Both the position numbers and the translations under genes were made by a program. Shown piece by piece: positions 1 to 39,424 of a DNA stretch of 39,424 nt. The notes under the pieces are model-generated. The model saw only the letters and a program-made list of their open reading frames with translations. It had not been told where the DNA came from and searched no databases. This DNA comes from an uncultured Pelagibacteraceae bacterium (GTDB lineage Bacteria; Pseudomonadota; Alphaproteobacteria; Pelagibacterales; Pelagibacteraceae). Positions within the stretch are counted from its first letter, which is position 1, and each line of letters opens with the position of its first letter. Location: contig CACDPY010000006.1 in assembly GCA_902554765.1 (NCBI GenBank), forward strand, positions 1 through 39,424, in the 5' to 3' direction.

Positions 1-82
1 GATCAAAAACTTTATTTAGAAGAATCCCAATTTTTTTTGGTTTCCTTGTAGAATTTTTTTTTAATTTTGATTTTCTTGGCAT
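1..82 (-). CDS. Partial unknown gene, 5' end only, runs off left edge
   Basis: On the minus strand an ATG at 82-80 opens a frame that stays open to the window edge (27 codons). The visible peptide is very basic (begins MPRKSKLKK, later KPKKIGILLNKVFD). The frame is also open upstream to a TGA at 124-122, with no better start. It lies 124 bases downstream of the MFS gene on the same strand, so it could be the next gene of that run. The basic start followed by a short hydrophobic helix faintly recalls DUF721/DciA proteins, but this is too short to assign. Chance openness in AT-rich DNA is the alternative. Confidence 0.35.
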   Translation of the reverse strand, partial: MPRKSKLKKNSTRKPKKIGILLNKVFD

Positions 83-206
83 TTTTATATTTCTTAATTT
101 CAGCAAAATTTTTAAATTTACTCAAGATGTTTTTGGGAATTTTTATAGCGAACTGGTTATTTTGAGTTTCAACCTAGAAGTGATTTTCTTATTATTAAAA
201 AATAAA

Positions 207-1490
207 TTACTTAGTTTCATCTTTGATAGGTTCATCAATAGGTTCTGTAGTTGGATTTAACTCTATTCCAGCTGGCGTAATTGTCTGTGGCATTGCAACA
301 AACTGAGAGTCAGGATTATCCACCGTTTGTCTTACTCTCATTCTATAAATACCGAACATTCCTATTATTGAGTGAAAGAAAAATAAAAATACAAAAAATC
401 CATTAGAACCAACAATATCCATAAAAACAGAGCATAAAAATGGACCGCTCATTGCTCCTAAACCAAAAACAAATTGTAGACCTGCACCAGCTGCAACAAA
501 TTTTTCTTTTGGAATATAATCATTTGTGTGAGCTAAAATCAGAGAAAACATTGGTAAGCTACAAAAAGAAAAAAGAATTAAAAAAATATAAAACCAAGTT
601 TTGCTAGTAGCAAGTCCCCCAGGTAAATACATTTGTCTTGAAACAAAAATTGCTAATAAGGCAAATATAGCAGCTCCAAATGTTGAAAAAACAATAACTT
701 TTCTTCTGTCATACATGTCTGATATTTTTCCAACAGGAAATTGAGAGACTGCACCTGAAACTGCTAAAAGAAAAGTAACAATAGATATTTCCAGAATAGT
801 AAAATTCATTGATGTTGCATAAACTGCCAACAAAGTAAACAAAGCTGATTGAATCGTACCATAAAAAAAAGAACTAACCATTCCAAAAGGTGATGCCTCA
901 TAAAGATCTTTTAAAGTCATTGCCTTAATTCTTTTGAAAGTAGGTGGTTTTTTTTTGGTCAATAAAATAGGAATAAGTGCTGCAGATGTTATAACTGAAA
1001 CTAAAATAAATGGTTGAAAGTTTTCTGGGCTACTAAAATTAAGTAAAAACATACCTACACCCATGGCCCCATATAATATAACCATATAAATTGATAGAAC
1101 ACTTCCTCTATTTTTATTGCTTGATCTGTCATTTAACCAACTTTCTGCAACAGTATAAATACAAACCATGCTTATTCCTGTTAATACTCTTAATAAAAAC
1201 CAAATAAGAGGATTAATCAAAATCGAATGCATTAAAATAACTAACGAAGCTAAAGATGCAAAAGCTGCAAAAACTCTTATATGACCAACTCTAGAAATAA
1301 TATTTGGAATAGTTGCTGCACCTATAAAATATCCCACAAAGTATCCGGACATCATAAATCCAGTAGCTGTTAAACTAAATTCTTCTTGAACAGCTCTTAC
1401 CCCAAGAAGAGACCCTTGAAAACCATATGCCATCATAAGGAATCCCATCCCCAAAAATAGTGCCCAAGAATTTTTTAAAACTTTATTCAT
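207..1490 (-). CDS. MFS transporter, YcaD-like
   Basis: Predicted inner-membrane major facilitator superfamily permease of 427 residues with about 12 hydrophobic segments. The N-terminal part carries the stretch GSLLGVRAVQEEF followed by MSGYFVGYFIG, and an ESWLN motif near residue 115; these are typical of the YcaD-type MFS subgroup, whose substrate is unknown. The cytoplasmic loop around residues 250-270 (VGKISDMYDRRK) is the MFS loop motif between TM8 and TM9. The C-terminal tail of about 45 residues is hydrophilic and acidic. It follows the DMT transporter on the same strand after 57 bases, so it may be the last complete gene of the long minus-strand run. The substrate cannot be told from sequence. 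Confidence 0.88.
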   Translation of the reverse strand: MNKVLKNSWALFLGMGFLMMAYGFQGSLLGVRAVQEEFSLTATGFMMSGYFVGYFIGAATIPNIISRVGHIRVFAAFASLASLVILMHSILINPLIWFLLRVLTGISMVCIYTVAESWLNDRSSNKNRGSVLSIYMVILYGAMGVGMFLLNFSSPENFQPFILVSVITSAALIPILLTKKKPPTFKRIKAMTLKDLYEASPFGMVSSFFYGTIQSALFTLLAVYATSMNFTILEISIVTFLLAVSGAVSQFPVGKISDMYDRRKVIVFSTFGAAIFALLAIFVSRQMYLPGGLATSKTWFYIFLILFSFCSLPMFSLILAHTNDYIPKEKFVAAGAGLQFVFGLGAMSGPFLCSVFMDIVGSNGFFVFLFFFHSIIGMFGIYRMRVRQTVDNPDSQFVAMPQTITPAGIELNPTTEPIDEPIKDETK

Positions 1491-1547
1491 AAAACAATCG
1501 TAACTATTCGCGATGTATTATCAAATCAAGTCTTAATTGTGACGAGC

Positions 1548-2408
1548 TTAAGAATTTCTTAACTTTAAAAATGAGTGGATTGCAATGGTAATAATGATAA
1601 CTACACCACCTTGTAAGGTCTCAATAGTTGGTTGCTCCTTAATTATTAGCCAAACCCAGATTGGACCTATAATTGTCTCCAATAAGAAAAAGAGATTGAC
1701 TTCAGCCGCAGGTATGAATCTTGGAGCTATAGTTACTAACACAAAAGGTATTGCAACACACAAAATACACATTAGCGGAACTATAATTATATCATGGTCA
1801 ACAAGCGCAAAGCTTTCAATAAAAAATAACGCAAAAGCTGCTACAAATAATTTTCCCACTACAGCAGCAGGAACTAAATTTTTTGTTTTAGCGGATCTAA
1901 TTGTTACAGCACCCACAGCTAAACCCACTGCAGTAACAAATCCCAATACATCCCCATAAAAATTACCTAACTTAAAAGAATCTGCAAATATATAAACTAT
2001 AGCTAAAAATGTAATTATTATTGAAACCCAAGTTTTTTTGTCAGGTGGTTCTCTTAAAAAGATTGCACCTAAAATAGCTGACAACATAGGAGCTGTTGCT
2101 ATCATTACAAGAGTATTTGCTACATTCGTATTTTGAATTGAAACTACAAATGTAATATTTGTTATACTGAAAGTACTTATATAAATAAGTCCATGATGAC
2201 CACTTGTAAAAAGTATTTTAAAAAAATTTAATTTATAAATGATCAACATTACAATCAAAACTGATAAAAAAGGTATAACCCCTCTGTAAAAAACTAAACC
2301 CCATGTATCGACATCTGAAAGTCTTATAAATAAAGAGTCAGGAGTAATAAACATCACCGCAACAAAAGCTAATAATGAACCTTTTTGTTGATCTGATAAA
2401 TTATTCAT
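1548..2408 (-). CDS. EamA/DMT-family transporter
   Basis: Protein of 286 residues made almost entirely of hydrophobic helices (about ten), with the two-repeat layout of EamA drug/metabolite transporters; the first repeat includes the FYRGVIPFLSVL helix and the second ends in a KEQP loop (NLFFLLETIIGPIWVWLIIKEQ region). It is expected to be an inner-membrane carrier for a small metabolite; substrates in this family range from amino acids to nucleotide precursors and cannot be read from sequence. Its ATG overlaps the TGA of gshB by the four-base ATGA arrangement, implying translational coupling with the glutathione genes. Export of a thiol or amino acid is possible but only an inference from position. 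Confidence 0.87.
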   Translation of the reverse strand: MNNLSDQQKGSLLAFVAVMFITPDSLFIRLSDVDTWGLVFYRGVIPFLSVLIVMLIIYKLNFFKILFTSGHHGLIYISTFSITNITFVVSIQNTNVANTLVMIATAPMLSAILGAIFLREPPDKKTWVSIIITFLAIVYIFADSFKLGNFYGDVLGFVTAVGLAVGAVTIRSAKTKNLVPAAVVGKLFVAAFALFFIESFALVDHDIIIVPLMCILCVAIPFVLVTIAPRFIPAAEVNLFFLLETIIGPIWVWLIIKEQPTIETLQGGVVIIITIAIHSFLKLRNS

Positions 2409-3331
2409 ACCTTAAGCTCTTTCCAAAATATTTTAGCAAGATTTATATTTGATAAATCATATAAAGTTTTTAATCCAGTAGGGGATGTTACATTAATATC
2501 ACCATTAAGTTTTTGATCTATAAAATCAATTCCAGCAAAAAAAATTTGCTCTTTTTTTAAATCTCTAGCAACAAATCTAGAAATCTTTTTTTCTATTTTT
2601 GATAATTTGATGTTAATTGGCCTAGCTCCTTTGCTCATATTACTTAAAAATGATCCTTTTTTAGGAATTCTGGAGATCGCACCAACAATTTTGCCATTTA
2701 TCAAGAAAACTCTCTTATCACCTTTACTAATTTTTGATAAATATTTTTGACACATAATAAAATTATGTTTTTCAATAAATTTTTTAATAAATCTAAGATT
2801 AAATTTGGTTAATAAGTGAATATTATTTCCACTATAGCTATGAATAGGCTTAATTATAACTTTCTTTTGTATTTTAAAAAATTTTTTTATTTCATTTATA
2901 TTTTGAGAAAAAATAGTTGCAGGCATAAATTTTTGATATTTAGCTGAATAAAGTTTTTCAGAAATATTTCTTATCGACGTAGGATCGTTAATAATTTTTA
3001 CCTTATCTTTAATAGTATCTAATATAAAAGTAGTAGAAATATATTCGAGATTAAATGGAGGATCTTGTCTAATAAGAATGAATTTACATTTAGTAAGATC
3101 TAACTTTTGTTTTTTAAAAATTTCAAAATATTTTTTTTTATCATAATTGAATTTAATAAAAGATCCCTCAGCAATAACTTTAGAATTCACTATAGATAAA
3201 TTTTTTGGATTATAATAAAATATTCTATATTTCTTTTTTTGAATTTCATTAGCTAAAAAAATACTTGTATCTGTAGCAAGTTTTAGTTTGGAGATTTGAT
3301 TTCCTTGAATTGCAACAATTTTATTTGTCAT
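2405..3331 (-). CDS. gshB: Glutathione synthetase, divergent ATP-grasp
   Basis: ATP-dependent ligation of glycine to gamma-glutamylcysteine, the second step of glutathione synthesis, in the cytosol. About 308 residues, close to the bacterial GshB length. Counting from an upstream Met at 3340, visible motifs are RQDPPF (91-96), INDP followed by TSIRNISEKL (117-130), the ATP-grasp loop IKPIHSYSGNNI (163-174), GDKRVFLINGK (207-217) and the C-terminal NVTSPTG (283-289), which is diagnostic for GshB. Two starts are possible: ATG at 3340 (MNYMTNK) or 3331 (MTNK); I chose 3331 because the first beta strand then begins at the usual distance. It overlaps the 3' end of gshA and is coupled to the DMT gene downstream. 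The sequence is diverged and lysine-rich, as expected in this genome type. Confidence 0.9.
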   Translation of the reverse strand: MTNKIVAIQGNQISKLKLATDTSIFLANEIQKKKYRIFYYNPKNLSIVNSKVIAEGSFIKFNYDKKKYFEIFKKQKLDLTKCKFILIRQDPPFNLEYISTTFILDTIKDKVKIINDPTSIRNISEKLYSAKYQKFMPATIFSQNINEIKKFFKIQKKVIIKPIHSYSGNNIHLLTKFNLRFIKKFIEKHNFIMCQKYLSKISKGDKRVFLINGKIVGAISRIPKKGSFLSNMSKGARPINIKLSKIEKKISRFVARDLKKEQIFFAGIDFIDQKLNGDINVTSPTGLKTLYDLSNINLAKIFWKELKV

Positions 3332-4616
3332 ATAATTCACTTAAATCTTCATTTTTAGAAAATTTATTTATCATTTGATCGGCGTTTGTGAATTTATTAT
3401 CAATAACTTTTTGTAAATGATTTAAGAACAAGGTTTCATTCTTTTTACTTCTATTGACTATGCCTCTATTCTCTAAACCTTTTCTTGATAGATTTAATAA
3501 AGTAGAGGACCAATAAAGAAGATCTTTTCCCATTAATTGAGTATTAAACCCCTTCTCAGGAGCTTCAATATAAGCATTTATAATTTTATCCTTATCCCAT
3601 TGAGAAATTAATTCATAAACTTCATCAAGATTCCCATAAAGCATACCAACATTAAAAGCAGGACCAGCACACAAACAATCCCACCCACAAGTATCCATTG
3701 ACCTAAGTTCTATATATTTTTTCAATCTATTTTCTGTAAAGATTGTGCTTAAGTGAATTGATAAATCCTCCTCGTTAGGTAATCGTTTTCCAACTTCGAC
3801 AATTTTCCCATCCATAAAGTCCTTAAAAATATATTTATGCCCAGAAATATAGCTTTCTTTATCTTTAATAAATAATATTGGAAAATTTATTATAAAATCG
3901 GCATACTTTTCAAAATCTATTTCATCTAAAAATAATTTTGGAAGTCCACCTCTAGAAGTACTTTGCCATACTTTTGAGCGGTAAGATAAATATTTACTTT
4001 TTTTCTTTTCAACAATTGAAGAATTTGCAAATAAAGCAATGGAAATAGGAACTATTGAATTAGCAATTTTAAATTTTTTGATAAAATCTTTTTCAGAATT
4101 ATAATCGATATTTAATTGTGTTCCACAAGTTCGATACATCATATCTAAACTTAATTCACCATCGAGTGGCATATCATTAGTCATAAGTTTGTATCTTTTT
4201 TTAGGATTATTGGGAATTTCAGACAGTTGTGATATTGGATCAAATCCAGCACTAACTATACTTAAATTTAATTTTTTTGTGACTTGTTTTAATTCAAACA
4301 AATAATCATGAGATTCAGCACAAGCCTCATGAAGATTGTTAAGTTTTTCCCCTGAAAGCTCTATTTGATTTCCTGGTTCAAGAGTAATATTTTTTCCACC
4401 TTTATTTAATCCGATTATATTTTTTTCCTCGAAAATTGGATTCCAACCAAATTCTAATAAGGTAGCAAACATTTCTTTTATCTTTGAATAATCTATCCTT
4501 TTATTGTTTTTATTATCAAATAAAAATTTTTCATGCTCAATTCCTATTTTAAAATCCTTGGATTGTTTAATTCCTGAGTTGAAATATTCTATTATTTGAT
4601 CTTTTGTATTTATCAT
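3321..4616 (-). CDS. gshA: Glutamate-cysteine ligase (plant/alphaproteobacterial type)
   Basis: Catalyses ATP-dependent formation of gamma-glutamylcysteine, the first and committing step of glutathione synthesis. The 431 residues match the GCS2 class shared by plants and alphaproteobacteria rather than the gammaproteobacterial GshA class. Supporting motifs are GIEHEKF (25-31), the glutamate/ATP site ITLEPGNQIELSG (77-89), YRTCGTQLN (161-169) and RSMDTCGWDC (305-314). It sits 21 bases after the HD-domain gene and overlaps gshB, so both glutathione enzymes are made from one message. The length is slightly shorter than usual for the family, without loss of a recognisable motif. Confidence 0.93.
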   Translation of the reverse strand: MINTKDQIIEYFNSGIKQSKDFKIGIEHEKFLFDNKNNKRIDYSKIKEMFATLLEFGWNPIFEEKNIIGLNKGGKNITLEPGNQIELSGEKLNNLHEACAESHDYLFELKQVTKKLNLSIVSAGFDPISQLSEIPNNPKKRYKLMTNDMPLDGELSLDMMYRTCGTQLNIDYNSEKDFIKKFKIANSIVPISIALFANSSIVEKKKSKYLSYRSKVWQSTSRGGLPKLFLDEIDFEKYADFIINFPILFIKDKESYISGHKYIFKDFMDGKIVEVGKRLPNEEDLSIHLSTIFTENRLKKYIELRSMDTCGWDCLCAGPAFNVGMLYGNLDEVYELISQWDKDKIINAYIEAPEKGFNTQLMGKDLLYWSSTLLNLSRKGLENRGIVNRSKKNETLFLNHLQKVIDNKFTNADQMINKFSKNEDLSELYDK

Positions 4617-4637
4617 TAATAACTAAATAACTATATT

Positions 4638-5195
4638 CTAAAGTAAGGAATAAGGCTTCCTTGAAAAAATTTTTTTTACAATTGGTTTAAAAAAATCTAA
4701 AGAGAAAGATTTATAATTTGGATCAAATGAGTTTTGATCATATTTCTCACAGAAATCTACAGTATCTTTATAGTATTTATGACCTTTATATTTATCTCTT
4801 TTGTTTTTATCTCCACCCAAATGATGAGCATAATAAAACATTTGAAATTCTCCATGTTTTTCTATTATCCAGTGAGTTTTTTCTGTTACATAAGGTTTTA
4901 AAATTGCAGCTGCATACTCTGAATGATTCATTGGAGCCAATTCATCCCCAATATCATGAAGTAAAGCAGCTACGACCATTTCTTCACTTTCACCATTTTT
5001 ATATGCTCTTGTTGCACTTTGTAGAGAATGTTCTAATCTTGAAACCTGATAACCCTCAAGTGTTTCAGTAAGTCCAGACATAAACTTCATTAATCTATCT
5101 GCAGTTTTATTCGCAAAATCTTTTTCATGTTTGTCTAAAAAAAGATAATCTTCTTTAGTTCCATTTTTCATTTCTGTAAAACTAACTTTTTTCAT
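4638..5195 (-). CDS. HD-domain protein, putative PhnZ-like di-iron oxygenase family
   Basis: Protein of 185 residues with an HD fold. The candidate metal ligands are His56 (in RLEHSLQ), His80-Asp81 (LLHDIGD), His91, His114 (EKHGEF) and Asp153. Their order and spacing match the six-ligand set of the PhnZ/MIOX branch of HD proteins, which use a mixed-valent di-iron centre to oxidise C-H bonds. The usual database label for such proteins is predicted HD phosphohydrolase. The Tyr-Glu lid residues that PhnZ uses near its first His are not obviously kept (a Tyr stands at 49, seven before His56), so the substrate probably differs. No phosphonate gene is nearby; neighbours are purF (3 bases upstream) and gshA (21 bases downstream). 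The fold is fairly sure; the reaction is inference. Confidence 0.8.
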   Translation of the reverse strand: MKKVSFTEMKNGTKEDYLFLDKHEKDFANKTADRLMKFMSGLTETLEGYQVSRLEHSLQSATRAYKNGESEEMVVAALLHDIGDELAPMNHSEYAAAILKPYVTEKTHWIIEKHGEFQMFYYAHHLGGDKNKRDKYKGHKYYKDTVDFCEKYDQNSFDPNYKSFSLDFFKPIVKKIFSRKPYSLL

Positions 5196-5198
5196 AAT

Positions 5199-6680
5199 CT
5201 AATTATTTGATGCAGTGCTTAGTAAAGATAGCTGAGTTACCTTATTGTCCCCGAGTTCATCAATTGGTTTTACTGGATAATCACCTGTAAAATAATGGTC
5301 TGTTAATTGTGGATAATTTTTATTTCTTTTTTCAAAACCAATTGCCCTATACATGCCTTCTAAAGATAAAAATCTTAAAGATTTAGCACCAATATATTCA
5401 CATATTTCATCGTTAGTTTTATTTGCAGCAAGAAGCTCTTTTTTTGTTGGCGTATCTACACCATAAAAATCAGGAAATTTAATTTCAGGACAAGCAATTT
5501 TAACATGTACTTCAGCAGCACCAGCATCATATAGCATTTTTACAATTTTATGAGATGTTGTACCTCTGACTAAGGAGTCATCTATCAAAATTATTTTTTT
5601 CCCTTTGATAGTTGATTTATTTGCATTCAATTTTAATTTTACTCCTAAACTTCTTATTTTTTGACTTGGCTCTATAAATGTTCTTCCAACATAATGGTTT
5701 CGAATAAGACCCAATTCAAAATTTTTTCCTAAATGTTGTGCAAAACCAAGAGCTGCTGCATTACCAGAATCTGGAACAGGAACAATAATATCAGCATCAA
5801 TATCATTTTCTTTAGCTAACTCAGCTCCCAAATTTTTTCTATGCTCATAGGCAGTTTTACCATCTAAAATACTATCTGGTCTTGCAAAATAAATATATTC
5901 AAAGACACATGGCCTTACTTTTTTTGGAGGGAAAGGTTTTATACTTTTTAATTCGTTATTTTCAATCAAAACAATTTCACCATTTTCTACTTCTCTTACA
6001 AATTTCGCATCAATAATATCTAACGCACATGTTTCTGACGCTAGTACATAACTGTTTTTTAATTTTCCTATTATTAACGGTCTAATACCAAATGGATCTC
6101 TAACTCCAATTAAGGATGTTTGAGTAAGCATTACCAAAGCATATCCACCTTGTATTTGAAAAATAGCATCAACAACTTTGTCTATTGTTTTTAACCTTTT
6201 TGATTTTGCAATTAATTGGACAATTGTCTCAGTGTCAGAAGTTGTATAAAAAATTGCTCCATCTTCAACTAACTTGTTTCTCAAAGAAATAGAATTTGTA
6301 AGATTTCCATTATGAGCAACTCCAATACCTCCAGCATTGGTATCTGCAAAAAAAGGCTGAATATTTCTTAAAGTATTTTCACCCGTGGTACTATATCTAT
6401 TATGACCGATTGCATAATCACCTTGTAAATTTTTAAGAACCTTTTCTTTATTAAAATTATCACCAACTAAACCAAATCTTTTTTCTGAAAAATATTGCTT
6501 ACCATCAAAAGTAACTATTCCACAACCTTCTTGACCACGATGCTGAAGTGCATGAAGTCCAAGCGCAGTTAAAGCAGAAGCATCTTTAGCATTACTAATA
6601 CCAAATATACCACATTCCTCCTTGAACTTATGATCAAAGATCTTCGATTTTTTCTTTAGAATCTTGATATGTTTTTTCAT
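5199..6680 (-). CDS. purF: Amidophosphoribosyltransferase
   Basis: First committed step of purine synthesis: transfers glutamine ammonia to PRPP. The N-terminal Ntn glutaminase domain has its nucleophile Cys23 in EECGIFG, with HALQHRGQEGCG (43-54) and HNRYSTTG (93-100) following. The C-terminal phosphoribosyltransferase domain shows the PRPP loop ILIDDSLVRGTT (364-375). The 22 residues before Cys23 look like a propeptide removed on maturation. It follows cvpA, as in many proteobacteria, but its ATG at 6680 lies 47 bases inside cvpA. The C-terminus matches the Bacillus-type enzyme in outline (FTGDYP) but lacks the cysteines that would hold a 4Fe-4S cluster, so a cluster-free enzyme is expected. 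Confidence 0.96.
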   Translation of the reverse strand: MKKHIKILKKKSKIFDHKFKEECGIFGISNAKDASALTALGLHALQHRGQEGCGIVTFDGKQYFSEKRFGLVGDNFNKEKVLKNLQGDYAIGHNRYSTTGENTLRNIQPFFADTNAGGIGVAHNGNLTNSISLRNKLVEDGAIFYTTSDTETIVQLIAKSKRLKTIDKVVDAIFQIQGGYALVMLTQTSLIGVRDPFGIRPLIIGKLKNSYVLASETCALDIIDAKFVREVENGEIVLIENNELKSIKPFPPKKVRPCVFEYIYFARPDSILDGKTAYEHRKNLGAELAKENDIDADIIVPVPDSGNAAALGFAQHLGKNFELGLIRNHYVGRTFIEPSQKIRSLGVKLKLNANKSTIKGKKIILIDDSLVRGTTSHKIVKMLYDAGAAEVHVKIACPEIKFPDFYGVDTPTKKELLAANKTNDEICEYIGAKSLRFLSLEGMYRAIGFEKRNKNYPQLTDHYFTGDYPVKPIDELGDNKVTQLSLLSTASNN

Positions 6681-7179
6681 TCGGAAATTCTTTTAATAAA
6701 TAATTACTACCTTTTTTCAAATATGGGAAGGTATATGATTTGTCTAAATTTATTGGCCATTTGTCATAATTATACACAATATGTATTCCCGAAAAAATAC
6801 ATACAGCAATAATATAGGCTCTAACAAATCCAAAAAAGAATCCAAAAACAGTATCTAAACTGCCAATACCACTGTAACTAATAGCTCTTCCTATCCCCTT
6901 ATTGATCATTAATATTAAAAAAATTACAATAATAAATATCATCACTCCAAGTCCAACATCAAGCACATACTCACTGTCAATTATATCTTTAAAATAAGGT
7001 TTTGCTTTTGGAAAAATTAACAATGTAATTACATATGCTAACAACCATTTTGACATTGATAAAAGACTTAAAACAAAACCTTTTTTATAACATTTAATTA
7101 ATGAAAATAAGGTTATTAATAAATAGGTAAGATCAATAAGTGAAATTGAATTGTAAAAATCTTTAAAGGCATCCAACAT
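6634..7179 (-). CDS. cvpA: CvpA family membrane protein
   Basis: Small inner-membrane protein (181 residues) with about four hydrophobic helices: roughly 15-30, 38-58, 75-95 and 110-135. The segment SGIGSLDTVFGFFFGFVRAY is the typical CvpA centre, an Asp in a Gly-rich helix connection. The family was named for colicin V production, and its general role in envelope homeostasis is not settled. Position directly before purF is the classic cvpA-purF pairing. Its hydrophilic tail overlaps the first 47 bases of purF in another frame. It follows the RND exporter fragment by 4 bases. Confidence 0.88.
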   Translation of the reverse strand: MLDAFKDFYNSISLIDLTYLLITLFSLIKCYKKGFVLSLLSMSKWLLAYVITLLIFPKAKPYFKDIIDSEYVLDVGLGVMIFIIVIFLILMINKGIGRAISYSGIGSLDTVFGFFFGFVRAYIIAVCIFSGIHIVYNYDKWPINLDKSYTFPYLKKGSNYLLKEFPNEKTYQDSKEKIEDL

Positions 7180-7183
7180 TCAA

Positions 7184-8209
7184 TTATTTTTCAAATGGCT
7201 TAATCATTAATATTAATGTAGGCAATAGTGTCAAAACTGAAATCATAGCCAATAACATTGCAAGACCTGTAAACATACCAAAATAAATTGTAGGTATAAA
7301 TTTTGATAAAATCAAAATTGAAAAACCAAAAACAATTGTGATAGATGTGTTTAAAATTGCTCTACCAACAGAAGAATGACATGCCTCTAAAGTTTGATGA
7401 TAGTCATTTAAATTTTTAAACTCTTCTTTAAACCTGTAGATATAATGAATACTATTGTCCACAGCAATACCAATCGTGATTGCTGCAATCGTAATAGTCA
7501 TCATATCCAAGGGAATTCCAAGTAGACCAATAATTCCTAATATAAAAAAGGCTGCAATAAAGTTTGGGACTACACCAATTAATGATAATTTAACGTTCTT
7601 AAATAAAATTAAAAACATTGTAAAAATACCCACCATAACAAGTCCCAAGGTAAGAATTTGTGATTTAAATAAACTTTGTAATAGATTGTTAAATAAAATT
7701 AAAACACCTGCAAGTTTAAATTCATTTTCTTTTAAACCAATCTTATTTTTAAGATCATAATTTATCTTTTTAATTAAGTCATTTCTTCTTAAATTTTCTT
7801 GAGAGTCTATTATTCTTAAATTAATACGAGCCTCATTATCTTTTATTGAAATATAGGGATCAATAATTTCAGTCTTTATGTTTTTAGGAATTTTGGAGTA
7901 AAGAACTCCCATTTCTAAAGTTCCTAAGGGTTTATTATTATTTAATAATGTGGCAACATCAATTATTGAAGAAAATGATATTACCTTTCCAACTTGTGGC
8001 AAGCTATCAAGATAATTATGAACATTGGCAATTTTATTAATTTTATCTTTTGTAAACCAATATTTCTCATCATTTTTACCATCGTCATCTCCCCAATCCT
8101 CAAAGTCATCATCTTTTTCTTCTTCACTATTTCCTTTTTCTTTGTCAGGAAATTTTAGAATAACCTCAAGAGGAGTAGTTCCTCCTAATTTTTCATCTAT
8201 AAGTTTCAT
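7184..8209 (-). CDS. RND/MMPL exporter, C-terminal part (split by frameshift)
   Basis: This 341-residue frame holds the second periplasmic domain (1 to about 180, with a strongly acidic stretch at 28-48) and five membrane helices (about 184-203, 208-231, 236-258, 285-305, 310-336). The helix region DMMTITIAAITIGIAVDNS is the SSD/MMPL-type TM with its Gly-Asp pattern. Reading this frame upstream of its ATG gives KTEIYKG, which joins directly to the SFINYFSKK end of the preceding frame if one A is removed from the A8 tract at 8227-8234. It is therefore the second half of one transporter of about 800 residues. Taken alone, its N-terminus would be periplasmic with no signal or membrane anchor, so independent re-initiation at this ATG is unlikely to make a working protein. 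Confidence 0.82.
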   Translation of the reverse strand: MKLIDEKLGGTTPLEVILKFPDKEKGNSEEEKDDDFEDWGDDDGKNDEKYWFTKDKINKIANVHNYLDSLPQVGKVISFSSIIDVATLLNNNKPLGTLEMGVLYSKIPKNIKTEIIDPYISIKDNEARINLRIIDSQENLRRNDLIKKINYDLKNKIGLKENEFKLAGVLILFNNLLQSLFKSQILTLGLVMVGIFTMFLILFKNVKLSLIGVVPNFIAAFFILGIIGLLGIPLDMMTITIAAITIGIAVDNSIHYIYRFKEEFKNLNDYHQTLEACHSSVGRAILNTSITIVFGFSILILSKFIPTIYFGMFTGLAMLLAMISVLTLLPTLILMIKPFEK

Positions 8210-8222
8210 TCCTTTATAGATT

Positions 8223-9578
8223 TCAGTTTTTTTTGCTAAAGTAATTTATAAAACTATTCTCAACTTCAAGTCGGCTTATTCCTATTAAACTCAAAATAAT
8301 TATTAACCCTGTTATAAAATAAATTGTTTTTTGATAATTTTGAGAAATTTTGGCAAAAAAATAAGTTATCTTAGACTCTCCATATTTATTCAAAGAAATA
8401 TTTTCTTTTGGAACAAAGTTTATGAGAGTAGGTAATAAAGTAAAAGTAATGATAAATGAAGTTATTAAACCTAAAGTCATCATCCAACCAAAATCAATAA
8501 TTGGTTTAATTTCACTAAATATTAATGATAAGAAAGCTATTATCGTAGTTATCACTGTATACAAAATTGGCCAAAACATTTTACTTGTAGTTAGATTGAT
8601 TAATTCATAAATATTTTTATCAAGGTATTTTTCTTTAAGTTGTAAAAAACGGGTACTCATATGAATGTTCATTGCCATTGTTAAAATTAACATCAACGCT
8701 ATAAAGTTTGATGAAATTACAGTCACTTTCCAATTTAACAATCCAAGGATCCCAGTCATTATAATTACTGAAAAAAAACAGCTACTTATTGGTACAATTA
8801 TCCAAATCAATTTTCTAAAAACAAACCACAAAGTAGCGATTATGAATAAAAGAACACCTAAACCAAATACAATAATATCACTTCTAATAAATGTCATCAT
8901 ATCGTCTGCAATCATGGGTATACCTCCAAGATGTATCTTTCCAACATCCTCATAGCTTTTGATCACCTCTCTGATTTCTAAAATATTATTATGATTTTGT
9001 TTTTTAATTTGATCTTTAAGTGTCTCAATTTCTTTAATTGATTTTTTTTCTAAATCTTCAAATAAGTCATTTTTTTTTATATTAACAATAATACCACTTG
9101 TATTTCCATCTTCACTTATTACAAAATTTCTAAAAACTGGACTACTTAAGATCTCTTTAAAACCTCTATCTCTATCCACATTCTCATCCTTTAAAGTTTT
9201 GAAACTTTCTAGTCTTTCTTGTAATGGAGCATCTGAGTTATTTAGCAAGGGTATATCCAGGAGTGTAATTACACTATGAACCCAATTAAGACTTTGAATC
9301 TTATATTTTAGACTTAAAAGATTATTTATTGAGGTATCTGAGACCATGCTCTCAGCTGGAGTATAGGTTAAAATTAGAAAATCTTTAGAACCATATCTAT
9401 CTGTTATTTCTTTTAAATATTTAAGATCAGGATCACCCTCAATTAATAGAGTTTCAGAGGAAGCATCTAATCTAAAATTCTTTGAATTGTACCCAAAACT
9501 TATAAGAACAATTAAAAGAATTATAAAAACAGATTTTGGATTTTTAAGGATTATATTTTGATACAATTGAGATATCAT
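8223..9578 (-). CDS. RND/MMPL exporter, N-terminal part (split by frameshift)
   Basis: Predicted RND-superfamily exporter of the MMPL type. The 451 residues contain TM1 (about 17-34), a large periplasmic domain (35-225), TM2-TM6 (about 230-390) and TM7 (about 416-433), then the frame stops in TGA right after an A8 run. A full RND chain has 12 helices, so the seven here plus five in the next frame complete the set. Family members move hydrophobic compounds such as lipids; the cargo here is unknown. It lies between dnaB and cvpA, where other alphaproteobacteria often have alr and radA. The two frames may reflect a sequencing error, a true mutation or slippage at the homopolymer. Confidence 0.82.
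   Translation of the reverse strand: MISQLYQNIILKNPKSVFIILLIVLISFGYNSKNFRLDASSETLLIEGDPDLKYLKEITDRYGSKDFLILTYTPAESMVSDTSINNLLSLKYKIQSLNWVHSVITLLDIPLLNNSDAPLQERLESFKTLKDENVDRDRGFKEILSSPVFRNFVISEDGNTSGIIVNIKKNDLFEDLEKKSIKEIETLKDQIKKQNHNNILEIREVIKSYEDVGKIHLGGIPMIADDMMTFIRSDIIVFGLGVLLFIIATLWFVFRKLIWIIVPISSCFFSVIIMTGILGLLNWKVTVISSNFIALMLILTMAMNIHMSTRFLQLKEKYLDKNIYELINLTTSKMFWPILYTVITTIIAFLSLIFSEIKPIIDFGWMMTLGLITSFIITFTLLPTLINFVPKENISLNKYGESKITYFFAKISQNYQKTIYFITGLIIILSLIGISRLEVENSFINYFSKKN
8227..8234 (-). other. A8 homopolymer at the RND reading-frame break
   Basis: On the minus strand the codons run AGC AAA AAA AAC TGA. With seven A instead of eight (or a +1 shift) the frame becomes AGC AAA AAA ACT GAA ATC TAT AAA GGA ATG and continues into the C-terminal half with no other change. 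This pinpoints the cause of the split. Confidence 0.85.
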
Positions 9579-9598
9579 TAATCCACTTATATTGGAAT

Positions 9599-11017
9599 TT
9601 AGCTGCTTTGAGTATCTTTAAATTTAGTAAACATTGCCTCAAATTCCAACATTACATTTCCTGTTGGTCCGTGTCTTTGTTTACCAATAATTATCTCAGC
9701 CAAATTAGAAACCTCATTCATTTTTGCCTGCCATTCTGCATGTTCAACAGTTGCTGGCCTAGGTTCTTTTCTCTCTAAATAATAAGCTTCTCTATAAACG
9801 AACATAACTACATCTGCATCTTGTTCTATTGAACCAGATTCTCTTAAATCAGATAATTGAGGTTTCTTATCATCTCTTTGTTCTACAGCTCTTGATAATT
9901 GAGAAAGAGCGACAACTGGCACAGATAATTCTTTGGCAACTGCTTTAAGACCTTGTGTTATTTCTGAAATTTCCTGCACTCTACCGTCCCTATTATTAAA
10001 GGTTCCTCTCATTAATTGTATGTAATCAACTACAATCATATCAAGTCCAAACAATCTTTTAATACGTCTCGCTCTGTTACTCATAGCAGCGATACTAATC
10101 GCGGGAGTTTCATCTATATATAGAGGTAATTCAGAAATATTCTTTGATGTCTCGATGAATTTGTCAAACTGTTCATCTGAAATTTTTCCTCTCCTAATAT
10201 CATTCGATTTTATCCTTGATTGTTCAGCTAATATTCTAGTTGATAATTGTTCAGAGGACATTTCTAGAGAAAAAAAAGCTATAGATGATTTTTTTCCGCT
10301 CTCTTGGAGTTTTTGAGCAGCATTGAAAGCAATATTCGTTGCTAGAGCAGTCTTACCCATAGAAGGACGACCAGCAATAATAATTAAATCAGACTGATGT
10401 AGACCTCCAAGTCTATCATCCAAATCTCTTAGCCCTGTAGGCACTCCAACTATACCTTCTTCGTTTTTGTAAGCTGCTGAAGCCATTTCAATAGTTTGTT
10501 GCATAGCTTCATCAAATTTAATTAAAGATGAATTAAAAGATCCTTTTTCAGCAAGATCAAATAATAGTCTTTCAGAATTTTCTATAATATTTTGACCATT
10601 GATATCTAAATCATTTAATTTAGCAGTATCAATTGTTTGTTCAGAAATTTTTATAAGTTCTCTTCTTACAAACATGTCATATATAATTTTAGAATATTCT
10701 TTTGCCTGTCTTGTTGAGGTAGAAAATTTAGTTATTTTAACTAAATATTCAGGCACATCTAAATCATCTTTTTCTGTCTCAAAATAGTTTTTTAAAGTTA
10801 TAGGATTGGCAAGCATTCCTTTATAAATAAGTTTTTCAATTGCAGCAAAAATTTTTTGATGCATAGGATCGTAAAAATTTGAGCTAGTAATAATTATGCT
10901 TATTTCATCAAAAATTTCATTAGTCACTAATATTGAACCAATAACGGATTGCTCTGCTTCGATATTATTGGGTAATTCTTTAAATTTATCTTTTACTAAA
11001 GAAAGGGTATTTTCCAT
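9599..11017 (-). CDS. dnaB: Replicative DNA helicase DnaB
   Basis: Hexameric 5'-3' helicase of the replication fork. 472 residues with the all-helical N-terminal domain (about 15-120), a linker, and the RecA-like domain. Visible motifs are Walker A GRPSMGKT (216-223), FFSLEMSSEQL (248-258), Walker B MIVVDYIQ (327-334), and ALSQLSRAVEQR with the arginine-finger region LRESGSIEQDADV (391-403). The start gives the usual N-terminal sequence LPNNIEAEQSVIGSIL. It is downstream of rplI (68-base gap) on the same strand, the standard alphaproteobacterial order, and precedes the RND exporter by 20 bases. No intein is present. Confidence 0.97.
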   Translation of the reverse strand: MENTLSLVKDKFKELPNNIEAEQSVIGSILVTNEIFDEISIIITSSNFYDPMHQKIFAAIEKLIYKGMLANPITLKNYFETEKDDLDVPEYLVKITKFSTSTRQAKEYSKIIYDMFVRRELIKISEQTIDTAKLNDLDINGQNIIENSERLLFDLAEKGSFNSSLIKFDEAMQQTIEMASAAYKNEEGIVGVPTGLRDLDDRLGGLHQSDLIIIAGRPSMGKTALATNIAFNAAQKLQESGKKSSIAFFSLEMSSEQLSTRILAEQSRIKSNDIRRGKISDEQFDKFIETSKNISELPLYIDETPAISIAAMSNRARRIKRLFGLDMIVVDYIQLMRGTFNNRDGRVQEISEITQGLKAVAKELSVPVVALSQLSRAVEQRDDKKPQLSDLRESGSIEQDADVVMFVYREAYYLERKEPRPATVEHAEWQAKMNEVSNLAEIIIGKQRHGPTGNVMLEFEAMFTKFKDTQSS

Positions 11018-11085
11018 AATTATAACTTATACAAAACTTTAAGTTTAATAAATTTAAAAAAATGTTTGGGGAAAAAATTGTATAA

Positions 11086-11544
11086 TTATTGAATGGTTTC
11101 TGATGATTCGACGTTGATAGTAATTATAGCGTCAACTTCAGAGTGTAGTGAGATTTTAACTTTAAATTTACCAATAGTTTTTATATCTTGAACAGGTTGT
11201 ATCAATGAGGGCTTTATTTCAATTTTATCAGCTTCTAAAATAAGTTTTGATATTTCAGTTGGTTTTACTGACCCATACAATTCGTTATTTTCGGTACTCA
11301 ACTTTTTCACATTATATTCTTTTTTATTAATTTTTTCTGCAATTTTTTTTGCGTCTTGTTTCTTTTCGTTATCTTTTTTTGCTAACTCACTTTTTATTTT
11401 TTCAACTTGAAGTACATTTTCTTTTGAAGCATATAGTGCTTTTTTGTTAGCTATTAAATAGTTTCTAGCATAACCTCTTTTAACATCAATTATTTCACCA
11501 ATTGAACCAATTCTATTAAGGTTTTCTAATAATATAACTTTCAT
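11086..11544 (-). CDS. rplI: Ribosomal protein bL9
   Basis: 50S subunit protein L9, 152 residues. The N-terminal domain begins with the invariant-looking MKVILLENLNRIGSIGEI and VKRGYARNYLI, which bind 23S rRNA near the L1 stalk base. A long lysine-rich helix (about 45-80) links to the C-terminal domain. It starts one base after the rpsR stop. Together with rpsF and rpsR it forms a ribosomal operon conserved across bacteria; dnaB follows. Confidence 0.96.
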   Translation of the reverse strand: MKVILLENLNRIGSIGEIIDVKRGYARNYLIANKKALYASKENVLQVEKIKSELAKKDNEKKQDAKKIAEKINKKEYNVKKLSTENNELYGSVKPTEISKLILEADKIEIKPSLIQPVQDIKTIGKFKVKISLHSEVDAIITINVESSETIQ

Positions 11545-11545
11545 T

Positions 11546-11818
11546 TTATATCAAAGCTAAATTTCTGGCTCTTTTAATTGACAAAGATAATTCTCTTTGT
11601 TTTTTTTGACTTACATTTGTGATTCTTGATGGCAAAATCTTTCCATTCTCGGATATATATTTTTTTAGAAGTTTTATATTTTTGTAATCTACTTTGGGTG
11701 CTCCCTTTATTGATAGAGGGCAATTTTTCTTAAATTTGTACTTATTGGGTTGAAAAATACTTAGTTTAGCAAAATTGCTTTGCTTATTTCTTTTATTTCC
11801 ACTTTGTCTTTTCGGCAT
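11546..11818 (-). CDS. rpsR: Ribosomal protein bS18
   Basis: 30S subunit protein S18, 90 residues, which pairs with S6 on the platform. The conserved core [23 protein letters not shown] is followed by [22 protein letters not shown], matching the family's [17 protein letters not shown]-terminus. The N-terminal 30 residues form a basic extension. It starts two bases after rpsF ends and is followed one base later by rplI, so the three are translated as a unit. Confidence 0.96.
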
Positions 11819-11820
11819 AA

Positions 11821-12174
11821 TTAATTTTTAAAACTTTCTTTCTTTTCTGTTGATTCCTTTTTAGAAAAATAATTTGCATCTAAATCGAAATCTTTAACTT
11901 TTACTGTTAAATATCTTAAAAGTTTTTTATCAATAGACTCGTTCTTTTCCAATTCATTTATAATATTTCCACTTCCTTTAATCTTAAAGTGTATATAGCT
12001 GCCTTTTCTATTTTTTTTTATGAGATAAGTAAGATTCATTAGCCCCCAATTTTCTGTTTTAATTATTTCACCATCGTTTTTTTCAATTATTTTAGTATAT
12101 TTTTCAACTAACTGTTTAATCTCACTTGGTGAAGCATCTTGTCTAGCTATGATGGTATGTTCGTATAAATTCAT
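11821..12174 (-). CDS. rpsF: Ribosomal protein bS6
   Basis: 30S subunit protein S6, 117 residues with the ferredoxin-like fold: [20 protein letters not shown] at the start, then [23 protein letters not shown] and the C-terminal strand RYLTVKVKD. It heads the rpsF-rpsR-rplI operon and is divergent from fabD across 86 bases. The short leader leaves little room for the S6:S18 autoregulatory RNA known in some bacteria. The C-terminal tail is Lys/Glu-rich and short. Confidence 0.96.
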
Positions 12175-12206
12175 TTATGTTCTTTAATAAAATGTGAGGA
12201 TATACT

Positions 12207-12233
12207 ATTATAAATCTTCAATTACAATAGCAA
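12207..12233 (-). promoter_or_regulatory. Candidate promoter for rpsF operon
   Basis: Reading the minus strand, TTGCTA (12233-12228) is followed after 15 bases by a perfect TATAAT (12212-12207). A start about seven bases downstream would give a leader of about 25 bases before the rpsF ATG at 12174. The -35 match is 4 of 6 and the spacer is short, so the -10 is the main evidence. Confidence 0.5.
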
Positions 12234-12260
12234 AAAGGACAAAAAAAATAGGTTTTTTAG

Positions 12261-13187
12261 ATGTTTTCAGTAATTTTTCCAGGTCAAGGTTCTCAAATAA
12301 TTGGTATGGGAAAAGAGTTTTTTGAGAAATTTGATTTAGTTAAAAAGCTTTTTAAAGATGCTGATGAAGTTTTAGAATATTCTTTGTCAAAAACGATTTT
12401 AGAGGGACCAAAAGAGGAATTAGATTTAACATTTAATACTCAACCCGCGATATTTTTGGTTAGCTATTCTATTTATAAGGTAGTTACTGAAGAATTTAAT
12501 ATTGAATTAAACAAAGCAAAATATTTTGCTGGACATTCACTAGGAGAATATTCTGCTCTTTCAACAGCAGGATATTTGAATTTTTCAGACACTATAAAGC
12601 TCTTAAGACTCAGAGGAGACGCAATGCAAAACGCGGTACCAAAAGGAGAGGGTGGAATGCTAGCAGTGCTAGGTTCAACTGTAGAAATAATAGAAGAAAT
12701 TTTAAAGACAAATGAAAGTAATTTTTTTGCTCAAATTGCTAACGACAATTCAGAAGGACAGATTGTGATTAGCGGTAAAAATGATGATTTAATTAAGTGT
12801 ATTGAAATTTTAAAATCAAAAAAAATTAAAAATATTAAACTCCCAGTGAGTGCACCATTTCATTGTAGCTTAATGAAAAAAGCTACTGAAATTATGAAAA
12901 AAGAATTAGATAATATTAAATTTATTGATGCTAACAAAACATTGATTTCAAATGTAACGGCTGAAGAAATTTCAAATAAAGATACTCTGAAAAAATTATT
13001 AATTGATCAAATTGAAAATAGAGTAAGATGGAGGGAAAGTGTCATAAATATGATTAATAGTGGTGTTAGTCATTTTGTAGAAATAGGACCAGGAAAAGTA
13101 TTGTCGGGGTTAGTAAAAAGAATTAACAAAGATGTAAACATTGATACAATTAATACTGAAAGTGATATAAAAGAATTAAAAATATGA
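12261..13187 (+). CDS. fabD: Malonyl-CoA:ACP transacylase
   Basis: Moves malonyl from CoA to acyl carrier protein to start and extend fatty acids. 308 residues with GQGSQ (8-12), the nucleophile Ser93 in GHSLGEYSAL, and the partner His201 in SAPFHCSLM, at essentially the positions known for E. coli FabD (92 and 201). It is first in a fabD-fabG-acpP unit and overlaps fabG by four bases (ATGA). No clear Shine-Dalgarno precedes its ATG. It diverges from rpsF. Confidence 0.97.
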   Translation: MFSVIFPGQGSQIIGMGKEFFEKFDLVKKLFKDADEVLEYSLSKTILEGPKEELDLTFNTQPAIFLVSYSIYKVVTEEFNIELNKAKYFAGHSLGEYSALSTAGYLNFSDTIKLLRLRGDAMQNAVPKGEGGMLAVLGSTVEIIEEILKTNESNFFAQIANDNSEGQIVISGKNDDLIKCIEILKSKKIKNIKLPVSAPFHCSLMKKATEIMKKELDNIKFIDANKTLISNVTAEEISNKDTLKKLLIDQIENRVRWRESVINMINSGVSHFVEIGPGKVLSGLVKRINKDVNIDTINTESDIKELKI

Positions 13188-13921
13188 ATGATTTAAAGGG
13201 TAAAAAAATTATTGTAACAGGCGCGTCAGGTGGAATAGGAAATTCTATAGTAAATAAACTTAATGAAAATGGCGCTGATATATTAGCTACAGGAACTAGG
13301 ATTGAAAAATTAGAGGAATTAAAATCAAAATTTAAAAATATTAAAATTTTAAAATTTGACATCTCACAAATTGAAAAAATTGATGATTTTATTGAAACTG
13401 CTACGGCTGAATTAGGTGGTAGTTTAGATTGTTTAATAAATAACGCAGGAATCACTCAAGACAATTTAGCGATAAGAATGAGCTTAGAGGAATGGAAAAA
13501 AGTAATTGATATAAATTTGACATCAACATTTTTATTAAGCAAAAGTTCAATTAAAAAAATGTTAAAAAATAAATCAGGCAAAATTATCAATATTACTTCA
13601 GTAGTAGGTCACACAGGGAATTTAGGGCAAGCCAACTATACAGCTTCTAAAGCTGGAATAATTGCAATGTCAAAGAGTTTGGCAATCGAATATGCAAAAA
13701 AAAATATTAATATAAATTGTATTTCACCTGGTTTTATAAAAACAGCAATGACTGAAAAAATAGATGAAAAATTTAAAGAAATAATTATTTCAAAAATTCC
13801 TTCAGCTAAATTAGGAGAACCAGAAGATATAGCAAATGCTGTACTTTTTTTGGCTTCAAATCAATCTAATTATATTAATGGAGAAACATTGCATGTTAAT
13901 GGGGGCATGTATATGGCTTGA
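13184..13921 (+). CDS. fabG: 3-oxoacyl-ACP reductase
   Basis: NADPH-dependent reduction of 3-ketoacyl-ACP in the fatty acid elongation cycle. 245 residues, a classical short-chain dehydrogenase: nucleotide loop TGASGGIG (12-19), NNAG (86-89), and catalytic Ser139, Tyr152 and Lys156 (YTASK). The C-terminus NYINGETLHVNGGMYMA is typical of FabG. Its start overlaps the end of fabD and acpP follows after 53 bases. The neighbours make the fatty acid role secure over other SDR functions. Confidence 0.96.
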   Translation: MNDLKGKKIIVTGASGGIGNSIVNKLNENGADILATGTRIEKLEELKSKFKNIKILKFDISQIEKIDDFIETATAELGGSLDCLINNAGITQDNLAIRMSLEEWKKVIDINLTSTFLLSKSSIKKMLKNKSGKIINITSVVGHTGNLGQANYTASKAGIIAMSKSLAIEYAKKNININCISPGFIKTAMTEKIDEKFKEIIISKIPSAKLGEPEDIANAVLFLASNQSNYINGETLHVNGGMYMA

Positions 13922-13945
13922 CAAAACAAGTAATTAAACTATTAA
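13918..13945 (+). promoter_or_regulatory. Candidate acpP promoter overlapping fabG stop
   Basis: A consensus TTGACA at 13918-13923 shares bases with the fabG TGA. After 16 bases comes TATTAA (13940-13945), a 4 of 6 match to the -10. A start near 13952 would give a leader of about 23 bases ahead of acpP. Extra transcription of acpP, whose product is needed in large amounts, would be sensible. This is prediction by eye only. Confidence 0.45.
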
Positions 13946-13964
13946 GAATTTAAACTAATAAAAT

Positions 13965-13969
13965 AAGGA
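13965..13969 (+). promoter_or_regulatory. Ribosome binding site of acpP
   Basis: AAGGA five bases before the acpP ATG at 13975. Many other starts in the window lack a comparable motif. Confidence 0.65.
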
Positions 13970-13974
13970 TTTAT

Positions 13975-14214
13975 ATGTCAGAAGATATTTCAAGCAAAGT
14001 TAAGAAAATTGTTGCTGATCATCTTGGAATAGATGAAGCAAAAGTTACAGAAGAGTCCAGCTTTATTGATGATTTAGGCGCAGATAGTTTAGACACAGTT
14101 GAATTAGTTATGGCTTTTGAAGAAGAGTTTGGTTCTGAGATATCAGATACTGAAGCAGAAAAAATTTTAACCGTAGGTGACGCTGTTAAATTTATAGAAA
14201 GTAAAAGCAATTAA
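13975..14214 (+). CDS. acpP: Acyl carrier protein
   Basis: Small acidic carrier (79 residues) that holds growing acyl chains on a 4'-phosphopantetheine arm. The attachment Ser38 is in the classic [19 protein letters not shown] context. The fold of three main helices and overall acidity fit AcpP. In many alphaproteobacteria fabF, mltG and yicC follow; here gmk begins 8 bases after the stop. An AAGGA motif and possibly its own promoter precede it. Confidence 0.97.
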
Positions 14215-14222
14215 TAGAATTA

Positions 14223-14855
14223 ATGCTTCACAAAAAAGGTGGGATAATGGTAGTCTTATCATCCCCATCCGGGGCTGGTAAAACAACTCTTGTAAATTTA
14301 CTCTCTAAAAAAAATAATTATTACGTTTCAATATCCCATACCACAAGAAAACCCAGATCAAATGAAATTAATGGTAAAGATTATTTTTTTGTAAAAGATG
14401 ATGAGTTCAAAAGATTAATCAATAATGATGAGTTTTTAGAATATGCTAAAGTTTTCAATAACTTTTATGGAACAACAAGAACCCCAGTAATTCAAGGATT
14501 AGAAAAAAATCGAAATATAATTTTTGATATTGACTGGCAAGGAGCAGATCAAATAAAGAATAAAAAATTAAATTATAAACTGGTAACTTTTTTTATTCTA
14601 CCTCCAAGTAAAAAGATATTATTTGAAAGACTTTCTAATAGAGACATGAAGGATAAATTAATTGCAGATGAAAGAATGAAACAATTTGATAGAGATGTAT
14701 TGCATTGGATTAACTATGACTATGTGGTTATAAATGATAATCTAGAAAACTGTTTTCATAAAATAGAAAATTTGATTGAAGCCGAGGTTAATAATGGATC
14801 AAAAGACTATGATAAAAATTTTATTAAAAGTCATATTGATAAACTTTTATTATAG
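14223..14855 (+). CDS. gmk: Guanylate kinase
   Basis: Phosphorylates GMP to GDP with ATP. 210 residues; the P-loop is SGAGKTT (16-22), followed by [21 protein letters not shown], the GMP-binding segment, and [14 protein letters not shown]. Two starts are possible: 14223 ([11 protein letters not shown]), chosen because alphaproteobacterial homologues have a short basic stretch before the first strand, or 14247, which has an AAGGTGGG motif four bases ahead. Its last bases overlap the 3' end of the convergent ksgA by six. It works upstream of ndk in GTP supply. Confidence 0.95.
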
Positions 14856-15632
14856 ATTTTCTAATTCTTTAGTTAATAGATAATATGTATCAAAAGATAA
14901 ATTCTGAGGCCTTAAATCCAAATTTATGTTAAGTTTTTTTGCAATTTTCTCATAATTTTTAAAAAGCTGACTTAGGGGTTTTTTTATTTTTTTTCTTCTT
15001 TGATTAAAAAAAACCCTTGTTACTTTTTCTAAGTTTTTGGGGTTATCTAATTTTATAAAGTTTTCTTTAGGAGTAAAAATTAATAAAGAGCTATCAACTT
15101 TAGGCTTAGGTTTGAATGAGTTTGGTTTGATATCAGTTATTTTTTCAATTTTAAGTTTCCAGTTTGAAATTATCGATAATCTTCCATAATTTGATCCATC
15201 ATTTTCACTTATAATTCTATCGGCAACCTCTTTCTGAAACATTAAAATAAGTTTATCAAACCAAAATTCTGTATTTATATTTATTATCCATTTAGTAAGA
15301 ATTTCAGTTGAAATATTATAAGGAAGATTTCCAAAAACTGTAATTTTGTTTTTAGATAATTTTTCCTCAGAAAAATTAAGTATATCCTGATTATAATAAA
15401 TTGCTTTATCTTTGAATTTATCTTTTAATAAATTTAAAAGATTAGTGTCTTTTTCTATCAAAAAAATTTCTTTTGGATTTTTTTTTATTATTTCTTGAGT
15501 AAGATTCCCTGTTCCAGGACCAACTTCAAGAATGGACTTGTTATTTATCTCTGTACAATTTGTTATTAGTTCTAAAATATTTCTATCAATTAAAAAATTT
15601 TGACCAAGACTTTTTTTAGCTTTTAATATCAC
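14850..15632 (-). CDS. ksgA: 16S rRNA dimethyladenosine transferase
   Basis: RsmA/KsgA dimethylates two adjacent adenines in the loop of 16S rRNA helix 45 and acts as a late 30S assembly checkpoint. 260 residues with the N-terminal [11 protein letters not shown] (6-16), the SAM-binding [11 protein letters not shown] (36-46) and catalytic motif NLPYNIS (102-108); the C-terminal helical domain includes [11 protein letters not shown]. Its ATG overlaps the end of pdxA by four bases, so it is the last gene in the lptF-to-ksgA run. The order surA-pdxA-ksgA is widespread in proteobacteria. Confidence 0.96.
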
Positions 15633-16597
15633 TTAATTTTGTCTAAAAATTTAATAGCATCGATCAAACTTTGAGGGTCTGATTTGTTTTTTCCAACCAT
15701 ATTATAGTTTGGTCCATGGTCTGGGGATACTCTCAAAAAAGGCAAACCTAAAGTTATATTTATTGCATTGAAGTTATATAAAGCTTTAATTGGTGCTAAA
15801 ACTTGATCATGATACATTCCAACTACTACGTCAAATTTTTTTGTATTTTGTTTTAAGAAAATAGTATCAGCAGGAAAAGGTCCTTTAATATCAATTTTTT
15901 TATTTTTTAAAACTTTTATAGCTGGTTTGATTATTTTGTTCTCTTCACTTAATTTAAAGAAGTTTTCACAATGAGGATTTAGACCGGTAATAGCAATTTT
16001 AGGTTTCTTAAAAAAATATTTTCTATAAAAATTAGAAATTAATAAAATTTTTGAAATAATTATCTTTTTTTCAATCTTTTTTGATACTTTACTAATGGGT
16101 AGATGAGTAGTAATTGGAGAAACAGACAAGTCTCTATTATATATTAACATAGAAAAATTATTTATTTTAAATTTTTTAGACAAATATTCTGTTACACCTT
16201 GATACTTATTTTTTAAAAAATATTTTTTTGAAATAGGTCCATTTATTAAACCCTTAGTCTTAGTGTTATTCAAGATAAAGAAAGCTTTTTCAAAACACTT
16301 TGTTAAGTATTTATTTGATTTGGATGAAATTTTTTCAAAAGGTTTTGAAAACTTATAATCTATATTAAAAATATTGAGTAAATTTTTATTTAAATTAATA
16401 ATCTTTTTATTAGTAAAGTTAACTAAATTAAGATCTAATTTTAATCCAATTTTCTTAAATTGAGCTGAAAGCAATTTTTGTGAACCTATAAGTATAATAG
16501 GTCTTTTTTTATTAAATTTCTTAAAAGATTTATAAATAATTTCTGAAAAGATACTATTTGGTTCTCCACAAATTATTATTATGGGATTATTTGACAT
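15629..16597 (-). CDS. pdxA: 4-hydroxythreonine-4-phosphate dehydrogenase, divergent
   Basis: NAD-dependent oxidation of 4-phosphohydroxythreonine in vitamin B6 synthesis. 322 residues; the three metal-binding histidines are His165 (TTHLP), His209 (GLNPHCENF) and His263 (GMYHDQVLAPIKAL), with GPFPADTIF (239-247) and RVSPDHGPNYNMVGK. Two normally conserved spots differ: the N-terminal GDPAGIGPE-like motif reads GEPNSIFSE (11-19), and the GHTE motif reads GVTE (134-137). The protein is very rich in Lys, Ile, Phe and Asn. Overlaps on both sides (11 bases with surA, 4 with ksgA) suggest coupled translation. Family membership is sure; full activity is an inference. Confidence 0.9.
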   Translation of the reverse strand: MSNNPIIIICGEPNSIFSEIIYKSFKKFNKKRPIILIGSQKLLSAQFKKIGLKLDLNLVNFTNKKIINLNKNLLNIFNIDYKFSKPFEKISSKSNKYLTKCFEKAFFILNNTKTKGLINGPISKKYFLKNKYQGVTEYLSKKFKINNFSMLIYNRDLSVSPITTHLPISKVSKKIEKKIIISKILLISNFYRKYFFKKPKIAITGLNPHCENFFKLSEENKIIKPAIKVLKNKKIDIKGPFPADTIFLKQNTKKFDVVVGMYHDQVLAPIKALYNFNAINITLGLPFLRVSPDHGPNYNMVGKNKSDPQSLIDAIKFLDKIK

Positions 16598-17543
16598 CTA
16601 TCTTAGAATTAATTTTAATTTTGTTAAAATATATTTGTGAAAATTGTTCAAATTGTTTTCTTTGTTCAAACTCAATTAAATTTTTTAATACTAATTCCTC
16701 ATCCTGTTCTTGTTTAATTAAACTTTTATTATTGATTAATAATATCATAAAACTACCTCTAATTTTTTGAGGTAGAGAAATTTGTCCAATTTCCATATTT
16801 TTTAATATCTCTCTAATTTCATTAGATAACTGACTTTCTTTTACTTTTCCAATCGAACCACCAAATTTAGCACTTTCAGAAATACTAAATTTTGTAGCAG
16901 TAGATTTAAAACCGATTGTATCTATATTCAAGTTTATTTCGTTTACTTTTTGCTTGAATTCTTCAGAGCTATTTGCCTGGAAAATAATCTCTGACAAATC
17001 ATATTCTATTATGTTTCTAATATTCAATTTATTATCATTTATTTTTTTTTTAAGTTTATTTTTATCAATATTAATTTGATTACTGAATTTTTTACTTATA
17101 AGACGATTCCATAAAATTTCTAATTTTATCTTTTCTTTTACTTGACTTAACTTGATATTATAAGATTTAAGATACTCTACTAATTCTTTTTCATTACTTA
17201 TATTTAGTCTTAGGTAAAAATTTTTGAGAATATTTTCTAGCAACTCCTGTTGTTTAAATTTTTTTAAATCATAATATTTTTCAAGTTCATTAATTTTTAT
17301 TTTTTCTCTTATTAAGGAGTCATTGGCGATTTTTAATCCTTCAGACTTTTGCAAATTCTTTAATTCATTATTTAGTGCTAATAGATATTTATATTCAATC
17401 TCTACATCGATGTTTGTTATAATTTCATTGTTTACTTTGTTGATAATTTTTATTTCTGATGCAATTAAAGGTGAAGAATTAATCAAATTAAACAAAATCA
17501 AAAAAAATGAAAAAGAAATTTTTAGAATTAGAATGTGCATCAA
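16587..17543 (-). CDS. surA: Periplasmic peptidyl-prolyl isomerase, SurA-like
   Basis: Chaperone for outer-membrane protein folding. 318 residues: a hydrophobic signal segment (about 5-28) ending near ASEIK, the SurA N-terminal helical domain (IINKVNNEIITNIDVEIEYKYL), and one parvulin domain in the C-terminal half (SEIIFQANSSEEF through KFGGSIGKVKESQLSNEI and GSFMILLINNK). E. coli SurA is about 428 residues with two parvulin domains, so this is a one-domain version. Position directly after lptD, with a four-base overlap, supports the assignment because LptD is a known SurA client. Confidence 0.85.
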   Translation of the reverse strand: MMHILILKISFSFFLILFNLINSSPLIASEIKIINKVNNEIITNIDVEIEYKYLLALNNELKNLQKSEGLKIANDSLIREKIKINELEKYYDLKKFKQQELLENILKNFYLRLNISNEKELVEYLKSYNIKLSQVKEKIKLEILWNRLISKKFSNQINIDKNKLKKKINDNKLNIRNIIEYDLSEIIFQANSSEEFKQKVNEINLNIDTIGFKSTATKFSISESAKFGGSIGKVKESQLSNEIREILKNMEIGQISLPQKIRGSFMILLINNKSLIKQEQDEELVLKNLIEFEQRKQFEQFSQIYFNKIKINSKIDVK

Positions 17544-19942
17544 TCAACCCCTGGTAAATCAATAGATGTTCCAAAAGGCATTAATGTGATAGAGAAAAAT
17601 ATACTTTCTTTAGGTTTTAAATCACCATCATTATAATAATCTTTTTTGTATTCTATTCCAGCTGTTAGGCAATCCATTTTATATTGATAAATAAGATTAT
17701 AATATTCTGTAAGGTCTGTTTTTTTGTTCTTTCTTGTTTTGAATTTTAGATTCTTATTTGCATCAATTTTAAATGAAGTTTCATTAGCTATAAAACTTTC
17801 ATTACCAATATCATTATTTTCTTCAATAAATTCAAACGATGTCACAAAATTATTAACTTTAAAAGTAGAGTCAATTTTATGGTAATTTATTTGGTCCATA
17901 TTATTATCGGTTAAAAAATCGTAATTCAAATCAATAAATTTTTGAGGTTTAAAATTTAATTGACCAGTGATATTTGACATTTTTTTACCCAGCGAACTTT
18001 TAATTGGCAAATCATTGTTTTCTGAATTTCTAAATGACGATGCTAAATTGAAAGAAAATATCTCATTTACCTGATCACTATTGTTAAAAATTTTAAACTC
18101 ATTACCAATAGTTATTGAGCTATCGCCCTCAAGAGTTTCATTAGTACCTATTCTATTTATTGAGTAAATATTATTATAATCAATCATTCGATCAAATCCG
18201 CTTATATTTTTATTTTTGAATGGATTAAATTTTCCAACAAATATTGGAGTCAAAGAACTTGAATATCTATAACCTTCTTTTTTCAAAGGAATTTTGGAAT
18301 TAAATTGAATAATACCTTGTAAGTCATTTTCTGTTTTATTTTTTAAATAACTTGAATTCTCAGAGTCAGCATTAAAATTTTTCATCAAAATTTCAAAGTT
18401 ACTAATAAATCCTAAATTATTAATAGTATCTAAAGACTTGTATGAAAGGTCATTTATCAATACTTTTTCATTAACGTTTGTATTAAATAATTTGTTATAA
18501 CCTGAGTTGGTTAAAGTTAAAAACCCGTCTAGTCCAGTGTCAATATTCTTAGTTATATTAAAGTTTGGTAAAATAAACTCATATTTATCACTATCTTTTT
18601 CTTTACTTAAATTCTCATATATCTCTGTCGAAATTGAAAAGTCCAAATCATCATTAGAGCCTTGAAAATTAATTTTCGAATTTAAAGTTGTATTAGAACT
18701 AACTATTGGCGAAGTAATGTCATAAGATTTTAGATATTTATTTCCAGACATTGATTGGAGTTGAATATTCATTTCTGAAGTATCAAAATACTTTAAGTCA
18801 GTGTTAATTTTAGAATTTGAAAAAAAGTGAGTTCTAGAATCATTATCATCTAAAAGATTAATGTTGTCGTTTTTAATACTTGCATCAAAAGTGTGTTCCG
18901 TTTTTTTTGTCATTAATCTATATTCACCTTGAAAAATTGTCTCTGAATTATCATAAAATCTTGGAGATAAAGTAAAATCTGAATTATCTGCAATCTCAAA
19001 AAAATAAGGAATCTTAAAGTAACTATTTGAATTGTTAGCTGAAAATGTTGGTGTCAAAAAACCCGATCTTCTCTCTACAGAGGGATCAGGATGAAAAAAT
19101 TTAGGAAAATATAAAACTGGAATATCAAAAAACTTAAGTAAAGCATTTGTATAATTAATAGTTTTTTCTTTCTGATCGTGAACAATTTTTTCAGCTTGAA
19201 TTGACCATGGAGGACATCCATCTCTTTTCTTACAATTAGTATAAACTGATTTTTCCATTGTTAATTTTTTATCTTTAAAATTAAACGATCTACTTTTTAC
19301 TCTTGGCAGATAGTCGTTGATAGAAATTGTATTATCTTTATTAATAACTAAATCTTTTCCAGCAATCTTTTTCTCTTTAAGATGATAGTATAACTTTTCG
19401 ATATCATATATATTAAGTTCTGAGTCAGTTAATTGGGCATTTTGGGCTACAAGTAAATCTTCTATAAGTGAAATGTCAAGTTCCTTTACAATTAATTTAT
19501 TACCTCTTAAATCTTTAATTAGAGTCTTGTCATTTGAGAATACTTTTTGAGCTAATCTATTATATGTAATATTTGAGGTTTCAATATTATATTGATCATC
19601 TTTATTAATATTTGTTAAACCATAAGATTTAACTATATTCTTATTTACGTTATATACAATTTTTTGTGTTTTGATTTTTAATAAGTTTTTTTTATCCTCA
19701 AAAACAACATCTTCAGTAATAGTATAAATTTGCTTTTTTTTATCTAAAATAAGTTTTTCACCATAGATAGTTATTCCTAAATTATTTTTTACAATTATCT
19801 TGTTGGAGGCTTTTATAAAATCATTATTTATTGTTTCAATATTTTCTGCTTCAAATTCAAACGTTTCGGTATAACTATTAGAAATAAGTAAAAAAAAGAT
19901 AATAGTTATCTTTATAAAAAAAAATTGAAATTTATTTTTCAT
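17540..19942 (-). CDS. lptD: LPS-assembly protein LptD
   Basis: Outer-membrane beta-barrel that inserts lipopolysaccharide into the outer leaflet. 800 residues: signal peptide (1-25), an OstA/LptA-like beta-jellyroll (about 30-170), then the barrel, with the family signature PPWSIQAEKI and YFPKFFHPDPSVERRSGFLTPTF just before it. Only three cysteines are seen: Cys237 and Cys243 in CKKRDGC, and Cys758. E. coli uses four for two interdomain disulfides, so the disulfide scheme must differ. It overlaps lptG by 11 bases and surA by four. Its presence implies this organism makes LPS or a related glycolipid. Confidence 0.93.
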   Translation of the reverse strand: MKNKFQFFFIKITIIFFLLISNSYTETFEFEAENIETINNDFIKASNKIIVKNNLGITIYGEKLILDKKKQIYTITEDVVFEDKKNLLKIKTQKIVYNVNKNIVKSYGLTNINKDDQYNIETSNITYNRLAQKVFSNDKTLIKDLRGNKLIVKELDISLIEDLLVAQNAQLTDSELNIYDIEKLYYHLKEKKIAGKDLVINKDNTISINDYLPRVKSRSFNFKDKKLTMEKSVYTNCKKRDGCPPWSIQAEKIVHDQKEKTINYTNALLKFFDIPVLYFPKFFHPDPSVERRSGFLTPTFSANNSNSYFKIPYFFEIADNSDFTLSPRFYDNSETIFQGEYRLMTKKTEHTFDASIKNDNINLLDDNDSRTHFFSNSKINTDLKYFDTSEMNIQLQSMSGNKYLKSYDITSPIVSSNTTLNSKINFQGSNDDLDFSISTEIYENLSKEKDSDKYEFILPNFNITKNIDTGLDGFLTLTNSGYNKLFNTNVNEKVLINDLSYKSLDTINNLGFISNFEILMKNFNADSENSSYLKNKTENDLQGIIQFNSKIPLKKEGYRYSSSLTPIFVGKFNPFKNKNISGFDRMIDYNNIYSINRIGTNETLEGDSSITIGNEFKIFNNSDQVNEIFSFNLASSFRNSENNDLPIKSSLGKKMSNITGQLNFKPQKFIDLNYDFLTDNNMDQINYHKIDSTFKVNNFVTSFEFIEENNDIGNESFIANETSFKIDANKNLKFKTRKNKKTDLTEYYNLIYQYKMDCLTAGIEYKKDYYNDGDLKPKESIFFSITLMPFGTSIDLPGVD

Positions 19943-21008
19943 TTATTCTTACCAAGTTCATTGTTATTATCAATAACAAGATCATTTGTGGGCCCCATAT
20001 TGAAAAAATGTAGGGAACATTTTGAGTCTCAATAATCACACTAAAGAAATGATTGATATAATAGATTATAACAGACACCAATATTCCAAATGTTATGTGA
20101 AAAATTTTTGATTTATTGTACTTTATTTTAAGCATTATAATTGAGGCAATACACACCATTAAAGTGAGATAAATAGGATAGGAGTACAACTTATGACTAT
20201 AACCTTTGAGTGTTTCAGTATTGTATCCAAGAAGTTCATAATCCTTTTTTAATTCATTTAATTTAAATATATTTAAAGAGGAAAAATTTTCAAAAATTGT
20301 CAATATTTTCTCAATATTAAAATTGGATTCCAACAACAATTGATTAATTCTTTTTGAATTATTATTTTCACTTATCGTGACATCCTCTAAAATCCAGTTT
20401 TTACTTTGAATATTTGCTTTTTTTGCGATGATAATTTTTTTTAGATAAAAGTTGTCATCGAATTGTGATATTGAAATATTTAACAAATTTGTATCTTGAA
20501 GCTTTTCAGCATTAATATAATTTGTACTATTATTTATTTCATCTCTAATCCAAAGACCATTTCCAGTGACTACAGCAAGATATTTATCATCTTTGGTGTA
20601 TTGATTTTTGATTTCAAGATAAAAAAATTTTAAATTAGAAGATATATTATAAAATATAATAATCATAAAAATTCCAATTACAAAAGCCACTGTGCTAATA
20701 ATTTCAATTATTTTTATATTTGTAATTCCATAGGTTTTGTAAACAATAATTTCATTTGTTTCTATAATTTCAATAAAAAAAGCAATAGTACTAATTAAAA
20801 AGATAAACGGAGCGATTTCAAAAAAAAGTGAAGGAGCGTTTAGTAAAGTTAAAAAAAGGGGTAAAAAAACATCACTACTTGTATCATTCAAAAATTTTAT
20901 TTCTTCAAATAAATTCATAATAACAATCATTACAAAAAAAACTAAGCTTACTTTAAGAATATTAAAGATATATTTTAGATAGATATATTTTTTATAAGTA
21001 GAGATCAT
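19932..21008 (-). CDS. lptG: LPS export permease LptG
   Basis: Membrane half of the LptB2FG ABC transporter that pulls LPS from the inner membrane toward the Lpt bridge. 358 residues in the YjgP/YjgQ layout: three N-terminal helices (about 12-35, 50-75, 95-125), a periplasmic beta-jellyroll (about 130-265) and three C-terminal helices. It begins three bases after lptF and ends inside the start of lptD. LptF and LptG are paralogues; I assign G because it is the second gene, next to lptD. The ATPase gene lptB is not in this window. Confidence 0.88.
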   Translation of the reverse strand: MISTYKKYIYLKYIFNILKVSLVFFVMIVIMNLFEEIKFLNDTSSDVFLPLFLTLLNAPSLFFEIAPFIFLISTIAFFIEIIETNEIIVYKTYGITNIKIIEIISTVAFVIGIFMIIIFYNISSNLKFFYLEIKNQYTKDDKYLAVVTGNGLWIRDEINNSTNYINAEKLQDTNLLNISISQFDDNFYLKKIIIAKKANIQSKNWILEDVTISENNNSKRINQLLLESNFNIEKILTIFENFSSLNIFKLNELKKDYELLGYNTETLKGYSHKLYSYPIYLTLMVCIASIIMLKIKYNKSKIFHITFGILVSVIIYYINHFFSVIIETQNVPYIFSIWGPQMILLLIITMNLVRINEK

Positions 21009-21011
21009 AAA

Positions 21012-22145
21012 TTATTGATAGTGATAAATTTTTTTGTGAAGATAAATATATTGTATAGCAATTAATAAAAATGGCAAAATAACTGCCAACTGAAAATATA
21101 ATAGACTTTTTGATGCAAGTGAAATACTTAACTCAGACATAACAAGTATAACTGTTCCAATAAAAAAAATTATCGATCGAAAGTATTTTTGATTAAAATT
21201 TTCTTTTGAGAATAAAAATAAAAAACAAGCACTTAAAACTAATGAAATATAATAAAATGGTTTAATTAATCTTTTAAGTAATTCTTGTTGAAGAACATTT
21301 AAAGATTCTTTATTACAATCAAGAATGTGGTAGTAAGAAATTTTACCAAGCATATGAAAGTTGATAAAACAGTTCATTAATTTAAATGAGTCTTTTTCTT
21401 GAATCTTAAAATCTGTTATAGATTTTGTTAAATAACTGCTTAAATCAAACATTGTAGTTTTAAAATCAAATGCATTAATATTTTGCTTATTAATATTTAT
21501 TATTTTGCCATTAAACAATTTTAATGACCGTTCATCATCATTGTTTATAAGCAATCCTTTTTCTGCTTGAATAATTTTAATACTATCCTTATTTTTTGAA
21601 TCTTTTAGAAATATATTTTTATAATCATTATTTGATCCCTTTTCTTCGACATAAATAGTAAGTTTGTCCACTGTATCTATGAATTTTTTTTCATTTATTA
21701 ATGAGGGAAAAAAATCAATACTTGATGATTGAATATAAGTTCTCGCTTTATTTTGAGACAAAGGAACTATAAGTGAATTTAAGATAATTTGGATTACCAG
21801 ATATATAATTGAATATTTTAAAAAGGCATTAGCAAACTCTTTTTTATCTATTCCATTGATCCAAAATATTTTTAGTTCATTGCTATCCTCTGATTTATTA
21901 ATTGTATGAAACACTGCAACAAAAAAAATAAATGGCATTAATCTAGAAATAATTTTAGGTAAATTAAGCAATGTATACTTAAAATAAATTCCTAAACCAT
22001 GACCGTCTTCGGTCACAAAATCCAAAAAATTTACTGCTTGAATAACCCAAACAATTGTGCTCAAACTAGCAATACATACTAAAAAAAAATATGTGTTATT
22101 TAAAAAAAATTTTTTAAAAATCAATTTTTTATTGTAATTAATCAT
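21012..22145 (-). CDS. lptF: LPS export permease LptF
   Basis: Partner permease to LptG, 377 residues with the same plan: N-terminal helices (about 15-40, 55-80, 105-130), a periplasmic domain with a Lys/Asp-rich insertion around 165-200, and three helices at the C-terminus. Conserved YjgP features include the YFKYTLLNLPKIISRLMPFIFFVA segment and SELKIFWINGI-like coupling loop (NELKIFWINGIDKKEF). It heads the lptF-lptG-lptD-surA-pdxA-ksgA run and is divergent from pepA over 110 bases, which must hold its promoter. A minus-strand TTGACA occurs at 22208-22203. Confidence 0.88.
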   Translation of the reverse strand: MINYNKKLIFKKFFLNNTYFFLVCIASLSTIVWVIQAVNFLDFVTEDGHGLGIYFKYTLLNLPKIISRLMPFIFFVAVFHTINKSEDSNELKIFWINGIDKKEFANAFLKYSIIYLVIQIILNSLIVPLSQNKARTYIQSSSIDFFPSLINEKKFIDTVDKLTIYVEEKGSNNDYKNIFLKDSKNKDSIKIIQAEKGLLINNDDERSLKLFNGKIININKQNINAFDFKTTMFDLSSYLTKSITDFKIQEKDSFKLMNCFINFHMLGKISYYHILDCNKESLNVLQQELLKRLIKPFYYISLVLSACFLFLFSKENFNQKYFRSIIFFIGTVILVMSELSISLASKSLLYFQLAVILPFLLIAIQYIYLHKKIYHYQ

Positions 22146-22181
22146 TTATTATCTATAAATTTACAGTTTAAAATACAACCT

Positions 22182-22208
22182 AAAGTACATATATATAAAA
22201 AATGTCAA
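22182..22208 (-). promoter_or_regulatory. Weak candidate promoter for lptF operon
   Basis: Perfect TTGACA at 22208-22203 on the minus strand; the nearest -10-like hexamer is TACTTT (22187-22182) after 15 bases, a 4 of 6 match. Spacing is short and the region is very AT-rich, so this is tentative. Confidence 0.3.
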
Positions 22209-22255
22209 TAAAAATACTATTAAAAAGGATTTTACCAAATAATTCATGAAAAAAT

Positions 22256-23713
22256 ATGTCTATTAAAATTAATTATAAAAATAGTGACCTTAAAAAACCA
22301 TCAAATAACTTGGTTTTATTCTCAGACGATAAATTTAGTTTAAAGCCATTAAAAAAATATATAACTGATCAAGAATTTTCCTACATAAGTGATCTATTAA
22401 AAACTAGTGATTTGAGTAAGAATTTGTTTGTTTTTGAACTTAGTTCAAAAAAAAAAATAGTTTTAGTTTCAATTAAAAAAAATACTAGAAATTCAGACAT
22501 AGAAAATTTAGGAGCTGAATTTTTTGGTCGTATTAACTACGGAAAAAATTGTGAATATTTTATAAATTCTGACAGCATAATCACTAATCAAGAAAATTTT
22601 ATAGGATATTTTCTTCATGGATTGAAATTAAAATCATATAGTTTTAATAAATACAAATCTAAAAATGAGTCAAGATTAATTTCTATTTATATAATTGGAA
22701 ATAAAAATAAAATTTCATCTCAAAATCAATTAAAGTTTAAAGCATTAGAAGAGGGAACCTTTTATGCAAGAGATTTAGTTTCAGAACCAGGAAATATTTT
22801 ACATCCTGATGAATATGCAAAACGAATAAATACACTTAGAAAATTTGGTTTGAAAATAAATATATATGATGAAAAAAAATTAAAAAAACTTGGAATGAAT
22901 TCTTTACTCGGTGTTGGTCAAGGAAGTATTAGAGGATCGTATTTAGTAACAATGGAATGGAAAGGATTAAAAAATAATTCAAAACCTTTAGCATTTGTTG
23001 GTAAAGGAGTTTGTTTTGATACTGGAGGTATTTCATTAAAACCAGCAAAGTTTATGGAGGATATGACTTATGATATGGCAGGTTCTGCAGTTGTTGTTGG
23101 TTTAATGAAAAATTTAGCTTTAAGAAAAGCCAAAGTTAATGCTGTCGGGGTTGTTGGGCTTGTTGAAAATATGCCAGGAGGAAATGCTCAAAGGCCAGGG
23201 GATATAGTAAAATCTTATAGTGGAAAAACAATTGAAATATTAAATACCGATGCAGAAGGTAGATTAGTTTTAGCTGATGCATTAACTTTTACTGAGAAAA
23301 GGTTTAAGCCTAAATTTATGATCGATCTAGCAACATTAACTGGAGCAATTATAGTTTCTTTAGGCTCAGAGTATGCAGGTCTTTTTTCAAATGATGATAA
23401 ATTGTCAAAACAATTAGTAAAAGCTGGAGAAGAAGTTGAAGAGAAAGTTTGGAGAATGCCTCTACACAAAAATTATGACAAACTTATAAATTCAAAAAAT
23501 GCTGATATGCAAAATATAAACTATGTAGGAGGTGCAGGATCTACAACTGCAGCACAGTTTCTGCAAAGATTTATTTTAAATAAAACACCTTGGGCTCATT
23601 TAGATATAGCTGGAATGGCTTTTTCGAAATATGGTGGTGCTTTAAACTCAGGAGGAGCTACTGGATTTGGAGTAAGATTATTAAATAAACTAATAGAGGA
23701 TGATTATGAGTAA
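22256..23713 (+). CDS. pepA: Leucyl aminopeptidase (M17)
   Basis: Cytosolic two-metal aminopeptidase releasing N-terminal residues from peptides, useful for peptide recycling. 485 residues. The M17 catalytic set is clear: Lys250 and Asp255 in VGKGVCFDTGG, Lys262, Asp273, then NTDAEGRLVLADAL with Asp332, Glu334 and Arg336. The N-terminal 160 residues are the less conserved domain. Divergent from lptF and overlapping ndk downstream. In many proteobacteria holC lies between pepA and ndk; it is absent here. E. coli PepA also binds DNA at cer sites; nothing here tests that. Confidence 0.95.
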   Translation: MSIKINYKNSDLKKPSNNLVLFSDDKFSLKPLKKYITDQEFSYISDLLKTSDLSKNLFVFELSSKKKIVLVSIKKNTRNSDIENLGAEFFGRINYGKNCEYFINSDSIITNQENFIGYFLHGLKLKSYSFNKYKSKNESRLISIYIIGNKNKISSQNQLKFKALEEGTFYARDLVSEPGNILHPDEYAKRINTLRKFGLKINIYDEKKLKKLGMNSLLGVGQGSIRGSYLVTMEWKGLKNNSKPLAFVGKGVCFDTGGISLKPAKFMEDMTYDMAGSAVVVGLMKNLALRKAKVNAVGVVGLVENMPGGNAQRPGDIVKSYSGKTIEILNTDAEGRLVLADALTFTEKRFKPKFMIDLATLTGAIIVSLGSEYAGLFSNDDKLSKQLVKAGEEVEEKVWRMPLHKNYDKLINSKNADMQNINYVGGAGSTTAAQFLQRFILNKTPWAHLDIAGMAFSKYGGALNSGGATGFGVRLLNKLIEDDYE

Positions 23714-24116
23714 TATAGAACAAACATTATCAATTATTAAACCAGATGCCGTAGAGAGAAATTTAGAAAATGAAATTAAAGAGATATTCAAAAAAAATGG
23801 CTTTTCAATACTCAAAGAAAAAAAAATTCAAATAGAAAAATCTGAGGCAGAGTCATTTTACAAGGTTCATGAGACAAAACCTTTTTATAATGATTTATGT
23901 GCTTATTTGTCATCCGGCCCCATAGTTGTGATGGTTCTTGAAAAAGAAAATGCTGTACTGGGTAATCGAGAACTTATGGGAGCAACAAATCCACTTGAAG
24001 CAACAGAGGGCACTATTAGAAAAAAGTATGGGATTTCAATTGATAAAAATTCAGTTCACGGATCAGATAGTGTGGAGAATGCGAAAACTGAAATTAATTT
24101 TTTTTTTAAAGATTAA
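23706..24116 (+). CDS. ndk: Nucleoside diphosphate kinase
   Basis: Transfers the gamma phosphate of ATP to nucleoside diphosphates. About 136 residues. Motifs: TLSIIKPDAVERN at the start, the nucleotide loop GNRELMGATNP, GTIRKKYG, and the phospho-accepting histidine in NSVHGSDSVENA. I prefer ATG 23706 (MSNIEQTL) over the in-frame ATG at 23700 because AGAGGA lies five bases before it. Its beginning overlaps pepA by eight bases and its end overlaps the convergent purN by eleven. Confidence 0.96.
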   Translation: MSNIEQTLSIIKPDAVERNLENEIKEIFKKNGFSILKEKKIQIEKSEAESFYKVHETKPFYNDLCAYLSSGPIVVMVLEKENAVLGNRELMGATNPLEATEGTIRKKYGISIDKNSVHGSDSVENAKTEINFFFKD

Positions 24117-24687
24117 GAACTTTTAAAATAGCTTTTGGATATAATTTATGTTCTTGAGCTAATATTCTTTTTTCAAGACTTTTTTTATTTTCGTTTTGTT
24201 TAATTTTCACTTTTTTTTGTAAAATAATCTTACCAGAATCAAGTTTTGCACTTACATAGTGCACAGTACATCCAGAGAATTTTTCATTATTCTCAATTGC
24301 TCTCTGATGAGTATTTAAGCCTTTATATTTTGGAAGGAGTGAAGGATGAATATTCAAAATTTTACCTTTAAAATTTTTGATAAAATTCTTTGATATAATT
24401 TTCATAAATCCAGCAAGACAAATCAAATCTATCTTATTATTTTTAAGTTCAAGAAGGATACTTTTTTCAGATATAAATTTATTTTGAAAATTAAATACTT
24501 TTTTTTTTATTTTGAACATTTTTCCAAACACTAAACCTTTTGCTTTAAAATTATTAGAAATAATTAAATCAATAGAAATAGGTGATTTTTTAGTTTTGGA
24601 GAATTTTATAAGATTTTTTAAATTACTACCCTTACCAGAAATAAAAACTGCAGTTTTAATTTTTTTAGATCCAGTTAATGTTGCCAT
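24106..24687 (-). CDS. purN: Phosphoribosylglycinamide formyltransferase
   Basis: 10-formyl-THF-dependent formylation of GAR, third step of purine synthesis. 193 residues. FISGKGSNLKNLI (15-27) binds the phosphate, and the catalytic set corresponds to Asn113, His115 (NIHPSLLPKYKG) and Asp150 (KLDSGKII). The start overlaps the purM 3' end by 23 bases in another frame, so purM and purN are coupled in the common order. Convergent with ndk, sharing 11 bases. Confidence 0.95.
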   Translation of the reverse strand: MATLTGSKKIKTAVFISGKGSNLKNLIKFSKTKKSPISIDLIISNNFKAKGLVFGKMFKIKKKVFNFQNKFISEKSILLELKNNKIDLICLAGFMKIISKNFIKNFKGKILNIHPSLLPKYKGLNTHQRAIENNEKFSGCTVHYVSAKLDSGKIILQKKVKIKQNENKKSLEKRILAQEHKLYPKAILKVLNL

Positions 24688-25693
24688 TTAATTTAATCTT
24701 ATTTTTGCCTTTTGTAATTTGACCAATAACATAGGGTTTATATTCTTTCGTAAAAATTTTTTGAATTATCTTTAATTTTTTTGGTTCTATTATTAAACAG
24801 AATCCAACTCCACAATTAAATGTCTTTAGCATCTCCTTATCACTAATATTGTTTGCTTTTAACCATTTAAAAATTTTTAGGGGTTTAATTTTATCTAAAT
24901 TAATTTCTGCAATCAAATTATCAGGAATAACTCTTTTAATATTATCCGAAAGTCCTCCCCCAGTTATATTTGCACAACCATTTATTAAATTTTTTTGAAA
25001 TAGATTTAGAATTTCTTTTACATATATTTTTGTTGGTTTTAAGAGTTCTTTTTTTAAAAAATTATTTTTTTTAATATTTATTTTTTTTTCTTTTAATAGA
25101 TGTCTTACTAACGAAAAACCATTTGAATGAAGACCACTTGATGGAATAGCTAAAATTAAATTATTCGACTTAATCTTTTTTTTTTTTAGAATTTTATTCT
25201 TACCAACTATTCCTACAGCAAATCCCGCAATATCAAATTTCCCTTGTTCATATGTTCCAGGCATCTCAGCTGTTTCACCACCAACTAATTCACACCCAGA
25301 TTGTTTACATCCAGTTACAATTCCTTTGATAATAGATTTTAATTTTTTAAGATCGATTTTGTTAATCGATATGTAGTCTAAAAATAAAAGTGGTTTTGCA
25401 CCCTGAACAATTAAGTCATTGACACTCATCGCAACAAGATCTATTCCAATTGTATCAAATTTTTTAAGAGTATTGGCAATTTCAACTTTTGTTCCAACCC
25501 CATCTGTGCATGCTACAATTTTTGGCTGCTTAATATTATTTGGAATATCAGATATTGAGCCAAAACCACCTATGTTCGAAAACTTTTTTTTGCCCTTTTT
25601 TTTTGTAGAAATTGAAGAAATGAAGCTAACAAAACTATCAGCAGCATTTATATCTACACCACTTTTTTTATATGTTAATAAGTCTTTATTCAT
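24665..25693 (-). CDS. purM: Phosphoribosylformylglycinamidine cyclo-ligase
   Basis: AIR synthetase, fifth step of purine synthesis. 342 residues. The N-terminus LTYKKSGVDINAADSFV fits the family; further motifs are IVACTDGVGTK, GIDLVAMSVNDL, GGETAEMPGTY and ITGGGLSDNIKRVIP. The start at 25693 is fixed by the conserved beginning. Only 11 bases separate this start codon from the oppositely oriented DUF2066 start at 25705, so its promoter must lie in the neighbour's coding sequence. purL, purD and others are not in the window. Confidence 0.96.
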   Translation of the reverse strand: MNKDLLTYKKSGVDINAADSFVSFISSISTKKKGKKKFSNIGGFGSISDIPNNIKQPKIVACTDGVGTKVEIANTLKKFDTIGIDLVAMSVNDLIVQGAKPLLFLDYISINKIDLKKLKSIIKGIVTGCKQSGCELVGGETAEMPGTYEQGKFDIAGFAVGIVGKNKILKKKKIKSNNLILAIPSSGLHSNGFSLVRHLLKEKKINIKKNNFLKKELLKPTKIYVKEILNLFQKNLINGCANITGGGLSDNIKRVIPDNLIAEINLDKIKPLKIFKWLKANNISDKEMLKTFNCGVGFCLIIEPKKLKIIQKIFTKEYKPYVIGQITKGKNKIKLNGNINWI

Positions 25694-25704
25694 TAATATA
25701 TGTT

Positions 25705-26784
25705 ATGAAATCTATTAATAAATTTATTCATTTGAAATTCTTATATATTTTTTTTGTAATTCTATCTTTAAATATATTTTTTTTTTCCACAACTAAAGTT
25801 GAAGGAAAACCCTTTGAAGTAAAAGAAATAGAAGTATCAAGACCATTTGAGATAAATTTTGATAAAAATGATGTAATAGACGAAGGTTTTAAGAAAGGCT
25901 TTAAAAAATTATTATCCTTAATAGTAAATTCCTCAGATAAAAAAAAAATTAATAAAATAAAGCTAAATGAAATAAAAGGGATGGTTGAATCTTTTTCATT
26001 TGAAGAGGAAAATTTTATAGATGATATTTATAATATGAAAATGAGCGTATCATTTAATAAAAAAAAAGTTTTTAGATACTTAGAGGAAAAAAATATTTTT
26101 CCATCAGTACCATTAAAAAATAAATTTTTGTTTATCCCGATAGTTATTGATGAAAAAAAAAAAGATTTATTAATTTTTGACAATAATAAAATTTTTGAGG
26201 AATGGAATAAAATATCTGAGGAATATAATCTAATAGAATATATTTTGCCAACAGAGGATCTTGAAGATATACAGATTATAAAAGATAATTATGAACTAAT
26301 CGAGGAATATAATTTTAATGAAATTACTAATAAATATTATTTAAAAGACTCAATAATTGCATTAATTTTTAAAAATGAGAAAGAATTAAGAGTATTATCG
26401 AGAATTACTGTCAAAGATAATGTAATCTTAAAAAATCAAACTTTTTCTGGCATCAATCTTAAAGATATAGATGATATCCATAATTTAATAAAAAACTTGA
26501 AACTAATTTATGAAGATTATTGGAAAAATTCTAATCAAATTAATACATCTATTAAACTTGCTTTAAACGTTAAATTAAATAACTCAAACAAAAATAGAAT
26601 TAATAATTTTGAAAAAAATCTACATCAAACAGATTTAATTTATGATTTTTTTATTACAAAATTTGATAGTAAATTTACTTTTTATCAAATAATATTTAAT
26701 GGCACTCCAGATAATTTTTTAAAAATTATGAATACTTTTGATTACGATTTTGATACTCAAAATAAGATATGGATTCTTAAATGA
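25705..26784 (+). CDS. DUF2066 domain-containing exported protein
   Basis: About 359 residues. A signal peptide or anchor is evident: basic MKSINKFIHLK, then a run of Leu/Ile/Phe to about residue 30, followed by TTKVEGKPFEV. The rest is Lys/Glu/Asn-rich and lacks obvious catalytic motifs. The assignment to DUF2066 rests on position between purM and an Hda-like gene, the usual alphaproteobacterial place, and on general layout (exported, N-terminal VSRPFEINFDKNDVIDEGF). I chose ATG 25705 because the longer frame from 25672 runs into purM. It overlaps hda by four bases (ATGA), so the two are co-translated; function unknown. Confidence 0.72.
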   Translation: MKSINKFIHLKFLYIFFVILSLNIFFFSTTKVEGKPFEVKEIEVSRPFEINFDKNDVIDEGFKKGFKKLLSLIVNSSDKKKINKIKLNEIKGMVESFSFEEENFIDDIYNMKMSVSFNKKKVFRYLEEKNIFPSVPLKNKFLFIPIVIDEKKKDLLIFDNNKIFEEWNKISEEYNLIEYILPTEDLEDIQIIKDNYELIEEYNFNEITNKYYLKDSIIALIFKNEKELRVLSRITVKDNVILKNQTFSGINLKDIDDIHNLIKNLKLIYEDYWKNSNQINTSIKLALNVKLNNSNKNRINNFEKNLHQTDLIYDFFITKFDSKFTFYQIIFNGTPDNFLKIMNTFDYDFDTQNKIWILK

Positions 26785-27443
26785 GAGATTCTGATCAAAA
26801 AATAATTAAATTTGAGTATGATAGAAATCTTAGTAATAATGATTTTTTTGTATCAAAAAGTAACAAACACGTTTTTAACTTCCTAGATAATTGGCCAAAT
26901 TGGAATAAAAAATTTCTTAATATCATTGGTGAAAAATTTTCAGGAAAAACTCATTTGGTAAATATATTTCTCAAAAAATATAATGGGATAAAGTTTGATT
27001 CAAAGCTTTTTAAGGATGAGGATTTAAAAAAAGTTAAGATTTTTGAAAATATAGTCTTAGAAAACTTTGATGAACATATTGATGAAAAGCTCATCTATAC
27101 TTTAATAAATATTATTGAACAGGATAATAAATTTTTAGTTATTACTTCCAAAAAACCTGTTGTAAATATTAACTTTAAATTAGATGATTTAAAATCAAGA
27201 TTAAAAAATTTTCTTTTACAGAATATTGAACAACCCGATGATGAATTGATTTTCGCAATTATCATTAAAAATTTATCAGATCGTCAAATTTCAATGGATA
27301 AAAAATTTATTGATTATATAATTAAAAGAGTGGACAGATCGTATAGTAAAATATTTGATTTCATATATAAGATTGATGAGATTAGTTTAAAAAAGAAAAA
27401 ATCTATAGACTTTAAAATAATAAAAGAAGTTTTAGGAGAATAA
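26781..27443 (+). CDS. hda: Hda-like DnaA regulatory ATPase
   Basis: 220 residues resembling the AAA+ domain of DnaA without its DNA-binding domain, as in Hda/DnaA-like proteins that, with the clamp, inactivate DnaA-ATP. Seen: a P-loop GEKFSGKTHLV (50-60), a degenerate Walker B segment near KIFENIVLENFD (88-99), and a sensor-like DLKSRLKNF (about 135-143). The N-terminal F-E-Y-D segment is not an evident QxxL clamp motif. It lies between the DUF2066 gene and aspS and ends directly before the aspS start. Its last codons contain the ribosome binding site for aspS. Confidence 0.78.
   Translation: MRDSDQKIIKFEYDRNLSNNDFFVSKSNKHVFNFLDNWPNWNKKFLNIIGEKFSGKTHLVNIFLKKYNGIKFDSKLFKDEDLKKVKIFENIVLENFDEHIDEKLIYTLINIIEQDNKFLVITSKKPVVNINFKLDDLKSRLKNFLLQNIEQPDDELIFAIIIKNLSDRQISMDKKFIDYIIKRVDRSYSKIFDFIYKIDEISLKKKKSIDFKIIKEVLGE
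27434..27438 (+). promoter_or_regulatory. Ribosome binding site for aspS TTG start
   Basis: AGGAG five bases ahead of the TTG at 27444. It lies inside the last codons of hda and supports this non-ATG start. Confidence 0.65.
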
Positions 27444-29228
27444 TTGAATAAATATAGAAGCCATAATTGTAATGAATTGAGAAAGAAAGATATTGGAAAA
27501 AATGTTTTCCTATCAGGATGGATTAATAAAAAAAGAGATCATGGAAATCTTCTATTTATTGATCTTAGAGATAACTATGGAATTACTCAGTGTATAATTG
27601 ATAAAGAAAATTCCAATTTTAAAGAATTAGAAAAAACCCAACTTGAAACAGTTATAAAGATTAATGGAAAAGTGGTTGATAGAACAAAAGATACCATTAA
27701 TAAAGATATAGAAACTGGTGATATAGAAGTTGTTATAGAAGATTATTTTGTCTTAGGGACTTGTAGAGAATTACCAATGCCTGTTTTTAGTGATCAGGAA
27801 TATGCTGAGGAAATAAGATTAAAATATAGATTTTTAGATTTGAGAAGAAAAAAAATTCATGAAAATATAATTTTAAGATCAAAAGTTATTTCTTTTATAA
27901 GAAATGAAATGAGTAAATTAGGTTTCTTGGAGTTTCAAACACCCATCTTAACTTCTTCGAGTCCAGAAGGGGCAAGAGATTTTCTTGTTCCAAGTAGATT
28001 AAATCCAGGAAAATTTTATGCTCTCCCACAAGCACCACAACAATTTAAGCAACTAATAATGGTATCGGGATTTGATAAATATTTCCAAATTGCACCTTGT
28101 TTTAGAGATGAAGATGCAAGAGCTGATCGTAGTCCTGGTGAGTTTTATCAATTAGATTTGGAGATGTCTTTTGTTGAACAAGAAGATGTGTTTGATGTAG
28201 TGGAGGAATTACTAGTAAATACTTTTAAAAAATTTTCAAATAAAAAATTAATGTTTGAAAAATTTCCTAAGATTTCTTATTCGGATACATTATTAAAGTA
28301 TGGTACTGACAAACCTGATTTACGAAATCCTTTAATTATAAATGATATAACTGAAATTTTTTCACGACAGGATATTACTTTTGAGATATTCAAAAAACTT
28401 GTTAAATCTGGATCAAAGGTTAGATGTATTGTTACCAAAAATACTAAAGATAAGCCTAGAAGTTTTTTTGATAACATTGATAAATGGGCAAAAGAACAAG
28501 GTGCCTCAGGTCTTGCTTATTTTACTATTGAAGGAGATAAAAAAATTTCAGCCAAAGGCCCAGTTGGTAAATTTTTTTCAGAAGATGCTTTAAAAGAAAT
28601 AATGAAAAAAACTGAGGCCAAAGTAGGGGATAGTATTTTTTTAGCTTGTAGTAAACAAAAGGAATTAGAGAGAATTACATCCTTAGCCAGAGAAAAAATT
28701 GCTAATGATTTAAATTTGATTGATGAAAATATTTTTTCTTTTTGTTGGGTTGTTGATTATCCAATGTTTGAAAGAGACGAACAAACAAATAAAATCGAGT
28801 TTAGTCATAATCCATTTTCTATGCCCCAGGGTGATATTAACAAAATCAATTTTGAAAAACCTCTAGATATTCTTGCGTATCAGTATGATATTGTTTGTAA
28901 CGGTATAGAATTATCCTCTGGAGCAATTAGAAATCATATTCCAGATTTAATGTATAAACTTTTTTCTATTGCCGGTTATGATAAAAAACAAGTTGATACT
29001 AAATTTAGTGGAATGATAAACGCATTAAGCTATGGTGCTCCTCCGCATGGAGGAATAGCCCCAGGAATTGATAGAATAGTTATGCTTTTAGCAAATGAAA
29101 AAAATATTAGGGAAGTTACAATGTTTCCTATGAATCAAAACGCTCAAGATTTAATGATGAATGCACCATCTGAAATAAATGAAAAACAATTAAAAGAATT
29201 AAGTTTATCTTTGAAATTAAAAAAATAG
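27444..29228 (+). CDS. aspS: Aspartyl-tRNA synthetase, probably non-discriminating
   Basis: Charges tRNA-Asp with aspartate. 594 residues, bacterial class IIb layout: OB-fold anticodon domain (about 15-100), catalytic core with motif 2 FRDEDARADR (220-229), the GAD insertion domain (about 290-400), and motif 3 GAPPHGGIAPGIDRIVMLL. Translation starts with TTG. In the anticodon domain His33 (RDHG) is at the position where Pseudomonas non-discriminating AspRS has His31 and E. coli has Leu; this favours an enzyme that also loads tRNA-Asn for amidation by GatCAB. The second marker position (Gly83 there) appears to be Asp here, so the call is tentative. Ends one base from the convergent TSCPD gene. 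Confidence 0.95.
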   Translation: MNKYRSHNCNELRKKDIGKNVFLSGWINKKRDHGNLLFIDLRDNYGITQCIIDKENSNFKELEKTQLETVIKINGKVVDRTKDTINKDIETGDIEVVIEDYFVLGTCRELPMPVFSDQEYAEEIRLKYRFLDLRRKKIHENIILRSKVISFIRNEMSKLGFLEFQTPILTSSSPEGARDFLVPSRLNPGKFYALPQAPQQFKQLIMVSGFDKYFQIAPCFRDEDARADRSPGEFYQLDLEMSFVEQEDVFDVVEELLVNTFKKFSNKKLMFEKFPKISYSDTLLKYGTDKPDLRNPLIINDITEIFSRQDITFEIFKKLVKSGSKVRCIVTKNTKDKPRSFFDNIDKWAKEQGASGLAYFTIEGDKKISAKGPVGKFFSEDALKEIMKKTEAKVGDSIFLACSKQKELERITSLAREKIANDLNLIDENIFSFCWVVDYPMFERDEQTNKIEFSHNPFSMPQGDINKINFEKPLDILAYQYDIVCNGIELSSGAIRNHIPDLMYKLFSIAGYDKKQVDTKFSGMINALSYGAPPHGGIAPGIDRIVMLLANEKNIREVTMFPMNQNAQDLMMNAPSEINEKQLKELSLSLKLKK

Positions 29229-29229
29229 T

Positions 29230-30054
29230 TTATTTTTTCCCTTTAAGACTTATTTTAACATCAGATAAATCTACCAAATTTTTTTTATAATTATTTCTTA
29301 CAAAACCCTTACTAGTAATATCTTTAACAATTTTAAGTAATTTATTTTGGTCATCTGAATTTTGTTCATCAAAATTTGTATTTTCAGAAGACCCTATTGC
29401 TGGCGTATGAGCAAGATCCTCTCTATTTTGATAAGAAATAGCTAATTCTCTAAAAATATAATCCAATATAGATGTTGCGCTTAATATTCTATCATTTCCA
29501 TGAACTTTACCAGATGGTTCAAATTTTGTTCCTACAAACGCACTGATAAATTCATCTAAAGGCACACCATATTGAAGACCAAGGGATACAGCGATTGCAA
29601 AGTTATTCATCAGCGCTTTCACTAATTCACCTTCTTTGCTTGTATCAATAAATATTTCACCAATTTTTCCATCTTCATATTCTCCAGTATGCAAGTAGAC
29701 TTTATGGTCACCAATAGTTGCTTTTTGTATATATCCCTTCCTTCTATCAGGCATGCTAAATCTTTTACCGTTTTTTTCTGATGAAGCTGTTTTAGATTTT
29801 ATCAAATTTTCAAATTTTTGAGAAGCTGGTTTTTGGATTTCAGAAACAACATCAATTTTATTCTTTTCTGTAATCTGATTATTTTTAGGGTCTAAGCTTT
29901 TAGTTTTTCTATTATCTAATTTGACATCAAGAACCTCGAATTTTCCGTCATCTCTTTTTTCAAGATTTTTAAGTTCTGTCTCGTTAACATCATCCAAGTA
30001 ATGATTTACTTTAAAAGTACATGTGTAATAAGTTTCTATTAAGTATTTTGCCAT
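29230..30054 (-). CDS. Stand-alone TSCPD protein (NrdJ C-terminal-like)
   Basis: 274 residues. Residues about 99-216 (starting [14 protein letters not shown], with [35 protein letters not shown] and [17 protein letters not shown]) match the TSCPD region at the C-terminus of adenosylcobalamin-dependent ribonucleotide reductase NrdJ. The catalytic barrel is absent. The N-terminal 25 residues ([20 protein letters not shown]) are another conserved-looking block, joined by a charged, probably flexible linker (30-98). The only cysteine is Cys12, so there is no CxxC shuttle pair. It may be a separate partner or regulator of a ribonucleotide reductase, as in split NrdJa/NrdJb systems, or have a different role. 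Divergent from the NDUFA12 gene. Confidence 0.82.
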
Positions 30055-30078
30055 TTGACCCCAATTTTTAAAATTAAT

Positions 30079-30094
30079 TTGAATTATGATTCAA
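30079..30094. repeat. Short inverted repeat between divergent genes
   Basis: TTGAAT-TATG-ATTCAA: perfect six-base arms around a four-base centre, located in the 114-base gap between the TSCPD gene and the NDUFA12 gene. It could be an operator, but perfect short repeats are common in such AT-rich DNA. Confidence 0.3.
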
Positions 30095-30168
30095 TTTATT
30101 TATATACAAAATCAAATTTTAGTCTAATTTATTTTATACAATTTTAAATTGAAACTTTATTTATTTCT

Positions 30169-30528
30169 ATGTTGACATTTTTTAAAAAAATTTTCATTTG
30201 GTGGAATCAAGTTACTCTTGGAACAGCAATTAAAACAATTTTTTCTGGAAAACTTGTTGGTAAAGATAGTTTTGGAAATAAATATTATGAGAGTAAAAAT
30301 GGAAAAAGATGGGTTATTTACGCAGATGAAATTGATGCGTCGAAAATCCCTGTCGAATGGTATTCATGGATGCATTTTACACCTAACAAAATTGAAAAAA
30401 ATCATGATTTAAAAAAATATGACTGGCAAAAACCTCATCAACCAAATCTAACTGGCACTGATAAAGCTTATTACCCTAATAAAAATAAAGATGCTGTTGA
30501 AAAAAAATATAAAAGTTGGAAAAATTAA
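30169..30528 (+). CDS. Complex I accessory subunit, NDUFA12 family
   Basis: 119 residues homologous to the mitochondrial 17.2-kDa (B17.2/NDUFA12) subunit, a supernumerary part of NADH:ubiquinone oxidoreductase found in alphaproteobacteria. Typical features: TLGTAIKTIFSGKLVGKDSFGNKYYE, RWVIYADEIDASKIPVEWYSWMHF, and the C-terminal PHQPNLTGTDKAYYP. It likely sits on the matrix/cytoplasmic side of the peripheral arm. Presence of this gene implies the canonical NuoA-N complex elsewhere in the genome and is a strong marker for the alphaproteobacterial class. It overlaps the DUF2155 gene by 38 bases. Confidence 0.93.
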   Translation: MLTFFKKIFIWWNQVTLGTAIKTIFSGKLVGKDSFGNKYYESKNGKRWVIYADEIDASKIPVEWYSWMHFTPNKIEKNHDLKKYDWQKPHQPNLTGTDKAYYPNKNKDAVEKKYKSWKN

Positions 30529-30886
30529 ATTTATTTTTTACTTAATAAATTTTTTTATATCTCTGAGTTTTTGCAATGCAGACGAATTAGAGGGAAAATT
30601 TACAAATATAAAAATTCTAGATAAAATTAGTTCAAAAAATATATTGATTAAGCTTACAAATCAGGAAAATTATATCTATAAGGACCTTTCAATAAAAAGT
30701 ATGAAATGTCAAAATTCTAAATTTGACGATAATCCTGAGACAACTGCATATATTCAGGTAAAAGATTTAACAGATAAAGATAATGATAATGTATTCGTAT
30801 TTAATGGTTGGATGTTTTCATCGAGTCCTTCGATAGCTCCATTTGATCATCCAGTTTATGATATTTGGTTGGTAAGTTGTTATTAG
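30491..30886 (+). CDS. DUF2155 domain exported protein
   Basis: 131 residues with a signal peptide: basic start (MLLKKNIKVGKIK), hydrophobic core FIFYLINFFISLSF, likely cut after CNA before DELEG. The mature part carries the DUF2155 hallmarks: FTNIKILDKISSKN, a Cys in KSMKCQNS, FNGWMFSSSPSIAPFDHPVYDIWLVSC at the end. The two mature cysteines may pair. The family typically follows the NDUFA12 gene in alphaproteobacteria; its function is unknown. The start lies inside the upstream gene, and TTG at 30497 is an alternative. Ends within the last bases of accC. Confidence 0.87.
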   Translation: MLLKKNIKVGKIKFIFYLINFFISLSFCNADELEGKFTNIKILDKISSKNILIKLTNQENYIYKDLSIKSMKCQNSKFDDNPETTAYIQVKDLTDKDNDNVFVFNGWMFSSSPSIAPFDHPVYDIWLVSCY

Positions 30887-32220
30887 ATAATTTTCTCTTT
30901 ATCTAACCAACTTACATTAAAATTAGATGATAAAAATTTTTCATGATTTAATAATTTTTTATGTAATGGAATAGTTGTTGTCACACCTTCAATTACAAAT
31001 TCATCTAAAGATCTGTTCATCCTTTGTATAGCCTCACTTCTATTTCTTCCATGACAAATTAGTTTGCATACCATACTGTCATAATAAGGAGTAATTTTAT
31101 ATCCTTGAAATATAGCTCCATCTACTCTAGTTCTAAATCCAGATGGCTGATGGCACATACCAATAGTACCAGGCGATGGTTGAAAGTTTTTACTTGGATC
31201 CTCAGCATTAATTCTACATTCAATAGCATGTCCCCTAGGATTAATGTCGGATTGTTTTAAAGCTGTTTCACCTTTGAAAGCTATCCAAATTTGTTCTTTT
31301 ATAATATCAATACCTGTTACCATTTCTGAAACAGGATGTTCAACTTGAACTCTTGTATTCATTTCTAAAAAATAAAATTTTCCATCTTCATAAATGAACT
31401 CAACTGTACCAGCGCCTTCGTAACCGATTTTACTGACCATATTTACAGTTTTTTCAAAAAGATCTTTTCTAATTTCATCATTTAAAACAGGACTAGGAGT
31501 TTCTTCAATTAATTTTTGATGTCTTCTTTGAACTGAACAATCTCTTTCATGTAAATGAACCACTCTATTTTTTCCGGCCAAAATTTGAACTTCAATATGT
31601 CTTGGGTTTTGAAAAAATTTTTCAATATACACTTCATCATTACCAAAATACTTTTTTGCCTCAGATTTAGCAGTCAAAAAAAGATTTTCAAATTCTTCCT
31701 CTTTATTTACAATTTTCATTCCTTTACCTCCACCTCCACCAGATGCCTTAATTAAAACAGGAAATCCAATTTTTCTACAAAGATTTTTTGCTTCAGCTAT
31801 ATTTTTTATACCACCTTCTGAACCTTCAATAACAGGCAAGCCATTTTCTTTAGCTATTTTTTTTGCTTGTATTTTATCACCCATCATTTCAATATGTTTT
31901 GAAGACGCTCCAATAAATCTGATATCATTTTTCTCTAATACTTTTGCAAACTCTGCATTTTCAGACAAAAAACCATAACCAGGATGAACTGCTTCAGCGT
32001 TTGTTAAATCAATAGCAGACATGAGAGCTGGAATATTTAAATAACTATTTGCTGGCTGATGAGACCCTATACAGACACTTTCATCCGCCAACCTTACATG
32101 CATGCTATCTCTATCAACATCTGAATGAACAGCTACAGTAGATATACCCCATTCTTTACAAGCTCTAATTACTCTAACCGCAATTTCTCCACGGTTTGCA
32201 ATCAATATTTTTTTAAACAT
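30883..32220 (-). CDS. accC: Biotin carboxylase subunit of acetyl-CoA carboxylase
   Basis: ATP-dependent carboxylation of biotin on AccB, first half of malonyl-CoA formation. 445 residues. Motifs: KILIANRGEIAVRVIRA (4-20), the ATP-grasp glycine loop KASGGGGGKGM (158-168), HLHERDCSVQRRHQK (222-236), and FLEMNTRVQVEHPV (284-297). Its ATG shares a base with the accB stop (32220), so the two are strictly coupled. In many alphaproteobacteria aat comes next; here the tail runs into the convergent DUF2155 gene with a four-base overlap. Confidence 0.97.
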   Translation of the reverse strand: MFKKILIANRGEIAVRVIRACKEWGISTVAVHSDVDRDSMHVRLADESVCIGSHQPANSYLNIPALMSAIDLTNAEAVHPGYGFLSENAEFAKVLEKNDIRFIGASSKHIEMMGDKIQAKKIAKENGLPVIEGSEGGIKNIAEAKNLCRKIGFPVLIKASGGGGGKGMKIVNKEEEFENLFLTAKSEAKKYFGNDEVYIEKFFQNPRHIEVQILAGKNRVVHLHERDCSVQRRHQKLIEETPSPVLNDEIRKDLFEKTVNMVSKIGYEGAGTVEFIYEDGKFYFLEMNTRVQVEHPVSEMVTGIDIIKEQIWIAFKGETALKQSDINPRGHAIECRINAEDPSKNFQPSPGTIGMCHQPSGFRTRVDGAIFQGYKITPYYDSMVCKLICHGRNRSEAIQRMNRSLDEFVIEGVTTTIPLHKKLLNHEKFLSSNFNVSWLDKEKII

Positions 32221-32645
32221 TACTCGAGAACAATTATCGTTTGACCAAATTCAACTGGTTGACCATCTTCAACACATATTTCTTTTACTATACCGTCTGC
32301 AGTAGACGGGACATGATTCATAGTTTTCATAGCTTCAACAATCATTATAGTATCTCCTTTTTTAATTTTTTTCCCAACTTCAATAAATTTTTTTGCCCCA
32401 GGTTCAGGAGCATGGTAAGCAGTGCCAATTATAGGAGAAGTAATTTCAATCCCAGATTTTAACTTTTCCATTTTTTCATTATTAACTGGTACAGATGAAG
32501 AGTCAGAGATATTTTGTCTATTGATTGAAAAATTATTTTTAGAAACTTTAATCTTTGTATCTTTTTCAGTGTATTCTAGTTCTGTAAGATTAAATTCTTC
32601 CAGATAATCACTGAGTTCTTTTATAATTTTTTTATCTATTTTCAT
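32220..32645 (-). CDS. accB: Biotin carboxyl carrier protein
   Basis: Carries biotin between the two half-reactions of acetyl-CoA carboxylase. 141 residues: an N-terminal segment (1-65), a short linker with Ser/Asn rather than the long Ala/Pro linker of other species, and the biotinyl domain with the modified Lys107 in VEAMKTMNHV. A thumb-like insertion (ITSPIIGTAYHAPEPGAKKFIEVG) precedes it, as in E. coli AccB. Overlaps aroQ by four bases and accC by one, giving an aroQ-accB-accC unit. Confidence 0.96.
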   Translation of the reverse strand: MKIDKKIIKELSDYLEEFNLTELEYTEKDTKIKVSKNNFSINRQNISDSSSVPVNNEKMEKLKSGIEITSPIIGTAYHAPEPGAKKFIEVGKKIKKGDTIMIVEAMKTMNHVPSTADGIVKEICVEDGQPVEFGQTIIVLE

Positions 32646-33082
32646 TTTTTTAAAAGCTTTTGCATTGAAATTATGGCTAAAATATAACTTTCAGCCCCTA
32701 AACCAAAAATTCCACCAGTAACTATATCGCTTATTAGAGATTTTTGCCTAAATTCTTCTCTTTTATAAATATTAGAAATATGTACCTCAATTATAGGTTT
32801 TTTAAAAATATCCAATGCATCTCTTATAGCAACTGAGGTATGAGTAAAAGCAGCTGCATTAATTATTATTCCATCAAATTTTTTTATTGAGTTTTGAATT
32901 ATCGTTACTAATTCACCCTCAACATTTGATTGCACAAATTCAGCATTTAAATCTAATTCCTTTGATTTCTCTAAACAAATCTCTCTTAATTTATCAAACG
33001 TTATTGAACCATATTGTGATTGTTCTCTCTCACCTAATAGATTAATATTTGGACCATTAATAATAATTATTTTATTATTCAT
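32642..33082 (-). CDS. aroQ: 3-dehydroquinate dehydratase, type II
   Basis: Third step of the shikimate pathway. 146 residues, the small dodecameric class. NGPNINLLGERE (10-20) contains Arg19, Tyr24 is the catalytic tyrosine (SQYG), NAAAFTHTS (75-83) forms the substrate pocket, and His101 is in EVHISNIYKREEFR. Its start is 16 bases from the divergent thiS start. A TATAAA at 33094-33089 on the minus strand would place transcription start near the ATG itself, so a leaderless message is possible. Confidence 0.95.
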   Translation of the reverse strand: MNNKIIIINGPNINLLGEREQSQYGSITFDKLREICLEKSKELDLNAEFVQSNVEGELVTIIQNSIKKFDGIIINAAAFTHTSVAIRDALDIFKKPIIEVHISNIYKREEFRQKSLISDIVTGGIFGLGAESYILAIISMQKLLKK

Positions 33083-33098
33083 TCAGCTTTTATATACG

Positions 33099-33317
33099 AT
33101 GAAAAAAATAAAAAAAATAAAAATTAAGGTAAATGGTAAGGTTAATGTTGTTGATGAAGGTACCAAACTATCAAATCTTATTAAAAAAATGAAAATACCA
33201 ATAAAAAAAGTAGCAATTGAATTAAACAGAGAAATAATTGATAAAAGATACATTTATAAAATTATTTTAAAAAAAAACGATCATATAGAAATAGTTCACT
33301 TTATTGGAGGTGGTTAA
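33099..33317 (+). CDS. thiS: Sulfur carrier protein ThiS
   Basis: Ubiquitin-like carrier (72 residues) whose C-terminal glycine is thiocarboxylated to donate sulfur for the thiamine thiazole. It shows KIKVNGK near the start and ends in IEIVHFIGGG, the required Gly tail. It is immediately followed by thiG. No room exists upstream for a TPP riboswitch: the start is 16 bases from aroQ. thiF, thiO and thiE are not in the window. The codons for the terminal glycines also form the ribosome binding site for thiG. Confidence 0.92.
   Translation: MKKIKKIKIKVNGKVNVVDEGTKLSNLIKKMKIPIKKVAIELNREIIDKRYIYKIILKKNDHIEIVHFIGGG
33306..33313 (+). promoter_or_regulatory. Ribosome binding site for thiG within thiS Gly codons
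   Basis: GGAGGTGG, encoding the terminal glycines of ThiS, is six bases ahead of the TTG start of thiG at 33320. One of the strongest Shine-Dalgarno matches in the window. Confidence 0.6.
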
Positions 33318-33319
33318 AA

Positions 33320-34093
33320 TTGAAAAAAGACAAATTATTAATAGCTAAAAAAAGTTTTAATTCTAGATTAATTGTAGGTACAGGAAAATATAAAACAATG
33401 CCTGAATGTGCAAAAGCAATTAAATTATCTGGTGCTGAAATAGTGACTGTAGCTGTAAGAAGAGTCAATATTATTGATAAAAAAAAACCACTTTTAATGG
33501 ATTATATTGATCCAAAAAAAATAACTTATTTACCAAACACTGCTGGATGCTTTAATTCTAAGGAGGCACTAAGAACATTAAGATTAGCAAGAGAAATAGG
33601 AGGATGGAAATTAGTTAAGCTTGAAGTATTGGGAGATAAAAAAAATTTATTTCCAGAAATGATTGAAACTCTTAAATCAACAGAAATTTTAACTAAAGAG
33701 GGATTTAAAGTTATGGTTTATTGTAATGATGACCCCTTAATGGCAAAGAGATTAGAAAATGCAGGAGCCTCTGCAATAATGCCTCTAGCGGCACCCATTG
33801 GTTCTGGTTTAGGAATTTTAAATAAAGTTAATTTAAAAATAATTAGAAAACAAACAAAATTACCTTTAATTGTTGATGCTGGTTTAGGACAGGCTTCAGA
33901 TGCATCTATTGCTATGGAACTTGGTTGTGATGGAGTTTTGGTTAATACCGCTATTGCAAAAGCAAAAAAACCTTTTGGTATGGCTCTAGCATTTAAAAAC
34001 GCAGTGATATCAGGAAGACAATCTTATCTTTCTGGACGAATAGAAAAATCCTTGATGGGAAAACCTTCTTCACCTACAGACGGGATTATTTAG
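33320..34093 (+). CDS. thiG: Thiazole synthase
   Basis: Condenses deoxyxylulose phosphate, dehydroglycine and ThiS sulfur into the thiazole phosphate of thiamine. 257 residues, TIM barrel. SRLIVGTGKYKT (15-26) and the Schiff-base Lys100 in KLVKLEVLGD are clear, followed by VMVYCNDDPLMAKRLENAG and PLAAPIGSGLGI (phosphate site). It starts with TTG, two bases after the thiS stop. The tail overlaps the convergent RNase E/G gene by eight bases. Confidence 0.95.
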   Translation: MKKDKLLIAKKSFNSRLIVGTGKYKTMPECAKAIKLSGAEIVTVAVRRVNIIDKKKPLLMDYIDPKKITYLPNTAGCFNSKEALRTLRLAREIGGWKLVKLEVLGDKKNLFPEMIETLKSTEILTKEGFKVMVYCNDDPLMAKRLENAGASAIMPLAAPIGSGLGILNKVNLKIIRKQTKLPLIVDAGLGQASDASIAMELGCDGVLVNTAIAKAKKPFGMALAFKNAVISGRQSYLSGRIEKSLMGKPSSPTDGII

Positions 34094-35864
34094 CTTTTTT
34101 AAAATATCTTTTTTTCTTAAATGTTTTTTTCTTAAATTTTTTCTTATCTTTAATATTAATAACATTATCATCTTTTTTTTGTTGTTCTAAATTTTTAAGA
34201 GTTTTAAAATTTTCAATAAGCTCTAAAGTTTTATTTGTTTTATTTTTTACGTTTATAATATATTCAGGAATTATTAGTGAGTTATCTGATATAATATCAA
34301 TCTTAATTTTATTTTTTTTTTCAAAATATGTTAGATCATCCATAAAATTTTTTTTTAAAAAATCAGAGATTTTTTTACAGACTTTCAATTCAACAAATTT
34401 AGCTTTATTAATCACGGCTTTTATTTCAACTAATTTAAGGATTTTTTGTGCAAAAGATTCATCTGTCAAATTAATTTTCCATTTAACAGCACTCTCCCTA
34501 AGTCTTTGTCTAGACATCTCTAGTAAACCAAAATTACTTATTCTTCCAATTTGAATTCTTGCTCTATCTGATCGACATTTTTCTTTAAGTCTTCTTTCAA
34601 CAAGTCTTCGATTCCCATAGCTTAGCATATCAATAAAATCAATTATTATTAGACCAGATAAATCTCTAATTTTAATTTGTCTTGCAATCTCATCTGCAGC
34701 CTCTAAATTTGTGTCTAACGCAGTGCTCTCAACATTTTTTTGTTTAATAGAGCTTCCAGAATTTATATCTATCGAAACTAAAGCCTCAGTTGGATTAATT
34801 ACTAAGTAACCTCCTGAATTCAATTTAATTTCACTATCAAAAATTTGATTTAATTTTTGCTCTATACCCTCTTCAATGAAGAGTGGAATTTTACCTCTAT
34901 ATTTTTTAATTTTTTTCACTTGTGAGGGCATCATCATTTTCATAAAGTTTTGTGCTTTTTTGTATCCCTCATTACCTTCTATAATTATATTATTTGTATT
35001 TTCATCATATATATCCCTTAACGTTCTTTTTATAATTTCACTTTCTTGATGAATTAATGAAGGAGCTATTGAATTTATAGCTGTATCTTTAATTTGATTC
35101 CAAGTGTTTATAAGAGTTGTAAGATCGTGATTGATTTCATTTTTAGTTTTATTACTTCCCGCTGTTCTTACAATTAATCCCATTTCTTTGGGGATTTCTA
35201 TTTCATTCAAAATTGATCTAATTTTTTTCCTATCAGCTGGATTAAAAATTTTTCTTGATATTCCACCTCCTTTTGGAGTGTTTGGCATTAAAACAATATA
35301 TTTTCCTGCAATAGATATAAAAGTACTAAGTGCAGCACCTTTTTGACCTCGTTCATCCTTAATTACTTGAACTAAGATTACTTGATTTGGTTTAATCACT
35401 TCTTGAATTTTATATCTTTTGAATTTTGGTCTCTTTTCCTCTTTTTTTTCTTTTTCATCTTTTAAAGTTTCTTTTTCCTCTAAAGACTCTTTTTCAATTG
35501 GATCATCAATTTCTAATTTACCTTCAGCAATATTTTCATCTTCTTTTTCTTCGTTTTTTTTTGAGAGTTCTTCTCTAACCTTTTCTTCTTCCTCTTTAAT
35601 AATCTTTAAGTCACTTTTTGGTATTTGATAATAATCAGATTGAATATCGTTAAAGGATAAGAAGCCATGTTTTTCTTTGCCAAAATCAATAAATGCTGCC
35701 TGTAAAGATGGCTCAATTCTACTTACTTTTCCTAAATAGATGTTATTTTTATTAAGATTACTTTTTAAACCTTCGTACTCGTAGTCTTCAATGTTGTTAT
35801 TTGATTTAAGTACAACCCTAGTCTCATTTGGATGCGATGCATCAATGTATAAATTTTTATCCAT
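34086..35864 (-). CDS. rne: Ribonuclease E/G lacking the zinc-link
   Basis: Endoribonuclease for mRNA decay and rRNA/tRNA processing. 592 residues, between RNase G and RNase E in length. The S1 domain (about 40-175) is interrupted by a Lys/Glu-rich insertion (86-146). The DNase I-like domain holds catalytic Asp366 (SIDINSG) and Asp409 (IIIDFIDM), and FGLLEMSRQRLRES (445-458) is conserved. The CPxC zinc-link that normally follows is missing; only Cys430 and Cys496 occur in the protein. The C-terminus is a short Lys-rich tail, not the long scaffold of E. coli RNase E, so a degradosome scaffold role is doubtful. Alternative label: rng. Confidence 0.9.
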   Translation of the reverse strand: MDKNLYIDASHPNETRVVLKSNNNIEDYEYEGLKSNLNKNNIYLGKVSRIEPSLQAAFIDFGKEKHGFLSFNDIQSDYYQIPKSDLKIIKEEEEKVREELSKKNEEKEDENIAEGKLEIDDPIEKESLEEKETLKDEKEKKEEKRPKFKRYKIQEVIKPNQVILVQVIKDERGQKGAALSTFISIAGKYIVLMPNTPKGGGISRKIFNPADRKKIRSILNEIEIPKEMGLIVRTAGSNKTKNEINHDLTTLINTWNQIKDTAINSIAPSLIHQESEIIKRTLRDIYDENTNNIIIEGNEGYKKAQNFMKMMMPSQVKKIKKYRGKIPLFIEEGIEQKLNQIFDSEIKLNSGGYLVINPTEALVSIDINSGSSIKQKNVESTALDTNLEAADEIARQIKIRDLSGLIIIDFIDMLSYGNRRLVERRLKEKCRSDRARIQIGRISNFGLLEMSRQRLRESAVKWKINLTDESFAQKILKLVEIKAVINKAKFVELKVCKKISDFLKKNFMDDLTYFEKKNKIKIDIISDNSLIIPEYIINVKNKTNKTLELIENFKTLKNLEQQKKDDNVINIKDKKKFKKKTFKKKRYFKKAK

Positions 35865-35927
35865 AATATGTTTATTGATTGATTAATTTGTAGTTTGTTC
35901 ATTTTAAATTTTGTAAATTCTAATGCC

Positions 35928-35955
35928 TTAACTTTAACAAATTCCTATATATAAT
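35928..35955 (+). promoter_or_regulatory. Candidate mrcA promoter giving a leaderless message
   Basis: TTAACT (35928-35933), 16 bases, then a perfect TATAAT (35950-35955). The predicted start of transcription (about 35961-35963) falls past the first ATG (35959) and just before the second (35965). This suggests translation from 35965 on an mRNA with essentially no leader. Confidence 0.5.
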
Positions 35956-35964
35956 GAAATGAAA

Positions 35965-38301
35965 ATGAGCAAAATTTATAAAAATATATTGATTATAATA
36001 TCAAGTTTTTTTTTACTATCTTCAATTGTAATTTTAGGTATTTTATGGACTTTTTCCAACAATATCCCAGATTATAAGTTTTTAAAAAATTACAAACCCC
36101 CTGTTTCAAGTAAAGTTTATTCTGGAAAAGGTGAACTAGTTGCAGATTTTTCAAAGGAAAAAAGAATTTTTGTACCATACAGGTCCATACCAAAAAATGT
36201 AATAAATGCCTTTTTATCTGCAGAAGATAAGAATTTTTTTTCACATCCTGGGGTTGATGCAAAAGGGGTATTGCGTGCAGTAATTAATAATATTCAAAAT
36301 ATAATTCAATCAAAAAGATTAGAAGGTGCATCAACGATTACTCAACAAGTAGCCAAGAATTTTTTATTAACAAATGAAGTAAGTTTAAATAGAAAAATTA
36401 AAGAGGCAATACTTGCTTTTAGAATAGAAAGAGCCCTATCTAAGGAGAGAATTTTAGAGTTATATTTAAATCAAATTTATCTAGGAAGTGGAGCATATGG
36501 TGTTGCCGCAGCTAGTTTGGTATATTTTGACAAATCTATTAAAGAACTTAGTTATTCTGAGGCAGCTTTATTAGCAGCGTTACCAAAGGCTCCAAGTAAA
36601 TATAACCCATATAGAAATATTGAATTAGCAAAATTTAGAAGAAATTTGGTATTAAAAAATTTATTAGATAATAATTTTATAAAAATTGAAAAATATGAGA
36701 AACTTAAAAATGAAGAAATTATTCTTAAGAAATCAAAAAAAGTTTATCTTGAGGATGCACAATATTTTATAGAAGATATAAGAAAAAATATTATTGAAAA
36801 ACTTACATATGAAAAAGTTTATAAACAAGGGTTTAATATTAATACACCAATTAATTTAGAATTACAAAAATTTGCAACTGAGTCTTTGAGAAAAGGCTTA
36901 ATAAATTATGATAAAAGAAAAGGTTGGCGAGGACCATTAACAAACAAAAGATATAATAATGACTGGTTTGATAATCTAGATAAATTTAAACTAGAAAAAT
37001 CTATTGGTTGGCAAATTGCTATAATAAAAACTTTTGATAAATTTTCAGCAACTGTTGAATTGGAGGATAAAACTTTAGGTAAAATTGAATATAAAGATAT
37101 AACTTGGACAAAAAAAGAATTTGATGAATTATTTAAAATTGGCGATATTATTTATGTTAAAAAATTATCTAAAAATAATTATAGTTTAAAACAATTACCA
37201 AAAATTAATGGTGGAATAGTTGTTATGGACCCTTATACTGGTAGGGTATTTGCCTTAAGTGGAGGGTTTAGTTTTAAAAATAGTGAATTTAATCGAGCAA
37301 CACAAGCATTAAGACAACCTGGATCTGCATTTAAGCCTTTTGTATACGCATTAGCCTTAGAAAAAGAATACACACCTACCTCATTAGTTTTAGATGCTCC
37401 TTTAGTTTTAGACCAAGGAGTTGATCTTAAACTTTGGAAACCAGAAAATTACGGAAAAAAATTCTATGGTTTATCAACGGTAAGAGTAGGACTTGAAAAA
37501 TCTAGAAATTTAATGACAGTCAGAATAGCTCAAAATCTAGGAATAGATAAAGTTGCAAAATTTTCAAAAGAACTTGGAATTTATGAAAACCCTGAGGAAT
37601 TACTTTCAATTTCACTTGGTTCAGCAGAAACTACTCTGATGAAACTTACCTCCGCTTATTCAGCATTCATTAATGGAGGAAAATTAGTAAAACCGATATT
37701 AATTGACAGAATTCAAGACAGTGAAGGGAACACTTTAATAAATAATGAAAACAGAACTTGTACTAATTGTGATCAGATATCATTCTTGAGTAATGATTAT
37801 CCAAAGATAAAAGATAATTATAAACAAGTTTTTTCTCCTCAAACTGCCTATCAAATTACTTCATTACTAGAAGGTGTAGTTCAAAGAGGAACTGGAAAAA
37901 AACTAAAGAAATTGAAATTAAATCTTGCAGGAAAAACAGGAACAACAAATGAAAACACCGATACCTGGTTTATTGGATTTACCTCAAATCTTGTGATCGG
38001 AGTTTATGTTGGAATGGATAACCCACAACCATTAGGTAAATATGAAACAGGTTCGAAAACAGCATTACCAATTTTTGAAAATTTTGTAAAAAAAGCTGTG
38101 AAGAAATATGACGCAAGACCATTTAAAGTGCCTCAAGGAATTACAATGATGGTAGTTGATTCTTTCACAGGACAAAAAGCTAAGTTTTCCTCTAAAGATA
38201 CAATATTAGAAGCTTATAAAAAAAACAATGTTGTAGATGGAGAAGTTTTATATTCAAATTATAATAGATTAGATACAAATAATATATTAAAGTTCTACTA
38301 A
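35965..38301 (+). CDS. mrcA: Penicillin-binding protein 1A
   Basis: Bifunctional peptidoglycan synthase. About 778 residues (numbers counted from an upstream in-frame ATG at 35959). One N-terminal membrane anchor (about 10-32); glycosyltransferase family 51 domain with the catalytic Glu89 in SAEDKNFFSHPG and the LEGASTITQQVAKN motif (121-134); an OB-like insertion (about 310-415); transpeptidase domain with SAFK (Ser456), SRN (515-517) and KTGTT (659-663). The start 35965 is chosen because the -10 box sits too close to 35959. Divergent from rne over about 100 bases. In many alphaproteobacteria amiC lies between these two. The final TAA overlaps the prfB ATG by one base. Confidence 0.95.
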   Translation: MSKIYKNILIIISSFFLLSSIVILGILWTFSNNIPDYKFLKNYKPPVSSKVYSGKGELVADFSKEKRIFVPYRSIPKNVINAFLSAEDKNFFSHPGVDAKGVLRAVINNIQNIIQSKRLEGASTITQQVAKNFLLTNEVSLNRKIKEAILAFRIERALSKERILELYLNQIYLGSGAYGVAAASLVYFDKSIKELSYSEAALLAALPKAPSKYNPYRNIELAKFRRNLVLKNLLDNNFIKIEKYEKLKNEEIILKKSKKVYLEDAQYFIEDIRKNIIEKLTYEKVYKQGFNINTPINLELQKFATESLRKGLINYDKRKGWRGPLTNKRYNNDWFDNLDKFKLEKSIGWQIAIIKTFDKFSATVELEDKTLGKIEYKDITWTKKEFDELFKIGDIIYVKKLSKNNYSLKQLPKINGGIVVMDPYTGRVFALSGGFSFKNSEFNRATQALRQPGSAFKPFVYALALEKEYTPTSLVLDAPLVLDQGVDLKLWKPENYGKKFYGLSTVRVGLEKSRNLMTVRIAQNLGIDKVAKFSKELGIYENPEELLSISLGSAETTLMKLTSAYSAFINGGKLVKPILIDRIQDSEGNTLINNENRTCTNCDQISFLSNDYPKIKDNYKQVFSPQTAYQITSLLEGVVQRGTGKKLKKLKLNLAGKTGTTNENTDTWFIGFTSNLVIGVYVGMDNPQPLGKYETGSKTALPIFENFVKKAVKKYDARPFKVPQGITMMVVDSFTGQKAKFSSKDTILEAYKKNNVVDGEVLYSNYNRLDTNNILKFY

Positions 38302-39396
38302 TGGATGATAAATATTTAAATTTTAAAAAAGAAATTGAAAAGATTAATCAAAGAGTTAAGGAGTATCTTTGAAAAAAATCAAATTAGTTCTAAATTAGCA
38401 AATCATAATAAAACAATGTTAGATGCTAATTTTTGGCATGATAAAATAAAATCTAAAAATATTATTAAAGAAAAAAAGCTATATGAGGATTTATTGAATT
38501 CTCACGAAGAGTCACAAAAAAAACTCAAAGATTTTGATGAATTAAATCAATTAGCTGTAATGGAAAATAATCAAGAAATTCAAAATGAAATTATTGGAAA
38601 TATTAAAGATTTAAGGTCACAGGTAAAAAGAAACGAAATTAAATGTTTTTTATCGAATGAGGCAGACTCTCTTGATTGTTATGTAGAAATACACGCTGGA
38701 GCAGGTGGCACCGAAAGTCAAGATTGGGCAAATATGTTAAGGCGAATGTATTTGAAATGGGCCGACCATAAAGAATTTAGATCAAGTTTGATTAGCGAGC
38801 ATAATGGAGATGAAGCTGGAATTAAGTCATCAACAATAAAAATTGAAGGTGATTATGTTTTTGGATGGCTTAAAAAGGAGTCTGGCATCCATAGGTTAGT
38901 AAGAATCTCACCTTTTGATTCTGGTGCAAGAAGACACACTAGTTTTGCTAGTGTTTGGATATACCCAGTTGTGGATGAAAATATAGATGTAGAAATACTC
39001 GATAAGGATTTGAGAATTGACACATATCGCTCAAGTGGAGCAGGTGGACAACATGTGAATACAACTGATAGTGCAGTGCGGATAACACACTTGCCCTCTA
39101 AAATAGTTGTTCAATGTCAAAACGAAAGGTCTCAACATAAAAATAAGGAAACTTGTATGAATATGTTGAAAGCTAGATTATTTGATTTTGAAATAAAAAA
39201 AAAAGAAAAAGAAAATCAATCTAAGGAAACAAATAAATCTGAAATTGGCTGGGGTCATCAGATAAGGTCATATGTTTTACAGCCATATAGGTTAGTTAAA
39301 GATAATAGAACTAATTATGAAAGTACCAATCCTGACAAAATTTTAAATGGAGAAATAGACGATTTTTTAGAAAAATCTCTATATCAAATTAAATGA
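38301..39396 (+). CDS. prfB: Peptide chain release factor 2, +1 programmed frameshift
   Basis: Recognises UGA and UAA stop codons. The first 23 codons from ATG 38301 end at CTT (38367-38369) and an in-frame TGA (38370-38372). Skipping T38370 continues in the +1 frame from GAA at 38371 to 39396, giving about 364 residues, the length of E. coli RF2 (365). The stop-recognition tripeptide SPF lies in RISPFDSGARRHTSF, and the GGQ motif in SSGAGGQHVNTTDSA. An annotation starting at the later ATG 38335 would read the wrong N-terminus. The ATG shares a base with the mrcA stop. Confidence 0.97.
38358..38372 (+). promoter_or_regulatory. prfB recoding site: internal SD, CTT, TGA
   Basis: AAGGAG (38358-38363), then TAT, CTT (shift codon) and TGA followed by A. 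The E. coli site has AGGGGG with the same three-base TAT spacer before CTT TGA. RF2 shortage slows termination at TGA and allows the +1 slip, so the factor regulates itself. Confidence 0.93.
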
Positions 39397-39424
39397 AAAA
39401 AATAATATATTCATCTTTAATTTT
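39393..39424 (+). CDS. Partial gene at right edge, possible signal peptide start
   Basis: ATG at 39393 overlaps the prfB TGA in the ATGA arrangement and opens MKKIIYSSLI to the window end. The basic start and hydrophobic run suggest an exported or membrane protein. Too short to identify. Confidence 0.45.
   Translation, partial: MKKIIYSSLI

Follow-up and report, generated by a model that had tools for sequence, protein, structure and literature searches.

SAR11, a bacterial group abundant in the ocean, carries a stand-alone TSCPD protein whose gene is almost certainly an in-place remnant of an ancestral nrdJ, minus the catalytic barrel and the zinc finger. The domain itself is known; its conservation as a stand-alone nrdJ remnant, across the genomes sampled from a streamlined marine family, was not met in the literature searched. 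The best overall explanation, which we hold with moderate confidence, is that this remnant has retained a binding function of its own. The 274-aa open frame studied here comes from a SAR11 genome of 878,680 bases that is 70.7% complete, and contig C6 of that genome is the window, meaning the whole 39,424-nucleotide stretch of DNA that was analysed. The features discussed below are collected in Table 1.

Table 1. Features of the stand-alone gene, its neighbourhood and the phage counterparts. Identities are mean pairwise values over 36 loci of the window's family in the order sample; dN/dS values are medians over 80 loci. Positions are those of the window except for the phage loci.
Feature	Position	Strand	Remarks
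Stand-alone TSCPD protein, nrdJ remnant (almost certain)	29230..30054	-	274 aa; Pfam, NCBIfam, synteny
N-terminal block, residues 1-52, with C12	29899..30054	-	predicted strand-helix-strand; identity 63.2%
Variable linker, residues 53-97	29764..29898	-	identity 18.1%; dN/dS 0.279
TSCPD / IscU-like core, residues 98-216	29407..29763	-	identity 88.9%; dN/dS 0.010
Second variable linker, residues 217-238	29341..29406	-	identity 36.9%; dN/dS 0.246
C-terminal segment, residues 239-274	29233..29340	-	identity 73.8%
aspS, convergent neighbour	27444..29228	+	also adjoins full nrdJ in the order's other family
NDUFA12-like gene, divergent neighbour	30169..30528	+	also adjoins full nrdJ in the order's other family
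DUF2155 gene	30491..30886	+	belongs to the common neighbourhood
Phage orphan NrdJ tail	L375 9986-10645; also L376-L387, L269, L275, L266		TSCPD + zinc finger, between DnaB-like and SSB-like genes

The identity of the protein follows from its matches to domain and protein families. TSCPD (PF12637) is matched in Pfam at residues 110–205 (E 8.6e-14, 52.1 bits against a cut-off of 22.8), and residues 69–263 align with positions 942–1133 of the 1222-position NCBIfam model for NrdJ, NF005736 (E 1.6e-66, 224.7 bits). This score lies far under the whole-protein cut-off of 1737 because the tail alone is present, and the catalytic barrel family (PF02867) was not matched in the 274-aa protein in Pfam or NCBIfam. 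The single cysteine, C12, is found in 109/109 distinct homologues and in 37/37 rows of a second, broader set; CxxC is absent from the stand-alone protein and the core lacks any cysteine, which makes a redox role unlikely. The C-terminal segment aligns with a short stretch of NrdJ (invariant S248, G250, R253) and stops short of the zinc finger that NrdJ has beyond it: the zinc-finger tail C..C..FTLVRNG.C.KC..CG.T.GCS is present in all 16 NrdJ rows of the alignment and in none of the 23 stand-alone rows. The preliminary description had recognized an NrdJ C-terminal TSCPD block without barrel or CxxC behind a distinct N-terminal block, and it is borne out on both counts, by the PF12637 match, the NF005736 tail match and the one cysteine for the former, and by conservation in the 36 family loci compared for the latter. 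TIGR03905 was not among the NCBIfam matches of the window protein up to E 1, and a positive control, the L086 protein, reached 91.8 bits against the cut-off of 67.7. The L086 gene (1471–1878, minus strand), from the class sample, encodes a TIGR03905-type stand-alone TSCPD protein with four cysteines; TSCPD genes elsewhere in the class were assessed among the matches listed down to E 8.5e-12 in the 290-genome sample.

The origin of the gene can be read from its locus. In the window's family, aspS lies convergent to the stand-alone gene at 36/36 loci and NDUFA12 divergent beside it at 35/36. A full nrdJ (~1,200 aa) occupies the same place, in the same orientation, in the order's other family, with NDUFA12 at 13/14 loci and aspS at 13/14; at the locus without aspS the contig stops just after nrdJ, and two of the 13 NDUFA12 loci have a frame of 70–74 aa between NDUFA12 and nrdJ. 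Among 21 loci examined in other alphaproteobacteria, nrdJ was assigned in 20, and NDUFA12 is adjacent to it or one small frame off in 6/20, one of which (L249) also has aspS. We conclude from these neighbourhoods that the arrangement is older than the order. The identity of the locus with that of nrdJ in relatives, together with homology to the nrdJ tail, is why in-place descent from nrdJ is regarded as close to certain. An unrooted tree of the core (115 columns, 29 rows) sets the 13 stand-alone rows off from all other rows by one branch (100/100) and splits 12 other alphaproteobacterial NrdJ tails from the stand-alone and other-family tails (98/97), a topology that agrees with the probable origin from nrdJ.

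The order sample comprises 118 genomes, 93 of the window's family and 25 of the other family, and the best 80 relatives in the genome collection are all Pelagibacteraceae, Pelagibacterales or Pelagibacter (SAR11). A TSCPD match in a frame of 269–307 aa is present in 89/93 genomes of the window's family, so the stand-alone gene is no sequencing accident. In the four family genomes without TSCPD (G307, G339, G368, and G380, of which G307 is rated 99% complete), aspS is missing in three and is matched over residues 1–271 of 594 only in the fourth; because aspS is missing or cut as well, an assembly gap is the likely explanation. In the other family, TSCPD and the best PF02867 match are each found in 24/25 genomes, both in frames of 1196–1218 aa, and one genome has no PF02867 match. 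In the window's family, the best PF02867 match lies in a frame of 645–669 aa in 83/93 genomes and is lacking in 10/93; both TSCPD and PF02867 are matched in 80/93.

The shorter PF02867 frames have the size of a class I NrdA. Both PF02867 matches lie in frames of 646–651 aa in the window's own genome and four single-contig family genomes, and none of these five, of which the own genome is 70.7% complete, showed a class II barrel. The sole PF02867 gene of the own genome encodes a 646-aa NrdA assigned to class I by NF006577 (1007 bits against a cut-off of 620), an NCBIfam assignment that concerns this genome's gene only, as does the search for NrdB (PF00268). This NrdA ends in CLSCQ, is adjoined by a 338-aa NrdB, and matches the all-alpha and barrel Pfam families but no ATP-cone family at E up to 1. 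The nrdAB genes are on contig C1 and the stand-alone TSCPD gene is on contig C6. The B12-binding domain PF02310 has two strong matches in 6/6 other-family genomes tested; in the window's family there are none in 9/12 genomes and one weaker match in each of the remaining three, one of them above the cut-off. The locus thus appears to record the replacement of a B12-dependent reductase by a class I enzyme in a streamlined marine lineage. This swap looks like a single evolutionary event, and co-occurrence therefore cannot tell candidate partners apart.

In the searches made, the N-terminal 52-aa block was seen in the window's family alone. Across 290 class genomes, the sole match outside the family was weak (G098, E 0.0024) and, by eye, sits inside an apparent coiled coil. 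Across 397 phylum genomes there were two weak matches, and in 15 genomes of the order's other family the best match reached E 0.07; two of these other-family frames were inspected by eye, and both are unrelated to the block. There was no match in phage records and none confirmed in viral contigs, three versions of the block matched no Pfam family, and a profile comparison with four NrdJ returned nothing. On these results the block does not look like a fragment of the lost barrel.

Conservation is concentrated in the core. Over the 36 family loci, identity is 88.9% for the core, 77.2% for AccC, 73.7% for AspS, 66.7% for the whole protein, and 56.4% for NDUFA12. Over 80 loci the core has a median dN/dS of 0.010, the whole protein 0.059, and the two linkers 0.279 and 0.246, next to 0.066 for AspS, 0.042 for AccC, 0.057 for Ndk, and 0.130 for NDUFA12; these loci are the best matches to the window protein and hence biased toward conservation, their synonymous sites are near saturation (median pS 0.50–0.67), and neither the N-terminal block nor the C-terminal segment gave a defined value. 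The 36 order-sample loci serve as a less biased control for the dN/dS set. Only the core stands out; taken as a whole, the protein does not surpass its neighbours in conservation. Judged by these substitution rates, the core is evidently under very strong purifying selection.

The same domain is conserved in full-length NrdJ. In 20 full NrdJ (19 of the 21 alphaproteobacterial loci, two having been dropped by a motif filter, plus one other-family row), identity is 84.2% for the core, 65.4% for the barrel, and 83.5% for the 28-residue zinc-finger tail; in 14 other-family NrdJ the values are 98.8%, 89.4%, and 97.2%. The NrdJ zinc-finger tail is therefore conserved as strongly as the NrdJ core. 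The higher conservation of the core than of the barrel in alphaproteobacterial NrdJ was observed at loci L158-L161, L225-L235, L237, L238, L240-L254, and L169, and no explanation for this pattern in the 20 sequences was met in the literature examined.

Comparison of the two sets of proteins position by position indicates how much of the core survived the change of reductase. Fifty-six core positions are invariant in 45 NrdJ (46 loci less one dropped), and 42 of them are invariant in all 36 stand-alone proteins. Of the other 14, 10 vary, with the NrdJ residue still present in between 25 and 35 of the 36 proteins, and 4 have switched (116, 139, 146, and 191); further changes are fixed in the window's family at 138, 143–145, 177, 192, and 212. 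We infer from this pattern that the main partner or ligand of the core was probably the same before and after the swap, and so is not the B12 barrel. The altered positions may mark a surface that formerly met the barrel or the zinc finger; alternatively, they may belong to an interface that is new or has been re-tuned, perhaps toward NrdA.

Structure prediction offers a limited view of the fold. An AlphaFold2 model from 100 rows has a mean pLDDT of 74.2, with 89–96 at residues 101–210, and the first 50 residues, at pLDDT 69–90, are predicted as strand-helix-strand. The model improves on an earlier one from 39 rows (mean pLDDT 55.3), whose Foldseek matches all had E of at least 1.1; for the 100-row model every Foldseek row had E of at least 0.33, which are likewise weak matches. 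Structural comparison, in which whole-protein models were used, placed IscU, SufU, and CsdE chains among many of the top rows with weak scores (Z 3.2–4.6, rmsd 2.9–4.2), and lipoate-protein ligase and PUR domains tie with the IscU/SufU rows at Z 4.6. A sequence search of solved structures gave a chance match only. The weak SufU/IscU matches of the model fit the IscU-like label and prove nothing.

Additional stand-alone forms of the NrdJ tail occur in phages. A scan of viral contigs, from which 80 core-bearing loci were kept, revealed a group of 16 contigs, some nearly identical, with an orphan tail in a frame of ~210–260 aa that retains the zinc finger in 16/16. A DnaB C-terminal motif is found at 16/16 of these loci and an SSB-like motif at 13/16, and the three contigs without the latter end within ~100 bases of the tail. 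The gene order is DnaB-like, tail, SSB-like in the loci whose order was inspected, and Pfam analysis of one locus identified DnaB_C (E 5e-48) and SSB (E 1.5e-32). Barrel motifs were found in 0/16 orphan-tail stretches by a crude motif test, with only three stretches of ~20 kb. In 9 of the 16 loci, tblastn with the NrdJ barrel, NrdA, and NrdB gave no hit, and the same tblastn did detect barrels in three other phage loci; a full-NrdJ collection scan gave a tail-only match on 15/16 contigs. This phage context suggests a tie between the module and replication. Since the zinc finger is retained, the phage tails could instead be working in trans for a host NrdJ and need not reflect a barrel-free role. 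The scan also yielded short viral stand-alone TSCPD genes without the zinc-finger tail, in frames of 135–166 aa (L293 2977-3381, L296 895-1392, and L333 2926-3408), as well as a viral contig, L285, with NrdJ barrel matches in a single reading frame at 707-2815 and the core at 3001-3366 in a separate 167-aa frame, which may be a split gene or a frameshift.

Several explanations of the stand-alone protein can be weighed against this evidence. The preliminary description had raised the possibility of a subunit of a split class II enzyme and had proposed a genome search for nrdJ, nrdA/B, or a catalytic partner lacking its tail. The protein does match the tail of which NrdJb consists. However, the search for PF02867 and PF00268 in the own genome, and for PF02867 in relatives, returned class I-type genes only, the own genome holding a complete class I NrdA/NrdB pair; no barrel is seen in the own genome, at 70.7% completeness, or in the four single-contig family genomes, the redox zinc finger and its cysteine pair are gone, and B12-binding domains are absent in 9/12 family genomes. 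An orphan subunit of the NrdJb kind is thus extremely improbable, and catalysis and split class II membership are excluded as far as tested. Decay into a remnant without function is just as hard to credit: the gene is a truncated nrdJ in a reduced genome and its two linkers evolve fast, but it is present in 89/93 family genomes, the other four being those with aspS missing or cut, its frame is present at 36/36 loci, and its core is held at a dN/dS of 0.010. A role with the divergent neighbour NDUFA12 in the assembly of respiratory complex I would account for the conserved adjacency at 35/36 family loci. That neighbourhood, however, is not specific to the stand-alone gene, as NDUFA12 also lies beside full nrdJ at 13/14 other-family and 6/20 alphaproteobacterial loci, and such a role is very unlikely.

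An IscU/SufU-like part in Fe-S or sulfur transfer would be in keeping with the many IscU, SufU, and CsdE chains at the top of the structural comparison, and the NrdJ domain is called IscU-like in one report (PMC9669993). The cluster-ligand cysteines are nevertheless absent, the sole cysteine lies in the N-terminal block, and Z is at most 4.6, level with lipoate-protein ligase and PUR domains, which leaves this role unlikely. The preliminary description had also named a regulator of a different reductase and a repurposed domain, and both are possible. In the first case the protein would act in trans on the class I reductase, as a putative regulator that docks on NrdA and controls the assembly or activity of NrdAB. 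Consistent with this, 80/93 family genomes carry TSCPD together with PF02867 matches, the own NrdA, with no ATP-cone match, may need outside control, and the core positions switched in the family are what a new NrdA interface would require; furthermore, NrdJb of Pseudomonas shows that an NrdJ tail can act in trans (PMC4520616). On the other hand, the gene is unlinked to nrdAB (contig C6 vs C1), the own NrdA ends in its own CLSCQ and so needs no redox help, and most NrdJ-invariant core positions are unchanged even though NrdA and the NrdJ barrel are only distant relatives. Regulation of the class I enzyme is accordingly possible, though we consider it doubtful.

The preferred reading, an nrdJ remnant with a retained binding function, runs as follows. 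In the window's family, nrdJ lost its barrel and zinc finger, and the core was kept together with the short stretch after it, now preceded by a new 52-aa N-terminal block. The core would bind in its own right, whether to another protein, to a nucleotide or nucleic acid, or to a second copy of itself, and this binding would be independent of the B12 barrel and of thiol chemistry, such that the cell still needs the core after the change of reductase. The 42 retained positions of 56 are easier to explain if the partner of the core did not change with the reductase. The N-terminal block would act as an added contact or dimerisation element, and the protein would be a small non-redox adaptor working where dNTP supply meets DNA replication. 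That the protein is functional, non-redox, and independent of a barrel is probable; its placement at replication and dNTP supply, which we think the likeliest role, is much more tentative. Candidate partners are the class I NrdA, the replication machinery, or something else, with homodimer formation or nucleotide binding as alternatives.

A broader proposal, more speculative still, sees in the TSCPD domain of class II reductases more than a tether for the redox zinc finger: it would be a module whose own conserved partner belongs to the boundary between dNTP supply and replication, and SAR11 would have kept this module alone and fitted it with a new N-terminal domain. If this is true, SAR11 amounts to a natural experiment, with the enzyme removed and only the module left. 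Because SAR11 separates the IscU-like domain from the enzyme, the role of the domain becomes directly testable. According to the paper that named the IscU-like domain, the reductase literature had assigned it no role, and dimerisation was proposed (PMC9669993); the Cys-rich domain is assigned functions in oligomerisation and terminal reduction (PMC5704485). The open-licence PMC literature yielded nothing linking TSCPD with ribonucleotide reductase or nrdJ with Pelagibacterales, and a retained stand-alone NrdJ tail was not met among the papers listed there on SAR11 and reductase, B12, or class II; for SAR11 with nrdJ, virioplankton papers were among the matches listed.

Stand-alone TSCPD proteins and separate NrdJ tails have precedents from which the SAR11 protein differs in distinct ways. 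Members of the TIGR03905 family also stand alone, but their model covers 78 positions with four cysteines by name, and the window protein does not match it. In NrdJb of Pseudomonas aeruginosa, the NrdJ tail is likewise a gene of its own, which mediates disulfide exchange on behalf of NrdJa, its partner in a complex of sub-micromolar affinity (PMC4520616). Unlike the window protein, for which neither was found, NrdJb carries a zinc finger with redox cysteines and has NrdJa as its partner. The phage orphan tails resemble the SAR11 protein in having a stand-alone core close to the alphaproteobacterial NrdJ tail, with 48/56 NrdJ-invariant positions kept (9 of the 16 loci compared), yet they keep the zinc finger, and no copy of the SAR11 N-terminal block was confirmed in viral contigs. 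The closest counterpart is the NrdJ tail itself (NF005736 / PRK07562; PF12637), which shares a homologous core, the same locus in the order's other family, and 42 of the 56 positions; relative to NrdJ, the window protein is without the barrel, the zinc finger, and the redox cysteines, has a new N-terminal block, and resides in a class I host.
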